Assembly: GCF_918797505.1 (NCBI RefSeq)
Contig: NC_092796.1
Location: 992,001-1,056,000, forward strand
DNA length: 64,000 nt
Direction of reading: 5' to 3'
DNA from: Bemisia tabaci
Taxonomy: Eukaryota; Arthropoda; Insecta; Hemiptera; Aleyrodidae
The position numbers were made by a program, and so were the translations under genes. The notes below the pieces were generated by a model. That model made no database searches. It saw only the letters and a program-made list of their open reading frames with translations, and was not told where the DNA came from. Shown one piece after another: positions 1 through 64,000 of the stretch. Every line of letters begins with the position of its first letter. The stretch's first letter is position 1.

Positions 1-770
1 TCCAACAATCTAAGGAAAAACTGAAGCAGGTGGAGAAGAAAAAAAAAACCCAAACAAAAAAACATACCTGTATCAGTGCTTCCCATATACAACCAGCAAC
101 AAAGAACACAGCTTTCACCGCACATATATCACTTGAACCCATGACCCGCGCGTGTAATGAAGGTTGCTCCATAAATTTTCGGAATATTTTCTATCCCGGG
201 AGCGGTAAGCATAATCTGAATAATGTACGGATTTAAGAAAGTTCATATCAACACTTCGGTTCAGCCAAGAAATTTTCGGTTCACCAACTCCAGACCACAT
301 TTCTCATTATAGGTTATGTTTACGCAGGGCTGCCATCAAATGGAACATACGAAATAGTGCGAGTCCTCCATAAAGATATTACGAAATTTCAAAGGAGTCA
401 CTCACTTTTTGTGTTATTCATTGGGTAAGTCGACAATTTTTTTCTTAAGACTACAAAGATTTACTCGTGTTCCGCGAAGACACCGAAATAATACTGTTAT
501 CGAAATCGAATTGAAGGATACAATTTTACTACAGTAACTTCCTGTGGCAGCCCTGTGCCCCGTGATTTGGCGGATAAAGAACAAAGACCAGTCGTGGTCG
601 TCGGGAATTCGGTGCCGGTAACAGTGAATGAATGTTCTGGAAAATCAGCTTGAAATTTTGAATCCTCGTGTTCTGGGAAACAAGTAATAAGTATGAAATT
701 TTGACTTCTCATATCCTCGTGAAGAATCTACGGCGTTCCATCCAGAATTCTTGTTTCAGACGGCTCCAAA
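1..770. other. Upstream flank and presumed 5' UTR/promoter of the transposase/DUF4806 locus
   Basis: No coding region is supported here. The stretch is ordinary mixed-composition sequence with short chance ORFs. By position, the last few tens of bases before 771 would be the 5' untranslated leader of the transcripts starting with ATGAGT. No clear TATA box was identified, and I could not recognise the left end of a transposon. Confidence 0.4.
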
Positions 771-782
771 ATGAGTGTAAGT
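771..782 (+). other. Six-base shared coding leader exon (ATGAGT) with splice donor
   Basis: ATGAGT at 771-776 is immediately followed by the strong donor GTAAGT at 777-782. It encodes Met-Ser and ends in phase 0. Two downstream acceptors are also in phase 0. The one at 2138 gives a protein starting MSGSARKRR, and the one at 5269 gives a protein starting MSDLKLWTL. Both starts look natural, and neither downstream exon has a convincing ATG of its own in a good context. The joining is inferred from splice signals and phase; no transcript is available. Confidence 0.6.
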
Positions 783-3700
783 ATCTATCTGACCACTTTC
801 TTATGATTTGATGTACATAGTCATTTACTTCTCATTTAGGCTTCCTACTTCTCCGGAAAGCAACCATGAAAATTTGCCATGACCAGGACGAATTTGAACA
901 ACCATACTAGTACAGCACGGAAGGAATTAGGAATGAAGCACACAACCAGATGCCTGATTTTGGAAATTGACTCTCACTCTTGTCACACGAAGAATATTCG
1001 TTACCTGTAAGAATGTCAGACACAAATTTTGCTTCTCAACATAGTTAGCGGCTCGTGGCGACAACGTCTTCAGCAGCCCGACCACATACTTTGACTTCCA
1101 TCGATATTGATAGAACTCAATTCCATTCCAATGGAATACCCCTTTGGAATGGAACTGAGTTCTATCAATAACGATGGAAGTCGAAGTCTGTGGTCGGGCT
1201 GCAGACCGGAAGTGTCTAATCTCCAGCTCAGGATCAGGAGACCAATTTTTGTTTCCGGCTCATGATGTGTGACCTTGTATTGATCTGCGATGAATGCCCG
1301 GAACATTATATGGAACATCTGACTCTAAACAAAATGTAGCTGTGTACGACATAGCTGAGAGGTCAATAAAATTTTTTCAGTGTTAGTTGCATGCACATTT
1401 TACACTTTATGCTACACTGAGGTATATTGCCCCATACGAATCAATAATTTGTTAGCCTTTCCCACATGAACTGTCTTCATTGACGTTGGCTTTGAGCTTC
1501 GTTCTTTTCTGTCAACGTATATTTAACTTCTTGTTATCAAAATATCTCACATGCCAATGCATTTGTAATCTAACGGTGAAGCACGAAATTGAAAGCACAT
1601 GGTCATCATTTGACGCGAGTGTGTACTATAGGGAAGATGTATGAAAGCAAGTGAGGGTTTACTGGCCTCAATTGCGAATATCAGCAAAGTTTTAGGTCAT
1701 AAGCATCCGATAGCCATGTCAGGAGCATTTTCTTCGAACATTTTACCAATGAAGAATGAAAGTTTTTAATTTGATGCTTACAAATCCTGAAAACCATGCT
1801 TAGCATCCAAATGATTATTTCCGTTTTAGACTGGTAAGCTTTCCCCTCAAATCATTTTAATTACAGTGCAATTTTTGACTGTTTTGAAACTTGTGATTGA
1901 CTATGTGCATACATACGCTCGATACATACATTTTTTAGTTTTCAACCTAACCCTCCTAGTATCTGCTGTTGTTTCATCAGTCCCATCAAGCCCCCCTGAT
2001 AAGTTCTTCGGTGACTGACTTCCAAGAGTCTGCAGCATGTCTGTTTTGCATTGATGTTTTGGGAAGCATATGAAGATGCTCTCTTGTGGGGAGGACCGTA
2101 TTTGTCCATCTATTCTCACCCAAGGTCATCATTTCAGGGGTCTGCACGGAAACGCCGTACTACTCGAGAGCCCCAAACAAGGCAGGGATTGCACAAGAAA
2201 TTGCGTAGAGATTTGCGTAGAGATGACACACCAGAAGACGATGCACTTTTAGCGCTGACTTCAAGTTTTTCATCCTGCACTGTTGATTCATCTGTAGAAG
2301 GGAAGCTATCCAATCTTAGTCATGATGAAATCACCGAGCAGCTCAGTTTGAGCGATTCTTCTAACCATGCTGCTCCTCTTTGCGCTAGTACTCCTTGTAA
2401 AAGTGGCAGTGAGTCTTATAACCCTAATCAAAGTAGCATCGTTGAAGGCATCTTTAATGAGTCATTTCCCGCAGCAAATTTGTCTATTCAACTTTTTACT
2501 GATGAAGCGGAAGTTCAGTGCACCGAAAGTTTAGAAAATTATGTTGTAATTGACAAGTCTCCAAATGATGCAGGCGAGTTTGATGCTCTAGGAGATCTTG
2601 ATGTTGTAAATTTTGACGTCCCATCGGATAACTATGTAGTGGCATCAGATGATGAAGATATTGATATGGGTGTTGACGAGCTTTTGAAATACTGCCAAGA
2701 GGAAGACGAAGATGCAGAGAGGCAGGTTTCAGAAATCACAAATTTCCTACGAGAATGGTCCGTAGAAAATTCCATAACCTTGTTAGCTTTATCAAGGCTT
2801 GCTGCAGGCTTGAAGCAGCTCCACCCAACTTGTTTCGGAAATCTTCCTGTTGATGGACGCACTATTATGAGAACTCCGGTACAAAAGTTAAATATAGTCA
2901 AGGTTCCACCAGGTGAATGTATACACTTAGGTGTTAGAAAACAATTGAACTTCATTGGCTCTATTCTCGAAGAAGAAGTTGAAGATTTAGGACTTCTCTT
3001 TAACATTGACGGCGTTAAATTGTACAAGCACACATCATTTTCACTCTACCCTATATTAATGATGGTGCAGTCTTGCAAGTCCCTAAAAAACAAGGTCTTC
3101 CCTGTTACCTTGTATTATGGTGAAGGCAGACCTCGTGATATGCGCCTATTTTTACAGCCTTTTATTGACGAAATGATTCAGCTCTTAACCTGCAATGATT
3201 TCCAATTAAAGGGAAGAGTAGTGAAAATATTCTTATTAGGCTTCTGTTGTGACACCCCTGCCCGTAGCGAAATTTTAGAAACTGTGGGCCATAGTGGGTT
3301 TTACTCCTGTTTCAGATGCGTGACGAGAGGTAAAAGCATAACACTTGAGCCGGGTAAAGGTAATGTTCGGGGAAAAAAAAGAAAACAAGGTGCAGGAACC
3401 AAGCGCAATTCAACCAAGAGAATTTTTCCAAGTGTTCAAGATCCTCCGAGAGAGGATATTAAATTTCGAAACAAAGAGTATCATGATCATCAACCTGCCA
3501 AGCGACCATTAACACCCTTAGTAGACCTGCCAGGCCTCCACTTTCCACGGTCTTTTATTCTGGATCCCATGCATTTGGTTTTCATTGGCGTCACAAAAAG
3601 TATCCTCTCTATTCTTTTCCTAGGCGGTCGACACATGCTGAGCCCTTCTTTACGACAGAAAGTCCAAAAAAAACTTGATGACTGTGCGCCTTATTTACCA

Positions 3701-6700
3701 TCTGATTTTCCTCGTAAACCAAGCAAGATAAGAAATGTCGGCACTTGCAAAGCAGCTGAGGCTCGAATTTATCTATTTTATCTGGGACCGGTAATTTTAA
3801 GAAATTCTGTTGACCGTAACAAATATATCCATTTCATGGAACTATCTGTTGCCATGAGAATATATCATAATGTTACTATGTGCGCAAATGCTGAAGCAAG
3901 GAAACTTGCGAAAGATCTGGTCCAGCATTTTGTTACTTCAGTCCCAGAGTTGTATGGAGAGGAGTACTCATCCCACAATATGCACTCTTTATACCATTTA
4001 CCCGACGACATCGAATGGTTCAAGGACAGTATCCCGGACTTTACTGCTAACGACATCAGTGCTTTCCCTCCAGAAAATTTCAATCAGGTCTTCCGTAGGT
4101 TTACACGAGGTTATGCTAAACCGCTTCAACAAAACTTCCGTCGGCTGGCAGAATTATTTGAAAGTGATTTCTGGCGGCAGAAGTACAAGAAGAGCATGGC
4201 TACCTCCGATAAGATTCAGTTTCAAAAGAATCATAGTGAAGGACCGTTACCATTGTTTCTAATGGGCCAACAGTACAAAAGTGCAATCTTCCCCTGCTTC
4301 TCGCTATCCACCAATCTAGCAGATTGCACCTGTGGAACAGAATGTGGAAAGGTCATCATCGCACTTAATTTTGTCGAAGATGCAGAGAACAATGAACAAT
4401 ATGTTGTCGGGATGAAATTCGAAGTTAAATCTGAATTTTTTGATGATCCTCTTCCCAAAAGCGGGAAACTAGGGATCTATAAGGTCTCTAAACTTTCAAG
4501 GTCGTTGGACAAATGGCCAGTATCGTCCATTACAACAAAGTATGTTAGATTGCCATACGTCAAAGATGACAGTCTTCCTGAACAGTACAGGAAAGAGGAA
4601 TATATTGTACTTCCTCTGCTACACTCAGAGGCTGGTCCCTCAACATCCTAAATAATCCTTTTCACGATTTCCCAGGTTTGTGAATTTTTTAGAAATGCTT
4701 TTATAGATTACATGCTTCCTCAGTCATTCCCTTGCATGAACAGAGTGGTAAGAGCTGGGAAAGAATTTGAGAATATCACAGTATTCTTAGCATAGCAACT
4801 TTTAAACATTGCAAGTAAATAGAGTAGCTTCCTGCTACCTAATACAAAGAGTTGAGCATCTTTCACCTCAATACACAATCTCTCTATAGATTAAAGTAAG
4901 GTATATTCTGTCTTTTCTGCTATTAATGACCAAGCTGCTCTGGGAAGTCCAAAACTTCTTAGTATTTTTTTTTCTTTCTATCGTGCTCTGAGGTGAAAGT
5001 CTTTCTAATTTTCCAGTAAAATGAGAAAGCAATAATGAAATTTCCATGATAAAAATGCTTACCCAAATAGAAGCAAAAAAGGATTTTACCCATGAAAAGT
5101 GTCAATGATAAGGACTTCTTGTGCTCTCATAAAGTCTGTGCTACAAATTTTTCTAAAAACTTGTCTGTTTGGAACGGAATATTCATCCCTCAAGTACAAT
5201 GTCTTAGCACCCACTTGCTGTATCTTTTTTTAAGTGTTGTTTGACTAAGAGATGTGAATGCTTTTCAGGACCTGAAATTGTGGACGCTCATAAAAATTTT
5301 GGATACAGGAGAATATGATGCTGTCCCCAATGTATGGATTACCGATAAGAAGGAGTGTTACTACCCTGACCCCGATAAAACGTCAACACAAATCATCGAG
5401 TCGCTGGCTGCCAAATGTGTGAAGCCACACACCACAGACCACGAATGGATTGTCTACAAAAAAATCGAGATCGTACAGTCAGATTATAGTAAGTTGTTGT
5501 TATCTGAAAAATTCATCCGCAAATAGCTGCTGCTGTCTATCGCTCTAAAAAAAAGAAGAAGAAAGGAATTGTAAAAATTCTGAAAAGTTTCAAGGGCGAT
5601 ACATGTTTTTAAAGCAATGCCAGATACACTTGTCAATGAGTCAATGATCCAAATAAATGAGTTGGTGACAGATGGGAACATTTGATTTTTCACTCAATTT
5701 AGTTTACAAAAACAGATATTTTAGACTTCTTGAAAGCTTAAGTAAGGTTTACGTATATGTTACGGTCAAAACCCGAAAACCGTAACATATATATTTCGAA
5801 ATTAAAATAAAAAAAATTATCTCCTAACTATCTTGTTTGCCGAATGACTCCTCGAATTCGCTGAAAAAATAATATACTGCTTTAGCACTTCAGATTTCAA
5901 AAATATGTCTGGTGATCCCAAGAAACTGCCTTTACTGCCCTTGCAGGTAACTTTACCTCCTATGAATGAAACTTCAACTGCGTGCGCAATCAAGGCTGTA
6001 TCTTATGATCACCAGACCCATTTTTGACATCCTAAGTAGTTAATCGGCATACCATTGTTTTCAGTGTTTTAGCGTGAAGTGAGAACATCGGGTGAATATT
6101 CACTTTTGCCACTTTTTCCGAAATTCAATTTTTCTCCCAGACAAATGCTTAAGGATACTATTTGTGGTCAGAAGAATAAAGGAATAAAGGCGGAAACGCT
6201 TTTTTCCAGAAAAACATCATATTTTAAAAAATTCTGATGCAAACATATCCATGGATGTAAAATTGCAGTACAACCCATTTGTAAGATAGGGATTAAGGAA
6301 GTTCATCCACATTGCTCTTGGCGTGTTAGCACGGATTCGAGAGAGTTGTTTTAGCTTTTTGCAACCCGTTCCAAATGAGACTTCATCCAAGTTTGCCATT
6401 ACTGAATGAATAAAAAAAAAAACACACTAAGAACTTGATATTACTCGTGAGGGTCAACATTAACTGGAGAAGGTTGTGGATGGAGCATCATTTGGAAATG
6501 GGTGGTGGCCTCAGGTCCCAAAAAACTAAAACAACCCTCGTTGAGTCTGTGTTAACCCTCACGAGTGATTGCATTGTTGACAGCATAATTTGGAAAGATT
6601 TGGCGGCCTTCAGCTGCTTAAAACTAATGTAGCCTTCTCAAGTCGGTGCTGATCCTCACAAGTAAAAACAAAGCTATTTAAAATAGCAAGGTTGGTCATA

Positions 6701-9700
6701 CTGCATAGCTCCCATCAACATTTATAGCGGACCCAAATTAAAGTGTCGCTCTATAATTGCATCCGTCAGAGACGTGTGTCCCTAAGGAGTCTTTCTTCAC
6801 TTATGGTGTTGGCATCAGAATGTCGAAATACAATATTTTCCTACGAAGAAAGTGTCTCTGTAGCTGTTTTTACATTGTTCCGATCATCAAAAGTGTCCTT
6901 AATAAGTTTTTCAGGAGAAAAATTCAATTATGGGAAAAGCAACTAAATTGAATATCTACCCAACACTGTAATAAATGCGACTCTATTTTTATCTGTAGGA
7001 CTGATCCCTCTATTTTCTTTAAATGCTTTAAATTTTCTCCCTTTTCTGTGCAGCCAAATTCAGTGTTTGTTGCGGCGACATGGTCCGCAAAACTAAGGAT
7101 AAGAGGCTTGCTGAAGAGAGTGCTGAAGAAATCGCGTTGAAAAAACGGAGAATCTCTAAAACTGCATCAGCATCTGCAGTGCCTTCATCACAACTCAAAC
7201 CACAAACAACCACAAACCAACAACCACAAACGACTCCGCTGAAAACCATTCACAAATCCAAGAAGAAGACCTCAAAAAGTCCGCCTCCAGCATCTAGTAA
7301 TTTTATCTCAGGAAGCGCAAATAATTCTTTCGAAGGAGGCGAACTTTGTCCATGTAAGAAGGACTCGCATGAATGTTGCTGCGCTGAGCCAACTACTTTA
7401 GAAAACATAGCGAAAAATCAGTGCCTGTTATCACGTAAGTTTTTATCTTATCTCAATGATTGTTAAAAAGGCATATGGGCACTGTAGCGTCCGTAACATT
7501 TTGCTGTTGCATCCATATCAAGAAGAAAATAGAAGTAACTACCATAGTTGATTTATAAATAATTTCATTTATACTATCAAGTAAGTGTTCCAAATTCACA
7601 GAGAGCAACACAACTTTTTTACAATTAGCATGAGCGCACAGATTGCAGTTCCAGAACAGAGATAAAAAATCAGAGCCATTTTTGGTGTAGTGTCCGTAAG
7701 TTATTTTCTCTTCTCAGACTCCAGAAAAAGAATAGGATTTTCTTGACCCTTTATAGAATTTATCTGAAACTCTAGTCTACAATTTTTTTCAATTGTTTTA
7801 CGAAAAACTTTGATTTTTATTCTTCATTTTCCAAGAGATAAAGCGCAGCCTCTGTAACAATAACCCCTGTCTGGTGAGTTGAATTTTCCACCATTTTTGT
7901 TTTCTTCTATCAGCACACATTGTTTAACAGTCCTGTTTGATTTTAGGTCGCCTGTTCAAATCCGAAGAAAAATCTGCCAAAAGGCATTCAGAAATAGTAA
8001 AGATAATTGATGCCCAGAAGCAAGTAACTAATACTACAGAATCTGCGGCCACTCCAGTAATTGAGCCAAGGCGTATAATCAAAAAGGAAGATGTGGATGC
8101 ATCATTGTTGAACGACTTCCCCCTCACAAAGAGCAAGAAAATTCGGGAATGGAATGAAAGATTGAAGTCTCAAGAAACTGCAGATAAATTAGTTAGTGCG
8201 ATCTTTTCTAGTCCTGATTTTTGGCTTTGTTAGTATTAAGTTCACAGTCTTTTTTTTTTTTTTTTTTTTTTATTTTGCAAAATTAGTCTTAATTTTTGGG
8301 TCATTCCATGTCAACTCAACGAGGTTTTGAACCTTGACCTCTTGGATTATGTTCAAACTTGGTGTGCTGTAAGTTCTTATCGAAAAAAAAAAAAAAATAT
8401 TCCCAAAATTTTAGGTCATTTGATCGCTTCGTCAAATTTATGTGGAATTTCAAAGTTTGCAAAAAATTGGGTTTTTTTATGGCCAGTAAAACTTTGAACG
8501 GTTGTTACTTTTCAACGGTTCATCGGTAAAACTAGAAATTGGTCTTGCTTTAAAGCTCAGAGCTTCTTCTTTTCAAAAAAAAAAAAAAGTGAAAAAACCG
8601 GTTTGGAAAATTTTGAATTTTCAAATTTGAATTTTTTGAAAAGGGCATTTTTTAAAAATTTGATTTTCTTTGTAAGTGACCCTTACATAATCTTAAAGCA
8701 TTTCCCAAAGTTTCAGTGTGGGCCGCCAAGCTTCTCCCGAGTTACAGCAACAAACGTACCGTAATCCCACTTAAAAAGCATCATACCTACATACAGGGTT
8801 TCCCAGACCACCCGCACTGCCCAAGATCAAGACCCTCTCCCCTTTACCTCCAAAGGGGGGCTGGAGGTGTTGCGAGGCCACGAAATTCGGATTTCTTGGG
8901 GTAGATTCTCTACCTCACCTTGTGGTCCCCGACTTCGTCCGGCCCAAATCAATCGAGAAAAAGGTCTGGTACGGACGCTCTGGGACACCCTGTATGTAAG
9001 GCATGATGCCTCTTAAGTGGGATTACGGTACGTTTGTTGCTGTAACTCAGGAACTGCTTGGCGGCCCACAATGAAACTTTGGGAAATGCTGAAAGATTAT
9101 GGAAGGGTCACCTTCAAAGAAAATCCAATTTTTAAAAAATGCCCTTTTTGAAAAATTTAAATTTGCAAATTCAAAATTTTCCAAAAAATTTCCATAACTT
9201 TGTTTTCAATTTTTTTTTTAAAAAAAAAAAAAAAAGAAGAAGCTCTAAGCTTCCAAACAAGACCCATTTAAAGTTTTTCCGATGAACCGTTGAAAGGTAA
9301 CAGCCGTTCAAAGTTTTAAGTATTGATCATAAAAAAAAAACTCAATTTTTTGCAAACTTCAAAATTTCATTAAAAATTATCGGAGCGACCAAATGACCTA
9401 AAATTTGGGAAATATTTCTTTTTAATAGGAACTCACAGCACACCAAGTTTGAACATGATCCGAGAGGTCAAGGTTCAAAACCTTGTTGAGTTGACATGCA
9501 ATGACCCTTTTGTTGATAACTTCAATTAATTTTGCGACCAAAGCTTACGAGATCGTGAACAATGGTTTCCTTGTTGGAATTTAGGGTATCAAAATTCATT
9601 GCTACCACTCACCTAATATCACCAACAGAACATTTGCACTCCTTTTTTTTTTTTTTTTTTTTTTATCAATTCAAAGGTAAGGGAAATACTATTTGAAATA

Positions 9701-12700
9701 CTGCTAATATATTTTTACAACGTGGTTTTGCTAAAAATACCTCAATAACTGTGCAGCTAACTACGTTTTAAAATTTCCTGAAATGTAAACTCCAAGTGAA
9801 ATTTTTACAGGATTTGGGTTTTTTTTTAATGTCAGGTCGAACTGGCCATGAAGTGTTTCCTGTAAAAAAAAAAAGAATAAAAATCGAAGTCGAAGCTCTA
9901 GTGTCAACTGAGGTTTTCTTTAAGCTTTAAGGCCCCACGTAATCTCAAACTGTAGAACTTGTTTTTTCAAAATCATAAGAAGTGCACTGGATACAACTGG
10001 TCATCGAATTCCCCCCCCCCCCCTCCCAGATTAAAGTTCTCTAAAGGAATGCTTGTCTTCCTCTCTCTGTCTCTTACAGATTGCTACCATAATCACAGAG
10101 AAAGTCACAAAGAAGTCCTTGTACCCTAATTTTACCGGACGGAATGTCATTAGCGTACTGATTGGGGCGGAAAAGGCCGGCTTTTTCACATGGGACGGCA
10201 AACCAAGAAACAAAATCAAGAAATTCCCATTCAAGAAATTGCAGTTTTATCAGATAATACTTGGTAAGATCCCTCTTTATTATCTTCTTTACAAATAGTC
10301 ACAATTCGTTTCTTTTTGTTTCTCATTTCACTGTGAGATGGCAGTTACGTGAAATGAAATTACTGTTGTACTATGGTGCAGTAGCTGGTCGAAAAACAGT
10401 GATTGCCACTTTTAGGGTAAGTCAGGAAAAAGTTCTTTGAATGTGAGTGTGTGAGTCATCTGTGAAGTAGTCCACCCTTTGACAAATATTTTTTATCAGA
10501 CTCATATAATTACACAAAATCTCATGTTTTCTCAAAAAGTCAGGGAATTATATTATCAACTTCTGTGACAACCGTGGAGTCAATGTTGTCTGGTAAAATT
10601 ACCAGACAAACTGGTAATAGTACCAGGAAGCTTGTAGTAGCTCATCATAATAACCTAGTATAGTACCTTAATAGTAAGTGTGTAGCAATCAGGTAGTAAA
10701 ACATGATTTGTATTTGCTTGGTAAGCAAGTGGACTGCGTTTAGCAGAAAGGAACCAAGCAACATCCGCTAATTTAATTTTTACAAGTTAACATTTGTGCA
10801 AATTCTTTTGAAAATTTGATGGAATTTGCTTTGTACCATGCAGAAAAATCACTAAAATTTGCAAAATAAAATCCGCACAACAATTTTCTTAGAAAAAAAA
10901 AAAAAAAAATTTCCCAATTACATTTGGCAGTACCTGATGTGGCTTTGTTCCTCTCTGCTTTATGCAGTCCAAACACGAATCATCTATTTTTTGGTAAATT
11001 TTTTGTCGTGTTTTTCTATCAATTTTAGAACTTAAGTTTAATGTCAAGCAACTTTAAGCTCACAATCATATTCGAAGGAAAAATTTTGCTGGCAAAAAAT
11101 TGTATTTCCGAATCCGTTTTTCCTTTGCTTGAAACTTTTTCATGGTTGTAAGAAAGGCTGCACTCTCAACTTTTTCTTTTCTTTCTTCTTTTTTTTTTTT
11201 TAGAAATCGTGAAGTACCACCATCACCCCACCCCAATTGATGAAGCAAATCTTAAATATTCCTTGGGCCAATGGTTCTCGCAAACAGCGAATAAAATGGA
11301 AAAACTCCTATCACAGTAAGTTTTCGTTTCGCTATCTCTTTTTTCGGTGTTAGTTGTTCTCTACACAGTTGAAGAATTTCAAGCTCTTTTGCTAAACGTA
11401 TTAGATGGCGGGGGGGGGGGGGGGGGGGTAATTTTACACTTGCAATTGGTCTTTTTCTGTTATCAGAGGACACTTCTCTACCATCGCCTCATTGTTCCTT
11501 TTCTTTCCAGAGCATTAATGCATTCCTTTCTATTACCTAAGTGAAAGGGGCATTATAACCTGAATTTTATTTCTTTTCTTTCTTAATTTATTTAACCGAA
11601 GGGAACCATCTCAATTGCAGTGTTTTCAAACTTGTTGAACTTTATCTTTACCTCAAATATACCTGGAAGTTCAAATATTTCAGGTTTTCCTACCGAAGTA
11701 TTGTTAATTTTAAAAGGAAACTATCAGGTGATAAATTTCATCACATGAACATGCATTTTTTTTTTTTTTTTCCTTTAAGCATGAAAGTGCCACAAGTTTG
11801 GAAACACTGTAATTGAGTTGTTTCCCTTCTGTTAAGCACGGTCCAAATGACACTCCTGAAGAAATTGAGTTATCCATTGAACCAAAAGAATTCAATTTTA
11901 ATATTGAAGGAATATAGATATGTTGAACATTAAAAGAGAGATTAAGGAAATTGTATTGCACAGTACTGGGTTAGACGAAGTTAAGGCTTGTTTGGCCCAA
12001 ATATCATTAGGTTAGGTTATTTCTATAACAGCACACAAATCAGGTGGCCCCACAACTATTGTCATACTAGAAAGAGAGTGTTAGTTGGACCGCGTTAAAC
12101 AGAAAGGAACCAAGCCACATCAGCTATTGCCAAATTTAATTGGGCAATTTAATTTTTACATGAAAACGGTTGTGCGGATATTCGTGCAAATTTCTAAAAA
12201 ATGTAAGCGCCTCGTTAAACTTGGCAATAGCTGATGTGGCTTGGTTCCTTTCTGTTTAACTCAGTCCAGTTAGTCAATTTATTTAAAAACATTCAGCATC
12301 TTGGGCTGTCAACGTCTATAGTAAGAATTTGGAAGATGGGTGTAAAAATTTAGATTTTTAAATTAAGGGAGGCAAAGAGTTTCAGAAGTTTGGGTGTATT
12401 TATGTGAGGGTGTGTATATGTATGTATGTATGTCTTTAACCTAAAATTTATTGTTTTAAAGGACATCTGTGACTGTGGATTCATCTCAATCAGAAATTCC
12501 ATCTTCTGAAGAATCAGACGCAGGAGAAAATCAGTACGTAACATTATCATCTTTATTAGTGTAATTTTTTCATTGTGTGTCAAAGGATACCACAAATTCC
12601 AGGGCCAAAAGCCGTATGAGATGCTAAGAGCCTAAAGTGGATAACTACACTTTAAGTTCATAAATTGACTACTGACAATACATCTTTTGCACAGCATGGT

Positions 12701-13449
12701 TAAAAAATTTTTTTATTGGCCAATTGCCTTATAGCTAATTTTTTTAAAAAAATCATTCTTCTCATCACAGATTTCATTGCCTCATTTTGGTTTTCATTTA
12801 TTATGTTTAGAAATTTCATATGAGGAAGATTTCTTTCATTTCAAAGGGCACCGCAATTTTGGACATGTAAAATTGGCGTGTTTCTACCCTTCCACATCGT
12901 TGCCCATTTTAACTGACTTGAAATGCATTTTTCCAAGTCTAATCATCCTGAAAAATCCAAGGAAAACGGAGAATGTGGTAGACTCAATGTGAATCTGATA
13001 AACTCACCTGTACTACCTGGAATTTCATTTTATTTCCTTCTTGAAAGAAAAAAAAATCGAACTTCTTACCGCTTGAAAAGACAAGATAAGAAAAGAATCA
13101 GACCAAACGGGGTGCTCCTTGACCCAAGTCTTAATAGTCTTCCCATAAGAAGCACATGCCAGAAGATTTGCCGTATATATTTTTAGTAACTATGATTCCT
13201 TGAGTATTCATTTTATATTTATGTTTAGAATTGTAACTACAATTCCACCCATAATCTGGGTGATAATCCCTAGTGACACACAGAATTTTAATCCGCGGTA
13301 TCTGTTACAGGAACCCTGATCCTGAGAATGAAAATGCTGAAAACACTGGAAATGATGATGCCCAGTTGAATCAAAATGCTGAAAATACTGCAAATGATGT
13401 TGATGCCCAGTTGAATCAATCAAGTGCAGAACATGATGATCTACACTAA
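771..13449 (+). CDS. DUF4806-domain protein, eight exons
   Basis: The exons are 771-776, 5269-5488, 7054-7434, 7947-8191, 10080-10263, 11204-11315, 12462-12533 and 13311-13449. All have GT/AG borders and compatible phases, totalling 1359 bases and 452 residues. The N-terminus (MSDLKLWTLIKILDTGEYDA then VPNVWI) matches the VP-x-x-W opening typical of DUF4806 proteins. Exon 3 carries a basic segment (KKRR), a Gln/Thr/Lys-rich linker and a Cys cluster (C174, C176, C183-C185). Residues about 260-378 form the DUF4806 region: it opens FPLTKSKKIREW, has FTGRNV and FTWDGKPRNKIKK in the middle, and closes with LGQWFSQTANKMEKLL. The C-terminus is acidic and Asn-rich, with two related 15-17 residue repeats ending DAQLNQ. 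The function of DUF4806 is unknown to me. The family is strongly amplified in aphids and relatives and is often near transposase genes. Introns contain several inverted-repeat elements. The first exon is the least certain part; the phases of exons 2-8 are very convincing. Confidence 0.75.
1074..1202. repeat. Short palindromic foldback element in intron 1
   Basis: The left half (CAGCCCGACCACA, then TGACTTCCATCG, ATTGATAGAACTCA, TTCCATTCCA) returns in inverted order on the right, ending GTGGTCGGGCTG at 1201. The centre lies around 1135. The roughly 130-bp size and near-complete self-complementarity fit a MITE or foldback remnant. Confidence 0.7.
2138..4651 (+). CDS. CACTA/tnp2-like transposase-derived protein (main exon)
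   Basis: This long uninterrupted exon begins after the acceptor TTTCAG at 2132-2137 and is probably joined to ATGAGT at 771-776, giving about 839 residues. An unspliced start at 2051/2054 would add an unlikely 28-29 residue leader. The protein starts with a basic segment (RKRRTTREPQTRQG), followed by an acidic, Ser-rich region. The conserved core comes next: FLREWSVENSITLLALSRL near residue 205, NIDG near 293, GFCCDTPARSEIL near 374 followed by HSGFYSCFRC, ILDPMHLVFIGVTKSIL near 480, and AEARIYLFYLGP near 543. I recognise this layout from large insect and cnidarian families annotated as transposase-domain proteins related to tnp2/Transposase_21. The acidic residues in NIDG, FCCDTPAR and AAEAR are candidate DDE catalytic residues (inference). 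The frame is fully open with a normal TAA stop, so the copy is recent or under selection. It lies in the first intron of the DUF4806 transcript on the same strand. Confidence 0.75.
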   Translation, partial: GSARKRRTTREPQTRQGLHKKLRRDLRRDDTPEDDALLALTSSFSSCTVDSSVEGKLSNLSHDEITEQLSLSDSSNHAAPLCASTPCKSGSESYNPNQSSIVEGIFNESFPAANLSIQLFTDEAEVQCTESLENYVVIDKSPNDAGEFDALGDLDVVNFDVPSDNYVVASDDEDIDMGVDELLKYCQEEDEDAERQVSEITNFLREWSVENSITLLALSRLAAGLKQLHPTCFGNLPVDGRTIMRTPVQKLNIVKVPPGECIHLGVRKQLNFIGSILEEEVEDLGLLFNIDGVKLYKHTSFSLYPILMMVQSCKSLKNKVFPVTLYYGEGRPRDMRLFLQPFIDEMIQLLTCNDFQLKGRVVKIFLLGFCCDTPARSEILETVGHSGFYSCFRCVTRGKSITLEPGKGNVRGKKRKQGAGTKRNSTKRIFPSVQDPPREDIKFRNKEYHDHQPAKRPLTPLVDLPGLHFPRSFILDPMHLVFIGVTKSILSILFLGGRHMLSPSLRQKVQKKLDDCAPYLPSDFPRKPSKIRNVGTCKAAEARIYLFYLGPVILRNSVDRNKYIHFMELSVAMRIYHNVTMCANAEARKLAKDLVQHFVTSVPELYGEEYSSHNMHSLYHLPDDIEWFKDSIPDFTANDISAFPPENFNQVFRRFTRGYAKPLQQNFRRLAELFESDFWRQKYKKSMATSDKIQFQKNHSEGPLPLFLMGQQYKSAIFPCFSLSTNLADCTCGTECGKVIIALNFVEDAENNEQYVVGMKFEVKSEFFDDPLPKSGKLGIYKVSKLSRSLDKWPVSSITTKYVRLPYVKDDSLPEQYRKEEYIVLPLLHSEAGPSTS
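5754..5790. repeat. Perfect short hairpin
   Basis: Twelve-base arms ATATGTTACGGT and ACCGTAACATAT are separated by a 12-base loop. It is located in intron 2 of the DUF4806 transcript. Function is unknown. Confidence 0.6.
5885..6046. repeat. MITE-like element with imperfect TIRs
   Basis: The outer sequences contain TCAAAAATATGTCTGGTGATC on the left and its approximate inverse GATCACCAGACCCATTTTTG on the right, with about 90 bases between the arms. There is no coding capacity. It lies within an intron. Confidence 0.6.
6441..6570. repeat. Inverted-repeat element (ACTCGTGAGGGT termini)
   Basis: ACTCGTGAGGGTCAACATTAAC on the left is matched by the inverse GTTAACCCTCACGAGT on the right. A degenerate third copy of the motif (GATCCTCACAAGT) occurs near 6652-6664, so the true right end could be there. 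Confidence 0.5.
8298..9507. repeat. 1.2-kb foldback element in intron 4 of the DUF4806 gene
   Basis: The outer ends are GGGTCATTCCATGTCAACTC and its approximate inverse ending AATGACCC. Landmarks such as CAAACTTGGTGTGCTG (left) and CAGCACACCAAGTTTG (right) sit at mirror positions around a centre near 8902, so the arms align without large indels over roughly 490 bases each. The central part is bounded by CAGGGT/ACCCTG (about 8797-8992) and may be a separate smaller element sitting in the loop. There are no plausible ORFs. Confidence 0.85.
10730..10971. repeat. MITE family A, copy 1 (TGGAC ... GGAAC termini)
   Basis: Its left end, TGGACTGCGTTTAGCAGAAA then GGAACCAAGC, mirrors its right end, TGTTCCTCTCTGCTTTATGC then AGTCCA. 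It shares internal sequence (TTTAATTTTTACAAGT, TGTGCAAATT) with the other family A copies. Confidence 0.7.
12086..12268. mobile_element. MITE family A, copy 2, with target duplication
   Basis: About 48-bp TIRs start TGGACCGCGTTAAACAGAAA and end TTCTGTTTAACTCAGTCCA. GTTAGT flanks both ends (12080-12085 and 12269-12274), consistent with a target-site duplication. At 183 bp this is the cleanest and shortest copy of the family in the window. Confidence 0.8.
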
Positions 13450-13536
13450 TTTTGGAACTTTAAGCCTAGAATATTTTTCTTTTCTCAAATTTTTTTACAG
13501 GTTCCTTTTTCTAAAGGTTTTTGTAGGTGCTCACAG

Positions 13537-14340
13537 GTAAATTCTTTCCTTAAGAGCTTATTTTTCCATAATATTTTGTGAATTTTGATATTTAGTTGGA
13601 CATGCCAATTTCTTTCCTGATATTATGCCTGCTTGCCCCCACGCCGACTTTTTCTGCCAGTTTGTGGCTACTTGTTCCTCACTAATAAATTTTCCGGTCA
13701 ATTTGACAAGGGTAGGAGTAGGGTTAAAGGGCTTTTGCCTTTTAGTTTTGATGACTTCTGACATGTTAGTTCCATCTCGTGTTTCTTAATTATATAGCTA
13801 ATTTATTCAGTCCCTTTAAGACTGTTTTTGCCACTCGTGGCTAATTGATGCTCAATAGTAAATTTTTTCCTTAAGAGCTTATTTTTCCATAATACTTTGT
13901 GAATTTTGATATTTAGTTGGACATGCCAATTTCTTTCCTGATATTATGCCTGCTTGCCCCCACGCCGACTTTTTCTGCCAGTTTGTGGCTACTTGTTCCT
14001 CACTAATAAATTTTCCGGTCAATTTGACAAGGGTAGGAGTAGGGTTAAAGGGCTTTTGCCTTTTAGTTTTGATGACTTCTGACATGTTAGTTCCATCTCG
14101 TGTTTCTTAATTTATATAGCTAATTTATTCAGTCCCTTTAAGACTGTTTTTGCCACTCGTGGCTAATTGATGCTCAATAGTAAATTTTTTCCTTAAGAGC
14201 TTATTTTTCCATAATACTTTGTGAATTTTGATATTTAGTTGGACATGCCAATTTCTTTCCTGATATTATGGCTGCTTGCCCCCACGCCGACTTTTTCTGC
14301 CAGTTTGTGGCTACTTGTTCCTCACTAGGAAATTTTCCTT
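13537..14340. repeat. 321-bp tandem repeat, about 2.5 copies, just after the DUF4806 stop codon
   Basis: Units start at 13537, 13858 and 14180 (GTAAATTNTTTCCTTAAGAG). The first two are nearly identical, and the third diverges after about 160 bases. Each full unit contains a 68-codon minus-strand ORF beginning MSEVIKTKRQKPF, differing at one residue between copies. I do not recognise it. The AATAAA at 13684 could serve as a polyadenylation signal for the upstream gene. A related fragment (CATAATATTTTGTTTATTG) recurs near 14360 and again near 15575. Confidence 0.85.
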
Positions 14341-14549
14341 AAAGGGCTTTTTTTTCATAATATTTTGTTTATTGTGATGTTATTTAGTCATGTTGATTTC
14401 TTGATATGCCACTAATATTACTGATATAGCTGATTGCCCTCATGCGGGGTTTTGTTCTTTTCTCCGTCTTAATTATTTTTGGTATCTTTGATGCCCCTTT
14501 TTCCCTTTATTTTTGCCTGATAGGCAGTTTCTTTTCTCATATTGTTGTT

Positions 14550-14889
14550 GAGGTGTGGTCAGCTAAGTTGACGGTTGTTTACTTCCGGTTTGGAATTGCC
14601 AACGACGAATTTGGGCGTCTGAACAGAGCGGCGTTCGCAACTATACACATAATTGAAAACATCAGTCTCATCATCAGTCACTTATCAGTTATGATTTGAG
14701 ACTTTTTTGTGGTTGTGATTTCTGTGTGGCTAAAAATTAAAGTGTAACAAGGTCTGAAAGTATTAAAAAACTTAAGTAAGCTTGTGTTCTCGGTTCTGAG
14801 GTAGTCGGATGCCTTCATGTTGATGTTAGTGACGCGAAAACACCTGCAAACCGAAAGTAAACAACCGTCAACTTAGCTGACGACACCTC
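14550..14889. mobile_element. MITE with 43-bp near-perfect TIRs
   Basis: The left arm 14550-14592 (GAGGTGTGGTCAGCTAAGTT ...) is the inverse of the right arm 14847-14889 (... AACTTAGCTGACGACACCTC) with only two mismatches. The 85-codon ORF inside looks non-specific and shows no transposase motif. Confidence 0.85.
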
Positions 14890-15036
14890 TATCTTGTAGA
14901 CCAATGTTATTTTGGAGTTTCAAAGTTTATTTAATAGAGTTATGTTGGCCTGGTGACGGCCTCTTTTTGTATTATGTCACCTCTTCTTTTCATTCAACTG
15001 ACAAATTAGTTTTTAGGCATTATGAAGGTTTCCTTC

Positions 15037-15513
15037 AATGGGCCTGTTGCAAACTTTTGCTAGAGCAGAATGAAGAGTTCGCTCCTATAGATAATGCCTC
15101 AAAAATCACGATGAGCGCATCAGCAAAGTCTGAAATGCACTCATAAATTCACAATCTGCGTAAGAAATTTGCGTTATTTTTAGCTTCCCGCTTCAAAAAC
15201 GATACTACTGTACAGGTGAATATTTTGTTAGAGGAGTCGCTCCATTGTCGGCAATATTCATCATGGCCGACGCTTGCGCACGGTCATGATGAGTTTTGCC
15301 GCCAATGGAACGACTCCTCCAACAAAATGTTCACCTGTACCGTAGTATCGTTTTCGAAGCGAGAAGCTCAAAAAACCACAAATTTCTTACGCAGATTGTG
15401 AAGTTATGAGTGCATATCAGACTTTGCCAATGCACTCATCGTGATTTTTGAGGCATTATCTGTAAGAACCAACTCTTAGTTTTGCTCTAGCAAAAGTTTG
15501 CAACAGGCCCATT
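15037..15513. repeat. 477-bp near-perfect palindrome
   Basis: The sequence from AATGGGCCTGTTGC (15037) is mirrored to the end GCAACAGGCCCATT (15513). The arms are about 235 bases, and the loop around 15275 is roughly a dozen bases. Scattered substitutions show the arms are not freshly copied. Apparent ORFs on both strands are shadows of the palindrome. Confidence 0.85.
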
Positions 15514-16470
15514 CTCATTTGTGATTTCTTCACTGATATACCACTGATAGTAGTTCCTCAAAGGGCTTTTTTTTTCATAATATTTTGTTTATTGTGATGT
15601 TATTCAGTCATGTTGATTTCTTGATATACCACTGATAGAACTGATATTGTTGTATCTTGTGGACCAATGTTATTTTGGGGTTTCAAAGTTTATTTACTTA
15701 TTTTTTCTTCATTATGAATTGTTTTTCTCTTTGACATTAGTTGTCTTTTCAAGAATTTGTTTCTCTTTCTTATCTTCAGTATTTCTCAAATTCATTTTTG
15801 GCTTGCCCTATTAAGGAATAAACTATACTTACTTCATTCCAATTCTTCTTTTTAAATTATTTGCATCTCGTGTATGACAAATTTAAGTGGATGAAGTTTA
15901 TCAGTTTTATTTGTGTGTTAGTCCTTTGGTTTTGGAAGTGGTTTTGTCCATTGCTACATTTCAATTTTTCCAAAAAAGTTTTGATTTTGTACAGGAAAAC
16001 TGTTTGGTCAACTCTTGCGTAAATTTCAGTGATTTTTCCAACTCGTGTGCAAGAAATTCACTGATATTAATCCCTTAAAGATTGGCGCAAAGTTTTCTGT
16101 AGAAAATGAAAATGTTCCACCATCGCAATGGAGAAAACCACTTTTCTAAACCATAGGCCTCGTAGTGAACATCATATAACATTCATGTAAACTGTTATAT
16201 AAATGATTCATACGCTCTTTACTCATTGAGTATTTGAGTGACTTACATAACATTTAATCAAACTGTTATGTAAATGATCCGAGTGACCTTCACATAACCC
16301 TATCTTATTTTCATCCGTAAAGGATAGCAACTGGTTTATATAATGGACGCATAGTTTTTTAGTGTACATTGTTAATGAGCCTTTTATATAATACTGAATA
16401 TAATTTTTATATAAAATATTTTTTAAAGTAATTGTAACGTATATTATATACATTATATACTTTGCTTGAA
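15514..16470. other. AT-rich stretch without a recognised gene
   Basis: It contains a second copy of the CATAATATTTTGTTTATTG motif near 15575 and the sequence TTGTGGACCAATGTTATTTT near 15660, which also occurs near 14895. These suggest a larger duplicated unit interrupted by the two inverted-repeat elements. The rest is AT-rich with short ORFs only. Confidence 0.5.
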
Positions 16471-16978
16471 TTAGGTTATATAACTAGTTTACTAAGGGTT
16501 ACATAAAAAGCTGATTAATAATGTAAACTTTTAACTAAAAAAATTTACATCCATTATATACGCAACGGGTTTTTTTCAGCTTGTGGTTACTTACAGTTTA
16601 TACTTTAACAAAAAAAAATTTATATAACTCTGCTACTAGGAGTTATATAACTTCTTTACTAAGGGTTAATTAAAAAGCTGATCAATAATGTAAACTTTTA
16701 ACTAAAAAAATTTACATCCATTATATACTCAATGAATTGTCTTTACCCTGTGGTTATTTACAGTTCATACTTTTAAAAAAAATAATTTTATATAACTCTG
16801 CTACTAGGAGTTATATAACTTCTTTACTAAGGGTTAATTAAAGAGCTGATCAATAATGTAAACTTTTAACTAAAAAAATTTACATCCATTATATACGCAA
16901 TGAATTGTCTTTAGCTTGTGGTTATTTACAGTTTATACTTTTAAAAAAATTAATTTTATATAACTCTGCTACTAGGGC
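16471..16978. repeat. AT-rich tandem array, unit about 167 bp, three copies
   Basis: The marker GCTGATNAATAATGTAAAC recurs at 16510, 16678 and 16845. Each unit also contains TTTACATCCATTATATAC and TTATATAACTCTGCTACTAG. The array ends about 55 bases before the large foldback. Confidence 0.85.
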
Positions 16979-17034
16979 CTTGTTCTCCGCATTTTTGCAC
17001 TCTGTTCATCTTTCTCTTTGAAGGTTACATAACA

Positions 17035-19721
17035 AAGGGTATCCCGGTTAAGCATGTCAAAATGCCCTTGTGAACGGATTTTTATTTTAACCATTTTAAG
17101 TCATCAAGGGTGTCCTAAAACTTAGGTTTTGGGGAATTTTAGCCCCCCAATCCCCTTCGCCCCCCCTCAGACCCCAAAAAACCGCTTTTTGGGGCTATTT
17201 TTGACTATGCTAACGTCTTTTCCTTATAACTTTCGTAATTTTCGATGGAATTGAACCAAAATTTGTCAGAATCTACATCAACTAGCTTAGTTTTTGTAGG
17301 AAAAAATTCATTATCATCGGATAATATTTTAGCTTCTAAAAAAATTCGTACAATTTTGAAAAAAAAATCATTTTTTCCCTTTTTCGCGCTAGGTGACGTA
17401 TGGAAACGAGGACACAAACAAAAATTGTCTCTTTTCTTAAGTTATACATCCAATAAGATACAGAAAAAATTTCGTGTTGATTGGAGTGGTGCGCCATACT
17501 TGAAAACGCAATTTTCTAACCTCAAAACGGCCAAAATGCCACCATAGCCTCCTTTGATGACTAGGCGTGGAGAAATATGTAGAGAGAAACATCCGGTTTT
17601 ATCGTCTCACACCTCTTAAGTGATCCACTTAAGTACCTTGAGCCAAAATTTCGAGTTGATCAGAGTGGTGCGCAACACCCAAGCACGCAATTTTCTAACC
17701 TCAAAACGGTCAAATTGCCCATTTCGGCACCCATTATAACTCCGTGTCAAAAAATAAGAAGAGGGACATCCGATATTCTTGTCCTACCTCATAAATTAGA
17801 CACATAAGTACATTTAGTCGAAATTTCGTGTCGATCAGAGTGGTGCGCAACACCCAAGCACGCAATTTTCTAACGTCAAAACGGCCAAATTGCCCATTTC
17901 GGCTGATTTCGGCACCCATTATCAATCCGTGTCAAAAAATAAGAAGAGGGACATCCGATATTATCGTCCTACCTCATAAATTAGACACTTAAGTACATTT
18001 AATCGAAATTTCGTGTCGATCAGAGTGGTGCGCAACACCCAAGCACGCAATTTCCTAACCTCAAAACGGCCAAATTGCCATTTCGGCTAATTTCGGAACC
18101 CATTATCACTCAGTGTCAAAAAATAAGAAGAGGGACATCCGATATTGTCGTCCTACCTCATAAATTAGACCCTTAAGTACATTTAGTCGAAATTTCGTGT
18201 CAATCAGAGTGGTGCGTGACACCGGAATACGCCGTTTTCTAACCTGAAACCTCCCGAAATTCCCATTTTGGCATTCATTATCACTGTATGTCAGCGATGA
18301 GCCCGCTTGGAAAGTGCATGATGCACATTGCAAAGTTCATTTTGGCACCCTACCGCGTAGCAGACCCGATCACACAGCGAAACCTCTGAACTCCCAGGAA
18401 TTATATGACAGTAGGGACGCTCGCTTATCCCCCATGTAGAAACGTTCCCTCCTCTAAACTTCAATAATACGTAGTAGTGCACTGAGTACTGGCAAATTCT
18501 AGAAACTAAATTAACAAGGAATCGGCGTGTTCGGATGTTGCGCACCGCTCTGATCGACTCGAAATTTCGACTAAATGTACTTAAGGGTCTAATTTATGAG
18601 GTAGGACGACAATATCGGATGTCCCTCTTCTTATTTTTTGACACTGAGTGATAATGGGTTCCGAAATTAGCCGAAATGGCAATTTGGCCGTTTTGAGGTT
18701 AGGAAATTGCGTGCTTGGGTGTTGCGCACCACTCTGATCGACACGAAATTTCGATTAAATGTACTTAAGTGTCTAATTTATGAGGTAGGACGATAATATC
18801 GGATGTCCCTCTTCTTATTTTTTGACACGGATTGATAATGGGTGCCGAAATCAGCCGAAATGGGCAATTTGGCCGTTTTGACGTTAGAAAATTGCGTGCT
18901 TGGGTGTTGCGCACCACTCTGATCGACACGAAATTTCGACTAAATGTACTTATGTGTCTAATTTATGAGGTAGGACAAGAATATCGGATGTCCCTCTTCT
19001 TATTTTTTGACACGGAGTTATAATGGGTGCCGAAATGGGCAATTTGACCGTTTTGAGGTTAGAAAATTGCGTGCTTGGGTGTTGCGCACCACTCTGATCA
19101 ACTCGAAATTTTGGCTCAAGGTACTTAAGTGGATCACTTAAGAGGTGAGACGATAAAACCGGATGTTTCTCTCTACATATTTCTCCACGCCTAGTCATCA
19201 AAGGAGGCTATGGTGGCATTTTGGCCGTTTTGAGGTTAGAAAATTGCGTTTTCAAGTATGGCGCACCACTCCAATCAACACGAAATTTTTTCTGTATCTT
19301 ATTGGATGTATAACTTAAGAAAAGAGACAATTTTTGTTTGTGTCCTCGTTTCCATACGTCACCTAGCGCGAAAAAAGGGAAAAAATGATTTTTTTTCAAA
19401 ATTGTACGAATTTTTTTAGAAGCTAAAATATTATCCGATGATAATGAATTTTTTCCTACAAAAACTAAGCTAGTTGATGTAGATTCTGACAAATTTTGGT
19501 TCAATTCCATCGAAAATTACGAAAGTTATAAGGAAAAGACGTTAGCATAGTCAAAAATAGCCCAAAAAGCGGTTTTTTGGGGTCTGAGGGGGGGGCGAAG
19601 GGGATTGGGGGGCTAAAATTCCCCAAAACCTAAGTTTTAGGACACCCTTGATGACTTAAAATGGTTAAAATAAAAATCCGTTCACAAGGGCATTTTGACA
19701 TGCTTATCCCGGGATACCCTT
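17035..19721. repeat. 2.7-kb foldback: 1.18-kb inverted arms built from about 180-bp units
   Basis: The left arm 17035-18215 and right arm 18541-19721 mirror each other almost base for base. Landmarks sum to 36756, so there are no net indels. The ends are AAGGGTATCCC and GGGATACCCTT. Inside each arm a unit carrying CAGAGTGGTGCGCAACACCC repeats about five times (near 17481, 17661, 17836, 18021 and 18205), with spacings of 175-185 bases. The loop, 18216-18540, is unrelated sequence. Mirror-image 100-codon and 63-codon ORFs arise from the repeat and show no known domain, so I do not treat them as genes. Confidence 0.9.
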
Positions 19722-20003
19722 ACAATTTTAATTTTAAAAACTTTACCGGCCACTGAGTGTTTCTGAATACCTGCACACCAAAACAGCTCCTCGATTATTT
19801 GATTTGTTTTTTAATATACAATTTCTATTTATACCCAAAAGGCATATTTAATGCTTCGAATTTTCGTCACCAACATTACCAACTGTTTCCATGTAGGATT
19901 CCAGTTTTATCCACTTAGCCGAGAGCCGAAATAATTTACTGGTGTCGATACAGCAAACCAGATAACTTCAGTGTTGTTTCCTTGTTTCCACTGTCCCCCG
20001 TTT

Positions 20004-20235
20004 CACAGTGGATCGAGTCAATCAGAGAGGTCGGAAATAATTTTTAACCAAAATGCAAATTTCTATGTTTATTTCGTCACATTTTGAATTTTAAGGGTTG
20101 CTTCCAGAGGAAAATTTCATGAGAAAACCAATAGAACCATTTTTAGAGCCTCAAAATTATGTATAAACGGAGTTATAAGATTTTGAAGTTTCCAAATTTT
20201 GTCCAACTTCTTCTGTTGACTCGATTCACTATGTG
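20004..20235. repeat. MITE family B, copy 1 (GATCGAGTCAAT ... GAGGTCGG termini)
   Basis: CACAGTGGATCGAGTCAATC opens the element and GACTCGATTCACTATGTG closes it. The inner words CACATTTTGAATTTTAAGGG and AAACGGAGTTATAA are shared with the other three copies. Confidence 0.75.
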
Positions 20236-23200
20236 TAATCTGGGAATTTTGTGGAGTGCTGGTTTTCCCAACGTGATTTCGTGGACTCACTGACTCTCGG
20301 TCGGCAAAAACTGCAATTGTAGCGATCAAATATGCGTGGAATAACGTTAGCATTCTCGAAAACCACGGCCGCTAAAATCTAGGGGTTTTTCGATCAATAG
20401 TCAATATCTTAAGTCAGCTGTATACATTTGAGCTAAAACCGATTTTGCACCAATGTTGGCCTTCAAAATGCGAGTCTAAGCCCCTGAGCACGTCGGAACG
20501 CTCCCTCGCGACCAGTTCCTCGAGGGCTTCGTTACAGATTCCGAGTGCTAGCGACACTCCTCGACGTCCCACCCCCGCTCTCCCCCGATTTAAATATAAT
20601 AATTCATCCCCGACGAAGAACGTTCGATGCAGGAGTGAAGGTGTCCGGTTTCAAAAGGCAGCGGCGGCGTCTCTTGCGGCTAGGTGGGAAAAAAGTCGAA
20701 TTTACCGATCGAAAGAAATGCGAGATGATATTACTGGCGAGGATCAAGGAAATCTTCAGAAATATTGGCTTTCATTCATCGAACAGGAAATTAAGAGAAT
20801 CGGACAAAAATGAGCAGAATTGTTCGTGTGTCTGAAATCTTCTAGGAGGAAGTGCAAAACCGAATGTTACCTTTCCGCCAACAGCACATTAATTAAAGTT
20901 AATAACTTGGTTCAGTGTATTATATAAAATAAAAACGTCTAATAACAATTTTTGTTTCTTCAAGTAAAAAAATACTAAGCACGCTTGCGAATTCCAGATT
21001 TTAGATGGTTGTGTTAAGAAATGACATTTCAGGAAGTTTGCGTCGTAGTAACCTGGGGAAAAGATTAAAGTAGTTACTGTGTACTTTTGGTTTCTGGGCC
21101 CGATTTTAAAGATTCGAACCCTGGGTCTTGAATTTTGACCATTTAAAAAAAAATCCAACTTTCCCGCACCTTTATGATCATTATTTGTATTTGGTACTCA
21201 CGCAAGGCTTCAAAGGTTGAATTTTCGTGTAATATTTTCTGAATCGTGATCCAGAAACTGACGTTTACATTATTCTGAAAAGAAAACACTCATTGTGACC
21301 AAAATCTACGACAAGTCGGAATCTTCTAACGTTTTTCTAAACTCTACACAACTAGGGGTAAGGAATAATACGGCTGGAATGAAAAGTTTGGGAGAAATGA
21401 GGTACCAACTTCGCTGAATTCTGCAATGTTAAAATGCAATCCGATGATTTTAGTTATTTCCAACACCGCGTGGATGTGCGGTAATGACGCTGTAGTGTAA
21501 AGCTAACCTTAATTTTTTTTTTTTTTTTGGGGGGGGGGGGGCAGGTTTAATGGCTTATACTTCTTCTCAGAGGTCTACAGCCAACTATAGACAGAGATTA
21601 AATGTCCTTAGAAATTAGAACGACAGGGACATCCATGCTCCGGCTTTCAAATTTTCAGGGACTAACGCCGAGTAAAATCTGTTTCTGTAGATCCACTCGT
21701 CAGTTCCGTGAGAAATTGTCGCCACCACCAGGATTCGAACCCGGGACCAACCTGAAAATTTAAAAATAGCGTCGTGTTTTCTAAAAAAAACTTCCGGCCA
21801 TGTAAAATCGTGTGTATACTGATGAGCAGTATTGAGCCTTAGCCATGGATGCTGAGACATACGATTTTGAGTATTTTTTTGTGCAAACTGGAAATGATTT
21901 TGCCCCATTTGGCGACGGGAGCGCTTCAAATAACGAACTTGAAGGTCCTAAATTTGTTTTTCTTTCATCCTGAGTTGCGTCCCGTTTTCTCCGGGTTTTG
22001 CTCATTTCCGCCGCCGCTGAGTATCATCGAATGGCGCAATTTATACTCGCACAACGAATTTTGAATAATTTACCGGCGCTTCCGTCTCAATCCAGACCTC
22101 ACTCCGGGCTTTATTTTAAAGTTAAAGCTCCGGTTTTTTCCTCAACTTCCCCTTCAAATCAAGTCCTTTCTTTAGCGGCTCTTGGTGTCAGCAGCAATTC
22201 CAGCGAATAGGAAAATCCGAAAAACGAGATTTTTACCGAGCTGGAAGAAATAAAGCTCGAAGCGGAAAAATTATGCTCCGTCAGATGCGGTTAAATTGAT
22301 ATCTTCTCGTTTCAGTCCCGATGTTCGAATTCTGTATTTTTTTCACTCACTCGCGTTTCCTGAGGGACTGAAAATTTCAAAATAAAAATTTTACGATAGA
22401 CATCTGGTTTTCTCTAATTTTCTTTCAGTTTTCTTAATGCAAAAAACGAAATTTGTATTAGCGGTCTAATGAGCATATACATTTTTTTCGCAATTGCCAT
22501 GCTTTGGTACTAAGTCACGGGTGATAACAACTTTAAATGTTAAAGAAGCTTCGTGGGGGAATAGACAAAAGTCAAATATGTATGCCTGCCAGCTGATGAT
22601 GGGACTCTATTAGCTCCGAAACGCGTCCCCTAAAATTAATATACATCGCAAGTGAATATGCGAAATCATCATTTTACAACTTTAAATGTTCTCCCTCCTT
22701 TCCCTTTTTGATTTGCCGTATGCAGAGAAATGCTCTTACTGATGAGCCAGAACTGGTAGCTCCTAATTCCAAAATATTGTCTCTGAATTCGCATCAGACA
22801 ATTCCATGTTATTCCAGGTCCTAAACACCATCATCGTATCATATTTTCAGCTGTATCCTCATATGTCTGAAACGGTGCAACATTGAAAGAGACGGATTTT
22901 GTGCGTTTTACCATCGACTGATTCGATTAAAGAGATGAGCACTCTCGAACGAGGTCAAAAGGTGACTGTCCTCAACTTTGTATCAATGGCACAGCGTTAG
23001 GTGTCATCAAGAGCAAACTGGATTCACTTTTTTTTCCTCCCGGTAGTGAGAAAGGTCAGCTCTGATTCAAGGTTACGTTTGTCCTCCGGTTATTTCAGGA
23101 GTTGAGGAATCCGGTTAAGCTCCCACGATGCGCTGCCGTATTCGATCGTTTTTTGTTCACCCGCTTTCGTCACTTCGACTCTCGTTAGTGAACTACGTAG

Positions 23201-23430
23201 GGAAGAGATGGATCGGCATCGAAAGACGCAAAACACGGGCATATACATTTGTAATGCTGTAGACTTCTTGCCACATTTTCCCTCTCAAACGAAAACCAGC
23301 CAACATTATACAGCACCGGATTTTTAATTACTGATTCTTCGCACAATTATTTTTTATCCATAAATCTTAAATTAAGAATAATAAAATTGTCACAGACAAA
23401 TCTCGGGGTAGTTGAAAAATAATAATAATA
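20236..23430. other. Unassigned intergenic sequence
   Basis: There is no gene I can support. A 122-codon ORF at 20445-20813 overlaps an equally open frame and shows no domain. A T/G homopolymer tract lies at about 21516-21541. Near 22593 the motif CTGATGATGGGACTC followed by CCGAAACGCG resembles the tail of some retroelements (see findings). The rest is unremarkable. Confidence 0.4.
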
Positions 23431-23685
23431 CTGCCGCGCTAACGAAGAACGCCGTACGAGCCTTCAGACGTTGCCATATTTCCTTGAATAAAGATCCTAA
23501 TTACCGGAAAAGTTGTGAATATTTTTCCTTAAAATTTTCAGACAATTTGGAATCGCAAATAGTCTAAAATATCTAAAAATGTCGAGGAAAAATATATGCA
23601 TGACTTTCTTGAAAAGTGCATGTTTTATTCGGGGAAATTTGGCAACTCTCGAATGTTGATACGGCGTTCTTCCTTAGCAAGGCAG
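23431..23685. repeat. MITE family C, copy 1 (CTGCCG ... CGGCGTTCTTCCTTAG termini)
   Basis: The left end, CTGCCGCGCTAACGAAGAAC then GCCGTACG, is inverse to the right end, ACGGCGTTCTTCCTTAGCAA then GGCAG. The family recurs at 54803, 58257 and 58526. Confidence 0.8.
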
Positions 23686-25690
23686 AATAGAACAGTTCGT
23701 TCTGGGGAAAAATAAAGCACTGAGTCTGGACGCGGGTCTCGGCGAGCCGGAAGTTGCCGACAGAGTGTATGAGCTGCGCGGAAATGGCGGCCATGGTGAA
23801 AAATGACGGGGGCGGGGGAGGGGGGAGGGGAGAGGGGAGAGGGGTGGAAAAATGAGATATACCCAATATTGACAGAAAGGAGGCCAGCCCGACGTTGTAC
23901 TTTTTTCTTGGCCACTCGACATTGCCAGGCTGAGGCTCGGAGTCGCGTAGCCACCCCCGAAACGGCGCGACTTCCGCCCCCGAGCTCGCAGCTCCGCGCG
24001 CCGTGTTTGTCCTTGCTCGATTGGCTACTTTATTGTGTTATAGATAACAACAAACACTCTAGGGGTGTCGCCTCCCCTCGTCCTCTTATCATAACCAGCT
24101 TTCCCGGCCCCGGGAAAATAACCTGTATATTTCTTCTCTGACCATTGTAGTCCGTCTTCATCTTTCGCTCGTCCACTTCGCGGGATGGGAAAACCCGCGT
24201 CGAGGCCTCCTTTGCCCTCGCTCTAATGATATTTTACAGACGGAGTTGCGACCCCTCCGCGCGGAGAAGCTAATGGAAAAGCCTTTTTTCTCCCCTTATT
24301 TTTTAATGTAATGAAGAATGGTTTTGTGCATCTTCAGATTAAGCTTCGGATTCTATGACTCATACTGTTATTCAGCTCGCTCAGATTCTGTAAAAAGGCT
24401 GCAAGAGCGAGGAAATTTAGTCGTGTGCTTTTGAAATTGTACAATTTTATATGAAATAATACTCTTGAGCTCAATTGGGCTTCATTCCGATCGAGCTTTC
24501 ACTCTAATTGGCTCTAAATTTTCTCTAAATATAGTTCCGGAGAAGACTGATGATTTTAAGAAGATACGCCATATGGTCGTCTTGCGCAACATGAAATGAA
24601 CGAGTCCTCTTTTAGTAGTAATAGGTATAAACGAGGAAAAAACTCTCAGAAACGTGATCCGAACTGTACGTAACAAAATGATAAAATAGTGCTGATCCCA
24701 GGCCCACACATTTTTGCGGGGGAAAATGTTTGAACTTTTTGGCCTTGTTTACGCCGCAAAATAGCGTAGCCCCATCACTATTTTACCGCACCTTCTTATA
24801 GGTATGTCACGTTCATTCCTTCCAAGAGGTTTCACAATGCTTATTAACAATTTGACGAAGAACGAAGGACTTTTTCACTGATATTTTCCACTAGGTTACA
24901 ATTAAGTTCTCTCTCTTAAAACTTCATTTCTGCGGTTACTGTTCTTAGAAAATTTGGCCAAAATATGTATGTGACCAATAATATAATGAAAGTTCACACG
25001 TATCTGAAATTTACATTTTTTTAGCTTCTGTTCCAGTTGAGAATGGGCATGTAATTGGCCCGAAACGTCCTGGTTGTCTTATGTCTCCTCTAGCCTTGTA
25101 TACCCATTTGTTTTTTGTATTTTTGTGTGTTTTTATTGTTGTCTGCATTCGGGCTATTGTGTCTCTCTCTCTCTCTCCCTCTCTTATATCTGAATATGGT
25201 GATGAACTTCATAAATAAATATAGCTTCCACTTGGTGCACCCGGGAATAAAGGCAGCTCTTCCTTACAATAAACATATCGCGATGAAAGTTAACCGGGTT
25301 GAATCAGTTGCCGCAAAATGAATATTTTAACCGAGAATGCATCTATGTAACGATTATTTATCTTTTTAATTTTGAAAATATTAATCTCCGATTTTCGATG
25401 CGGAGATATTAAAATTATAAAAAAATGTGGGAAACAAAAAATGTCAAGTTATAAACCAAGTAAAAATAACTTATCTAAAGCTCTAAATAAAGCGATAAAA
25501 TCCCTTGCATTTCCTCTTCAGAGTTAAGCTATTGTGAAGAGTAAGGCCAAAAAACATAATTTGCAACAATGCCGTCGCTCCATTCTCTGTGGGTGCGGTG
25601 AGATTACTTTCAAACCGCCTTCTGGTTGATCAACTCTCCGACACATTTCTCAGACCTCGGTCGGGAGAGGAAAAAGCATCCAACTTTCGC
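23686..25690. other. Intergenic, with a GC-rich patch at about 23790-24260
   Basis: The patch has a G-rich run (GGGGGAGGGGGGAGGGGAGA at about 23813) and moderately high CpG, unlike its AT-rich surroundings. I see no spliced coding frame. A CT microsatellite lies at about 25157-25183. Near 25045 there is a short stem GGGC/GCCC followed by GAAACGTC. Confidence 0.4.
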
Positions 25691-25931
25691 GGCGCACAGC
25701 GGATCGAGTTGACGAGACAGGTCGGACATGAAATTCTGGACTAAAACTGCAAATTTGCACGTTTCATTCGTCACATTTTAAATTTCAAGGGATGCTTATT
25801 GAAGAAAATGTCACGAGGGAAACAATGAAACCACCTTCGGAGCCTCAAAGGTTTGTATCGACGGAGTTAAAAGCATTAAAAGTTTCCAAATTTTGTCCGA
25901 CCTCTCCTATTGAATCGATCCACTGTGTGGC
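25691..25931. repeat. MITE family B, copy 2
   Basis: CACAGCGGATCGAGTTGACG on the left matches, inverted, ATTGAATCGATCCACTGTG on the right. The interior contains AATTTGCACGTTTCATTCG and TCGACGGAGTTAAAAG, as in the other copies. Confidence 0.75.
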
Positions 25932-26949
25932 GATGGGACCGGAATCCACAAAAAAGACGAGGAAAAAGTGGAAACTAGCTCAAAGCGCAAACTTTAATCC
26001 TAGACCTCCAAGGAGGCGGAGAGGAGGGAGAGAGTGAGCTCAGGAGAATGAAACGGGAGCATAATCAAAGGAGCCGCGAAAAAAAAGGAAGAGTAACAAG
26101 TAGGGAGCCGAGCAAAATAAATAAAAATAATAAATAGACAACGAAAGGGATTTCCCAACTTTTAATTTTGATTTCCGACCGGTATGAATGCAAAAAAAAA
26201 GTTGCCGTTGCTGTTCCGCCAAGGAAACTGCTTTGAGCCGGCTTTGTCTCTGCTACGCGGTTTACACAACAGAGTAACCGCACTTCGGGACAAGCCTCGT
26301 TATCCGTACACCCTCATGTCTTTCAAAGCTCACGTGGGAGTGGGTTTACGACTTTCAGCTTTCTCGCGTGTTTTCCGCGAAGCAAGGAACAGAATTGAAA
26401 TCATCGCCAATGATTTGTCACCGGGGGCGATGGGGAATTTTATCCGAGTAATTCGCCGGCGCTGGGTTGCGTGGACCGGGAAAAAATTAGCATTTCCTAC
26501 TTGGTAAGTGTTTAATTTTGGGCGTGGTTCGGCAACAAGGCCCGGATGACAATGAGGTGCACGCTCGGGCCCTTGTTTCAACGAGCTGCTTTTGTTTTGC
26601 AAGACTGTTCTGCAACTGTTGTCGTTCTTTTACGCCTTTGAGCGCTCGCGTCTGTTCGCGGATGCGATGGGGAAAAGTGCACCTCTTGTTTTCGCCCGGC
26701 TTTGATGAATTCCGTTTGCATTCCTAGAATATGCTCCAACCTCTTGAGTGCGTCCGTCGAGCGAGACACCCGAGCTCGTCGTTGGCGTTTTTTATGACCT
26801 CCGTAGAATGGCCGTCTTTCCACGCTCTTCTCATATTCTTTTCATAATTATTCTCCAAGAAAAAAATGCGAGGAGAAATGAAAATTTCGGGCGACCCGGA
26901 GAGCGCCGGGCGTTTCACCTTAAAATAATTTAAAATTTTAAATACCTAA

Positions 26950-27033
26950 TTGGATGCATTTATGCCAAAAGGAACTATGTCTCGCGCAAACCCTATGCAC
27001 CTACCTAGTTCCTTTTAGCATAAATACGTCCAA
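26950..27033. repeat. MITE family D, copy 1 (TTGGACGTATTTATGC termini)
   Basis: TTGGATGCATTTATGCCAAA on the left and TTTAGCATAAATACGTCCAA on the right form an almost complete 84-bp hairpin. It is the smallest copy of the family. Confidence 0.75.
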
Positions 27034-27341
27034 TTTTAATTTTAATACTTAATATTTTTAATAATTTTGATTTTAAACAAATTCTGTTGCTTACACGCAG
27101 GAACCAGCGAAATTTTTGACAAAAATTGCGCAATCATATTTTTAAGGAAAATTTAATTCTTGGAGTCGATTTTGAAACCTTAAAATGGAATTACGTTCCT
27201 TCATGTAGGAAACGATGAATTATCGATATTGAGTTTCTCCCCCAAGAGATTGACTCAAGTCGATAAGATCGGTTGATTCTGCTAGGATAGCAAAAAACGT
27301 CTTCTTTGGGTGAAATAAGAGATAAAACGAGCAGATAAACG

Positions 27342-27596
27342 TGGACCGCATTTAGCAGAAAGGAAACACCACGATTACAGTGTTATAAAAATGTTGCTTC
27401 TTCGTATTAATCCAAAAATCTCCCAAAAAAGCAAAAAGTTTTTGCTTCTCACCAAAAAATTTTTAATTTTAAAGAAATATAATTGTGTAAATTTTAATAC
27501 TGTACTTATATTAAGTATTTTTAGAGGAAAAGGAGAAGTTGCACTATTTTTAAAACACTGTAATCGCGCTGGTTCCCTTTCGCTGAATGCGATCCA
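27342..27596. repeat. MITE family A, copy 3
   Basis: TGGACCGCATTTAGCAGAAA at the left is inverse to TTTCGCTGAATGCGATCCA at the right. The inner TIR continues with ACAGTGTTA and its inverse TAACACTGT-like sequence. The chance ORFs inside read through both arms. Confidence 0.7.
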
Positions 27597-29454
27597 CGTG
27601 AAAACTGCCGTTAATTTCGACAGTGAAATATTGTCAGAACAAAACCTGCTCTTACCTAAGGACCACTGAATACTCGATGGAAATGTTATGCACATATTCC
27701 GGGGATTTGTGATTGCAAATGCATATAAAATGAACCTACATAGTCCGAGTGACGAAAACATACAATTAGCGGAAAAAATTATTGAAACTTTGAAATTCTA
27801 CGACATAATAGACGTGCATCCGAGGCATTAGCAATGGGCATACATTTAACTTCGCGCAAATCGCTAAATTGTGGTATAAATGTCTCCTCCATGAGTAAAA
27901 TTAATTCAGTATAACATCATTTCGGGAAGCGTGATCAGGTGCTGGTTTGGGTGGAGGCTCTAACAAAAATACTCTTCGGGGAAAACGTTCCAAACAAATC
28001 AGCTTATTTAATAAGTTTATCCACGACATCCGAGGATACTCCTACAATGTAAAACAAGTAGAAGGTTACTAATGTCAGCACCCAATCGAGTAACAGATTT
28101 GACCACTTGGCCTGTCTTTTCTTGACCGTTTACCTGTAACTGATAGGGAAATAATGCAAGATAATACTTCCTTTTAAAGCCGCGCAAATTACATTTCCAC
28201 TAAATGAAGTTAACAATATCGCTTTGTTTGGCCCCCGTGACTAACAGTATATTAACAATTTAATTGAATTTTCAGAAGCTTTAACTATACGAGGATTTTG
28301 TCGACTCCGAATCTTGTTAAACCAGGCTAGCTTCCCGTAAGAAAAAATAGACAAAAGGGTAGGCTGTGGAAGTAGTGCTTTGGAAATCATTAAATTTGAC
28401 ACGGAACCACTGATATATTTACAAAAAAACACATTATATTTTCCAGTAGTACATATTTCTTTTTCATCAGTTTAAAAGGGAATAATCAATGCAGAGAGTG
28501 CAAACATTTCAAAATCATGAGTTGAAAAACGCTGACTCCGCGAGTTTAAATATTAGAGCCTAACACAGAGCGGAGCGGCGTGTTAGCAGCGCAGAACGCG
28601 CACTGGCGCCTACAAACCTAACGGGATACTTCACGCATTGCGCAACGCGTGAAGTATCCCGTTAGGTTTGTAGGCGCCTATTTGCGTGTCACGCTGGTTT
28701 CCTATCGCGCCGCAACGCTTTAAGCAACTATTTCGCGTCAGAGGCGTTGCACAGGATCCTACAAGATTGAAGGCGCACGAAATAACCAGTTAAAGAGGAC
28801 TTTCAATTTTGACTGCATCTGTTACTGAAAAATGTTTAATTTGGCATTGGAACGTTTCCTAGGCTCCCGCTTTGGTTTTCATCTCATCATATCCACACAG
28901 TGTACCATGAACATATGTTTTTATCTGCTCTTAAAGTCTGTTCTCTTTCATGACTTGATTCATGAATGAAATGTTTTTAAGGATGAAGTTAGTAGTAGTA
29001 TGCATTTATTTTTGAGGTGGTTCCTGTCATTTAAATGAGAAGAAAAAAAATGTGGTCATAACATGTCCACAATTTGGACAATTTTGGACATATTCGTGGT
29101 TGGACATTGAATCATGTGGACTTAAAGTTTAGTGGACATTTATAGCGGTGGGAATTTATTTAATGGACGAAAGGTTGGTGGACATAAAGTCCTGGAAGCA
29201 AACGTAGAACCTTGTTTCTGATTCGCGCCTTTTGCGCCATGGTGGTAAAATGCGTCCAAGTGGTTTTTTTTTTCAAATTGAAAGTTCTCGTTAAATGAGT
29301 CTTCAATTGATTTATGGCCAGTTAATGACTAAACTTTAATAAATTAATTCATGAAGAATTCATACGTGAGGCTATGTTAGTTTGTTTTGGTTTGAACCAA
29401 GAGTTCGATATTATATCGAATGGCGTGGTCACTAAATCAGTCTATAGAAGATAA
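27597..29454. other. Intergenic, including a repeat shared with 44950-45125 and a perfect hairpin
   Basis: AAAAACGCTGACTCCGCGAG near 28525 begins a repeat whose relative starts near 44956 (AAAAACGCTGGCTCCGTGAG). Within it, 28609-28678 is a perfect hairpin with 31-base arms beginning GGCGCCTACAAACC. A stretch around 29060-29190 repeats the word TGGACAT or its variants several times. No gene was found. Confidence 0.5.
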
Positions 29455-30328
29455 CTAGGGGGCTACGCCCCCTGGCCGCTACGCGGCCCAACCCCCCGAA
29501 GGCGCTCCGCGCCATCAATGGGCCGCTTCGCGGCCCTATTTTTACCCTCCTATTAGTATTAGTTTTATTTTTCCCCTAAAAAAATTCGATATGAGGTATA
29601 CTTAATAGAATGAAATAATTTTTGGTTTTGATGAATAAAGAAAAAAAAAATTTTTGAAGTCAAAAGGACGCGTTTTGGAATGACTGCTTGATGAAATATT
29701 ACAGTAAAACAACGATCTGTTTAAATCGGATAATTATTAAGTATCTCTGGAGGCGGGGATCGAACCCACACCTTGATCAATGTGGACACTTCCGACGTCG
29801 TAGACGACTCGGCCACCGCTCGTCTTGAGGTAATCGGCGGAAATCTTGTGTAGATAAGTGTAGAGCTGATGCGCAGGCTACACACCTACTGCGCAACCTC
29901 CTCGACCACTGCGCATCCTCCCGCGCATAGCGGTAGCAGTCCCGGAGCACTCTGTAAATTCACTCACTTTAATAACGTGATTTTAAAAAAACCTGGGTCC
30001 TTTTTCCAAAATCTGATTAGAGCGGGCTCATCTAGAGCCTATTACCTGTCGATTTACGCAAAAATCATGGAAATCGGCCCAGTAGAATGCTCAAACGAAC
30101 TATGACAAAACACATAAATTTACATTGTTTATATGGGAGAATTCGCAACTTTACCACGTAATATAAAAAAACCTGGGCCATATTTTCAAAATCTGAAAAG
30201 AGTTGGCTTATCTAGAGACAATTGCCCGTCAATAGCCGCAAAAATCATGAAAATCGGCCCGGTAGAACGCTGGAACTAAGCGTCACCAGTTTCGCAAAAT
30301 TAGGAGGTCTTGGAGCTTATAGTATAGA
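29455..30328 (-). mobile_element. Non-autonomous Helitron-like element
   Basis: Read on the minus strand the element begins TCTATACTATAAGC (plus 30328 downward) and ends in a hairpin GGGGGC-GTA-GCCCCC running into CTAG at 29458-29455. It sits between a host A (5') and T (3'). TC start, 3' hairpin, CTRR end and insertion between A and T are the diagnostic Helitron hallmarks, and no TIR or target duplication is present. The interior holds two related 110-bp stretches (CTGGGTCC/CTGGGCC ... AAAATCATGGAAATCGGCCC) near 29990 and 30170. It is 874 bp long, with no Rep/helicase, so it would need an enzyme in trans. Family membership is inferred from structure only. Confidence 0.75.
29749..29826 (-). 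other. tRNA-like segment (SINE head or tRNA pseudogene) inside the Helitron
   Basis: On the minus strand the sequence reads GCGGTGGCCGAGTCGTCTAC, a B-box-like GGGTTCGATCCC (29756-29767) and GCCTCC. The A-box-like element GTGGCCGAGTC (29806-29816) is correctly spaced for a Leu/Ser-type tRNA with a long variable arm. The anticodon arm is not clean, so I do not call a functional tRNA. It may be an RNA polymerase III promoter carried by the element or captured from a SINE. Confidence 0.5.
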
Positions 30329-33300
30329 TTACGATTCTCAATAAATGATAATATGCAAGCCTAAATACTTGATGATAAGCATCCCTTGCAAGGAGATAAG
30401 AGGAATCCTCAATACACGATAAGAGGCAATGGTGAAAACATGGGCGCAGACAACCCTTGATTCAATTAAGATACCATTTCAAGAAAACATCGTTATCGAG
30501 AAGACAGTCTCGGTGTTATTTTGCCCCGGGGGCGAATTTAAAGTTTCAATTTTTATAGCTGAACTCGCACTCGGAGAGCGGGACAGCCGCCGGGGTCCCG
30601 GGCCGGGAGCCGAGGGCGACGGAGACGGCGGGGGGGGGCTCGCGAGCGGTTTTTGAAAGACAGTAAAACCAGTTTATTAAAATCGTCATCAGAGCCGCTT
30701 TATTGGGTGCGAATACCGCGACAGGCACTCGTCGAAAGTGTTATTGGGGCCCGTTATAACGGAGCAGCCGAGGGAACGCGAATTTCAAAGAAATAAAAGC
30801 CAAGCGGGCGATAACAAACACGAAAACGCGACGCGTTTGTGGAGAAAATTCTTGAAAGAAAAAGGCGAGGGGCCCGGCGGGCGCGGGGAGAGGGGAGGGG
30901 GGAGGGGGAGAAATGGCTTCGGGGAAACTGATACCGACGGTCGCCAGATTTGGAGGAAACTCCACTTTCGCGAATCCCGGGATCCGGCTGGATTCGTTTG
31001 GGAAGAACTGCGGGATGATTCTTGAAACTGGTAGACAAAGCTATAGACAAATAAGACGAAAGGGATATGGAGGGATTCTAAAGGTGGATGCGGGTGATTT
31101 CAATCGACAAAGGAAGAAGGCAATAGACTTATTAACGGTAGCCCACGAGAGAACCTGTAGTTAGTCCATCATTTTCTCCTTTTGTCTATAAGAACCACCC
31201 ATTGCAACGAATCAGATCGCTCCGTATTCCCTAAGTCTTCTTTGCCCATCACCATGTGTATCACTTCCAACGATCGTTGAGAATTAAAGGTTTTTTAATA
31301 ATAAACATTACATCAAAAGTTACTGTAAAAAAAAAAAAAAAAAAAAATTACAACGCCATGTTTACTAAAATTTCATTTGGGATTTTCCTGATATTTTAAA
31401 ATTTCCTAATTTTTGGCGCGAATGAATTGAAAGTCATCTGGTTACAACATGTTTTTTTTTTCTCTTTTATTAAAAATTTGATCATATGTTTTACTTCCGC
31501 AGGTACTGAATTGCATGTGTGTTGCAAAAATACTTGACGCGCTTGAATTTCCTGCTCCATGACCGTCTCCCCTATTGACGTCAAATTTCCTGATATTTTC
31601 CAATTTTTCCTGGTTTTCACTGACAATACAAGGAAAACGTCGTAGATATTTGAGGACGGACGGATCTTGGTTCCGAGCAAATACGGCATCACATAAAGTA
31701 AAAATTAAGCATTCAGTGAGAGGGATATCAAAAATTCCAAACTGGCCTGAAGACCATAACCATCTTATGGCTAGATAAATTCTGGGCAGGAAAAAGCATT
31801 TGCGTAAATAATTGCGTGGAGTAAGACAAGAGAAAATGTGGTGTCTCATGAGCTATCTTACAGGTACCCTCCGAGGAGCAGGAGAGCAAGGCTAACCCTT
31901 CTATGTAAGGCGCCCAATGATTACTTTCAAAAGAGAATTCGGAGATTGAATGATTTTTAACCGTTAGTCATAACTAAATATCATCTTTGTAATCGTCGAT
32001 GAGGAAAAAGACTTTTGAGCACAGTGACAAATTAGTCAAAAAATCGATTGTAGCACAGAAGTTCTAAGAATCAAAATGAGCTGAATCTGCGTTTTCCCGC
32101 TCAAAACTACGGTATTAGGACTGCGACCTTCAAACAGTCATAACTTCGGTTCAGTCTAACACTTCAGGGTTTTTTGGTTCCGAAATTATACATCCATCCA
32201 AGGAGTAGCATCAATATCTATCTTGGAGCTCTTCATTTTACACCACTTGAGTCCCTGACCCCTCAACGGTTATATTTACAAAATTTAATTTTCATATAAA
32301 AAAAGTTTAGCGTATAGGCGATTTATCCCCCTTCATCCCGGTCCTTTTAATATTCATTTTTGCTTTCTCTTGCTCTATGTAACGGGGAATTAGGCTAGCC
32401 TTCTAATGTAAAAGAGAGTTTTAGGAGGGGAACCTCACAAAAAGGCAAGAGTTTAAAAATTCCAAAACTTGTCATACTTAATCTAAAATAATAAAAGAGA
32501 TTACTAGATCAAAGCTCCCATTCCATGACCGTCAAAAGTTCCGGGATTCTCTTTAGATTTTTTTTTCGGAAGTTCCGAAAAAGTTCGGGAAAATGCAAGA
32601 GATCCGGAAAATTTTGGGAATTTCAAAAGTTCCGGCAAAATTTCAGAAAAATCCCAAAAGCTCCGAAAGTTCTGGAAAATGCAAAAGAACTAGAACATTT
32701 CAAGAATTTCAAAAGTTCCGGAAAAATTCAGGAAAATCTCAAAAGTTCCGAAACTTGTTACTAGATCCGAGAAATCGGGGCACTGCAGATAAATTAGAAA
32801 TATAAAATAGATGTAGATTAAAATAGATTGATAACGGTTCCGAGAGCTCTCTAGAGGACCAAGGGATTTGCCAGGCAACTTGGCGACGGAGTGGGCGCCC
32901 TTTAAATAAAGCTCTTCTCTGCCCTTCCACATGAGTGGTCCCGATTGCGATCACACACACAGGGATTTAGACGCCGTTAGGGGTGGTTGGGGATGGCGAG
33001 GGGTGGGGGTGGGGGATCGAGAGGAACCAGACGGCGTCAGACTGCTCACCTGAGCGAGACTGCGAAACTAACAGTGGATTGATTCTCTAACAATCAGGGA
33101 GTCTCCCCCACCGTAATGTATACAATATCTAACTCATATTGGGGATTAGGATTCCTCGCAAGTCGGGCAAATTCACCAAGTTGCCGAAACGCCGCTTAAA
33201 TTCCCGTGATTTTGCACCCGAAGTAAATGATAATACGTAGATCGCAAGAATTTTCCTGGAATACTCTCACACTTCGAGCAAAAACAACAAGAAAAAGTGT

Positions 33301-34402
33301 AGAGGGCCAACGGCATAAGTTTGGGAATTTCAAGAGTTCCGGCAAAAAATCAGGGAAATTCCAAAAGTTCCGAAAGTTCTGGAAAATGCAAAAGATCTGG
33401 AACATTTCAAGAATTTCAAGGTTAATGAAATTAAACTCATCGGATTGGACTTGGTACGAAGGAGAGAACGTTTTTTTCATCATCCCATAAAACTTCGTGT
33501 AAGAAACAAACTTCGGGTCTTACTTCCGTATACTAAATTTTTTTTGCGGACTTTTTTCCGGTATAATTTTTCGTGAAAGTAAATACTTCCGGACTAAATG
33601 AGCTCAAAACTATGTTTGATTCAATTTTTTGGAGAGAGATACGACTTAATTCCCTTTTGCTAAATGCTGCTCAGTTCAGCTGCTTATGAATGAGGAATTT
33701 ATTTTAAAATCCCACCACTGAAGCTAAGAGTAGCGGAACAAAAAAATTCACGGTTCAAAGTGATTATTGAGAACCTTGCATCTCGATTATTGCATTATTC
33801 TTAAATGTCAACTCCTACTTCATTTTTCTTGGAATACAAGCCGACTCAATTTTATTGCTTGCAATTTTCACGGAATAATTAATGATCAAAGTAGAGGAGA
33901 CACGGATATTTGCCATAAATTGAGCTCAGTACTATCCCGATTGAGAAATAAAGTATGATGGAGAGTCTGCAATTTTCCAAACTAAAAAATATGTAACTAA
34001 ATTTACCCATCGATGAGACAAATTGGATGCGAATTTCGTTTAAAGTTTTATTCAGCTTCAATTCTTTACGATTTTTAAAAAAATACTTTTAGAACAAAAC
34101 AGCTGATACAGGCTCGATCACTGTCTCTCGTAATTCTAAAGCAAAACCAGGATTTTGGTGAGGCTGGTTAAACTTAACGATGCTTGTTTACTTCCAAAGT
34201 TGAAGTACCTTAATACGAATACAACAAAAGGGTTTGATAGTGTCGTCTTCCAAAAATGTGTACGAAGTTTATAAGAAGCGTATTCAGGGCGGATTAATCA
34301 TGTTGTTGTTGGAAACGACTTTAAAGCCCTGAATCTTTAGTTCTACGATTTTGATGATCGTTCTACATACATGCGCACTTCAAAATATTTTTCCTACAGA
34401 TA

Positions 34403-34449
<47 letters not shown>

Positions 34450-35157
34450 ACTCACAGCGTATATTTTAAGCATAGACTTCACTGAATGTGAAAATGCGAG
34501 ATTGAACCTATTAATTTCAAAATCACGTAGCGCCAATCTCTATTTTGGTGGTGGATGGGTTGCTTTTCATTTGTTTCTCTGGTAAAATCAGTCATGTCTG
34601 ATTTCAAAATAGCCTTCTGAATGGACATCCATTTTTTGTCAAAAAAGCGAATAAAACGGGGTTTCTTGTTTTTCTCGCATTCGCAATTTTGGCGCTTCCG
34701 TGATTTGAAAAATAGTCGGTGCATTTAATGCTTGAGAGTAGGGATCTTGGAGCTGACGGCATGCAATGTGTGATCGGAAAAATCGGCAACTCTTCTCAAC
34801 AATTACAGTTATCTGGCTCGAGCATGCAGCAACTTAAGAATCCCTCCTCTCCTCCGCGTCATCCGAGCAACCAAGAGAGTGAAAGCACCGGGAGGGGTTC
34901 TAAATTCTCCCCGAGTCTCAGTTTCCAAACTTCTGCTGCTTTTAATCGCGGGTGAAATGATTTTCCGGCAAATAATGAGAATAATCTGAATAGTCACGCA
35001 CATCACTGAACAAAATCTTGGTTGAGGAGGTATTGGAAAATTTAAAACACCCAGCCTCAAGAAAACTTATCCGGAAAGGGGCCCTCGTACTTTCGTCCAC
35101 AAAAACTAAAAATTGAAACATTCATGCCACAACATTAAGTGGTGTTCTACGGATATT
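30329..35157. other. Intergenic with a GC-rich patch and TTCCGG-rich minisatellite-like tracts
   Basis: No gene is supported. A G-rich, CpG-containing patch lies at about 30570-30990. At 31018-31215 there is a repeat also seen at 41997-42110 (TAGACAAAGCTATAGACAAA). At 32530-32770 and again at 33320-33425 degenerate repeats of AAAAGTTCCGGAAAATTTCA occur. An A-run of about 42 bases is at 34406-34447. Confidence 0.45.
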
Positions 35158-35407
35158 TGGACCGAGTCTATCAGAAAGGGACCAACCCACATTTTTAAAA
35201 AAAATTCAGTTATACATGTTTTTGACTTCCACTCGTTGTATATTTTCTCCTGCCAAAAACTGAAAGTCGAAAAACAAAAAGAGTTTGTGAAAAGAGGAGT
35301 TAAAGTTTATTTTCTACATTGAGCCTTATGCAGGAATAAAACTTCAAACTTATTTTTCTCAGTTTCAACTTAATGTGGGTTGATTCTTTTCTGATGAACT
35401 CGGTCCA
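35158..35407. repeat. MITE family A, copy 4
   Basis: TGGACCGAGTCTATCAGAAA then GGGACCAACCC is inverse to GGGTTGATTCTTTTCTGATG then AACTCGGTCCA. Internal sequence differs more than in the other copies. Confidence 0.7.
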
Positions 35408-36808
35408 TTTTGGGATCGTGGTGGGGAGAGAAAAAAATAAGCCAGAGCTATGGTTGTTTTGAGTTTGCATCAAAAAAACAAATTTTCGATAGAGCCTTTC
35501 GTAGGAATCTCAAAATCTGATATTTCGAGCTGCAACTCAATAGAAATTGCGCTTCTGAAAACAGTTCCTCCTTGGGGTAAGGTAAGGATCCATGTTCCCA
35601 CGAACAGGTAGTCATAAATAAAACCAAAGCAGTTTCCGATTAAAGTAAGGTTTTGCTTTGCTAACCCGCAAAAAATGAGACGCTCCATTTCTTGAAACTC
35701 GTTTTTGCACATTTGGGGCTAGAATTAGTAGAAGATGTATTATTGAATGATTGATAAAATATGAAAAAGGGATAAATGACGGAGACACGAGAGTACTCAA
35801 AACTTATTCATTAAATCGTGTCGGGATTTCAGAATCTACAGGTAAGTTTGATTCGTTGAAATATTAGGAATAAGAGAAGTTTGAAAAGTTTTGATCACAC
35901 ATTCAAAAGGTCGCACATGCTCTTGATATTGTATGTTGCACTTTTTTTACTCTGGTTGGTAGTTTCACTCTCTGTTAATGAACTTTCCTTTGAAATCGAA
36001 TCCTTCAGAGAATTTTTCCCACTCACGAATCAAGACAGCAACTCGAGTACCCAGTGGATTGTTTTCCCGGAAAATAATAGCATAAGCAATGAGTTAGGAT
36101 TTAAGGAAAAGGTTAAGCTCCCGGAAAAGAATAAATCAACCGTGAAAAATCCCGAAGTTTCCCAGAAACATTAATGATCCGGAATTTTTTTCTTTCTTTT
36201 TTTTATTTCTAGCAGAGAGCTATATACGCTTTACTGGGACGGTGAATGAAAAAGTTAGAATAAAATTGAAAGTGACAAGCTCTATGCAGGAATGAAAATC
36301 GAAAAACCAGCACTTCAAAATGAGAGAAGGGTCTTCAGGTATAAATTAACTTTGATTGAGCACAGCCAGTTAAGGAGAAGTCATACCGAATTTGAATATT
36401 GTTTCAGTTTTATAGGCTCATGATAGACTTATCGGAGAAAATTATCAGATTTTTTGATCAACGATCGCATGAAGTGTCTAAACGATATATGCGATTCTGG
36501 TTTAAAAAACCTCTTCTACTGCGGCTTTCCCGTCAGAAGTTTGCACTTCCCGAGCATTCGGTTTAAAAATCATGAAAAGTCATAAGAAAGGAGGAATAGA
36601 AAATGAGGAATTGACACGCCTGTCTTATCCTTTCCTTTTTCTGCTTACCCTTTCCTCCAGTTCTATGCTTACCCCACCCCTTAATAGAGTCCTATTAATG
36701 TTTTTTCCCCCTTTCATTAACAGTCATAAAACTGAATGATCTCTGTGCAAAGGCAGGCATATTTAGGGACTTAACTACGCCACCTCCAAGGCACAAATCA
36801 CGCGTAGC

Positions 36809-37251
36809 TGGACCACGTTATGCAGAAAGGAACCCACACTGGTAAAAAAAACCTCTTGGAAGAGCGCAGTTTCTTGTCGCCGGATTTAAGAGTCTGGACT
36901 CTTGTTTCAATGCAAAATCCGCTTGAAACAAGAGTTCAAGACTCTTAAATCCGGCGACAAGAAACTGCACTCTTAAGTCAATGCACCGCGGCATTGGTCC
37001 AAGAGGTTTTTTTTACCAGTGCAGCCACGTTGACTATTACCTCATTTAACTGGGCAATTTGATTGTTTACAAGAAACCGGTTATGCGGATATTTTTGCAA
37101 ATTTCTGTGCGTTTTCTATTTAGTGCGAAGTAAGCTCCTTAAAACTTTCAAAGGAATTTGCACAAAAGTCATCTTGTAAAAATTAAATTGTTCAATTGAA
37201 TTTGGCAACAGCTGAAGTGGCTTGGTTCCTTTCTATACTAAACGCGGTCCA
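36809..37251. mobile_element. MITE family A, copy 5, interrupted by a second MITE
   Basis: The left end TGGACCACGTTATGCAGAAA and the right end TTCTATACTAAACGCGGTCC belong to family A. Between GGAACC and the continuing GCCACGTTGACTATTACC lies an unrelated insertion at 36837-37021. Removing it restores the family A order. Confidence 0.8.
36837..37021. mobile_element. CACTGG-type MITE nested in family A
   Basis: The termini are CACTGGTAAAAAAAACCTC and the exact inverse GAGGTTTTTTTTACCAGTG. CA dinucleotides flank both sides. The inner arms, TTTCTTGTCGCCGGATTTAA and its inverse, make it almost fully palindromic. The CACT termini are reminiscent of CACTA-type elements (inference). Confidence 0.8.
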
Positions 37252-37835
37252 ATTAAGCCTCTCGCGTTTGCCATGCAGACGTAAATTATTTTAATTTTCA
37301 ATTTAGGTCGAATAGACCTACGAAAAATTGATAAAAAATGGTCAAAAAGGAAAATACGAGTAGAAGACAAGGAGCTTGGGATTACTGCGTAGGGCCAAAG
37401 CGAATGATGGATACCCGGTGCCGTGGAGTGGACTCGACGAGAGTCGGCTCATGAAAAGGCGCAAAAGAGTGGCGAAGAAAGAGCCACAGGTACCTAAGCG
37501 TGTGTAAAATGACTTAAGAACTTTGAGTAAACGTGGAAAAGCGGTGAGCGGGAGCGGGGCGGGAGGGGACGGGGGATCACTCGCGGAAATGTAGCGGTGC
37601 AAACTGTTGAAAGTTTAACTTTCGGGACCGCGCGGGGTTGGTTCTGGCGGGCTTCCTGGGTCATTAAGGACGTCTTCCCCCGGCGCACCCTCCGCCGTCC
37701 GCTCGTCGCGATTCCAGGGAAACTTTGACAAATATTAAAGTGTATTCTTCATTTTCTTCATTAGCAGGCGAGCAAGGTAAAAGCGGCGCTGCCAAAATGT
37801 TTCCGCGTCGTCAGGGCGTCTAGTCGATCCACGTA

Positions 37836-38130
37836 TATTGATCGTATTCGATACATCGAACTGGTGAGATTGTATTGATATCGATTGCTTCAACATATAA
37901 ACATCGCCTCGAAAGTCAAACTGACTTAACTGACTTACCTGAGTAAACTAGGGGAACGGGTTTCTTGTCATAGATTTTGGCTTCTAATGAGTATAAAACG
38001 GCAATGAAAAGTTGCATTGTTAGGAATTTTCTCATTTTCAGCTTTTCTCGCTTATATCCTAAAATTTCTGTTACAGGTTATGTTCTATTGTTTTGAACCA
38101 ACGATACATCGAATCACTATCGAATACGAC
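37836..38130. repeat. Dispersed repeat, copy 1 (pair with 59366-59640)
   Basis: The sequence GATCGTATTCGATACATCGA starts a block that matches 59371 onward for about 280 bases, including TTGATATCGATTG, ATGAGTATAAAA and TTATGTTCTATTGTTTTGAA. It is direct, non-palindromic and of unknown class. Confidence 0.75.
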
Positions 38131-40146
38131 GTGTACGACTGACAGGGGGAGGGGGCCAACTACGATGTAGTAGCTAATGGTGAGGCTTGTGGTAAAAATG
38201 ATGGTAGTCGTTAGAAAAGCCCTCTACGGACTTTACAAGTACCATGCGATGAATTATTTAGCTTCGCAGCCTGGGTCAGAAATGTTGGAGCGCCTTCAAT
38301 CTTATCCGTATGCAACATGGTCGTTCATGGAGCACGAATAGTTGCATCCAGGCGGTCTGTAATTAACCAGCTCGCTGATAAAACCAAGTAAAAAAACAGG
38401 TTTCCGGAGGTAAAATACGATTTATTCTGGAATGCCACTTACTCACTGGGAATTCTGTGCGGTCGATCAAATCAAATTCCTCTTTTAGCGTTAAATGAAA
38501 ATACAATAATTTTCGTTTTCATTTCAACGAATTTAAACAGTTAAAAATTGATTAAAATACATGTTACACAGGGATGGGGGAGAAAGATGCTAAAAAAACC
38601 TTTAGGGATATGATAACAGGAGGGAAGTCAAAAAATTGACTCCAGAGATCTAGCAACAGCATCGTCAACTCCCCGCCGAGGCGAAGATCTTTCGATTCGG
38701 AGGTTCCCGAACACGGTCTTGGTCAACTATTAAGGCTCCGAAAGTTTTGATGATATAGCCATTAGAAACTCCCCTCGAAGCACCAGCCCTCGCCCCCGAC
38801 CGCGCCTTCGGGAGAGAATCTTAATTTATTCAGGGAAGCACGTCTTCCGAACCTTCGTCACAGCTGGCTCCAACTTTGGTCAAAGTCAAAGGTAGAAAAA
38901 GCCACGTCTTGGATTCCACGTTTCGACAATTGAAATGCGTTTTTAGGGATATCACTGGCGTGGCAAATAGTCCAATCAGTTGGAGCTCCGAAACCAGTTA
39001 CCTCAGCTGCACGCTCCAAAATTTCAGCGTGTGTTTTATTTTTATGAGAGATAACAAAGCGGAATTATGACCTCAAACTGTCTCAAAATGTTAGGTCATG
39101 ATAGTTAACTTCTAGACAAAAGTATGCACCGGTACTTTGAAATACTTCCCTAGATTTGGATCAGAAAATTGTATAGCTTCACAGGAAAATACATTATGAG
39201 CTAACTTCACCGTATTTTTTTAAAAAAAATTCTGACTGGAGGGCTATCCGTTATGCCTTCTGACCGTTTCACACTCCAACCCTCTACAGCGCTTCGCGCC
39301 GTATTACTTTAACGATTTTATATCATGAAGAAAAATAGAGGAAATAGTAAAAAAACCAATACCTAAATGTGAGGAAGTATACGCCCGGCTCGTCATTCCC
39401 CATTTTAAAACATGCATTTTCGTAGATTAGATCAGCTCCTTCATAATTCCCGCGATAAATTGTTCAATTTACAAAACGAGTATATGTTCTCGTGCTCAGT
39501 TCATTCATGATTTCCACTCGTATGTTAAATTAATAGAATTTTAGACACATAAACATTTTTCATTATGATACGTCCACTCAAGTTTTTCCACAATCGTTAA
39601 TTTTCAAATTTTGACAAAAAGCAAAGTTCTGGATTTTTCCGTGTGCGGTGGACAATACGTGAATGGATTTAATTTCCACTAGAAAATTGTGTTTGAAACA
39701 TAAAATTAGTCAAGATAGCTAGCACGCCCAGGGAGGGTATTCGAAACCACTTCCCGGCCCCCTGAAAAATCCTCTCCCTTATCTCACACTTAAAAACCTA
39801 CTGAGAACCTTAAAACTCGGTATTATCCTTCCAAATCACGTCCCTTGGAGGCCGAGCCAGGGAGGGTCAAGCACCTTCAAAAAAAGGGAGCGTGTTGAGA
39901 GAAAAGGATCTCCGTGGCGGGGGGGGGGGGGGGGGCGGCGGAGATGACCGCGCAGTGATTGATCTACCGCGGATCGAGGGTTCAAGAGAGGAAAATTGAA
40001 AACAAAGCAAATGAATCGTGGCGAGTTAATCGGAAGGATGGCCAGCAGACAGGTGGCGAGCCACGAGGTTTCGCGGAGCAGCGCCGCTGGAAACCCAATT
40101 CATTCGAATTATTCGGGACCTGGCTACTTGCCTAAAATTGTACGCT
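38131..40146. other. Intergenic, no recognised gene
   Basis: It contains only short ORFs, an uninterrupted G run at about 39919-39935, and moderately GC-rich patches. Confidence 0.4.
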
Positions 40147-40398
40147 AAAAAAAATTCAGTCGTGTGAACCGAACGTCCGGTCTTTCAAATCATCCCAAAT
40201 ATTCGGTTTGTCAAACTGAACTTTCGGTTCGTGTAACCGAACGTTTGGCATATATGACCAAACTTTGTTCGTCAGTTGACTTTACCGCACAAGTTTGGTT
40301 ACACAAACCGAAAATTCAGCTTGACGAAGAGAGTTAGTTGGGGAGATACGGAACACCGAACTTCGGTGTATACGACCGAACGTTTTTTTTTTTCAGTG
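40147..40398. repeat. Degenerate TIR element rich in CCGAA words
   Basis: A poly-A stretch followed by TCAGTCGTGTGAACCGAACG on the left is roughly inverse to CGACCGAACG plus a poly-T stretch and TTCAGTG on the right. Words such as TTCGGTTCGTGTAACCGAAC recur inside. Similar words occur at 52490-52590, within intron 2 of the APMAP gene. The ends are uncertain. Confidence 0.45.
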
Positions 40399-40514
40399 AA
40401 GGGTTGTCTATTATAATTTATACCTAGTTTCTATATGATCTCTGTAAACGGTTCTCCGGGATAATCGAAGTTCCGATCGACACAAGAACTGGAAAGTTAG
40501 AAAGCGGGACTTAC

Positions 40515-43500
40515 CTAGGATTTCGAGAGTATGAGTGATCTCCATGGGCTGGATGGTGACGACCTGACATACGTAGTCACCAGCGTCGGCCGTCTTGATG
40601 TCTCGGATCTCCAGGTTGTAGCCATCCACCAGATGTATCCGCTCATCGGGGTAGACCTTCGTCGCCCCCGCTGTCAGCACCACCCCCGACTTCCCCCGCT
40701 TCCAGACCAACACATAGTTCCCTGAAACAATAAACAACATACGTTCATCAACTACTCTTAGGCGCACTTCAAAGAATTTGTGAAATTTAACATTTTCTCT
40801 GTTTTTCCTATATTCTTCCCAAAATCACACGGGGAAGGACATTATAAAAACGAGTTTTAAGATGTGTGAATTTTTGCGATAGGAAACCACTATTTCTGGA
40901 TCATTTAAGAAACGACATATATTGCCATCTATGTAGAAAAGTGATTTTATGGAAGAGCCAGAGATAAAGGTTCCTTGTTGCAAAATGTAATCCAATTGGA
41001 CTTCGTTTTGCAATCAGGAACTACAATTTCTAGCTCATCCGCAAAAATACCCAACTGCATTGGATAACTGCTGGCACACATGTTGTTTCTAAAATGAGGG
41101 GGAAATTTTAGTTCCCGATCGCAAAATGTAGTCCACGATTGATCAATGCATTTCAGAGCACTCTTTTAACTTCAAGACCATACCTGAACAAAACCTAGAA
41201 CAATCCGTTTACTCCATCATCAATCCAATTCATTTAAGACCGTTCTTAAATGTTCACATGATTTAGTCCTGAGGATGGAGTAGTGCTCTATAAGCGCAAT
41301 GACCTGTTTGTCAGTGTATACTTCTCAAGCACACATCATGGCTGCAACACGCCACCAAAATAATTACACAATTTCTGAAGTTTGATAAACTCTGAGAATT
41401 GATAGAAAATACAAATCAAGCTGAACATCGAATCGTCTATACCTGAATAGAAAATTTATTGGAGAGGTTATGAAAGTCGCTCCATTTATCAGTAAAAATC
41501 AGTAGCATGACATTTTGATTAAAAAAAGCTGGATGCATCAAATTTTTTTCAGCTCCAAAAATATTCGCTTCTGCAGCCGTTTAACGTTGAACTGAGGTAA
41601 AAAACGGGCAAAATCGATTTTTTTCCCCCAAAAAAAGTAGGCGAAACATTTCCCCATACTACACGGTACTATACCTACTTCATTCAATACAGCTAGAAGC
41701 GAGATATTGCAACGGAGAGAGTAAAAATAAGTGAAAAATGAGGTGGGTATTGTGTCTGTGGGACAGGAGTGAATCAGATCTTTGGTTTCTTGATTGATGA
41801 ATTGCCTTCGACGTAACGACCTTAATTACGGCGACTCTATCATGGTTCCCCCTTCGGGACTCCCGGTTCCCAGCTGGGCTCATGTGACATCACATATCAC
41901 TCCCTTTTTCAATTACAATTTCTATATCCCTCCTAGCTGTCTCTCTCTCTCTTTACATCCTCTTACCGCGACTCTCTCTGATCAGCGGACAGATTATTGA
42001 AATTGATAGACAAAGCTATAGACAAAGGAGGCAAAAGAAATATGAAGGAATGCTATTGGTGGTTGCAATGGACAAAGGAGGTAGATAATAGACTCACTAA
42101 AGGCAACGCTAGAATGTCCAAAGTTTTTAAACTTAAAAATTTCTGAATTTCATTTAATTTTCCAGTTTTTAGGGCATGACAATTTCTTTCATAAACAAAT
42201 TCAATGTAAAGATTGAGCTCTGGAAATACGGCGAATACATGAGGCTGGAGCTATTCAAACATTTCGAATCAAGCGCAAAACAGCTTCGGGGTTTGTTGGC
42301 TACACCAAGGTCAGTATTCTAGTATTTTACCTGCCTCTGGAAAAATTACTGGTAATGATAGTAAAAGCAGTGACTATGCCACGTAAACTTTTAATTGGAC
42401 GTATTTCTGTCAAAAAGAACTATGTGCATTGAGGCCTGAGACCCATGAGAATATGTGCATAACAGGGCCCATGTCATAATGCACATAGTTACGTTTGGTA
42501 GAAATACATCCAATTAATGGTGCCATAACCAATGACAATGGTAGCATTAAGTGATACGCGTAGATTTTCCGATAAGCTATAAAAATATTAAAACCTATAT
42601 GCATGGCTATTATTGATTAAGAGTGCATAAATGGACACCCAACTTCGGTTATTATATTATTATTTTTCCTCAGTGTAGACTGAAAATTTCGGCGTATCTC
42701 ATAAACTCTCTACTCCTTCTACTCTCTACTTTCTCCGTACTTTGATCAGAATATTTTTCACAAATCGAGTAAAATTTACGGACTTGATCAAGTTTACCCT
42801 AACTTTTCGAGACTTGTCACCCTGCTCGCGGTGGAGGACCACCGGTTTGAACTTTCTTCCGGCCGTCACATGCAGACAGGAACGCGGTAAATGAAGCGAT
42901 CTCGAACGAATCGCGGATCCTCGTTTCGGCAGCTCTGGACGAGACAGGAGACGGGTCAACACCGAACCCAACGTCCGATACACGAGCCAAGAAGATGCGC
43001 CACACTGTGCACCGGGTCAATAGGAGAGGTCCGACAAAATTTCGAAACTTTAAAAGCTTATAACTCCGTTTATACAAAACTTTGGGGTTCTAAAAGTGGT
43101 TTCATTGGTTTCCTCTTAAAATTTTCTTCTGGAAGCACCTCTTTAAATTTAAAATGTGACGAAACAAACATCAAAATTTGCAGTTTTGGGCGAAAATTTC
43201 ATGTCCGACCTCTCTAATTGACTCGATCCACTGTGCGGCAGCTCCGTCGTGTAATTTCCGCGGTTGCGAATCGATTGGAGCGGCCGGCCGCGAGGACCTA
43301 GGAGGAAGCAGTTCGACGCAAGTGGTCTTAAGACGATTGCTTCTCGTCTTCCGAAATTCCGAACGTCTTCAAAGAGCTCCTTAATAGAGCCAGGATTTTA
43401 CAAGGTCGGGGGTCTCGCCGTGTCTTGCGAAGGGCGACTCATTATCGAGAATTTTCCGGGGGGCGGGGGGTCGAAATGGACCGTCCATTTGTGTAGTCCA

Positions 43501-46500
43501 TTAACACTAAGTTGGGGCTACCGCGGTTCGTTGCGATTTGGGCAGAGAGAAATTCGGCTCTCCGTCACTAGATTTTTACCCTGTCCTCGTTGTGGATTTA
43601 ATTTACCATATTCCCCTGAAACAAGTAAATTAATGTAGCTTTCTGCGATAAAATTACATCAACGGCTAACGTTTAAATACACGTATTTCCACTGAAAAGT
43701 TTCAAAGTATAGGTGTTTTTTTTTCTTCTTCTTTTCTTAAAGAATGAAAAAAAAATGTTTAAATTTTTGCAATTCTATATGCAATGAAGAAAAATCAGAG
43801 GAAATATTTACACATGTTTATTAGTCTTTATCTGAGAAAAAAAAGGTGAAGATTGATCGGCAACGACACCCATAAAATGAAATATAAAAGATATTCAATT
43901 TTTTTTACCATAAATACGTGAAAAATTGTAAAACGTAAGGGTAAGTTATTTAAATTTTGGGTGAAACGTTATTTTTACTGATTCGTAGGACATTGGATCG
44001 CCTCTTACAGGAACGAGCTGGAGGGATTGGCAGTGCTGTGGCAGAAAACGTAGAAATCGGTAAAAACTACATGCGTTTGGTTTAGGGGTCCATACAGAAA
44101 AAAAAGTGTGCTAGTGCTGGTGAACGATGAATGGTGGAAAGGACAGCAATGGAGATATGTTTAATACCGCCGAGCAATACGGATCTGGAAGTATAGCCGG
44201 AGTGCAAGAATCGAGCTGGACATTTGAATTACAAACAATGGCGGGCGTGATTTGTCAGCGAAAATATTGCTCATGGCGACCAGGACTAGAAGGGCTCCGA
44301 GGGGGGTGAGGGGTAGGAATGAGGGAGGATGAAATGAACAAAGAAGCTCACAGTTGCCTTGTTTGAGATCTCCTCTGATTGCGAAGAAATGCTACTCCAA
44401 GATAGGCGACATAATCCGAGTGGCAATCTGTAAATTTTACCTCAATGCGAATTGTTAGAATCGATTCTGTAATATAATCGGATATACATTCACCTGTCAA
44501 TTTTGCGACTGCAAAAAATATACTAAAAAATTATCAAAAAGAAGAGAAAAAGATAGAAATGGTTGGAGACGAAAAAAAGAAAGGGGGGGGGGGGAGAAGT
44601 GGCTGAGACATGATAAGAATGAGAAGAGAAAAAAAGGAGGGAAAAAAATAAAAATAGGAAGTGCGAAAAATAAAAAGTAAGAAGAGGAGGAAAAATATCT
44701 AAACAGAGACGACCATTATGGCTAAAAAAAAAAATAAATAAAAATGAAAAAATTCAATGGGTTAGTAATGACTTTCTTCTGCGATAACAGGATATTCTTC
44801 TTAACATCAGTCCAAAATCCGGAGGGCAAACGCAATTTTATGATGAAAGTGCTTGCAAAGCCAGTGTAAAGGTTTGGGAAAACGAACATAGATGTTATCT
44901 AAAATATAGTATTCCATAAAGAGTGTGCACAAACTTAACGGTAGTGACAAGTTGAAAAACGCTGGCTCCGTGAGTTGAACTGATCGCGCCGAACACCGTG
45001 CGGCGGTCGCGCGAAAGGCAGATACAGGCGCCTACAAGACTGAAGGAAAACTTCACGCATTGCGCGTTGAACGCATATTGGCGCCTACACGACAGTAAGA
45101 ATACTTCACGCATTGCGCGTTTACTACGGTACGCGCTTTTATCATTGAAAATTCGCATTTTCTCGGTATTCTGGCGATGCACACCATTCCCGACTGGTGC
45201 ACACCACAAGATGAAGAATGAGAGTGCGGTGAAGGGTAAAACAGGAAAGAAAGATATGCGAGGAAAAGAGGAAAAGTCAAAAAAAAAGAAGAAAAATTAG
45301 AAGTAGGAGGAATGAGAGGAAAAGAAGAGAAGGTCGAGGAATCAGAGAGAGAAGGAGAGGGCAAAGAGGACGAAGACGTAGGAGGAGAAAAAGATGGTGA
45401 GGAGGACGAAGATGAGAAGAGAAAAAGAAGAAATGGAAGCAAAGCTGAAGAAATAAACTAAATAATAAAAGCCACGCAAAGAGGCAAGAAAGGAAGGAAA
45501 TCGAGAAGAAGATAGAGAAGAAAAAGCAGATGAAGAAATCACGTTTCAGCCCCTTAACAATTGAATCTAACACGACGACACGGAGGAAAAAACACGATTA
45601 CTCTACGGTTACCACGTTAGTAATGTCACACAGGATTCCACGGTAGCAGAACCGTGGGTTTTGATGATGTAATGATCAGCACGGTGATGTCACCATGTCC
45701 CCCGTAATATTACTGTGAGCAATACTGTGATCATGACTATGCTACTGTGCTCATCAATATAATCTTACCAAAGTCCACGGTTCTACTACCGTGGAATCCC
45801 GTGTGACACTGGCAACTGTAGAATAAGCGAGTTTATTTTTCGGTGCACTTTAACGCCTCTATTTAGAGACTTGGTTCTCAGTTTCGGAGGCTCTCTCGGA
45901 CGCTCTCCGCGGAAGCTCCTGTCCTCATCGAGAGTCACGAGGGAAGTTTCCGGGGAAGCTCGGAAAATGGCGGGAACCCGGGCGGAGTCGGGGAAACTGA
46001 GTCAAAGCCCCGAGTTCCGGGCGCCGGCGCCTATCCGCGACTAATTACGCCAAATGACCGATCGCCACACGGATTCCGCCCTCGCTTTCCCGTGTCCACC
46101 CGCGCCGTGGCGTCCTTAAGATGAATCGCTTCATCCCTCATTTAAAACCATGGAAAAGGGTCGATGAAGAGGGTGTTCTCAACCAACACCTTAATAATCG
46201 ATCCTTTACCACAGCATCAGATGGGGATATATCGATAGTCTTGCGCCTTGCCACTGGGGTCCACTCGCTACCCCTGACTCGCTCGCTCATTCCCCCGGCA
46301 ACTCCGTCTCACCGTCTGTGGTCGCACCCGCGGCTCAGCGTCCGTTTCGTCGTTTCTTTCGCAAAACGACCTAACCCCAGTCTCACGTGAGCCCTAAGAA
46401 GCATGTGACCATATGCACGACAGGGCTCATTTAAAGATGCGGTTACACCATTGCGGAGTGTCCATTCCTCCGGCGACGCACTTGGACCATTAAGGCCCGT

Positions 46501-48857
46501 TTCGGGCCCTTTGATTCTGGCTGCGCTCTGATGAGCACTTTTCCGCACCCGTGATTCGATCAAGATGCTGCAATCGAAGCGTTTGGTTCCATGAGAGCCG
46601 TTACACCGAAACTCATGAACCCTGGGCACAGTAACAGGTGAATGAAACCGAGGCTCAGGAGTTTTCGGCGTTCGAGCACTTTAGAAGTCAACTGTTCGAT
46701 TACGTTTAAGACACGGCCTGGCAATTTTATTGCGTTTGGGGGTGGTCTGGGACCTATTATTTCGGATCTTGAGAGGACGGGGTTCCTATGGAAAAATCTT
46801 GAAATTTTAAAGTCTGGCGAGTTCGAGCGATTTCAAGAAATGGGCTAGCTACGCAAAGAAAGTGAAATTTTAAGAATGAAGTATCGAGTAAACAGGTAGA
46901 GGAGGACGTCGATCGCCAATCCACGGGAGCGAAAAACAAAGGTAGTGCCGAATCCTGAGACTTACAATTAGGCCTCCTGTCGGACTGAGGGCTGACTATA
47001 CCTGATAAGTTTTACATATTTTTTTTTTTTACTACACAATAAGGAAAAAGGGAATGAAATGCACCCCAAAAAATGGAGGTTAAAAAAACCGATCATTCAA
47101 GAAACTGAAAAAACTGTAACCACTTGAATATTACCCACAAGGACTCCTTTGATCAATGTTTAATGAAGGTCACAACAAAAAACTTCATTATACATTGCGC
47201 AAAGTATAAGTTTTTATCCTGCTATTATATTTTTTTTTATCACAGCTGAAACTATATTAAGTAAAACTCTGCGCAAAAATGTATTATGTATAAAATAAAT
47301 ATATTAAAGATGCAAGTAGTGAATATCTTATCCTATGAATGAATAATCCACGAGATCTACTTTTTAGAATTATTAAACGATTTAAAAAAATGTTGAAAAA
47401 CTTTGTAGATGTGGGTTGGAACAAGGAAAATTATTTGAATTATATTTGTCATGAGAATGGCAGCTAACGGTTACCTATTACAGAGCATTCCTGTAGATAT
47501 GTTAGAGGAGGAATACAGAGGGGGTTTTTAGCTATTTCAATATTAACCTCTATGTTGATATGAAGGGACAAGTTCATAATATTGCTGAAAGACATTCTTT
47601 GATTTCGAAATGAAGAGATTTAAGTATGAAAAGTGTATGAATTCGATGTCTTAATAAAATAACTTTGTAATGGTGTCGCGAGGCTCTAAGTTGAATTCTG
47701 ACGGTAATCACTGATTTTTTGGGACAAATTCTAGCTCTACCGGAAATCATCTATTCTTGAACGTTTTAGAAATAAATTGACCTAACTTGTTTCTACCTTA
47801 AGCCCCTTGATTTTTGAGTATGACTTACCACTCATGTAGACACCGTCACCTTCCGGCCAAAGTATCACCAGCGCCATGCGACGTTTAAAAATTTCCGCCG
47901 CCATTTTATTTTTTTACAGAGAAATTTTTGGTTGAATCTGTTTGAAAATTAATTCTCTCCTTCTCTATTCTGTTTGAAAATTACACTGTACATTATCGGC
48001 AGTACAAAGAAAATACAGTGACACTTTCGGACAGCTACGTGGAACAATTTTTCTGTAAAAGAATAAAATGGCGGCGGAAATTTTCAAACGTCGCATGGCG
48101 CTTGCGATACTTTGGCCGGAAGGTACATAATGGTGGGCTTAGATATTCGACAAACACACGTCTTCAAGATCCTTGAAAACGTCCATCTACCAGACACACT
48201 TTCAGTCGCTACCCCTAGCTACGTATGCTAAAAGCGTGGCATGGTGTTTATTTCAGGAAGACCACCCGTGATGGGCGCGTCGGCACATTGTCTAATGAAT
48301 GCAGACTAATACGCTGCGCCGTTATGATAAATTAAAGCCAAAGTCATCGAGCTCTTTCCGAGTGCAATGAGCCGCGGACCCCTTTAAAATAACACTCATC
48401 CTCACAAAAACTCAGAATCCCACTGCGTTCACGGACTAACGCGTTGTTTCCGTGCTTCATCGTGTCTATATATCCCCAGTTACAGACTTATTACAACTTA
48501 GGACGTCAAAATTAAGCACCAGATTTTATTTTTATACTTAGCTGAAGGTGAGCAGTATCATTGCAGTAAACTCTCTCGTTTGCCAGATCATCATTTGATT
48601 AAGTCATAACTGTATAGCTCAACAGGACCGATTTTCGTGATTTTTGCTGCTATATTGATAGGGAGTATCTAGATTGATAGAAGTTAGAAGTTTTCAAAAT
48701 ATTCACTAGCCAAAGGTGGCAAAAAAATAATACTTACCACGATTTTTTACTTCACATGGTAGGACTATCGTGTCTTGTACTTTCGCTTTGTACGAAGTAC
48801 CATTTATGCCGAAAGAGGGAGTCTCTGTTGGGGCGGTCCAGCTGGGCGTTCGGGCTC
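40515..48857 (-). CDS. Ig-superfamily cell adhesion protein (klingon/lachesin/LSAMP-like), two exons of a larger gene
   Basis: The minus-strand exons 48857-48738 and 40721-40515 have good splice sites (GTAAGT donors, TTTTAG and TTTCAG acceptors) and join in phase to encode one immunoglobulin domain. The join restores the GNYVLVWKRG segment. Domain hallmarks are Cys in DTIVLPC, Trp 12 residues later (LVWKRG), and DAGDYVC, with 56 residues between the cysteines. HLVDGYNLEIRDI and MEITHTLEIL are typical of insect klingon-type and IgLON/lachesin proteins, which are GPI-anchored or membrane neuronal adhesion molecules. The signal-peptide exon upstream, later Ig domains and the C-terminus were not found, so the gene is partial here. 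The last exon ends in phase 1 with a normal donor, showing that it continues to lower coordinates. The 8-kb intron carries many MITEs. Family assignment is sure to Ig-superfamily level; the exact orthologue is not. Confidence 0.8.
40880..41010. repeat. Inverted-repeat fragment related to 57640-57690
   Basis: AGGAAACCACTATTTCTGG is roughly inverse to CCAGAGATAAAGGTTCCT. The following TTGCAAAATGTAATCC also occurs after a similar block near 57670. It lies in the intron of the Ig gene. Confidence 0.4.
41997..42110. repeat. Dispersed repeat related to 31018-31150
   Basis: Both copies contain TAGACAAAGCTATAGACAAA, followed by similar purine-rich sequence with GGACAAAGGAGG or CGACAAAGGAAG. The element type is unknown. 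Confidence 0.5.
42395..42513. mobile_element. MITE family D, copy 2, with TTAA target duplication
   Basis: TTGGACGTATTTCTGTCAAA on the left mirrors TTTGGTAGAAATACATCCAA on the right. TTAA directly flanks both ends (42391-42394 and 42514-42517), as expected for a piggyBac-type insertion. Confidence 0.75.
42999..43239. repeat. MITE family B, copy 3
   Basis: GCACCGGGTCAATAGGAGAG then GTCCGAC at the left is inverse to GTCCGACCTCTCTAATTGAC then TCGATCCACTGTG at the right. AAAAGTGGTTTCATTGGTTT is shared with copy 4. A neighbouring 124-codon ORF (43264-43638) shows no domain. Confidence 0.75.
44520..45540. repeat. Purine-rich strand with embedded repeat (44950-45125)
   Basis: From about 44530-44700 and from about 45230-45540 the plus strand is almost all A and G, mostly GAAGA/GGAAA/AGGAG words. 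Long minus-strand ORFs over it are low-complexity Ser/Phe/Leu runs and are rejected as genes. Between them lies a copy of the repeat shared with 28525, containing CTTCACGCATTGCGCGTT twice. Confidence 0.7.
45577..45846. repeat. TIR element with CCACGGT palindromes
   Basis: CACACAGGATTCCACGGTAG then CAGAACCGTGG is inverse to CCACGGTTCTACTACCGTGG then AATCCCGTGTG. The outer arms ACGGAGGAAAAAAC and GTTTATTTTTCGGTGC also pair approximately. There is no coding capacity. Confidence 0.75.
45847..47847. other. Intron of the Ig gene with a GC-rich patch at 45860-46130
   Basis: The patch has raised CpG and no spliced frame I can support. At 46384-46440 GACCATATGCACGACAGGGC resembles the loop of a family D MITE. 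The rest is AT-rich. Confidence 0.35.
47848..48124. repeat. MITE with 67-bp arms containing GGCGGCGGAAAT
   Basis: ACCTTCCGGCCAAAGTATCA then CCAGCGCCATGCGACGTTTA at the left is mirrored by the inverse ending TTGGCCGGAAGGT at 48124. The AAAATGGCGGC words at the inner arms resemble a YY1-type binding core, facing each other. Confidence 0.8.
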
Positions 48858-49146
48858 CTAAAACACATCGAAATAAAAAAATAAATTAATAATTATAAAT
48901 AAGGGGATATAATTACAGGGGCAAAAGAATTAATTTCTTTTCTTGCTTTTCCTTCAAGAGCAGCACACAGCGAAAGGAAAAAAAATTAAAACAAAAAACA
49001 GTCTTTGGCTAGTCATTAAATAGCAGAAAAAAAAGAAGAAAAAAACAGTCTGCTTTACCGATGGTCACGTGGTGGAAAATCAAATAATCCCTACAAAGAC
49101 TGAGTTCTTGGTAGTTTTACTACCTTCTTCTTGTCAATTGCACTGG

Positions 49147-49454
49147 AAATTTTTTTCTTCAATCATTGTTTGACTTAAAGCGTCGTTTCTTGTCGACAAA
49201 ATTTGGATTTTTTTTTTTAGTTCAATCCGTGCGGATTTTTTCTATTTCAAAGTAAATTGTTGGAGTTAAAGAAAGTTCTTATATGTTATCATTTTTTTTT
49301 TACTTAAACTTAAAGACGTCAAAACGACGTTTTTTTAATTTAAAAAAAAAATGACTTTAATTTAAATCTGCACGGATTTAACTAAGAAAACCGATTGAAC
49401 GAACATGAAACGACGCTACACGTTAAAATAATATCTCAAGAAAAATTTGTTTCC
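49147..49454. repeat. MITE family F, copy 1 (pair with 56624-56968)
   Basis: TTTGACTTAAAGCGTCGTTT then CTTGTCGAC on the left is inverse to GAAACGACGCTACACGTTAA on the right. Internal arms GTGCGGATT and AATCTGCACGG match those of the second copy. Confidence 0.65.
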
Positions 49455-50103
49455 GTACTTGTTCGATTATAATTTTAGTATATTAGTAACTACCAATCAT
49501 CGAAATTTCCTGGAAACTTTATGGTTTTTTCACTAAAAAAGCTACTGGAAATCCCGGCGACTGATGACTGCTGAAGAAGACAATCGTGGCCCACGTAAAA
49601 ATCGGTAAATTTACAGGTTTTTTTTTTAAAGTTAATAGTAGAACCAAATACGCACACAAAAACAGGAACCATTTTCTATGCGTGAAACTCGGCCTCGGAG
49701 CATTTCAACCACCCGTCGGTAAAAAATGCGAGAAACAAAAAGTTTGGAGCCTTCTTGAAATTTTAACAAATAAAGTTAAAAATTTCATGGCGCAAAAAAT
49801 CCCGGAGCGATTCCTCAAAACGAAAATGGTAAATGGCTCGTTTCCTCACGAGCTCAGAATATCACGGCACAAAATATCGTCCCACGAATGGCAACTCCCG
49901 ATCGACTGACTCTCGGAAGGGAAATACAGTGGCCGAGCGGAGATTCAGAGCAAGGATCCAGGTGGAGCAAAAAATTGACACCGGAAAAAACGAGGTCGGT
50001 GTGAGACATGGACATGGTGTCACCTTAAAAAAATTCAACGCCCACCACAACGCAGACTGGTCATCGTCGTAATCCGCCGTGACTCGCTTCGATTTTTTCA
50101 GAC

Positions 50104-50582
50104 GACGCACAATGCAACGGGTCGATGAGAGAAGTCGGACAAAATGTCGAAACTTTAAAAGCTCAAAACTCCGTTGATGTAGAGCTTTTAAAACAGGGTG
50201 TCTAGTTTTTTTTTTCACTATGGGAAATCCTGATGAAATCCTGATATTTCCTGATTTTTGACTGCTAAATCCTAATTTCATCATTTTTCCAAATCCTGAT
50301 TTTTTGCGGATAAAAATTAAAGTTTCTACATATAAAAAAATAGCTCGATAAAAAAATCCGATCAGACGGCTGACTTTTCTCAAATCCTGATAGAATCGGG
50401 GAAATTAGGAAAATCCTGATTCTAGACACCCTATAAAAGTGGTTTCATTGGTTTTATCCTAAAATTTACCATGAGATCCACACCTACATATTTACAATTA
50501 ACGAAATAAACCCTAAAATGCGCAATTCTTGTCCAAAATTTCAAGTCCGACCTCCACCAATGACTCGTTCCATTGTGCGACG
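50104..50582. mobile_element. MITE family B, copy 4, interrupted by a family E MITE
   Basis: The ends GGGTCGATGAGAGAAGTCGG and GTCCGACCTCCACCAATGAC belong to family B. The insert 50194-50433 separates GTAGAGCTTTTAAAA from TAAAAGTGGTTTCATTGG; without it the sequence follows copy 3. Confidence 0.8.
50194..50433. mobile_element. MITE family E (CAGGGTGTCTAG termini), copy 1
   Basis: CAGGGTGTCTAG opens it and CTAGACACCCTA closes it. The interior is full of AAATCCTGAT words in both orientations. TAAAA on each side may be the target duplication. Copy 2 is at 61642-61931. Confidence 0.8.
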
Positions 50583-51333
50583 GGCAGAGATGTAAAGATT
50601 TACTTTTTTTGATTTAGTCTTTGTTTCATATTAAATTATCTATTATTTTTTACAAAAAAAAAAAACGATTTTTTTTCATTGTCTTTTATTTTGTGTTTGT
50701 TTCTTTTTTTTCATTTTTTCATTTTTTTCTTTTCTTTATTATTTTAAGTTTTTTTTTTTTTACTTTTATACTTTAATAGTTTGAAGCAATCACTCCGCAT
50801 CAACTGTCAGTACTTTACAAAATTATTTCACCGCTGAAGGCACTAATCATAAATGTCATTCCGATTCGAAAATGCAATGATTGATTCGTTGAATTTGACG
50901 CACGCATACATAGAAACAAAACATTAAATAATAATTTAAAATTCGAAGAACACGATGACAAGAAATAAGCCTCCCACGTTGAGGCGTCAACGCATTGAGC
51001 TTATTTTCCGTCTCCGTACGGTATGTAAATGTCATCGATTACTTTTTTCTGTTCGCTTTTTTTAGGGCGGAAGAAAAGAGCTGAAACGATACGGATTCTT
51101 TTTCCAACTTCCCTGCGTTCAGCGAGAAAATAAGCGTCAGTACTGATTCAGACTCCGTCCCGTCTCTATCGATCGATAATAGCATGATATTTAATTTTCA
51201 AAAATAATAGCATGAGTTTTTAAGACGATTCGAGATTGTGACATGGAGTAGTGATTAAGTCCGTTGTTGTAGTCTTTCAAGTGTTTTGTGGATACTAGTT
51301 TCACAAGTTGGATATTTTGACCCGGTAAAGATC

Positions 51334-51740
51334 ATGGAAACGCATGTGAAAACAGTGCGTAATGGTGCGTATCTTGTAATCGCGGCCGCACTTTTGCTCA
51401 GCATCCCCAAGCTGCCTTCGGATTTAGTGTTTGAAGAATACAGGTGCGATTTTAATTTGAATACTGACATGAAAATTAGGGCTGAATGCAGGTCGAATAT
51501 TACATTTTAACTTTGCAAAGTAGTGGGTATTCTCTCTCTGGGAAAAAGTTGGGGGCTATATAGAGACACACCGTCCGTTCCAGGCTCAAAGGCCAAAAGT
51601 TCCGGGTGCTAGAGCCACTGCCTCAACTGCTTCGAGTGCTACACCCGAAACTTTCGGCATCTGAACCCGGAACGGGTACGGTATGTCTATATAGTCCATA
51701 AATACGGCTTCTGCGGTCGAAGTATTTTTTTTCGGTACTT

Positions 51741-51779
<39 letters not shown>

Positions 51780-54700
51780 TATAGTAAAATACAACAAGCT
51801 ATAGCTTGTATTTGACTATCTTATGAATGTAATTAGATTTTCGAACAAAACCCATCTTTAGAGACCCTCTTCTAGAAACTTATAAACTTTACAAACGGCT
51901 CCAGGATAATAGAGAATTCGCAGGTGTCTGAAATTTGATGAATTTCGTGTTTAAGTAAAATACTGAGTGAACTGACACGAGGATAAATACTGTGAAATCA
52001 GCTCTTTGAGCACGTTCAGATGAAGCAATAAAAAATCTGCATGCAAATTCTCCATTCTCATGAAGTTAAAAGAAACAAAAATAAATCAACTTTTGGTTGA
52101 AATTATTATACTTATTTATTTTTTTCTTAGTTTACCCGATCCACCTTCCTTTGAGGGGAAGTTGGCTGTCAACGACGCTCTGAATGGCGCGACAAAGTTG
52201 TTCGAAAACGAGGTCCATGCGCCGGAATCCCTGGTCGTCTACAACGGCGTGCTGTATACAGGACTCGCGGATGGCCGGGTAGTCGCCGTGAAAAATGACA
52301 CGCTCTATACCATCGCAAACCTCGGGCGGCCGTGCGGTAAGTCTCTGACTTCCTCTATTTCTAAAGCCTTGTCTACACGGAAAATGTCAACAAAAACTAA
52401 AAAAACAAAAGTTTGGTCCAAACTGCAGAACCGCGCGGGGAAAAAAGTCCTGTGTGGAAACCTGGGTGCGTCAATTCAGCCCAGTTTATCAAACTACGTT
52501 TTGGGTTCTCGTAGCCGAACACTTGGTTCAAATACGCATTGCGCAAAAGAGACATTGGTTTTTGATCACACGAACCGAGAATTTGATAAGCTAAATAGTT
52601 TAATCAATATAGAAAAGCGAGCTTCTGTCTCACATTACTGAATTCGAATTATTTTTTCACACTTCATGGAGGAGCCGAGAAGGAACTCAATGTTGGTTTT
52701 GACAAGAAATACCATCATGAAACTTTACAGTAATGATCTCAAGTTAACACCCGTGTTGTTGTTGGTTTTTTTTTTAATATTTTTTTTACTCATGATTTTT
52801 CCCCGAATTCCGAAACGCGATTTATTATTAATGGAATATGAATAAATTAATTTTTTCCAGATCAAATATGGGATAAAACGAAATGCGGTAGAGCATTGGG
52901 CGTCGACATGGACAAACACGGAAACTTGTTTGCCATTGATTGTTACCACGGTATATACAAAGTGAATACAACAACAGGTAAGAATTCTCATTGCAGCCAG
53001 CTTATTATCTTCAAATTCTTTCTTCTCTTATGATAAATGTCATCAAATACAAGAGATCAAAATAAATTATTGAAATCTCATTTTCAAACTCAAAAATCAT
53101 TTGCATTTTCCTTCAATTTATGTCATCACTTACTAATTTTACATTTTTTGGTAATAATCGAATTTATTTACGTTTCAGGGGACTTCTCTCTGATTATCCC
53201 TCTGGATAAGCCCATTGCCGGACAAATGCCACTTTTACCGAATAATATTGCCGTTGGCCCTGACGAAGCCATCTACTGGAGCGATACGTCGACGAAATTC
53301 CCTCTACACAAACTTTTATTCATCTGGGTTGGCGACAAATCCGGAAGGTATTCCTCAAATAATCTTATATTATCTGAGTAAAAAAATGTAAAAATGTCCT
53401 GAACAGCACTAGTATAATATTGAGCATTTTCATGCATTTTCCTTCACCAGCATTTTTCCAAATAACATAATGCCTTATTCGAACATTCCAAATATCAACT
53501 CAAAAGGATGAATTTAACATTTAGTTCTCGACTTCGAAGACAGTCTATAAAATTACTGGAAAAAGTTTAATTAGACTGGAAAACAACTCATGTAAGACTC
53601 AACTTGAGCTTCACTGAAAGAAAAGTTACGGGCTACATAACGTAATTATTGTCCTTTCCTGGCTCAGAGACCGAAAGTTCCGGGCGCTGGAGCCGCAGCT
53701 TCGACTGCTCAGGGTGCGAAAACCGTAACTGTCGGCCTCTGAGCCTGGAACAGGACATTATATCTATTTAGCCCGTAAATACGGCTTGTAGGAGAAAAGC
53801 ACCAGTACCATGATTACCTCTCAAAATCTGTACGATCTGTAAATCATGTTTAATTTCAAGCGATATGACAAGTTTTTTGGTCTTTTTTCATGACTGCGTA
53901 AAACTCCACAACTCTACTTAACCTATGTCCGAAAAATCCCCTAATTTCAGGCTCATTCGAAGCAACCAAACGACGGGTGAAAGTGAAGTCCTGATGGAGG
54001 ATCTCGCCTTCTCCAATGGGGTGTACGTATCGCGTGATGGTTCATACGTAGCAGTCGTTGAAACGATCAAAAGTCGTGTCCACAGGTAATCCATTTAAAA
54101 ATGCACTCAACAACTCGTATAAAAGTGTGCCCATCTTTTTATCAGCGCCCATACGTCATTGATTAAAGAAAGATTGCATCGTTTTTACTGATGTAACCCC
54201 TTTGCAGGGGAGATAGGGGGCGAAGCCGAGAAATGAAAACTGATTTTTTACGGAATGCAGAATTGTGAAACCACTCGTGAGATGCCACTTTTACAAACTT
54301 TCACCCGATGTTTATGACAAGGATGTTGTTGATTAAAGATAAATTAATACAATAAAGTTGATACAATAAGTCGATAAAATAAATCATACATTGATAAATA
54401 AAAACAATTGATGTAATCATAATCAGATGTTTACGAGATATATAATAAATCCTGGCTAATAAGATTTACGTGTGTATGGAAGCAAGAATGAGGGGAGGGC
54501 AATGCGATTAAGGAAATTGAAAAAAGAAAGAAAGAACAAGAACAGATTTTATAATTTAATCAATCTTCGATGGGTATAGACTTCCTATGAATCGATGTTT
54601 AAGCCATTCATTTTTTATGAATTGATTTTCAATTTATTGATTGGCGCGTGACAAAATCCTGGTTGAAGATCGGGAAAAAGCATGTTGGGTAACAGATCAC

Positions 54701-56477
54701 ATACTACAAGGGTCGGCTACCGCCAGAAAACTAAATTAATCGCGCAGTTCAGTCTGAACTTCAAAACATGAAAAGGGAAAACAGTTAAAATTATTACTAT
54801 CATGCCTTGCTAAGGAAAAACGCCGTATGAGCCTTCAGACATTGCCATGTTTCCATTGCCATGTTGCCAATAAGAAGTAACTTTACTGAGGAAATTGAGA
54901 ATATTTTTCTTCAATTTTTTCAGACAATTTTGTTCGCAATTTAATCTAAAATATCTGAAATTTTAAATTTCAAAAATGGATAACTTTCCTTTAAAATGCT
55001 TGTTTTATCTGGGAAAATGTAACAATTCTCGAATTTTCATGCTGTGTTTTTCCTTAGCACGGCAGTATCAGTCTCGGTAGATGTTTCAATTCTCTGAAAT
55101 GCAAGTTATTTATACTTATCAATCTCTTATCACTCCTTAGATACTGGTTGAAGGGGCCGAAAAAAGGGACCTCGGAAATCTTCCTAGATAACCTTCCCGG
55201 AGTACCAGACAACATAGTCCCTTACAAGAATGGAGGATTCGTGGTTTCCTTGATCCTCACGAGGGAGGCTCCTGATATCCCTAACTACTTAGCACCTTTC
55301 CCAAGGCTCCGACAGATCATCTCCAGGTTCGGGGCTTTGTTGGAAATGGTCCTACAGAAAATTCAGGACGTTTATCCTACAAACTTATGCAAAAAAATGA
55401 TCTTTTACGTAAGTATGTTGTGGATAATAATTACCTACTAAAGAGCACGAAAGTGAAATACTCTTGAAATCTTCAAGCAGAGGGGCACAAAATGTCTAAT
55501 CTTGTGACTGACACAAGGAAAAGTTTCGGCTGCTGGGCAAATAGAAAAAAATATTGTTTCTCTTCTTTTTCTCCTTTTTTCTCGAAGATTCAAAAAGATT
55601 GGTCAAAATGACACATGTAACCGCGAAATTGAACATGTGGCCAAATAAAATCTAACATTTTCTCGTAAAGCGAATCGGAAATTTGGCCGTGAAATAAAAA
55701 ATCTGGATCGAGGTAAACGGACAGCGTTTCGGATCTTTTCGCACCTATGCCTCTTGACAATTATTGCATAAGCACTTACAGCACACTAAATTGCATTTTT
55801 GAAAATTACGAACTTTAAAACATTTCAACTCTGGTATGGTCTGGTAGTTTTGAGCGTTTCAGGGGTCAATGTCTGTATAAAACTTAAATGCGATGATGCC
55901 GACAAGCCGATTCTTTATTATTGGCACCGTGGTCCCTATTAGCTTGGACAATCACATTAATTGAGAATTTTTGCAGTTTGCGCTAATGGGTAATAAAATA
56001 AGTAAAATAGACAGGGATCAAAATAGCTAATATTTTTGGAGACTGATGCAATCATTGGTTGGACTAAATTTTGTAATGAGGGACTGATATTCTTTGTTCG
56101 ACAATAAAAGCACCTGCCCGGATAGGAAAACTAATCGCACATATGCTGTTTCTATAATAATCGAAAAATAACAGTTATTTGTTAAGAAAAGTGGTCCACT
56201 TAACTTTCTTATCTTTTTTCTAAACATTTAAAGGTGTCTGATTCTAAGCTTTGTTTTTAAACCGTAGATGGCGCATCTTGACTCGACAGCTTGGTTCATA
56301 TTCAATACACACGGGATAGCACTTGTTTACGACGACGATGGGAATTTGGTGAAAAGTTTGCACTCTACGGATGGTATTCTGCCCTATATCAGTGACGTAG
56401 TCGAACTTGACGGCCATTACTACGTGGGGTCTCCTTACAATTCATTCATTGGCAAAGTGCCCATACGCAACACGTGA
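51334..56477 (+). CDS. APMAP: Adipocyte plasma membrane-associated protein (APMAP)-like, seven exons
   Basis: The exons are 51334-51443, 52131-52336, 52861-52977, 53179-53347, 53951-54085, 55141-55408 and 56268-56477. All have GT/AG borders and matching phases, giving 404 residues. The N-terminus (METHVKTVRN, then hydrophobic AYLVIAAALLLSI) is a signal anchor or short transmembrane segment. The rest is a strictosidine-synthase/paraoxonase-type beta-propeller: FEGKLAVNDALNGATKLFEN, PESLVVYNGVLYTGLADGRV, CGRALGVDMDKHGNLFAID, AFSNGVYVS, LPGVPDNIVPYKNGGF and ISDVVELDGHYYVGSPY. The E of PESL, the N of FSNG and the D-N of VPDN correspond to calcium-site positions in the paraoxonase/APMAP family. 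Length is close to the usual 400-420 residues. Insect members include hemomucin, which has an added mucin tail; that tail is absent here, as the protein stops at KVPIRNT. Introns carry family C and G MITEs. The start ATG lies just before the hydrophobic segment. Confidence 0.92.
51553..51698. repeat. MITE family G, copy 1 (GGGCTATATAGA ... termini), intron 1 of APMAP
   Basis: GGGCTATATAGAGACACACC then CCGTTCCAGG is inverse to CCCGGAACGGGTACGGTATG then TCTATATAGTCC. It includes the inverted words AAAGTTCCGGGTG and CACCCGAAACTTTC. Copies lie at 53626 and 60839. A T-run of 34 bases follows at 51743-51776. Confidence 0.75.
53626..53778. repeat. MITE family G, copy 2, intron 4 of APMAP
   Basis: TTACGGGCTACATAACG and CGAAAGTTCCGGGCGCTGG are mirrored by CCGTAACTGTCGGCC and TAGCCCGTAA. 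Confidence 0.75.
54803..55065. repeat. MITE family C, copy 2, intron 5 of APMAP
   Basis: TGCCTTGCTAAGGAAAAACG then CCGTATGAGCC at the left is inverse to TGTGTTTTTCCTTAGCACGG then CAG at the right. It is collinear with copy 1 (CCTTCAGACNTTGCCAT). Confidence 0.8.
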
Positions 56478-56817
56478 TGAAAGAGCTCTTATACACTTTT
56501 GGATGTTGAGCTGATTCCATTCAAGCGTTTTCTGGTGTTAAAAACGGGGACATCGATGATCTAAACGCTATCTCATCGCTGGCCAATGAGGACACTGGCA
56601 AATCATCGATGGCTCCATTCGCTGAAAAAAAAATTGTCTTGGGATGTAATTTTGGCTGAAAGCATCGTTTCCAATTTCGTATAAGATTTGATTTTTTGAG
56701 GTTCTACATATATCTGTGCGGATTCAAGTGAACATCAGTTTTTTTTAGTTAAAAAGCGGCGTTTTGCCATCATTAAGTTCAATCTAAAGAAACGATAGCA
56801 AAACAACGTTCCTTTCA

Positions 56818-56856
<39 letters not shown>

Positions 56857-57680
56857 CTATAAAGTAAATCCACACGGATTTTAAAAAAAGAACAAATTCT
56901 TGTCGATAAGAAACGACACTTCAAGTCAAAATAATAACTCCAAAAAAATTTGTTTCAGTATGTCTTCAACTCTTATGAGACATAAGAAAACAGTTCTATC
57001 TAGAGGGTTCCACTGAAAGATGACTCGCTACAAAGATAACTTTCGACCATTATTTTCTTAGTTATGGTAAGGAAACTAATTTTTACTGGCGTAATGATAA
57101 ACTAACATTGTTACAAGTCAGTTAATTAACTAGTGCATAATTATGAGGGTCGGAAGTTATCTTTTTCTATCTGTGATAATGATTTGATTTTAAAAAAGAG
57201 AAAATACTCGTAGTTCGTTGGGGTTCAACATTCAAATGTATATTGATTTGCTCAGGCATACTTAGACCAAAGATAATGTTTTGTATTTATTTTAAGTCAG
57301 GTTTTCTGAATTTATCATTTTTGAGTAGGGCACGACCTTTGCTACATAACCTACTTTACGAGCGATGCAAGAGGATTAATTCCTTCTGAAAATAAACATA
57401 CCAGCTAGAATTAAGTATTGGTGCTCATTATGAACGCTTGCTGTAAACTGTATCCGCAGCACTTGTAAAAAGAAGTTCAACGACGGATTAAATGTACTAA
57501 TTAAATTTTGTGCATCTTTTTTCCACTCCGTTTTGTCATTTTTTTTATATCAGTGCAAATGATGGACACCGGTGAACCGCAACCAGGACCATTTCATAGG
57601 GAACATCATTCCTGATAACTCATCCAGAATTTAGTCCATCCAGAGTATAGTGCCAGAAATAGTGGTTCCTTATTGCAAAA
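56478..57680. other. 3' flank of APMAP with MITE family F copy 2 (about 56624-56968)
   Basis: The element runs from CTGAAAAAAAAATTGTCTTG to CAAAAAAATTTGTTTCAGT and contains an A-run at 56820-56854. An AATAAA hexamer at 57391 is a possible polyadenylation signal about 0.9 kb after the stop codon. No other gene is seen. Confidence 0.5.
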
Positions 57681-57683
57681 TGT

Positions 57684-58030
57684 AACCCCAGAGACAAGAG
57701 ACCCTCCACTTGTATCTTGGCCATGGTGGAAGCTTTTACTTTCGGGACTTCAGCATTCTACTGTTGACTTACCTACATGGTTGATTTTTAACAACGTGTT
57801 GGCAGTTTCGTTTTGCAAACAAGCCAAAAATGGCGGAAGTTTAGGAAACTTGTTTGGCTCATGACGTCACCCGAAGCTCATCATCGACCATGTAGGTAGG
57901 TCAACAGCCAAAATTAGGGTGATGACTGTTGCTCCCTTATAATTGTTCATAAGGAACTGTTGAATCCCCGAAAGTAAAAGCTTCCACCTGTCGCCAAGAG
58001 GCCAGTGGAGGGTCTCTTGTCTCTGTGTAA
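57684..58030. repeat. Inverted-repeat element, about 350 bp
   Basis: CAGAGACAAGAGACCCTCCA and GGTGGAAGCTTTTACTTTCG on the left are mirrored by CGAAAGTAAAAGCTTCCACC and TGGAGGGTCTCTTGTCTCTG on the right. The second-level arms, CTACATGG / CCATGTAG and GTTGAC / GTCAAC, also pair. Confidence 0.8.
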
Positions 58031-58256
58031 CCCGCATTATCTTTAGAGAGGAGATAAATGATCTACACCATCTCAAACGCACTATCGCTCTCTAATTCCT
58101 CATGTTAAGGGGTTTTTCCAAAAAACAGCTTAATTGAGCCAGATTCAGCCGATTAGAAATGGACCTCGAAACGTCTGTGCTCTCTGTACAGGCGGACTTA
58201 ATTTTTGGGGTCCAAAAAGCAATTTGGATAAAAATGAGGGGGAAAAAGCAAGAATT

Positions 58257-58510
58257 CTACTAAGCTAAGGAAAACACCGTGGGAGAATTCGAATGTTGCC
58301 AAATTTCTTCTGATAAAAATTGTCCTTTCGAGCAAAACAGAAGTGTTAGTACTTCAAATGTTCCGGTACGGTAAAATAAGTCGTAAAGAACATTCTTTGA
58401 CAAATTAGACAAAAAAGGGAGACAAATTTGCTTTCAAAAATCCACGTTTGACTACAAGAACTCAGGCAGCGTCTGAATCTTTATACGGCGTTTTTCCTTC
58501 AGCACGGCTG
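58257..58510. repeat. MITE family C, copy 3
   Basis: AAGCTAAGGAAAACACCGTG at the left is inverse to ACGGCGTTTTTCCTTCAGCA at the right. Confidence 0.7.
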
Positions 58511-58525
58511 AAATGTCTACACTCT

Positions 58526-58781
58526 CATGGCCGTTTTAAGAAAAAACGCCGCATGGGCATGGACATTCGAGAGTTGCCAAAATTCCTTTCATAACATTTT
58601 TATTTTTGAGGGAAGCTCTGAATATTTTTCCATGAAATTTTAAGGAACTTTAGGTGAAATTGCGAACGAAAATAACTTGGAAGTAGAAGGAAAAATATTT
58701 GCAAATTTTTCCGAAAATTTGTGATTTACCAAAGGAAATTTGGTAACGCCTGAGGGCCCATACGGCGTCACGGCACGGCAG
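58526..58781. repeat. MITE family C, copy 4, only about 15 bases after copy 3
   Basis: GGCCGTTTTAAGAAAAAACG then CCGCATGG at the left, and CCATACGGCGTCACGGCACG then GCAG at the right. The interior GAATATTTTTCCATGAAATT matches copies 1 and 2. Confidence 0.7.
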
Positions 58782-59365
58782 TCTCCATCATGCAACTTAT
58801 TCTATATGAAATAAACGCAGGTTTCTAATACCGCTACCGCCTTGGAAGTTATGCTTCCCCTGGACACGCGCGCTGCGCAGACAGCGCACGTAGACGGGCG
58901 TTGCGTGATGCCGCTGTCATCGGTTCCCGTCCCGGGTCAGGTGCAACGGGAAACCGGTGATTTAAGAGCGTCGATGAATCTTGAGCCGCGCGTGTTGCGT
59001 CTCGCGTCATTGGAGGCGCCCTGATCCCCGATCGCTTTGAATAAATCAAGTTGACCACGATCTGCTCCCACTTTTATCTAGCGCTCGCTTCCTGTTCCTG
59101 CCTCTTTATGGCGCCTCCTGACATTAACCTGGATTCTCCCTCGAGGGCTCGTGCAAGCGAACACGCATACGAAGTGGAGCGCCAGCTCCGATTTGCCCCA
59201 AGTTTTGAAGGAGCAGGCAATGACGTGAATACTTACACAGTCTCAGAGATTTAGTTACGTCCAAAGTGGAGAAGGAACTTTTTTTTTGGATTTCCGCTCA
59301 TGTTTCCTTCTTTCTTTTTCGTAAAAATTCAGATAAAAGCCCCGCTCCGGCAGCCTTCACTCTTC
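58782..59365. other. Intergenic, no recognised gene
   Basis: The stretch 58850-59020 is CpG-rich with a 60-codon ORF open on both strands. No domain or splice pattern supports a gene. Confidence 0.35.
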
Positions 59366-59640
59366 TTTCACGCCGATGGATCGTATTCGATACATCGAAC
59401 TGATGAGATTGTATCGATATCGATTGGTTCAACATGTAACATAGCCTCAAACGTCAATTGAGTAATCTAAGGGAACAGGTTTCTTCTGATAGCATTTTGA
59501 TTCTGATGAGTATAAAATGGCGATGAAAAGTGAAATTGGTAGGAATTTTCTCATTTACAGCTTCTCTTACTTAAATCCGAAAATGTTTGTTTAAAATTAT
59601 GTTCTATTGTTTTGAATCGAACGATTCATCATTTTTCAAT
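59366..59640. repeat. Dispersed repeat, copy 2 (pair with 37836-38130)
   Basis: It is collinear with copy 1 from GATCGTATTCGATACATCGA to ATGTTCTATTGTTTTGAA, with scattered substitutions. Confidence 0.75.
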
Positions 59641-60153
59641 GTTCCCACCGCAAAAAAAGCAATACCCTCTTTGGATGTAGGTCAATCTGGCCTACGTGTA
59701 TACACCTGTTGGCTTCTGGTTTTTGTCTATTTCCTTTTTTCGAACACAAGAGGGCCCATAGAAGACAAAACAGCTGTCGGGTGAGCTTCCAACGTTGTGA
59801 CTGGGAGTCAAGGAGACAGCTACGTGAGTACACAGTAACATACGATTCTAACGCGGCGTGAAGCCGGCCATGCCACCGCAGCGCAGCCTGAGTCCGGCCT
59901 GGAATCAATTTGATTCAATTTCATCCGACTGGTTCCCACGCGCGTCCCGCCGCCGCGCTGCGCCGCGCGCCGCCTCTCTAGGCAGCCCGCATTGCCAAGT
60001 AGCGCATTTCTTTCAGCTCAGCACAATAGAAAACGTGCACAATGGAAACGTGAGTGAGGTCTTCTACATCCCTGTACTCTCGGTTCATGAAACCGAACTT
60101 TCAGACCATGCCGAAATATAGACAAAGCCTGTTCAATAAACCGCGGATACGTT

Positions 60154-60739
60154 CACTAGCGAAAAAAGTCTCTCGGATCTAGAGTTCAAACTCTTAAGAA
60201 ATTGGACAGGAAATGGACGTATTTATGCTAAATGGAACTATGTGCAAGTAGAAAGATGGGGTGTGTTCGTTAGTTGAGGGTCATAGGAATGAATGGGGAT
60301 TTTAAAGCGCCAGTGACGTCAGCGGCAACGAAGCTGTCTCCATTGTCGTTGTTGCTCGGCTGTAACTCCTGAGCCCTGTCCACAACGCTCTTGTCACATG
60401 TCCTAGGCTCACGAGTTAGCGCTTAGTTCCTTTTGATTTCAGGTCAAATCCCGCTTTTCCGTTTTCTCATAAGGAACTATATCCATTTTTACATTGTTTC
60501 TTATCCAGCTCACCACGAGCACGTCCAATTTTTCCTCTTGCACATAGTTCCTTTTAGCATAAATACGTCCAAATAATACTCTTGATTCAACCGGATTTTT
60601 GCTTGAATCGAGAGTCAATCCTTTAAAAATCAGGAGATTGCCTAATAACTCAAGCTAAAATCCGATCGAGTCAGGAGTATTTTTTCTTGTCAAATTTTTT
60701 AAGAGTCTGAACTCTCCGAGAGACGTTTTTTTTCCAGTG
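60154..60739. mobile_element. CACTAG/CACTGG-type element containing a nested family D MITE
   Basis: The left TIR CACTAGCGAAAAAAGTCTCT then CGGATCTAGAGTTCAAACTC is inverse to the right TIR GAGTCTGAACTCTCCGAGAG then ACGTTTTTTTTCCAGTG. Between the arms, about 60212-60572 is an inserted family D element (TGGACGTATTTATGC ... GCATAAATACGTCC). It shares CACT ends and the ACTCTTAA word with the nested element at 36837. Confidence 0.75.
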
Positions 60740-60838
60740 TTTCAAGAACCGAGAGTACGTTGTACGACCCGAATAGTGAGACCGATAAAGAACACCATAT
60801 ATACATTGAAAAGAAACTCCGTGCGCGAAAGCTGTTCT

Positions 60839-60974
60839 TACGGGCTATATAGACATACCGGAGTCAGAGGCTGAAAGTTCTGGGCGTACCGCCCTGAGTA
60901 ATCGAAGCTAGGGCTTTAGTGCCCGGAACTTACGGCCTCCGAACCTGGAACGGACGGTACGTATACAGCCCGTA
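60839..60974. repeat. MITE family G, copy 3
   Basis: TACGGGCTATATAGACATAC and CTGAAAGTTCTGGGCG are mirrored by CCCGGAACTTACGG and TATACAGCCCGTA. Confidence 0.75.
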
Positions 60975-61021
60975 CCTTTGCTTTTCAATGTACAGTTCAT
61001 AAGACCGAAATTTTATTCAGT

Positions 61022-61641
61022 GAGTATTTAATGACTGGCCGTTTGCCTGGGCGTTTGAAAAAATGCTTGATTTGACTAATGGCCAACGACAACACATGTC
61101 TGAAAAATTGAGAGGCGCCTCAATGGCTATGCTAATTGTGCTTTTAGAGGATGGTTACGGCTATCTTTCGAGAGATCCGTCGTTTTCTGCGTCTGAACCC
61201 GAGATCGGCAACAGTCTGAGAGGGGGCTGGGGGGGGGGGGGGGGGGCTGGGGCCCGCGGCGAGTGGGATCGTATTTGGACACAGTGTGTCATCTCTCGGA
61301 GGGGGTCCGGAGCCTGTTATTGTTCCACGGCGACGCGACGCGACGCGGCCGCGGACTCCTCGGTTGGCGTCATTGTCATGGGACTCGGAAAGCGATGAGG
61401 TCCAATTGAAATCCATTAATTTCCACCATCTAGCACCCAACAATCGTCCTACGCCCTCGCTGCCACGTCTGAGCCACGCAAAGGGAACTTCTAGTAGAGA
61501 ATGCACCGAGGAAAAACGCGGATCATATAGTGCCAATTTTCCCGGCAGTCACAGATCACTGGAGAACTCTTGCAATTTTCTCAGTTTCTAGTAATTTTAA
61601 TGTTTTTTGGGTCTTTTTTCAGATTTTACTATTATTAAATT
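61022..61641. other. Intergenic with a G homopolymer and CpG-rich segment
   Basis: A G run lies at about 61230-61246. The surrounding CpG-rich sequence is open in several frames on both strands, which reflects composition rather than coding. No gene is supported. Confidence 0.35.
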
Positions 61642-61931
61642 CAGGGTGTCTAATTTTTTTTTTTATTTTGGGAAATCTGATAAATCCTGATTCTTGACCT
61701 GCTAAATCCTGATTTGATAATTTTTTCGAATCCTGATCAAATCCTGATTTTTTGCGGAGAAAAATTAACGGATGGATAACGGATAGTTAACGAAAATAAG
61801 CGGACGGCCGGCTTTCCTCAAATCCTGATTTTACGGCCGATTTTTCCTCAAATCCTGATGAAATCGGGATTGAATCCTGATTGACCTCAAATCCTGGTAG
61901 AATCGGGAAAATCCTGATGCTAGACACCCTG
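61642..61931. repeat. MITE family E, copy 2
   Basis: CAGGGTGTCTAATTTTTTTT opens it and GATGCTAGACACCCTG closes it. AAATCCTGAT-type words are repeated many times between them, as in copy 1. Confidence 0.8.
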
Positions 61932-64000
61932 TATTAATGGACAGGAGTCAGGTTGCCGAAGAAGGTCCTTGATTAGGCTCCTCCTGGGGAAGACGCAGAG
62001 GGCGCCCAATGAAAGATTGGAGGGATGGAACTGAAGCAGAAATGTTAAGGTGCTCAAAGCCCAGGGGGTTGTAGTTGGACAGAGGGCAGTGGAGGTTAGG
62101 TGTCGTAGAGCGCCAAGGAGTGCTATTAAAAGACTTATATGTATGCAGTAGTAATTCGTTAGTCGCGATGGTCACAGAATCGCGTTTCGATGCTTGATTC
62201 ACGTAAGTTAGCTAAAAATAATAAGATCTGTCCAAACAGCAACCTTCTACGTTCAATATTGACAGATATCGCGCTTTGAAAAATTCGGTTAATGACCACA
62301 TCCACCGCAGTAGAGACACCCTTGGTTCCTCCCACCTTGCTTTCATCGATAAGTCTCACGTTGTATAACCATTGCAAATAATAAGTGTCTCCCTGACTGA
62401 CGAGAGCAAGGGGGGGGGGGGGACACCGAGGGTGTCGCTACCGCGGTGGATGACGTCATATACCGAAATTTTCAAACGCGTTAACTTGGTTAACATCAGA
62501 CGTAGAAAGTTGCGATTTTGACGGATCTTATTATTTTCAGCTAATCCACAAGAATCTAGAATCAAGACACAATTCTGCTCATACATTTTAGGAGTCGCAG
62601 CTGCGCGAAAATTCGAATGGACGTGACTAAGTGAAAAGATTTTATAAATGCGCTGGCACCATTGCATTGCTTCCCGCGTTTCACCTCCCCAGATGCAATG
62701 TCACAAGTGTCATATCCTTTTGGCTATTCGTTGCGCCTGCAAATGGACCCTGTCGTCATTCTACATTCTGACGAATGATACTAATCAGTTCAAGCATGCT
62801 CAAATATGACCATTGTCCTGGAGACCTGAGGAGGTGCCCGACTCTTCTTCTGCGCAACTGGGCAATTGCTTAACTTCGAGGTGGTATCATGACTTCGTCG
62901 TCGAGTGCTTTTAGAGCTTTTACCTCTCCAACGAGCGCAAGATTTTCTTTTGGCGTGGTTTTTCTGCTACGAAAGAACGAGCTTTGAAAACATCGTTTTC
63001 CGTTGAAAAGGACATATTCATGATTCCGAAGTGGAGATACTATACGAGCGTCGCAAAAAAGCTGTGTTAATCCAGATTTATTTTTTACAAGAACACCAAT
63101 TACTTTAAAATTTTAGTGCCAGATGTAGGTTCTTGTTTCGAAAGTCTTTAATTGAAGTGAAGAATGGTTCTATTCAAAGAGTAATGAAAAAACCCCAATA
63201 AAATACGTGAGAAAATATGGGGACGGATCGTATGGAATCAAATTTTTTCTACCGATTTAGACCCGATTGTGACTTTGACTATTCTGTAATTTTCACTGTA
63301 AGCTACAATACCTGTGATTATTACGCTCTACCACTATGCACTACTTTGATTTATGTTTTCCAATGTGTGCTGTTCGTGTCAAAGTACTTACCTATCTTCC
63401 AATTTTTGGCAGCATGGCCTTCGGAAGCAAATAAAAAAACAAAAACAAAAACAAAAGAATGAATAACTAGCAAACGTATGACGAGAAAATGTAAATTTAA
63501 TGCATTTATAAATTGCACTAAACGAAGTTTGAACATTAATTTTTGAAGTCAGATTCATCTTTCAGAAATTCGTTCGGCCCAATGGCACACCGTAGAGCTC
63601 GGTAACGATTTCGCAAGTCGGCAACATCGTTTTTCCTCCATTTGAATCCATCGAAAATATCGATTTTAGGTGAAGCAAGCAGCCTCACCAAGAATCGATT
63701 GTTCTGCATACATTTAAAGGAGAAAAAGAGTGTTGCCAAGTTTAAAGAATTGCCACTGCTCTCAGATCGTCCTTGCACACGATCGGTCGCTCTCGACTCC
63801 CAGATGGTACCTTACCTTAACCCGCGCTCGCCGCAGTTCATTCAAAATTAAGCAAGTTGCACTCGGCTCCGCGTTGCAAAAATCGCCCATCAACTCCCCT
63901 TTCGCGGCGTCGGATACGCGGTTACGACAGCACTCCGCTGTCACCCGGACGCCTCTGTTCCCGCGCCGCGTTGTGCGAATCGCGAGGGATTATGGGTAAA
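61932..64000. other. Right end of the window, no recognised gene
   Basis: It contains only short ORFs without domains and a G run at 62411-62422. Nothing here is supported as coding, RNA or a complete element. Confidence 0.35.

Follow-up and report, generated by a model that had tools for sequence, protein, structure and literature searches.

A candidate TRC-group transposon of Bemisia tabaci with a tnp2-type transposase gene nested in the first intron of a DUF4806 gene

The stretch of Bemisia tabaci DNA analyzed here (the window; 64,000 nucleotides, C4:992001-1056000 of a 610-Mb assembly) carries, on its plus strand, a short leader exon, ATG AGT (Met-Ser; positions 771 to 776), which is followed by the donor GTAAGT (777 to 782) and, further downstream, by the coding regions of two proteins. 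The first is a transposase body of the Transposase_21/tnp2 type (2138 to 4651, stop codon included; 839 aa with the leader), and ATTAAA at 4890 to 4895 (plus strand) is a possible poly(A) signal of its message, as a motif match only. The second is a DUF4806 gene of eight exons, the leader included, that encodes 452 aa and ends with TAA at 13449. Its plus-strand exons 2 (5269 to 5488, coding for an N-terminal WTLIKI..DAVPNVW domain), 3 (7054 to 7434), 4 (7947 to 8191), 5 (10080 to 10263, the core of the DUF4806/BEN-like domain), 6 (11204 to 11315), 7 (12462 to 12533), and 8 (13311 to 13449, the last coding exon) yield a product identical, residue for residue, to the database protein P0015 from B. 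tabaci (“isoform X2” in UniRef); another database entry, P0016 (isoform X3), is 27 residues shorter than P0015. Exon maps of the window and of a related copy on C2 place the transposase inside intron 1 of the DUF4806 gene, just where the sequence-only reading of this DNA had put it, and the DUF4806 gene keeps the same intron phases in the window, in C2, and in a copy at C4:14.9M, as far as each could be traced. Intron 4 of the window gene harbors a fold-back insertion with nested inverted repeats (8298 to 9507; arms of 87 to 208 nt), and direct repeats lie 3' of the stop codon (13528 to 14338; 321 bp apart, 98% identical over 490 bp). An open frame at 52024 to 52641 resembles what we take to be an exon of an adipocyte plasma membrane-associated/strictosidine-synthase-like protein.

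Two joins of the leader are apparent, both in phase 0: to 2138, behind a transposase acceptor that ends at 2137 (atttcag|GGGTCT), and to 5269, behind a DUF4806 acceptor that ends at 5268 (cttttcag|GACCTG). The junctions 776/2138 and 776/5269 are inferred from the genomic sequence and database gene models, and these splice sites and phases agree with the earlier description, as do the Met-Ser starts of both predicted products, MSGSARKRR... for the transposase (MSGSARKRRTTREP...) and MSDLKLWTL... for the DUF4806 protein. The sequence TTGTTTCAG at 751 to 759, just 5' of the leader, is a possible acceptor that would turn the leader into a 17-nt internal exon; no such acceptor was found within 20 bases 5' of the corresponding C2 and C8 leaders.

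The window transposase matches the Pfam profile PF02992 (Transposase_21) with an E value of 3.6e-4 and 20.2 bits, below the cut-off of 28.6 bits. Residues D319, G320, D400, C419, and C422 (P0001 numbering) are invariant in all 10 aligned transposase rows; by eye, the Trp of motif I is replaced by Tyr and the last Leu of box A by Ile in the window protein. Scanning of viral and genome contig collections with the 10-row alignment revealed no relatives. Two copies of a transposase relative on the minus strand of C8 (20458736-20460577 and 20503501-20505342) have identical match scores and lie 45 kb apart, perhaps owing to a local duplication.

The window DUF4806 protein scores similarly low against its own profile, PF16064 (E value of 4e-4; 21.1 bits against a cut-off of 25 bits), and the sister loci C3:57.05M and C9:16.84M reach 25.4 bits, above the curated cut-off, over part of the profile. 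In a low-confidence structural model of the window protein, the best matches are BEN DNA-binding domains; the BEN proteins Insensitive, Bsg25A, and BANP share 6 to 15% sequence identity with this model. A sequence search of the PDB returned just two ribosomal matches with E values of 0.7 to 0.9, and the predicted structure of another database protein, P0018, is poor (mean pLDDT of 46.7). The literature passages on DUF4806 covered here assign the family no function beyond a BEN-type label.

Both genes are enclosed by the ends of a single element. These ends were located with the help of 11 bases first seen in two other copies, at C4:14.9M and C10:20.0M, whose main alignment shows 99.7% identity over 13.4 kb, with further matching blocks toward the left end, and whose similarity breaks off at corresponding points left and right; these breakpoints coincide with CCCTAGTAGCA inverted repeats flanked by a 2-bp duplication, AT in one copy and TT in the other. 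In the window element, the same 11-bp terminal inverted repeat (TIR), CCCTAGTAGCA, is found at both ends, with flanks that read ..taaCC | CCttgt... The left end lies 4.56 kb before the window start (position -4561, or C4:987439), so that positions 1 to 16977 (plus strand) of the window belong to an element with a total length of 21,539 bp. The right TIR occupies 16967 to 16977 on the minus strand, and the target-site duplication (TSD) CC lies at 16978 to 16979, the second CC being located at -4563/-4562, before the window start. The right end is repeated: two 168-bp repeats (16642 to 16977), 96% identical, each end in the TIR motif, and a third TIR-like end at 16641 gives a series of such ends at 16641, 16809, and 16977, 168 bp apart. 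The right end of the C8 copy is reiterated as well (at 18475 and 18678 in the oriented sequence, 203 bp apart). Large inverted repeats at 17043 to 19712 of the window, with arms of 634 and 568 nt that are 98% and 96% complementary, start 66 bp past the right end of the element.

The remaining delimited copies are those on C2 (25456107-25478469; 22,363 bp; TSD GA), on C8 (42138323-42154866; 16,544 bp; TSD AA; a second TIR 203 bp inward likewise abuts AA), and a C3/C9 pair (C3:57047217-57058112 and C9:16836996-16847891) of 10,896 bp each, with different TSDs, AT and GA. Five copies, that of the window included, have CCCTAGTAGCA at both ends; the ends of the C3/C9 pair are CCCAGATAGCACA and CCCAGAAAGCACA, of the type CCCAGA(T/A)AGCACA. 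The members of this pair are 100% identical in the 2,112 plus 4,584 bp compared (6.7 kb), and their presence at different target sites points to very recent transposition in the whitefly; on such sequence comparison, both near-identical pairs, C4/C10 and C3/C9, look like recent transpositions. The delimited elements span 10.9 to 22.4 kb and, in all seven, both genes lie between the ends (for C10, the second gene is placed by aligning that copy with the one on C4, at 99.7% identity). Structurally, the proposal that this locus is a two-product transposon is thus borne out: in the window copy and six others, the pair of genes sits between TIRs flanked by a target duplication, and the two genes almost certainly belong to one mobile unit.

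The outer 1.2 kb of both ends are dense in the palindrome TTATATAA, with such arrays found in three delimited copies (window, C2, and C8). In the window element, the two terminal 1.2-kb segments contain 39 and 25 copies of TATATAA, the latter within the right subterminal TTATATAA array at 15778 to 16977, and the 19.1-kb interior contains 6; the respective counts are 28, 21, and 7 in C2 and 28, 9, and 1 in C8. Dinucleotide shuffles of the same ends contain a mean of 1 to 3 and a maximum of 10 copies of TATATAA; at the right end of C8, the 9 copies observed compare with a shuffle maximum of 6, and TTATATAA is found 3 times against 3. The motif counts are not independent, because the palindrome words overlap and some copies are supplied by internal repeats (spaced by about 150 or 300 bp on the left and by 168 bp on the right). 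The C4:14.9M copy has no TATATAA and carries instead a weaker motif, TCTTAAAA, 6 and 4 times at its ends. In plant CACTA elements, terminal motifs are described as family-specific (PMC2613891).

Owing to its termini, 2-bp duplication, and conserved transposase residues, the element fits, as an autonomous-type DNA transposon judged by its sequence, the TRC (Transposon Related to CACTA) group, which was described from SmTRC1 of Schistosoma and from TRC of Tribolium and Aedes (DeMarco et al. 2006, PMC1636069). A CCC core at the ends is common to TRC and the whitefly element, and the first 11 bases of the Tribolium TRC TIR, CCCTAGTAGCACC..., are those of the whitefly element; the 2-bp target duplication of TRC is matched in all seven whitefly copies (CC, GA, AA, AT, TT, AT, and GA). 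For the Transposase_21 domain of TRC, a conserved DG, a CxxC, and paired Asp residues about 80 positions apart are described (PMC1636069); the invariant whitefly residues listed above would correspond to these, at a Pfam score below the cut-off. SmTRC1 has several spliced products, for which the whitefly element offers consistent splice sites and database models; at about 4.5 kb, however, SmTRC1 is far shorter than the whitefly elements, and its proteins outside Transposase_21 are reported to lack detectable conservation, whereas the second whitefly product comes from a many-copy DUF4806 gene, a domain absent from the section on results of that account (PMC1636069). 

The layout resembles that of maize En/Spm, an element that depends on both of its proteins and whose subterminal arrays are bound by TNPA (PMC2613891). 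There, too, intron 1 of a second, multi-exon gene contains a tnp2-type transposase open reading frame, and subterminal repeat arrays are found at both ends, as they are in the copies from the window, C2, and C8. Exons common to the two En/Spm messages would have their whitefly counterpart in the shared first exon predicted from the sequence. The differences lie in the termini (CACTA as opposed to CCCTAG or CCCAGA in the whitefly), in the TSD (3 bp as opposed to 2 bp in all seven copies), and in the second protein (TNPA as opposed to a DUF4806/BEN-like protein) (PMC2613891). Assignment to CACTA proper was considered and rejected, as neither the CACTA core nor a 3-bp duplication was found.

The association of the two genes extends far beyond the delimited copies. 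Searched with the window transposase, the genome yielded 72 matches, merged into 53 loci. DUF4806 loci were regarded as linked when they lay no more than 15 kb downstream of a transposase on the same strand. By this measure, 11 of the 18 loci (35 matches) detected with P0015 at E values up to 1 and 13 of the 17 matches to the PF16064 profile, an independent query used at E values up to 10, are linked; the two sets overlap at a single locus, C4:21.75M, which has no transposase. At least 34 distinct DUF4806 loci are therefore present, at least 24 of them linked and 10 unlinked by this measure; the loosest link, at C10:20.6M, spans 10.2 kb to a transposase fragment. If the loci were spread evenly along the genome, the chance of linkage would be 6.5e-4 per locus, with binomial tails of 3e-31 and 9e-39. 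Three twin pairs have equal transposase-DUF4806 spacing (3,275/3,275, 3,283/3,283, and 4,899/4,898), and a fourth has unequal spacing (4,624/6,942). The suggestion that a transposon accounts for the amplification of DUF4806 genes in hemipterans is supported for Bemisia, the one species covered.

Between the window and C2, silent sites are saturated and the proteins conserved for both the transposase (pS 0.82, pN 0.26) and the DUF4806 gene (pS 0.83, pN 0.44); by these values, purifying selection acts on the DUF4806 gene in this pair, the only one compared. The locus at C4:21.75M (C4:21748462-21749402, minus strand; L024) is an intronless copy of DUF4806 exons 3 to 7, with 73.6% identity to the window gene in spliced form, which aligns in one piece with small gaps and stops short of the leader junction; no transposase was detected nearby. 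This copy, from which residues 21 to 273 of P0018 (a DUF4806 protein by its UniRef name) derive, suggests that a DUF4806 RNA was probably once spliced and reverse-copied. Another locus, C3:39.95M, was considered as a processed copy across the leader junction and discarded, as it holds just part of exon 2, up to the exon end. A protein search with the DUF4806 alignment, among the 7,994 candidates sharing most words, found four proteins, all from Bemisia.

Taken together, we consider it very probable that the window holds an autonomous-type TRC transposon with an En/Spm-like two-gene unit, and it is from this likeness in layout that we infer a TNPA-like function for the DUF4806 protein. Transcription would start upstream of 771; splicing from 776 to 2138 would yield the transposase, and skipping to 5269 would yield the DUF4806 protein. 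The latter may well bind the subterminal repeats, which we regard as the likelier case: by its BEN-like domain it would contact the TTATATAA repeats and, once bound, it would assist the transposase in pairing or cutting the ends, or would control the element promoter, as TNPA does in En/Spm. The DUF4806 protein could instead be cargo or an element-borne regulator (e.g., a chromatin or anti-silencing factor) that is dispensable for transposition. We regard this as unlikely, given that at 24 loci, across diverged subfamilies, DUF4806 has stayed beside the transposase, that it shows purifying selection in the pair tested, and that the subterminal arrays are the kind of DNA on which a TNPA-like protein would depend.

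Slightly less likely still is a single transposon with separate promoters and first exons, in which the shared leader would be coincidental or serve one product only. The pattern ATG plus a Ser codon plus GTRAG was sought on both strands of 11 stretches (237.6 kb; 475,200 strand-bases) and was found five times; all five matches sit upstream of, and on the same strand as, a transposase of the window family, and all five loci have phase-0 acceptors for both the transposase and DUF4806 exon 2 (the C2 transposase acceptor being recognized by eye), which puts the leader pattern far beyond chance. The leader 12-mer ATGAGTGTAAGT is identical in the window and in the C2 and C8 paralogs and is confined to these loci in the sequence scanned; the other two leaders are ATGTCT|GTAAGA at C1:34.5M and ATGTCG|GTGAGT at C3:29.18M, where an in-frame stop at the transposase acceptor also argues against an independent start. 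Furthermore, the database models P0002 (the C2 transposase, starting MSG) and P0019 (the C8 DUF4806 protein, starting MSEISSE, for which the genomic exon starts GAAATC behind the acceptor) begin with a Met-Ser that is not encoded beside the exon and so must have been borrowed from elsewhere. On the other side, the shared leader is not universal, being common to both genes in 5 of the 11 elements read. The transposase frame has its own ATG in the other six elements (C4:14.9M; C10:20.0M, where it is taken from the match to P0005; C4:58.8M; C6; C10:3.06M; and C3:57.05M), DUF4806 exon 2 likewise has an in-frame ATG in C6 and C10:3.06M, and the database models P0001 and P0003 begin at internal Met codons. 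No Met-Ser leader was found at C4:14.9M, where the DUF4806 leader is a guess among the mini-exon candidates MV, MK, and MA (MV was used in the model). 

That a transposase element inserted into the first intron of a host DUF4806 gene, the leader being the host's, would account for the position of the transposase within intron 1, but it is highly improbable, as, in the seven delimited copies, the inverted repeats flank the two genes together and not the transposase by itself, the same gene order recurs at 24 places, and the near-identical pairs moved as one unit.

The two-gene TRC reading may reach beyond the whitefly. A table passage on Hydra places DUF4806 among the high-count domains, together with transposase domains, which fits a general link between DUF4806 and transposons; no report of such a link was found among the best matches in the open-licence PMC literature. 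As a tentative extension, which we would put somewhat short of an even chance, most DUF4806 genes of animals (Hydra, beetles, fish, and hemipterans) could be second genes of TRC elements or their stranded or domesticated descendants, with DUF4806 as the animal TNPA, and such transposon proteins may be the source of some BEN-type chromatin proteins of hosts. If true, the two-gene reading of the whitefly element would provide a function for an amplified animal domain and a predicted protein-DNA pair, DUF4806 and the TTATATAA subterminal repeats, in an element family of which two 10.9-kb copies bear signs of recent activity. An animal transposon group would then share the intron-nested two-gene design of En/Spm with a different DNA-binding protein, and annotators would have grounds to class many DUF4806 genes as transposon genes.
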